A DNA stretch of 14,324 bases, from positions 1-14,324 of the forward strand of contig RFQD01000014.1 of the NCBI GenBank assembly GCA_009925875.1, in the 5' to 3' direction. The stretch comes from Microbacteriaceae bacterium. Lineage in GTDB: Bacteria; Actinomycetota; Actinomycetes; Actinomycetales; Microbacteriaceae. Both the position numbers and the translations under genes were made by a program. The first letter of the stretch is position 1. Every line of letters begins with the position of its first letter. The notes beneath the pieces are model-generated. The model saw only the letters and a program-made list of their open reading frames with translations, was not told the DNA's origin and ran no database searches. This document shows positions 1-14,324 of the stretch, piece after piece.

Positions 1-13
1 TGAAACCCAATCG

Positions 14-2731
14 TTACGCAACAAGCACGACCGACTCTTTCTTTTCGCCGCGCGTGAGCTTCGAGCCCTCCACGTCGATGTCGGGAAGAAGGCGATCCAG
101 CCAGCGGGGCAACCACCAGGCACCGCGACCCAACAGGCGTAGGGCGGCTGGAACAAGCAGCAAACGCACGAGGAACGCGTCAACCAGCACCCCAAAAGCG
201 AGCCCAAATCCCATCGGCCGAATCATGGTCGATTCCGCGAACGCGAAACTTCCGAAGACGGCCATCATGATGATGGCGGCGGCAATAACCACAGCACGTC
301 CCGCCCGCACACCGTGCGTAATGGCCATGCGAGGGCTGTCGCCGTGAGCGAATGCCTCGCGGATTCCCGCGGCGATGAAGAGCTGGTAATCCATTGCGAG
401 CCCGAAAAGCACGCCAATCAAGATGGTTGGCAAGAAGTTCATGACCGGCCCCGGATTATGAACGCCGAAGATGGAACCCAGCCACCCCCACTGGTACACC
501 GCCGTCACCGCGCCAAGAGCGGCCGATACCGAGAGCAAGAATCCGGCACTCGCGACAAGCGGCACCGCAATGGATCGGAACACCAGCATCATGAGCAAAA
601 TGCTCAATGCGATCACGGTGCCGAGATACAACGGAAGGGCATCCGCAAGCTTCTTGGAAATATCGATGTTCACGGCGGCCATTCCCGTCACGCCGAGATC
701 ACCGCCAGTTAGCTCGGCGACCTGCGGCGCCTTCGCGCGAAGGTCATTAACGACGGCCTCGGTAGAGACAGCCGCCGGGCCTTCGCTCGGAACGACCGAA
801 AACGCCAACGTTTTGCCGTCGGGGGACGGAGCGCCCGTCACAACGGCCTCGACATTGGGTACGGTCATGAGCGTAGAGGCAATCTCGGCTTGGGTCTTGA
901 GCAGGTCGTCCCCCGCGAGCTTGCGGTCGAACATGATTGCGGCGGTGATCTGCCCGTTTTGGCCCGCGCCGAACGCGTCACTCGTCAACTGATATGCGCG
1001 GTATTGCGTGGAATCGACCGGCTCTGAGAAACCGTCCGCGAGTCCGAGGCGCATTGACCCGAATGGGACGGCCGCCACGAGCAACACACCCACCGTGAGG
1101 AGGAGCGCAATGACGGGCCGCTTGGCTGCCCAAATCTCGCGGGTTGTGGGCACAGCCACGTTGCCGGTGGGCGCGCCCGAGTCGCTTGACGTGAGGGTCG
1201 CGAGACGTGCACGTTCGCGCTTGCTGAGCACGCGCATCCCGCTCAGCTTCATCATCGCGGGGGTAAACGTGACCGCGGCGAGCACCGCGATCGCAATAGC
1301 GATGGCTCCAATCGAGCCCATGAGCCCGAGGAATCCAATGCCGGTGAGATTCAGGGCCAGCAGCGCAATAATCACGGTGAGTCCGGCGAAGAGTACAGCC
1401 GTTCCGGACGTTCCGTTGGCGAGCGCAATCGAATCACGCATCGACATTCCTGCTTTGAGTTGACGTCGGTGTCGGTTAAGAACGAAGAGCGAGTAGTCGA
1501 TGCCGACGGCCAGACCCAGCATGACGGCGAGTGTGGGAGTCGTTGAGTTCATCTCGACGACCGATGACAGGGCGTACGCCCCCAAGGCGCTGATGCCGAC
1601 TCCGAGCAGTGCCGTCACAACCGGCAAGCCGGCGGCAACGAAAGTGCTGAGCATGATGAACAACACAACTCCCGCAATCACCAGCCCGATGACCTCGCCC
1701 GGACCGACGATGGTACCGAGAGACGTTGCCAGTTCTTTGGAAAATTCGACAGTCACTCCCGGCACATTCATGCCGGACAGGGCCGTCACAACAGCATCCT
1801 TGGCCTCGGGTGACACATCGGACATGGGGGTTGAAAAATAGACAGCGCCGAGGGCAGTCTGCCCATCGACCGAAACGGCACGATAATTCTTCGCGGCATC
1901 GAGCAACGCCTGACCCCACGCCACCTGTTGAACCTGCGCGGTCAAGTCCGCACGGGCGGTGTCGAGATCCGCTTGGGCAGCCGTGAGGGCTGCCTTGTTT
2001 TCCTCGATTGTCGCGCGACCGGATGCACTCGCTTGACGCGCGGCGTCGAGCGCCGCTTGCGACTGCGTGAGCTGTGTCAAACCTGCCGTGACCTGGGCAA
2101 GCTGCGCGTTCAACTGGTCAATCTGAGACTGTGGAGCGCCGCCTGAAATGGCCTGCTGCAGCCCTACTTCAAGTGCGGCCTTGTTCGATTCGAGCACGGG
2201 ACGGTTGCTATCGATCTGCGCCTGACCGGCAACGATTTGTGCCTGACCGGCAACCAAATCCGCCTCCGCCTGTCGAATCTTCGCCCATCCCGCGTCGATT
2301 TCCGCTTGCCCCGCATCTAGCTGAGCGGGGGCGGCAGCAACCTTTTGCTCGGCGTCGACAATCTGAGCAACCTTTTCATCCTTGGTCGCCTGCGCGGCAA
2401 ATGGATTGAGCACGCCATCGATGGAGGGCAGGTTGGACACTTTTGTGAGCGCTGCATCAATTGCCGCTTTTTGTGCGCCGGTGAAGGGCGTTCCGTCAGT
2501 CTTGTGAAATACCACCTGAGCGCTGCCACGCGACGCGTCGGGAAAAGACTTCTTCAGTTCGTCGATGACGGTCTGCGACGGCGTTCCGTTGAGCGTCATG
2601 TTCGACGACAGCGATCCGCCAAATCCGACGACGGCTCCGACCATCGCGAGAAGCACGATGACCCATGCCGTGACGACGAGCCAGGCTCGACGGGCAGAGA
2701 AAAGACCGAGACGGGAGAGGAGAGAGGCCAT
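14..2731 (-). CDS. MMPL/RND-family membrane transporter
   Basis: 905-aa polytopic inner-membrane protein of the MMPL family, which moves lipids, hydrophobic compounds or drugs outward using the proton gradient. Visible layout: TM1 at about residues 15-37; a large outside loop (about 40-340) with an Ala/Gln-rich coiled-coil insert (about 120-280); a TM block at about 344-494; another TM at about 539-557; a second outside loop; and a final TM block at about 700-870. The duplicated family motif appears as GIDYSLF (410-416) and again as GLAMDYQLF in the C-terminal half, so both RND repeats are intact. The ATG at 2731 has AAAGGA 7 nt upstream. It is divergent from a TetR gene, the usual arrangement for a regulated exporter. 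Substrate unknown. The family call is solid; a role in drug or lipid export is inference. Confidence 0.92.
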   Translation of the reverse strand: MASLLSRLGLFSARRAWLVVTAWVIVLLAMVGAVVGFGGSLSSNMTLNGTPSQTVIDELKKSFPDASRGSAQVVFHKTDGTPFTGAQKAAIDAALTKVSNLPSIDGVLNPFAAQATKDEKVAQIVDAEQKVAAAPAQLDAGQAEIDAGWAKIRQAEADLVAGQAQIVAGQAQIDSNRPVLESNKAALEVGLQQAISGGAPQSQIDQLNAQLAQVTAGLTQLTQSQAALDAARQASASGRATIEENKAALTAAQADLDTARADLTAQVQQVAWGQALLDAAKNYRAVSVDGQTALGAVYFSTPMSDVSPEAKDAVVTALSGMNVPGVTVEFSKELATSLGTIVGPGEVIGLVIAGVVLFIMLSTFVAAGLPVVTALLGVGISALGAYALSSVVEMNSTTPTLAVMLGLAVGIDYSLFVLNRHRRQLKAGMSMRDSIALANGTSGTAVLFAGLTVIIALLALNLTGIGFLGLMGSIGAIAIAIAVLAAVTFTPAMMKLSGMRVLSKRERARLATLTSSDSGAPTGNVAVPTTREIWAAKRPVIALLLTVGVLLVAAVPFGSMRLGLADGFSEPVDSTQYRAYQLTSDAFGAGQNGQITAAIMFDRKLAGDDLLKTQAEIASTLMTVPNVEAVVTGAPSPDGKTLAFSVVPSEGPAAVSTEAVVNDLRAKAPQVAELTGGDLGVTGMAAVNIDISKKLADALPLYLGTVIALSILLMMLVFRSIAVPLVASAGFLLSVSAALGAVTAVYQWGWLGSIFGVHNPGPVMNFLPTILIGVLFGLAMDYQLFIAAGIREAFAHGDSPRMAITHGVRAGRAVVIAAAIIMMAVFGSFAFAESTMIRPMGFGLAFGVLVDAFLVRLLLVPAALRLLGRGAWWLPRWLDRLLPDIDVEGSKLTRGEKKESVVLVA
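2220..2254 (-). repeat. 21-nt-period heptad repeat in the MMPL gene
   Basis: GCCTGACCGGCAAC occurs at 2220-2233 and again at 2241-2254, a 21-nt period (seven codons). On the coding strand it encodes successive VAGQAQI heptads inside the coiled-coil insert of the transporter's first outside loop. The period equals one coiled-coil heptad, so this is an internal protein repeat, not a mobile or regulatory one. Confidence 0.75.
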
Positions 2732-2799
2732 GAAGCATTCCTTTGTGGATGAGCGAAGTGCTGGAAATTGCTTCGTTGAAATGGCCAGCGGTCAAAAAC

Positions 2800-2829
2800 C
2801 GACATTTGTAGGATAAGAGACATCTGTCG
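2800..2829. promoter_or_regulatory. Operator-like dyad between MMPL and tetR
   Basis: Imperfect inverted repeat: CGACATTTGT (2800-2809), 10-nt spacer, ACATCTGTCG (2820-2829). Eight of ten arm positions pair. The same sequence can be read as a GACATYTGT direct repeat with an 18-nt period (2801 and 2819). It lies in the gap between the divergent transporter and the TetR regulator, where a TetR dimer typically binds to control both. The dyad is seen directly; binding by the adjacent regulator is inference. Confidence 0.5.
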
Positions 2830-2852
2830 CAGTAGGCATACTTAAACGTAGA

Positions 2853-2870
2853 ATTCACATTCCATTCACA
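2853..2870 (+). repeat. ATTCACA direct repeat upstream of tetR
   Basis: ATTCACA at 2853-2859 is repeated exactly at 2864-2870, an 11-nt period (one helical turn), 6 nt before the tetR start codon. The TCACA units with 11-nt spacing resemble the direct-repeat sites described for actinobacterial PhoP response regulators. That resemblance is all the evidence there is; chance similarity is possible in a short AT-rich leader. Confidence 0.35.
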
Positions 2871-2876
2871 GAAAAG

Positions 2877-3443
2877 ATGCCCGTGGACCCCCGGATCCTC
2901 CGCACGAAAGAGAGTCTGCAGAATTCACTGCTCGAACTCTGTCGAACCGAAGACTTTGCGTCACTATCGATTTCGAACATCGTCGACGCAGCCGGGGTGA
3001 ACCGCAGCACGTTCTACCAGCACTACGCAGACAAAGAAACGTTGTTGGCGGATGCCCTTGACGCCTACGTCACGCAGGCGCAGGCGCAACTCGAGGCAGC
3101 GGGCACCGACGGTCTCGAGGTGCACCCGCGCGACTTGATACTGCGCTACTTCATGCATGTGAGAGACAACATCGCGCTGTACCAAACCGCGTTGAGCTCT
3201 AGTGGTCCGCCCGTCATCGTGGAACGACTGATTGAGCGGGTGAGTGCGTTGGCCGAGCGAGGTCTCGTCACTCAGCCCGCCGTAGCGTCGGGAAAAATGC
3301 CCGTCAACATTGCGGCGGCCAGCCTTGCCGGCTCGTTTGTGGGAATCCTGCGTGAATGGATCAACATGACTCCCGTGCCGAGCGCCGAGAACGCGACCGA
3401 CTGGGCCTGGGCCGTACTCACGACGCCCGTGGGCGAGCCCTAG
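2877..3443 (+). CDS. TetR/AcrR-family transcriptional regulator
   Basis: 188-aa cytoplasmic DNA-binding protein. The N-terminal TetR helix-turn-helix is clear at about residues 8-60, with the family signature around ISNIVDAAGVNRSTFYQHYADKE (split here as ISNIVDAAGV, then NRSTFYQHY). The C-terminal two-thirds is the variable, all-helical ligand-binding and dimer domain. It is transcribed away from the MMPL transporter across a gap with a dyad at 2800-2829, so control of that transporter is the natural guess. The start ATG at 2877 has only a weak purine stretch (AGAAAAG) immediately before it; a GTG at 2883 would give a protein two residues shorter. The stop codon TAG (3441-3443) directly abuts the stop of the convergent dehydrogenase gene. 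Ligand unknown. Confidence 0.92.
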   Translation: MPVDPRILRTKESLQNSLLELCRTEDFASLSISNIVDAAGVNRSTFYQHYADKETLLADALDAYVTQAQAQLEAAGTDGLEVHPRDLILRYFMHVRDNIALYQTALSSSGPPVIVERLIERVSALAERGLVTQPAVASGKMPVNIAAASLAGSFVGILREWINMTPVPSAENATDWAWAVLTTPVGEP

Positions 3444-4814
3444 CTACTTCAAGATACGAATGAGCTTGCGGTTAACGAACTCCTCGATGCCGAATCGACC
3501 GAGCTCGCGACCGAAGCCCGAGCGCTTGACGCCACCGAAGGGTAACTCCGGGCTGTCGAGTCCGACACCGTTCACGTACACCATGCCGGCTTCGATCTGG
3601 TCGGCTACGCGCATGACCTGCTCTTTGTCGGTCGAGAACAGGTAAGAGCCAAGACCGAACGGTGTGTCATTGGCGAGAGCCACCGCTGCCGCCTCGTCCG
3701 CGACCTTGTAGACGAGGGCGACGGGGCCGAAGAATTCCTCGTGGTGCGCATCCATCTTCGGTGTAATACCTGTGAGCACAACACTCGAGAAGTACGTGCC
3801 TTTGCGGTCACCTCGGTTGACGACAACGGCACCCTGAGCGATTGCGCGCGAGACCTGTTCTTCGAGACCGTCGGCGGCGGACTCTGACGACAGAGGACCA
3901 AGGTAGGTGTCGTCGGCCATTGGGTCGCTCGGCACGGATTCGAGCATGGCTGCGGTGAACTTCGTCAAGAACTCGTCGTAGTGCTTCTCGAGAACGATGA
4001 ACCGCTTACCCGCGTTGCAGGCTTGTCCGTTGTTGTCGTTACGCGCAGCAACGGCGGCTTCGACGGTCGCATCCATGTCATCGGTGCTCAGCAAGATGAA
4101 CGGGTCGGAACCACCAAGTTCGAGCACAACCTTCTTGAGGTTGCGTCCGGCAATCTCGGCAACCGCGGCACCCGCTCGCTCCGAGCCCGTCAACGACACG
4201 CCCTGCACGCGTGGGTCCGCGATGATTGTCTCCGCCTGCTTGCTGTCGATGTACAAGTTTTGGTAGGCACCGACGGGGAAACCGGCGTCTCGAAACATCT
4301 TTTCCATCGCGGCCGACGATTCGGGGCACTGCGACGCATGCTTGAGTAAAATCGTGTTTCCCAGCACCAAGTTCGGTCCGGCAAAGCGGGAGACCTGATA
4401 GTACGGAAAATTCCAGGGCATGATTCCCAAAAGAACGCCGATTGATGACCGGCGGATGAACGCCTCGCCTTCCCCCTCGAACTCGGCAATCTGCTCGTCG
4501 GCGAGGAAGCGCTCACCGTTGGTCGCATAGAACGAGTAAATATCGGCAGTGAAGTCGACCTCGCCCAGTGCTTGACCGAGCGGCTTGCCCATTTCGCGCA
4601 CAATGATTTCGGCCAGTTCTTCGCGACGCTCGCGATGCAATTCGGCAACTTTTTCAATCATTGCGGCCCGCTGCGCCACCGTGGTCGACTTCGACCACGT
4701 GGAATGAGCGGCGTGCGCCTCCTCGATGGCTTTCGCCACGGCCGCATCCGTGGTCTGCGCGAACGGCGCACTCTTTTCACCGGTGGCAGGGTTGGCAACA
4801 ACGTAGGTGCTCAT
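3444..4814 (-). CDS. gabD: NAD(P)-dependent succinate-semialdehyde dehydrogenase (short GabD type)
   Basis: 456-aa cytoplasmic aldehyde dehydrogenase, probably oxidising succinate semialdehyde to succinate, the last step of GABA breakdown. From the chosen ATG, the family residues are Asn135 in MPWNFPYY, Lys158, the general base Glu232 in LELGGSDPF, and catalytic Cys266 in NNGQACNAGKRF. Length and these motifs fit the roughly 455-460-aa GabD1-like group of actinobacteria rather than the longer 480-500-aa enzymes. Start choice: AAGGAG lies 5 nt before ATG 4814, whereas the in-frame GTG at 4820 would overlap that ribosome binding site. It follows the LtrA-like gene by 57 nt on the same strand and ends tail-to-tail with tetR. 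Exact aldehyde substrate is inferred; other semialdehydes are possible. Confidence 0.85.
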   Translation of the reverse strand: MSTYVVANPATGEKSAPFAQTTDAAVAKAIEEAHAAHSTWSKSTTVAQRAAMIEKVAELHRERREELAEIIVREMGKPLGQALGEVDFTADIYSFYATNGERFLADEQIAEFEGEGEAFIRRSSIGVLLGIMPWNFPYYQVSRFAGPNLVLGNTILLKHASQCPESSAAMEKMFRDAGFPVGAYQNLYIDSKQAETIIADPRVQGVSLTGSERAGAAVAEIAGRNLKKVVLELGGSDPFILLSTDDMDATVEAAVAARNDNNGQACNAGKRFIVLEKHYDEFLTKFTAAMLESVPSDPMADDTYLGPLSSESAADGLEEQVSRAIAQGAVVVNRGDRKGTYFSSVVLTGITPKMDAHHEEFFGPVALVYKVADEAAAVALANDTPFGLGSYLFSTDKEQVMRVADQIEAGMVYVNGVGLDSPELPFGGVKRSGFGRELGRFGIEEFVNRKLIRILK

Positions 4815-4826
4815 AGTCACTCCTTC

Positions 4827-4846
4827 GTGAAACGTTCTCTTTTCAC
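4827..4846. promoter_or_regulatory. Small dyad in the gabD leader
   Basis: Perfect 6-nt inverted repeat GTGAAA (4827-4832) and TTTCAC (4841-4846) with an 8-nt spacer, just upstream of the gabD ribosome binding site. It could be an operator or a weak leader hairpin. No poly-T follows on either strand, so a terminator is unlikely. A 6-nt arm can arise by chance. Confidence 0.25.
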
Positions 4847-4871
4847 AATAGCCGTCAAAAATCGTGTTTCG

Positions 4872-6056
4872 TCATCGATTCTGGAGAGCTCGTTCTCGGC
4901 GACGCATCGCCAACACAATGATGGCCGTCGCGAGCAGGACAAAGTTCGCTGCGACGAGGTCGAGTTCACGACCGAAATTGTTCGTCAGTTCACCACTCAC
5001 CGTCAGAACGACCAGCAGTGCCACCGCAACGGCGTGCGCAATCGTTGTTGCCGTCCACCGCCGCGACTCAATCAGCGTGAGCCACAGAATGGCGACCCCG
5101 ACGCCCAGCATGGGGAAGGTCGACCACGCCGTCGTCGAGCCACCGTGGTCTTTCTCACTGAACCCGGTCGAAAGTTCAACGTAGGCGACGATCCCAAACG
5201 CGCTCGAAAGCACAAGGAGGAAGTGGGCTACCACGCGTCCTCGGGCCAATCGAATCGTCGAGGCGAGAGGCGGTTCACCCAGCACGGGAAAATACAACAG
5301 CCAAATCGCAATCACGAACAGCAGCGTGAAGACCAGAAATTCCGGAGCGGGAATGGTGCGCATCGCTCCCAAGACTTCGAGTAGCTGCAAGAACGCATCA
5401 CCGAGCACAATGAGCAACAGAATGCCGAAGCGTTCATTCAATGGATGCGGATCGACCGACGTCGGGGGAACGAGCAGGCGCGGAACCACGATTGCCAAGC
5501 CGATGGCCGCCCATAACGTCGCAACGGGATAGAAAATCCACGCGATGAGCACGTCGCCCACGAGGTAGCCCATGGGGAAGCAGGCACCGAGAGCGAAGAT
5601 TGCGCTGGCTCCGAGAGAGACAAACATGAGTGAGCGAATCCACCGTTTGTCATGATTCGGTTCGCGCGTTCTCAACCAGGTCAACGCTGCGGTCGATAAA
5701 AACGCGACACACAGGGCGAGAAACCCCCAACGATCCGAGATGCCACCGCCTCGATACATGGCCAAACCGCACACCAGCAGGGCAACAACCTGGGCCAAAA
5801 CAACGATGCGCCGCGTCCAGCTTGTGTCGGGAGACATCATGAGCTCGAGATTGGTGACGGCCCACAACGAGTAGAGAACGATGAGCGACACCGCAATAAA
5901 GGCAAAGGTGAGCCAGCTCGGATCTTTGCCGTAAATGTAGGTCGCGCGAGCGAAAACGGCCACGATGATGAGGTCGTAAAACAGCGTGAGCCACGAAATG
6001 GTGGACAGGCCCCCGGCCGGGATCGGCGACGCCGACGATTGTTTCACGGAAGGCAT
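4872..6056 (-). CDS. LtrA-family (low temperature requirement A) membrane protein
   Basis: 394-aa integral membrane protein with about twelve hydrophobic segments from residue 22 to the C-terminus. The N-terminal WLTLFYDLIIVAVF (from residue 22) is the LtrA-family signature (usually W-x-E-L-F-x-D-L). A second family segment, ERFGILLLIVLGD, is present but with Asp where Glu is common. The family is named for a Listeria growth-at-low-temperature locus; its biochemical role is not established. Start choice: ATG 6056 is preceded by a GGAGAGG purine block about 9 nt away, while the 45-residue upstream extension is Arg/Pro-rich and overlaps the preceding AAA gene. It lies 49 nt after the AAA gene and 57 nt before gabD, all co-directional, so one transcript is plausible. 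Confidence 0.85.
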   Translation of the reverse strand: MPSVKQSSASPIPAGGLSTISWLTLFYDLIIVAVFARATYIYGKDPSWLTFAFIAVSLIVLYSLWAVTNLELMMSPDTSWTRRIVVLAQVVALLVCGLAMYRGGGISDRWGFLALCVAFLSTAALTWLRTREPNHDKRWIRSLMFVSLGASAIFALGACFPMGYLVGDVLIAWIFYPVATLWAAIGLAIVVPRLLVPPTSVDPHPLNERFGILLLIVLGDAFLQLLEVLGAMRTIPAPEFLVFTLLFVIAIWLLYFPVLGEPPLASTIRLARGRVVAHFLLVLSSAFGIVAYVELSTGFSEKDHGGSTTAWSTFPMLGVGVAILWLTLIESRRWTATTIAHAVAVALLVVLTVSGELTNNFGRELDLVAANFVLLATAIIVLAMRRRERALQNR

Positions 6057-6105
6057 GACCGCAATCCTCTCCTGCAATGACAATGTGCGCTCGTGAAAGA
6101 AGATT

Positions 6106-7035
6106 CTAGGTGCGCGCGAGATTCTCGATGTCTTGACGGAACGCCTCGGCCACCTCGGCAGACACCGTGGTTTTCGTCGTGGCGATGGCATCGAGGTAAT
6201 CCGTCATCGTCGGGCCGAGTCCCTCGCCCCCCGCGATTGCTTTCTCAAAAGCCGTTTGCGACGCGCGGCGAGCCGAGAATTCGATGTCGGCCGGCGAAAA
6301 CCCCTGACTGCGTTCGACGAGCTGGTCAAGGTCGAGCGCCGGCGCAGACTCCGGGATGAACTTGCGCCAGATGGCGAGGCGCGCATCCTGATCGGGAAGA
6401 CCGATCGGGATGACATAGTCGAATCGTCCGTGTCGCAAGAACGCGTCGTCGAGCGCGCGGATGAAATTCGTTGCGCAAATGAGTAGCTTGCCGGGGCGTT
6501 CCCGAAATGCCGGGATGATCTTCAGCAGTTCGTTCGTCACACCCTGCGTCGCCGACGGCGGTTCTCCGCCGCGCTGAGCGGCAATCTCTTCGACCTCGTC
6601 GATAAAGACAACCGCGTGGTCAAGTTCCGCAATTTCTTCGAAGATGAGTCGCAACCCGCCGGCAAGGCCCTCGGGTCCGGCCGCGAGTCGGGACGGAAAA
6701 ACCTCCACGAACGGCCATTCGAGTCGCGACGCGACGGCTTTGGCAAACGTCGTCTTGCCCGTTCCGGGAGGACCGAACAGCACGATGGCGCGCGGCGGTT
6801 CCACGCCGAATTGTTCGGCCATCGACGCGTTGGCCAGAGGCAGCACGAGCCGGCGTTCGAGGAGGTCTTTTTCTTCGACCATCCCGGCGATGTTTCCCCA
6901 CAGGTCACGCGACAAGATTCGCCCGCCCAGTTCACGTAGCGTGACCATCTCCTTGCCGCGCACGGGAATCTCGCGCTCGAAGTAACTCAGGTGCTTCTTG
7001 TCTTTGAACCCGGCGCGAGTCAGCACACCCAACAT
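6106..7035 (-). CDS. Classic AAA-family ATPase (C-terminal half of an apparent GNAT-AAA fusion)
   Basis: Read from ATG 7035 this is 309 aa. Walker A is GPPGTGKT (88-95), Walker B is AVVFIDEVEE (Asp146, Glu147), sensor 1 is Asn190 in CATN, and the second-region-of-homology arginines are in FLRHGRFDY (Arg201, Arg204). GFSPADIEFSARRA (from 245) matches the C-terminal helical lid of FtsH/Cdc48-like AAA proteins, so an active ring ATPase is expected. Residues 1-20 (LTRAGFKDKKHLSYFE) look like the last helix and strand of a GNAT fold, not an AAA start. This argues that the gene is the continuation of the GNAT frame. The ATG at 7035 has no good ribosome binding site; ATG 6948 has AAGGAG touching it with no spacing. 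Function unknown. Confidence 0.85.
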   Translation of the reverse strand: MLGVLTRAGFKDKKHLSYFEREIPVRGKEMVTLRELGGRILSRDLWGNIAGMVEEKDLLERRLVLPLANASMAEQFGVEPPRAIVLFGPPGTGKTTFAKAVASRLEWPFVEVFPSRLAAGPEGLAGGLRLIFEEIAELDHAVVFIDEVEEIAAQRGGEPPSATQGVTNELLKIIPAFRERPGKLLICATNFIRALDDAFLRHGRFDYVIPIGLPDQDARLAIWRKFIPESAPALDLDQLVERSQGFSPADIEFSARRASQTAFEKAIAGGEGLGPTMTDYLDAIATTKTTVSAEVAEAFRQDIENLART

Positions 7036-7381
7036 TAACCTGGTCGTCGGGTACCAAGACCGACAAACGAGTGAGGCCTTGCGGGGCAAGCCGCTGCTCG
7101 ACGGCTGCGAGAAGTCGATCTCCGATGCCTTGACGACGATGCTCCACGTCGGTGGCGAAGAAGACAATCCACCCCTGATCATGCGCTGCACGAGCGACGG
7201 CAATGCCGACGACATCACCATGCGCATCGACGGCGACCACGGCGACATCTTTTTCGCAGGATGCGACAACTTCACTCAGCGTATAAACCGGTTGCGCTCC
7301 GGCGGCCAAAACCTGGTTCCACATTCGCATCAAGGCGTCGAGATCCGACGCCACGTAGTCGCGAAAAATATGTTCCTTCAT
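6932..7381 (-). CDS. GNAT N-acetyltransferase domain, frameshifted relative to the AAA domain
   Basis: The N-terminal frame starts at ATG 7381. Residues 1 to about 118 are a recognisable GNAT fold. Acetyl-CoA motif A is DVEHRRQGIGDRLL (78-91), with the R-x-x-G-x-G pyrophosphate loop. After about codon 118 (GGG at 7028-7030) the reading is non-family sequence up to its stop at 6932, while the other frame supplies the missing GNAT end (LTRAGF...YFER). Removing one G from the GGG run gives VNVGVLTRAGF with standard GNAT spacing and a continuous 424-aa GNAT-AAA protein. So this is either a +1 indel (mutation or sequencing error) or a recoding site. The start has no strong ribosome binding site and sits 2 nt after a hairpin. 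Target of acetylation unknown. Confidence 0.75.
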   Translation of the reverse strand: MKEHIFRDYVASDLDALMRMWNQVLAAGAQPVYTLSEVVASCEKDVAVVAVDAHGDVVGIAVARAAHDQGWIVFFATDVEHRRQGIGDRLLAAVEQRLAPQGLTRLSVLVPDDQVNVGCADSRRVQRQEAPELLRARDSRARQGDGHAT

Positions 7382-7383
7382 TT

Positions 7384-7399
7384 GCTCATGTTAATGAGC
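7384..7399 (-). promoter_or_regulatory. Hairpin and mini-ORF directly before the GNAT start
   Basis: Perfect 6-bp inverted repeat GCTCAT (7384-7389) and ATGAGC (7394-7399) with a 4-nt loop, ending 2 nt before the GNAT ATG. On the coding strand it contains an ATG at 7389 that opens a three-codon frame (Met-Ser-Lys-stop). Its TGA overlaps the GNAT ATG as ATGA. No T-tract follows, so it is not a normal terminator. A role in translation control is inference. Confidence 0.4.
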
Positions 7400-7446
7400 G
7401 AGTACGGATGCGCGTAAGGAAAACTTTCGAGCGCCGACATTCCTTG

Positions 7447-7626
7447 CTAGGCAGGAGTCTCCGGCTCGTCTGCAACCTTGCCCTGCAACACATCGACACG
7501 ATGTTCCATGAGCTTGGCAATGCGGTCCATGGCTTGATATTCGGGCGAATTCACATCGGGTCGGCCCCCACCCGGGGCAGACGAACCGTACGACTCACTC
7601 GTCGGTGCTGGTTTTTCTTCTGACAT
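7447..7626 (-). CDS. Small hypothetical protein, 59 aa
   Basis: Complete 59-codon gene starting at ATG 7626 with GGAAGGA 7 nt upstream, one of the best ribosome binding sites in the window, and ending at TAG (7447-7449). The first 28 residues (MSEEKPAPTSESYGSS onward, then a GGG stretch) are polar and Pro/Gly/Ser-rich, probably disordered. Residues about 28-50 (EYQAMDRIAKLMEHRVDVLQ) should form one amphipathic helix; the tail is acidic. There is no signal peptide, cysteine or membrane segment. I do not recognise the family. It lies 54 nt after the ferredoxin reductase and 65 nt before the GNAT-AAA gene on the same strand, so it could belong to either transcription unit. A single helix with a flexible tail suggests a protein-binding role, but that is only a guess. 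Confidence 0.7.
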   Translation of the reverse strand: MSEEKPAPTSESYGSSAPGGGRPDVNSPEYQAMDRIAKLMEHRVDVLQGKVADEPETPA

Positions 7627-7680
7627 GTTTGTGTCCTTCCGGTGAGACGCATGAGTTAACGAACGGACTCGCGCCTGAGG

Positions 7681-8892
7681 TTACGCCGTGCGCCCGACCT
7701 TGTTTCGATACGCCATGACTTTGGAGCGCATCCCGATGCCACACACGCCGACCATGTCGTCGCCGTCGAAGTAGCCGTAAATGCAGTCGCCGCCGGGCTC
7801 GCCTTCGAGCAACCGGACTTCGGTTCCTTGGTCGAGTAGGCCATAAGCCAGCAAGCTGACCTCGAACTGGTCACTCCAGAAGCTGGGCACGGGATCGAAT
7901 GCTTTGGCGTGTTCGGCGGCGTGCGCGTCCGCATCGCCACTCAACTGCAGTGCAAGTTGCTTGCCCACCTTGCGCGCCATTTCGGTCGGGATGTTCCAAT
8001 GCTCCACCCGGCGCGTGCTGGGGTCGAACTTAGGGATGGGGAACCGAGCGACATCGCCGACCGCGAAAACGTTGGGCCACGCTTCGCCGTTGGCGCGCAG
8101 AGCGTGAAGGGAGGCGTTGACGTGCACCCCCGACTCGATGTCGATGTCGTTGCCGGCGAGAAATTCGGTGTTCGGCAGTGAACCAAGCGACTCGATCAGA
8201 ACGTCACACGGCAGTGATTCGCCGGTGTCGAGCGTGACGCCGGTGACGCGTTCGTCGCCGAGCACTCCGGTGAGTTGAGCGTTCATGACGAACCGCACAC
8301 CGTGCGCCTCTTGTCGGCGTTGAATGTCGGTCGCCAGCTCGAGCCCGAGCGGGCGAAGCATCGGCACCGGTCCTTTGCCCACGACGGTCACCGAGGCGCC
8401 GAGCTTGGTCGCAGTGGCTGCCGCCTCGCATCCGATGAATCCAGCGCCATAAATGACGACTTTTGCACCCGGCACCAGCTCGTTGCGCAACGCAATCGCG
8501 TCGTCGAGTGTGCGAATCGCGTGGATGCCCTTCGCCGGCTTATTGTCGAAATCGAGTCGGCGCGGACGCAGCCCGGTCGCGATCACGAGCGCCTCGAAAT
8601 CAAGCGTTGTTCCGTCAGCGAGAGTCACCGTCTGTGCCTCGAGATCCGCCGCCACGGCTGCACTGCCCGTCTTCCACTCAACGTCATCGAGGATTTCGGC
8701 GAGCGCAAAAGCGACAGCGTCGTGGCTTACGTCACTCGCCAGAACTTCTTTCGACAGAGGCGGTCGGTTGTACGGCGCGTGCGGTTCATCGCCCACAACA
8801 ACGAGCGGGCCAAGGTATCCCGATTTGCGCAGGGTCTCCGCAACGCGGAGCCCACCCATGGATGCCCCGACGACGACGACCGGACGACTCAT
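7681..8892 (-). CDS. FAD-dependent ferredoxin reductase (P450 electron-transfer component)
   Basis: 403-aa flavoprotein of the CamA/rubredoxin-reductase type that passes electrons from NAD(P)H to a small ferredoxin. FAD-binding Rossmann motif VVVVGASMGG (5-14); substrate-side signature PYNRPPLSK (40-48); ATG box VIATGLRP (103-110); NAD(P)-binding motif VVIYGAGFIG (145-154); FAD closing motif NVFAVGDVA (274-282). Length is normal for the family. At the end of the second Rossmann strand, where NADH-dependent members usually have an acidic residue, the sequence reads VTVVGKG (168-174); this may favour NADPH. ATG 8892 follows the ferredoxin stop by 9 nt and has only a weak ribosome binding site, so translation is probably coupled to the ferredoxin. 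Its likely partner chain is this ferredoxin plus the P450 at 13794. Confidence 0.92.
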   Translation of the reverse strand: MSRPVVVVGASMGGLRVAETLRKSGYLGPLVVVGDEPHAPYNRPPLSKEVLASDVSHDAVAFALAEILDDVEWKTGSAAVAADLEAQTVTLADGTTLDFEALVIATGLRPRRLDFDNKPAKGIHAIRTLDDAIALRNELVPGAKVVIYGAGFIGCEAAATATKLGASVTVVGKGPVPMLRPLGLELATDIQRRQEAHGVRFVMNAQLTGVLGDERVTGVTLDTGESLPCDVLIESLGSLPNTEFLAGNDIDIESGVHVNASLHALRANGEAWPNVFAVGDVARFPIPKFDPSTRRVEHWNIPTEMARKVGKQLALQLSGDADAHAAEHAKAFDPVPSFWSDQFEVSLLAYGLLDQGTEVRLLEGEPGGDCIYGYFDGDDMVGVCGIGMRSKVMAYRNKVGRTA

Positions 8893-8901
8893 GAAATGAC
8901 G

Positions 8902-9093
8902 TTACTCGGTGAACGAAATGGCCTGCATCGGGCAGATGTCGACCGCGCGCTGAACATTTTCACGTTCGCTGTCGTCTGCCGTTGCCTTGTACTCGAGCTT
9001 GTCATCGTCGTTGAGCGCGAACACCTCGGGTGCGTCGAAGACACACTGGCCGTAGTGCTGACACTTGTCCATGTCGACATGAATCTTGAGCAT
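8902..9093 (-). CDS. [3Fe-4S] ferredoxin, P450-associated type
   Basis: 63-aa ferredoxin with Cys11 and Cys17 in CQHYGQC and Cys54 in CPMQAI. Tyr14 occupies the position of the fourth cysteine of 4Fe-4S ferredoxins, so a 3Fe-4S cluster is expected, as in the C-x2-X-x2-C ferredoxins that serve actinobacterial cytochromes P450. The acidic middle (residues 28-45) suits docking to a basic P450 surface. ATG 9093 directly abuts the TAA of the upstream hydrolase gene, with GGAGGAG 6 nt before the start, so it is translated with the operon. It is followed after 9 nt by its presumed reductase. Confidence 0.93.
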   Translation of the reverse strand: MLKIHVDMDKCQHYGQCVFDAPEVFALNDDDKLEYKATADDSERENVQRAVDICPMQAISFTE

Positions 9094-9969
9094 TTATTTC
9101 TCCTCCACAGTTGATGGGTAAAGGTCTTTCGAGGGGGTGCGGATTCCGCGGAATTCCCAGTCTCCGCCCAGAGCGGTCGAAACGACCTCTTCGCTCTCGG
9201 TGGGTTGCGCACCCACATCCGTGCGAATCGGTGTCGGGCCGACCACGATGTGGTTGGTGAGGCGTCCGAGGCCTTCGACCTCAACCTCGACCACGTCACC
9301 GGGTTGCACCGGACGCGAAAACGCCGGCGTGCCCGAGAACAACATGTCGCCCGGAACGAGCGTGATAGTGCGGGCGATATCCGCCACCAGATAGTGCATG
9401 TCCCATTCCATGTTGTCGGTGTTGTCTTCTTGTTTGACTTCACCGTTCACATACGTGCGGATCATTTTGTTGCGAAAGTCCCAGTCGGTGACGAGTCCGG
9501 GGCCGACGGGGGCCAGCGTGTCGGATCCTTTGACGCGCAGCATCGAGCCTGCATCCGTGTCTCTGAAATCGTGCAGACCGAAGTCGTTGCCGACCGTGTA
9601 TCCCGCGATGTAGTCGCCCGCCTCAGCCGGCGAAATGTTGCGGCACGTCTTGCCAATCACGATGACGATTTCGCCCTCGTAGTTGAGCCACTTGCAGCCT
9701 TCGGGACGCACGACGGCACCCTTGTGACTGTTGATTGCGGTAATCGGCTTGTGAAAATACGTCGGCGCCGATGGGAGTTTCGTCATGAACTCCTTGGTGC
9801 GGCTGTCGTAGTTCAGGTGGACGGCGATGATCTTGGTGGGCTCGCTCGGGGGCAGGTGTTGCGCATCCTCGATGGCCACCCGCCGGCCGTCGGCGGCAAC
9901 GAGAAACTCGCCGTCGCGCACGGTCTGCAGCGTGGCGCCGTCCAGCAAAATGCGTCGATACTCAGTCAC
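9094..9969 (-). CDS. hpaG: HpaG-like fumarylacetoacetate-hydrolase-fold isomerase/decarboxylase
   Basis: 291-aa protein of the FAH superfamily. The metal site is visible as Glu98 and Glu100 in YEGEIVIVIGK, with Asp129 in VGNDFGLHDFRD; Lys147 in RVKGSD is the usual active-site lysine. In the homoprotocatechuate pathway, HpaG decarboxylates 5-carboxymethyl-2-oxo-hex-3-ene-1,7-dioate and isomerises the product. The FRDTDAGSM and LRVKGSDTLAPVGPGL stretches resemble that group and meta-cleavage FAH relatives. Start choice: GTG 9969 overlaps the hpaD stop by 8 nt (GTGACTGA); no other in-frame start precedes the domain except in out-of-context sequence inside hpaD. It probably depends on translational coupling. 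The neighbours hpaD and hpaE support the role. Exact substrate is inferred; E. coli HpaG is a two-domain fusion, while this is a single unit. Confidence 0.8.
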   Translation of the reverse strand: MTEYRRILLDGATLQTVRDGEFLVAADGRRVAIEDAQHLPPSEPTKIIAVHLNYDSRTKEFMTKLPSAPTYFHKPITAINSHKGAVVRPEGCKWLNYEGEIVIVIGKTCRNISPAEAGDYIAGYTVGNDFGLHDFRDTDAGSMLRVKGSDTLAPVGPGLVTDWDFRNKMIRTYVNGEVKQEDNTDNMEWDMHYLVADIARTITLVPGDMLFSGTPAFSRPVQPGDVVEVEVEGLGRLTNHIVVGPTPIRTDVGAQPTESEEVVSTALGGDWEFRGIRTPSKDLYPSTVEEK

Positions 9970-10870
9970 GAGAAAGCACCAGATCTTTCGGTCGGGGGAA
10001 GCCGCCCTCCGGCTGGGGGAAGTAGATGTGCACCTGTCCGGTGCCCACCGAGTTTTCGTACTCGGAGTACATGATGCCCTTCGACGTGTTCGCCTCTTCG
10101 CCAATGGCGCCGGCCATCGTCAAATAGTGACTGAAGTTCGCCTCGGGCTTGTACTTCTTGAACTCGGGCATCGTCTCGAGCACGCGGGCGTGGTCGCCGG
10201 CCTTGAACCACTCGATACGCTCCTCGTCGGCCGCGCGAGCTTCGGGAGAGAAGATGTGCTTCGGGTCACTCGCCTCGTGCTTGCGCAGGTCACGCAGTGA
10301 GTAGAACGTGTGCGAGAGTGCACCGGATGCGAGCAGCAACACCTTGCGGTCACTGTCACGAATCGCTTCGCCGAGTGCACGACCCGCACGCAAAAAATCT
10401 TCGGTGGTCGCGGTCTGACAGACCGAGATGCTGACCCATTGCTTGTCGAGGCCCTTACCGAGGTAGTCCCACAGGTTGATCGTTGCGTAGAACACGGGCA
10501 GGTGCGGGTCATCAATGGGCGTGACCCAGGTGCCGTTCTTCTCGGCGTAGGTCGCGACTGATTCCGCCAGAGCGCGGTCACCCTTGAACGAGTATGGAAC
10601 CGCACTCATGCCACGTGGCAATTCTTCGGAGGTGTAGAAACCCTCTCGGTGATCGTGCGAGGTGATGACGAATTCGACCGTTGTCGCCCAGTGCGAGTCG
10701 AGCACGACGACGGTGTCGTAGTCGAGGGTCTCCATGACGTCTGCGCGCAAGCGCTCGAGACCGGGAACGAGCGAGATCTCTTTGCCCTCATTGAGTTCGT
10801 AACGAATCTCCTTGGGAAGCATGATTGTCGGTACGTGCGCCAGAAGTGCAGCGCCTACAACTTCGCCCAT
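9962..10870 (-). CDS. hpaD: Class III (LigB-type) extradiol dioxygenase, HpaD-like
   Basis: 302-aa non-heme iron ring-cleaving dioxygenase. It resembles enterobacterial homoprotocatechuate 2,3-dioxygenase along its length: AHVPTIMLP (His12), VVVLDSHW (His60), DHREGFYTSEELP, LLASGALSH (His187) and VGTGQVHIYFP. His12, His60 and Glu270 are the expected Fe(II) ligands of the class, with His187 in the conserved LASGxLSH block. The reaction would be meta-cleavage of 3,4-dihydroxyphenylacetate or a close catechol to a carboxymethyl-hydroxymuconate semialdehyde. ATG 10870 is preceded by GGAAGGA about 6 nt away, lying in the last codons of hpaE; the hpaE stop is 2 nt upstream. The well-known Brevibacterium enzyme for this reaction belongs to another superfamily, so this is a different solution in an actinobacterium. 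Other para-substituted catechols remain possible. Confidence 0.85.
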   Translation of the reverse strand: MGEVVGAALLAHVPTIMLPKEIRYELNEGKEISLVPGLERLRADVMETLDYDTVVVLDSHWATTVEFVITSHDHREGFYTSEELPRGMSAVPYSFKGDRALAESVATYAEKNGTWVTPIDDPHLPVFYATINLWDYLGKGLDKQWVSISVCQTATTEDFLRAGRALGEAIRDSDRKVLLLASGALSHTFYSLRDLRKHEASDPKHIFSPEARAADEERIEWFKAGDHARVLETMPEFKKYKPEANFSHYLTMAGAIGEEANTSKGIMYSEYENSVGTGQVHIYFPQPEGGFPRPKDLVLSRD

Positions 10871-10872
10871 TG

Positions 10873-12336
10873 TTATTCCTTCCATCCATGTGGTGAAACG
10901 ACGGTGTTCTTGACATCGGCGTAGAAGTCGAACGACCACGTGCCTCCGTCGCGCCCGATGCCCGATTTCTTCGAACCCCCGAACGGCGCGCGCAGGTCGC
11001 GCACGAAGAAGCAGTTGACCCAGATGGTGCCGGCGACCAGCACGTCGGTGATCTTCTTGGCGTGGTCTTTGTCGCCCGAGACGACAACCGCGGCAAGACC
11101 AAATTCGGTTCCGTTGGCGCGCTCGATCACTTCCTCATCGGTGGTAAACGTCATCATGCACAGCACCGGGCCGAAGATCTCACTCGTCACGATTTCCGAA
11201 CCTGGCGTTGGATCCTTCACGAGTGTCGGGCGATAGTAGAGCCCGCCGAGTTCGGCGTTGGGCTCGCCGCCCCAGACAATTTCTTGCCCTTCAACCTTGG
11301 CGCGATCAACGAATCCCTTGACCCGGTCGAAGTGCACCTGGTGAATTTGCGGGCCGATGTCGGTGGCTTCGTCACGCGGGTCACCCTGCGTGAGTCCCTG
11401 GACCTTCTCGGCGAACTTGGCGGCGAACTCGTCGGCGATGGACTCGTGCACGAAGATGCGCGTTCCGGACAAACACACCTGCCCCGCGTTGTCGTATTGC
11501 TCAACGGCGATTTCGGCGGCGAGGTCGAGGTCGGCATCCGCCAGCACAATCATCGGGCTCTTGCCACCGAGCTCGAACGAGCACGGCGTGAGGTTGTCGG
11601 CCGCGGCCCGCGCAATGACCTTGGCCGTGGGGACTGAACCAGTGAACGAGATGCGATTAATGTGCGGATGCGCCACCAGCGCAGCCCCCGCTTCGACTCC
11701 GTAGCCCTGCACGACGTTGAAGACGCCATCGGGAATACCCGCCTGCTTCGTGAGATCCGCGAAGAAGGATGCGCTCAGCGGAGTCCACTCGGCGGGCTTG
11801 AGCACGACCGTGTCACCCGCGGCGAGCGCCGGGCCGATCTTCCACGTGGCGAGCATGAGTGTCGCATTCCAGGGCGTGATGAGTGCGGCGACTCCCGAAG
11901 GATCCCAGCTCACGTTGTTGGTGTGTCCGCGCGTTTCGAACGGCTCGTGATGCAGTTCGTTGATGGCCCAATCCGCAAAGAAGCGGATGTTCATCGCCAC
12001 GCGCGGCATCACCCCGCGCCGGTGGGAGCGCAACAGCGACCCGTTGTCCATCGTTTCGAGCTGTGAAAGCGCTTCGTTGTTCGCCTCGATAAGGTCGGCA
12101 AGTTTGTGCAAGAGCGCGCCGCGACCGGCAGCACCGAGAGCGGCCCACGCGGGAAAGGCGTGGCGAGCGGCAGACACGGCCGCGTCAACTTCTTCCGCGC
12201 CACCTCGAGAGATCTCGCCGAGAAAACTTCCGTCAATCGGCGACGTGTTCGTGTAGGTCGTGGCCGAGGCGACACGCTGACCACCGATGTAGTGGCGGGT
12301 GTCAATCTCGACACCGGCGATGCTCACTGTGGTCAT
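10873..12336 (-). CDS. hpaE: HpaE-like semialdehyde dehydrogenase (5-carboxymethyl-2-hydroxymuconate semialdehyde type)
   Basis: 487-aa aldehyde dehydrogenase, the expected length for HpaE. Catalytic set: Asn157 in ITPWNATLM, Lys180, Glu255 in FELGGKSP and nucleophile Cys288 in AGQVCLSGTR. The C-terminal FVRDLRAPFGGSKKSGIG (444-461), followed by GRDGGTWSFDFYADVKN, matches the FVRDL...GGEYSF...KN block typical of HpaE/meta-cleavage semialdehyde dehydrogenases. It would oxidise the ring-cleavage semialdehyde made by the adjacent dioxygenase. ATG 12336 has GAGGAG 8 nt upstream. It is the first gene of a five-gene cluster with hpaD, hpaG, ferredoxin and reductase. A palindromic operator (12368-12391) lies 31 nt upstream, so control by the nearby MarR protein is likely. 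Confidence 0.82.
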   Translation of the reverse strand: MTTVSIAGVEIDTRHYIGGQRVASATTYTNTSPIDGSFLGEISRGGAEEVDAAVSAARHAFPAWAALGAAGRGALLHKLADLIEANNEALSQLETMDNGSLLRSHRRGVMPRVAMNIRFFADWAINELHHEPFETRGHTNNVSWDPSGVAALITPWNATLMLATWKIGPALAAGDTVVLKPAEWTPLSASFFADLTKQAGIPDGVFNVVQGYGVEAGAALVAHPHINRISFTGSVPTAKVIARAAADNLTPCSFELGGKSPMIVLADADLDLAAEIAVEQYDNAGQVCLSGTRIFVHESIADEFAAKFAEKVQGLTQGDPRDEATDIGPQIHQVHFDRVKGFVDRAKVEGQEIVWGGEPNAELGGLYYRPTLVKDPTPGSEIVTSEIFGPVLCMMTFTTDEEVIERANGTEFGLAAVVVSGDKDHAKKITDVLVAGTIWVNCFFVRDLRAPFGGSKKSGIGRDGGTWSFDFYADVKNTVVSPHGWKE

Positions 12337-12345
12337 CAGGGTTGC

Positions 12346-12360
12346 TCCTCACAACGTCGT
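12346..12360 (-). promoter_or_regulatory. Leader element shared with marR (hpaE copy)
   Basis: On the plus strand TCCTCACAACGTCGT. It matches 14 of 15 nt of the element before marR (13683-13697). It comprises the hpaE ribosome binding site (GAGGA on the minus strand) and a 10-nt near-palindrome, ACAACGTCGT, with one mismatched pair. Such conservation between two unrelated leaders beyond the Shine-Dalgarno core suggests a common control element or common ancestry of the leaders. Confidence 0.45.
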
Positions 12361-12367
12361 GCTGAAG

Positions 12368-12391
12368 TAATCATTCGTATACTAATGATTA
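12368..12391. promoter_or_regulatory. Palindromic MarR-type operator, hpaE/hydrolase intergenic region
   Basis: 24-nt palindrome with one mismatched pair: arms TAATCATT (12368-12375) and AATGATTA (12384-12391) around CGTATACT, whose inner GTATAC is itself palindromic on the same centre. Size and symmetry fit a MarR dimer site. It shares TTCGTAT-N-C and the flanking AT and AA positions with the site before the P450 (13754-13777). It sits about 15 nt downstream of a TTGACT hexamer (12407-12412, minus strand), so a bound repressor would cover the hpaE -10 region. Confidence 0.7.
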
Positions 12392-12406
12392 TTGGTACGA
12401 TGTGGA

Positions 12407-12412
12407 AGTCAA
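12407..12412 (-). promoter_or_regulatory. Candidate -35 box of the hpaE operon
   Basis: Minus-strand TTGACT. The -10 partner would fall inside the palindrome at 12368-12391, whose AT-rich arms offer several poor hexamers, so the exact -10 cannot be chosen. Location relative to the operator fits repression by blocking RNA polymerase. Confidence 0.3.
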
Positions 12413-12445
12413 GCCAGTCTGCGCGCAAGTTTGAAAGGCACCGAC

Positions 12446-13144
12446 ATGACTCGCCCCCGCATTGCCCTCCTCGGCCGCTTTGCCGAGAGCACGTCCGCCA
12501 CGAGATACGCCGCCGTGGTCACGACCCGCCGGCTGGCCGAGGCAGTCTGGGCTGCCGGTGGCGAACCGCTCACCATGATTGCGGCAGCCGGACCGGCCGG
12601 CACCGATTGGGCCGAGCGCCTGCGCGGCATCGATGGTGTGCTTATGCCCGGCGGGGCAGACATCAACCCCAAGACCTATGGCCAGACCATCTCGAGCGAA
12701 CACGTTTACGACGTGGATGACCTCGCCGATGAGGCCGACATGTCGCTGGTTCGGTATGCGCTGAGTGCGGGCATCCCGGTGCTGGCAATCTGTCGCGGGC
12801 TGCAGATCACCAACGTGGCCCTCGGTGGCTCGCTGATTCAGCACATGGATGCGCCACACCAGCACCACCTTGCCCCCGTCACCCTCACCGCCTGCGTCGA
12901 CGAGCTCGGTCTCTCCTCGGCGACGGTCGAGGCCTCGTGTTATCACCACCAGATGATCGACACGCTCGCACCTGGTCTCGAGGTCATTGGGCGCTCGGCC
13001 GAGGGGTACGTCGAGGCGGTCAAGATTGACGCACCGGCGTGGGCGTTCGGCGTGCAGTGGCACCCTGAAGACAACTTCGACACCAACCGCCCGCAGGCAG
13101 AGTTGTTCGAACGTTTCGTTGCCGAGGCGGCAAGAGTTCGCTAG
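12446..13144 (+). CDS. Class I glutamine amidotransferase-like gamma-glutamyl hydrolase (PuuD/peptidase C26 type)
   Basis: 232-aa cytoplasmic hydrolase. Nucleophile Cys116 lies in LAICRGLQ; the His206/Glu208 pair lies in VQWHPED; the oxyanion-side signature MPGGADINP is at about 67-75. These are the marks of stand-alone gamma-glutamyl-GABA hydrolases (PuuD), which split a gamma-glutamyl amide into glutamate and a free amine or amino acid. No synthetase domain is attached, so it is not a biosynthetic amidotransferase subunit in itself. Start choice: ATG 12446 has AAAGG 8 nt upstream; an in-frame TTG at 12392 would begin next to the operator and adds non-family residues. It is divergent from hpaE across the shared operator, so it is probably co-regulated with the aromatic genes. 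The conjugated amine is unknown; gamma-glutamyl-GABA or an aromatic amine conjugate are both possible. Confidence 0.88.
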   Translation: MTRPRIALLGRFAESTSATRYAAVVTTRRLAEAVWAAGGEPLTMIAAAGPAGTDWAERLRGIDGVLMPGGADINPKTYGQTISSEHVYDVDDLADEADMSLVRYALSAGIPVLAICRGLQITNVALGGSLIQHMDAPHQHHLAPVTLTACVDELGLSSATVEASCYHHQMIDTLAPGLEVIGRSAEGYVEAVKIDAPAWAFGVQWHPEDNFDTNRPQAELFERFVAEAARVR

Positions 13145-13159
13145 GTCGGCTCTACCGAC
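13145..13159. terminator. Possible weak hairpin between convergent genes
   Basis: GTCGG (13145-13149), 5-nt loop, CCGAC (13155-13159), directly after the hydrolase stop and 20 nt from the marR stop. The position between convergent genes fits a terminator, but the stem is only 5 bp and no T-tract follows on either strand. Confidence 0.25.
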
Positions 13160-13179
13160 GAGAAACGCACGCCGTCCCG

Positions 13180-13674
13180 CTAGCCCTCGATGTTGGCCGT
13201 GATGGCGCGCAGCATGTCGGCCAACTCGCCACGTTTTTCGTCGGCAACGGGCGAGACGACTTCAATCTCTTGACGGTTGAACGCCGGAAACAGTGTTTCC
13301 ATCAGGGCCTTGCCTTGTGTGGTGAGCTTCACGAGCACGAGTCGACCGTCGTTTGCGCTGCGTTCGCGGCGAACCAGTTCCAGCTTCTCGAGTGTGCTCA
13401 GAACGCCGGTGAGCGTCGCCTTCGAGATTCCCGCCTCGGCTGCGATGTCCCGCGTTTCGGCCGGTTCCCAGATCCAGGTCACCCACAGCACGACAAATGC
13501 CGTCCAACTCAGGCCGCTCTCGGCGAGCACATTCCGTTCAAAGTGATTGCGCACGGCGCTGGCCGCGCGAAACAGGTTTGACATCACGGCCATCGCCTCA
13601 AAGTCGAGGGTCATGTGACTCAACCGATTGGCGACGCGCGCTTCGGTTTCGCCCAGAGTGTGACTGCCCGTCAT
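13180..13674 (-). CDS. MarR-family transcriptional regulator
   Basis: 164-aa winged-helix repressor. Recognition region ETRDIAAEAGISKATLTGVL (73-92) and wing SANDGRLVLVKLT (106-118) with the conserved Asp-x-Arg turn are typical of MarR. N- and C-terminal helices for dimerisation flank the domain. Start choice: ATG 13674 has GAGGA 8 nt upstream; the open frame extends to 13770, but that extension would cover the P450 promoter and operator. The gene is divergent from the P450, and the same palindrome lies before the P450 and before hpaE. It is therefore the obvious repressor of both, relieved by an aromatic ligand, like HpaR in enterobacterial homoprotocatechuate clusters (which is also MarR). 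Ligand and direct binding are inferred. Confidence 0.92.
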   Translation of the reverse strand: MTGSHTLGETEARVANRLSHMTLDFEAMAVMSNLFRAASAVRNHFERNVLAESGLSWTAFVVLWVTWIWEPAETRDIAAEAGISKATLTGVLSTLEKLELVRRERSANDGRLVLVKLTTQGKALMETLFPAFNRQEIEVVSPVADEKRGELADMLRAITANIEG

Positions 13675-13682
13675 TTCACCAT

Positions 13683-13697
13683 TCCTCACAACGTTGT
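13683..13697 (-). promoter_or_regulatory. Leader element shared with hpaE (marR copy)
   Basis: Plus-strand TCCTCACAACGTTGT. It contains the perfect 10-nt palindrome ACAACGTTGT (13688-13697) and, on the minus strand, the marR ribosome binding site. It matches 14 of 15 nt of the hpaE leader copy at 12346-12360. Confidence 0.45.
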
Positions 13698-13718
13698 TCC
13701 TCCATTGTGGTGGAGTAC

Positions 13719-13749
13719 TTGACGAAGGATAAGTCAATCGGGATATATT
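13719..13749 (+). promoter_or_regulatory. Candidate P450 promoter
   Basis: TTGACG (13719-13724) as -35 and TATATT (13744-13749) as -10, spacer 19 nt, slightly long. The -35 is one arm of an inverted repeat TTGAC (13719-13723) and GTCAA (13733-13737). The other arm reads TTGACT on the minus strand and could be the -35 of divergent marR, though no good marR -10 is visible. The MarR-type operator begins 5 nt after the -10 box. Confidence 0.4.
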
Positions 13750-13753
13750 GGAA

Positions 13754-13777
13754 ATATTGTTCGTATCCAAACAATCT
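13754..13777. promoter_or_regulatory. Palindromic MarR-type operator, marR/P450 intergenic region
   Basis: Dyad with inner arms ATTGTT (13756-13761 region, exactly 13756-13761) and AACAAT (13770-13775) around an 8-nt CGTATCCA centre; nine of twelve position pairs over the 24 nt are complementary. Aligned on its centre with 12368-12391 it shares AT, TTCGTAT, C, AA and AT at identical positions. It overlaps the expected P450 transcription start, so repressor binding here would block P450 expression and possibly marR itself. Confidence 0.68.
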
Positions 13778-13793
13778 CAACGAGGAGATACTC

Positions 13794-14324
13794 ATGGCAA
13801 CTCGCTCACTCGCCGACCTCGACCTTTTTGATAACGGCGCTCCGTGGGAACTCTTCGCCGAACTGCGTGAGAACGAGCCGGTGAACTGGAATGACGAGAC
13901 GGATGGGGGCCACGGCTTCTGGTCGGTGATGAAGTATCACGACATCGTCAAGGTGCTGCGCAACCCCGACACGTTTACGAGCAATCACTTCACCAACCTC
14001 GAAGAGCTCGACGCTGACCAAGAAGAAGCGCGGCGTTCGCTCCTCGACTCCGATGGCGTGCGTCACCGCGCGCTTCGTCGCTTGCTTCAGAACGAATTCA
14101 CGCCCAACAACGTGGCGAAGTACGAGACCTTCTTACGCGGACTGACCGCGACTACCCTCGACTCGGCATTTGCCAAGGGTGAGTTCGACTTCCTTGGTGA
14201 CGTCGCCGCCGACTTCCCGATTCGCGTGCTGGCGCGCCTGCTCGACATTCCGGACACCGACATCGAGAGCATCATCCGCTGGGGTAACGCCATGATCGGC
14301 TCGAGCGACCCCGAACTCACGCAG
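13794..14324 (+). CDS. Cytochrome P450, N-terminal part (runs off the window)
   Basis: 177 codons are visible and the frame is open at the window end; a complete bacterial P450 is about 400 aa. Seen: the N-terminal region PWELFAELRENEPVNW, the segment GFWSVMKYHDIVKVLRNPDTF (B-helix area; split as GFWSVMKYHD and IVKVLRNPDTF), and the C-helix heme-propionate motif HRALR (His91, Arg95). There is also the F/G-region stretch LARLLDIPDTD...WGNAMIGSSDPEL. There is no membrane anchor, so it is a soluble class I P450 needing a ferredoxin and reductase, exactly what the minus-strand operon supplies. The I-helix and Cys loop lie outside. ATG 13794 has GAGGAG 7 nt upstream. Reaction unknown: ring hydroxylation or O-demethylation giving a catechol would fit the HpaD/E/G neighbours. 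Confidence 0.95.
   Translation, partial: MATRSLADLDLFDNGAPWELFAELRENEPVNWNDETDGGHGFWSVMKYHDIVKVLRNPDTFTSNHFTNLEELDADQEEARRSLLDSDGVRHRALRRLLQNEFTPNNVAKYETFLRGLTATTLDSAFAKGEFDFLGDVAADFPIRVLARLLDIPDTDIESIIRWGNAMIGSSDPELTQ

Follow-up and report, generated by a model that had tools for sequence, protein, structure and literature searches.

In the available portion of a published account, local MarR repressors of catabolic clusters have palindromic operators in divergent promoters, and the regulator gene lies beside its targets (PMC5487221). The 14,324-nucleotide stretch of DNA that we analyzed (hereafter the window), which corresponds to G000:C36:1-14324 of a 1.75-Mb draft genome in 423 contigs, resembles these systems in its divergent-promoter palindromes, its adjacent regulator gene, and its likely autoregulation. 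It is unlike the repressors of that account in that relatives such as L034 have some five operators spread along an extended cluster. Judging from the sequence comparisons presented here, we consider it very probable that the palindromes are operators of a MarR-family repressor that is encoded between them and that would jointly switch the whole catabolic cluster. This is an ordinary type of control, a local MarR regulon, which is well supported here and which outlines what seems to be an uncharacterized pathway. Among the literature matches listed, in which subscription journals are thinly covered, there was no paper on this cluster or its operator and no counterpart of the half-site or of its ligand; the operator of AesR, a MarR protein of Corynebacterium glutamicum, differs from the present one in the available part of its description (PMC13413800).

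Like HpaR, the repressor of the hpa meta operon as presented in excerpts of its source (PMC7180172), the regulator encoded here has a MarR fold and adjoins hpaE/D/G-like genes, and the HpaR model (TIGR02337) is its best NCBIfam match. However, it scores 59 bits against that model, below the cut-off of 121.2, and the present cluster includes a P450 and gamma-glutamylation genes; this comparison is one of proteins rather than of operators. With the 4-hydroxyphenylacetate (hpa) pathway the cluster shares steps resembling the 3,4-dihydroxyphenylacetate dioxygenase, the CHMS dehydrogenase, and the decarboxylase/isomerase. That pathway, in the sections of the source available, starts from a two-component hydroxylase and also uses an isomerase, a hydratase, and an aldolase (PMC12718150), none of which we saw among the ORFs scanned.

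The aniline/1-naphthylamine gamma-glutamylation systems, as excerpted, combine a glutamine synthetase (GS)-like ligase, a glutamine amidotransferase (GATase), and an oxygenase, followed by catechol-type cleavage (PMC11335346), and the same combination recurs here, although those systems use a Rieske dioxygenase where the present cluster has a P450. We met the GS-like ligase and GATase genes beside the oxygenase gene in relatives and not on the contig of the window, and the ORFs scanned, 10 from L034 and L061 and 11 in the window, included no Rieske dioxygenase. The PipA/MorA piperidine/morpholine systems, in the accessible part of their account, have a bacterial P450 served by electron-transfer partners of its own, as the present cluster does, and a glutamine synthetase gene is numbered next to each of two PipA/MorA-type P450 genes in Gulosibacter (PMC9477822). 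Unlike the present cluster, these systems have no ring-cleavage set in that part of the account, and the P450s are likened here by description.

Read from left to right, the right half of the window contains a leftward reductase-ferredoxin-HpaG-HpaD-HpaE run, a rightward PuuD-like gene, the leftward marR, and the rightward P450 gene. The leftward run (all on the − strand) encodes a ferredoxin reductase (7681..8892; PF07992, 183.6 bits; PF14759, 25.6 bits with a cut-off of 25), a single-cluster ferredoxin of 63 aa (8902..9093; Fer4_15 and Fer4_13), an hpaG-like FAA-hydrolase-family protein (9094..9969; PF01557; TIGR02303, the HpaG C-terminal domain, 204.3 bits with a cut-off of 276.4), an hpaD-like LigB-family extradiol dioxygenase (9962..10870; PF02900, 83.9 bits; TIGR02298, 135.3 bits with a cut-off of 315.95), and an hpaE-like aldehyde dehydrogenase (10873..12336; PF00171; TIGR02299, 513.9 bits with a cut-off of 638.35). 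The hpa names given to these genes in an earlier note on this DNA hold at the level of the family but do not extend to homoprotocatechuate meta pathway equivalogs, since HpaE, HpaD, and HpaG fail the cut-offs. Strict hpaE/D/G and hpaR naming was rejected, all four proteins falling below the equivalog cut-offs.

What the same note called a hydrolase is indeed one (12446..13144, + strand), more exactly a PuuD-like peptidase C26 (PF07722, 143.2 bits) and by family a gamma-glutamyl hydrolase. Its PDB matches include PuuD (6vtv, 73.7 bits), the best being 3fij (112.7 bits), and many loci of relatives have no such gene between marR and hpaE. The marR gene (13180..13674, − strand) encodes a winged-helix regulator of 164 aa (PF01047, 49.2 bits with a cut-off of 24.6), whose membership in the MarR family is supported by this domain, which scores above the Pfam cut-off, and by the conserved palindromes in its own and neighboring promoters. 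The cytochrome P450 gene (13794..14324, + strand) is truncated by the contig end; NCBIfam P450 models match it below their cut-offs, and the 177-aa fragment had no Pfam match. Its full-length ortholog in L034 matches PF00067 at 99.3 bits, and the best PDB match of the P450 is 'CYP125MRCA' (341 bits), followed by CYP268, CYP126, CYP125, and CYP124 (225 bits and less). A P450, a small ferredoxin, and a ferredoxin reductase stand together in one cluster, as in a class I bacterial P450 system.

Operator 1 (12368..12391; TAATCATTCGTATACTAATGATTA) lies between hpaE (−) and the PuuD-like hydrolase gene (+), and 11 of its 12 pairs are complementary, while operator 2 (13754..13777; ATATTGTTCGTATCCAAACAATCT) lies between marR (−) and the P450 gene (+) with 9 of 12; neither is assigned to a strand. 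Direct reading confirmed both dyads of the earlier note, with their coordinates, their pairing, and their shared dyad center, on which the two operators agree at 14 of 24 positions. Short palindromes of this kind could be chance resemblances in AT-rich promoter DNA, and operator 2 taken alone is an unremarkable dyad that speaks for this explanation (P = 0.047 in Markov-1 simulations, in which 10.1 24-mers with 9 pairs were expected in the window and 9 were observed). The same simulations gave an expectation of 0.05 for 24-mers with at least 11 pairs, against one observed in the window; none of 2000 simulations equalled the best dyad of the hpaE/puuD region, and the 14/24 agreement between the dyads of both regions had P = 0.001. 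The case against chance from the window by itself is moderate. The TTCGTAT heptamer occurs three times in the window (third copy at 3454-3460) versus 0.71 expected, and both copies of TTCGTATNCNAA in the window's own genome are at operators 1 and 2. Scored with a matrix from relatives, which includes both window 24-mers because relative L033 has identical letters, the two operators reach 31.7 and 31.5, the runner-up place in the window 2.4, and the top place over 300 simulated windows 17.2.

We used the MarR as a query against a collection of 84,980 species genomes and obtained 73 loci, 71 of which (L033-L103) hold marR orthologs with 60-91% identity; no cluster gene was seen in the other two (L104 and L105). 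All but one of the 71 records (the exception being L099, an 'uncultured bacterium') bear actinobacterial names, and the cluster is present in Aurantimicrobium minutum MWH-Tana7 and Salinibacterium amurskyense DSM 16400. From these loci we cut 65 P450-marR and 65 hpaE upstream regions, the loci outside each set lacking one gene, reaching a contig end, or having a different arrangement. The core TTnGnnnnCnAA was found in every region of both sets (65/65 and 65/65), compared to means of 2.2 and 1.9 among shuffled regions, and the stricter TTnGnATnCnAA was found in 45 P450-marR and 55 hpaE regions (shuffled mean, 0.16). These sites comprise 45 distinct 24-mers at P450-marR and 46 at hpaE. The median distance from the core to the start codon is about 31 nt for P450 (34 including the codon) and about 36 nt for hpaE (39 including the codon).

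To compare the sites with their surroundings, we took pairs of loci with MarRs at most 70% identical and considered the 12 free positions of the 18-bp site, the six positions fixed by the selection pattern being taken out of the identity figures. The free positions were 64% identical at P450 (1358 pairs) and 72% identical at hpaE (1351 pairs), whereas the 18 nt on either side of the site were 24-32% identical in the same diverged pairs. Four loci (L081, L087, L094, and L095) were excluded from these figures, because the most symmetrical core picked in their P450-marR region is probably not the operator, and were retained in all other counts; including them gives 61% at P450 and 71% at hpaE. 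When all site positions are counted, with the six fixed by selection among them, identity is 76% and 81%. There is a clear phylogenetic footprint at both promoters, and conservation at orthologous loci bears out what had been proposed from the two window sites. Given this conservation, the divergence of the flanks, and the matrix scores, chance resemblance is vanishingly improbable, and we rejected it on the simulations, the matrix scores, and the diverged-pair footprint.

The site that recurs in relatives is wider and looser than TTCGTATACGAA, which the earlier note had put forward as the ideal site and which we rejected in its strict form as too narrow. The P450/marR sites have the consensus AnaTtgTTcGnatCCnAACAAtct and the hpaE sites aanTCaTTCGGATnCtAAtGAnTt, and the two site classes differ from each other. 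A matrix built from hpaE sites only placed 12 of 65 P450 sites above the 99th percentile of decoys, and the converse matrix placed 53 of 65, decoy percentiles that are doubtful since the decoys probably included true operators.

In the window's own genome, the strict pattern TYRTTNGNATNCNAAYRA is found at two places only, operators 1 and 2, and is therefore not abundant in unrelated promoters. A close marR ortholog is present in 35 of the 299 genomes of the family (E below 1e-50; next match, 3e-19), and we searched these 35, together with 30 genomes of our choosing that have no close marR ortholog, with TYRTTNGNATNCNAAYRA. The strict motif occurred in 34 of 35 genomes with marR versus 1 of 30 without it (G119), and the reversed pattern, as a control, matched in 1 of the 65. 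Judging by matching coordinates, the sole marR genome without a strict site, G271, appears to have yielded L056, a locus with slightly degenerate sites. By manual count, 63 of the 67 strict sites in 35 genomes lie at most 10 kb from marR on the same contig. Two more are on a second G112 contig with the same cluster; one of these falls where that contig overlaps the marR contig, so that there are 66 distinct places. Another, in G180, sits between the APC permease and ADC-family genes some 56 kb from the cluster, a relocated pair that retains its operator site. One site, at G128:C3:160257-160274 (L107), is outside the cluster and upstream of a gene that by eye is cydA-like; we have no explanation for it, and it could be either chance or a real extra target.

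The strict pattern was formulated after the sites had been seen, and consequently only its near absence elsewhere, and not its occurrence in the cluster, counts as independent evidence; presence of the motif and presence of the MarR are confounded because both belong to one gene cluster. The MarR was the only regulator followed across loci, and its occurrence in all 71 is no test of how the sites are read, as the loci were fetched with it. It is conceivable that the site is read by a different regulator from elsewhere in the genome, either a global or a nitrogen/carbon regulator, and that the MarR is incidental, which would accommodate the off-cluster strict site in G128 and the one in G119, a genome without this marR, given that the link between the MarR and the site is purely computational. 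However, a global regulator should have many sites, and the motif is nearly absent away from the cluster, and 29 of the 30 genomes without marR lack it; we consider this alternative very unlikely.

The earlier note had drawn a compact regulon of the P450, marR, hydrolase, hpaE/D/G, and ferredoxin-reductase genes, which the sites support but which is incomplete, as there are further operators in relatives; its list was too short because the contig stops partway through the P450 gene. We scanned the loci with a matrix from both site classes and a threshold of 13, which was our choice and which most training sites exceed well (5th percentile, 19.2). Sites recurred farther along from the P450 start, at about 2.1 kb and at 4.4-4.6 kb in L034; they fall in two divergent promoters, one between the genes for the GS-like ligase and a class-I GATase and the other between those for the APC permease and the ADC-family enzyme. 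Neither region had a part in matrix training, and yet an above-threshold site was present in 54 of 59 GS/GATase promoters (shuffled mean, 0.04) and 47 of 48 APC/ADC promoters (shuffled mean, 0.09); the relaxed core by itself was present in 43/59 and 46/48. Of 97 control promoters from these loci that we regarded as lying outside the cluster, 12 had the relaxed core and 8 exceeded the threshold. Two of these eight (L052 and L053) are by position the hpaE operator, misassigned in ORF calling. The other six border on the cluster: two precede a PuuC-like aldehyde dehydrogenase gene (L035 and L068), and four adjoin the permease gene (L043, L044, L083, and L050). At L043:3917-3940, L044:2451-2474, and L083:3390-3413 the operator-like site stands before a gene that by eye is aspartase-like, a possible member of the regulon.

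This continuation of the cluster, with genes for the APC permease, the ADC-family (MppR-like) enzyme, the GS-like ligase, and the GATase, occupies L034:3769-8547 and has equivalents in many of L033-L103. Searches of the window's own genome yielded matches of at most 39% identity for the GS-like protein, with no ortholog found, and no match for the ADC-family enzyme. We infer that these genes are missing from the assembly, since the P450 gene is cut by the contig end and the same-genus L033 and G112 have GS and GATase genes beside the P450 gene. The operator links genes whose order is ambiguous, and it exposes members that lie beyond the contig end or, in the case of G180, some 56 kb distant.

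The positions of the sites relative to presumed promoters suggest how they may work. A presumed P450 promoter (13719..13749, + strand) consists of TTGACG at 13719-13724 and TATATT at 13744-13749 with a 19-bp spacer, from which the P450 start point would fall in operator 2. For marR, the presumed promoter (13742..13770, − strand) consists of TTGGAT at 13765-13770 and TATATC at 13742-13747 with a 17-bp spacer, and since this −35 hexamer is inside operator 2, autoregulation is likely. The earlier placement of the sites over or just past the −10 regions is plausible, judged by hexamers that resemble the consensus and were chosen by eye. With the presumed start point and the marR −35 box both in operator 2, the likeliest mode would be blocking of RNA polymerase combined with autoregulation. 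Twelve bases, TCCTCACAACGT, are shared by 12346-12357 and 13683-13694, about 9 nt before the start codons of the leftward hpaE and marR genes; they contain the ribosome-binding GAGGA, and the shared ACGTTGT beyond it, seen by eye, has no explanation.

Some MarR proteins activate, and at least two cores occur in 18 of the 65 P450-marR regions of relatives, both of which would suit an activator or dual regulator better than a plain repressor. The P450 site is at or after the presumed start point, which would be a repressor position, and we consider activation or dual control unlikely. If the MarR is a repressor, a MarR dimer without ligand would occupy each site, covering the start region at the P450 promoter, the −35 box at the marR promoter (autoregulation), and both divergent promoters at hpaE/puuD. 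A substrate or intermediate of the pathway would then free the MarR from the DNA, and its release would turn on the entire catabolic cluster together. Binding, repression, and autoregulation by this MarR are what we infer from the sites, and release by a pathway compound is what would be expected from the MarR family in the available text on local repressors (PMC5487221). The earlier proposal from two sites was right and can now be put more strongly, with binding by the MarR as a prediction.

Variation within the regulator itself offers a further view of this predicted contact. The segment SKATLTGVL, which we take to be the recognition helix by its place in the MarR fold, is nearly invariant across loci, and 7 of 72 MarRs have Ser in place of Thr at residue 89 (T89S). 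The hpaE sites of S89 loci have AC or CC at their center in 5 of 5 cases, versus AT in 55, GT in 4, and AC in 1 of the 60 T89 loci. Similarly, an AT center was found in 0 of 4 P450 sites of S89 loci versus 40 of 61 of T89 loci. This covariation fits direct contact between the residue and the operator center, but the S89 loci are probably one clade.

Together, the cluster in relatives encodes an APC permease, an ADC-family enzyme, a GS-like ligase, a GATase, a P450 with its ferredoxin and reductase, and HpaE/D/G-like enzymes, with the PuuD-like hydrolase forming part of it in only some of them. Its products include two glutamine-amidotransferase-fold hydrolases, and the ADC enzyme is MppR-like. 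The GS-like protein matches NpaA1 (8wwu) at 177 bits, versus 216 bits for the best of the ordinary glutamine synthetases. A PLP decarboxylase gene adjoins the P450 gene in 15 of 71 loci; in L061 it stands next to the P450 gene together with a cupin-like gene (L061:6813-8582), and its product resembles diaminobutyrate and DOPA decarboxylases to about the same degree and therefore does not point to one substrate. The best reading of these genes is that the MarR-controlled pathway would join a P450 system, gamma-glutamylation, and ring cleavage. Our guess at its substrate is an aromatic amine that might be gamma-glutamylated, oxidized by the P450, deglutamylated, and ring-cleaved, because a ligase, a GATase, and an oxygenase with catechol-type cleavage follow the logic of the aniline/1-naphthylamine systems as excerpted (PMC11335346).

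We tentatively suggest, as a possibility worth serious weight, that this is an undescribed amine pathway widespread in Microbacteriaceae and their kin. It would consist of amine import, GS-like gamma-glutamylation, oxidation by a P450 rather than a Rieske dioxygenase, deglutamylation, and ring cleavage, all controlled by a single MarR repressor through four to six operators, and the PLP decarboxylase of 15 of the 71 loci would supply the amine by decarboxylating an amino acid. The defined set of genes (P450, GS-like ligase, two glutamine-amidotransferase-fold hydrolases, permease, ADC-family enzyme, and ring-cleavage enzymes) can direct the search for the substrate, and the MarR with its operator is a possible biosensor for finding it. 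Farther left in the window, where the matrix places no operator nearby, lies an aldehyde dehydrogenase gene (3444-4820, − strand; PF00171), by eye of the succinate-semialdehyde type, whose enzyme could take up the product of an hpa-like pathway.
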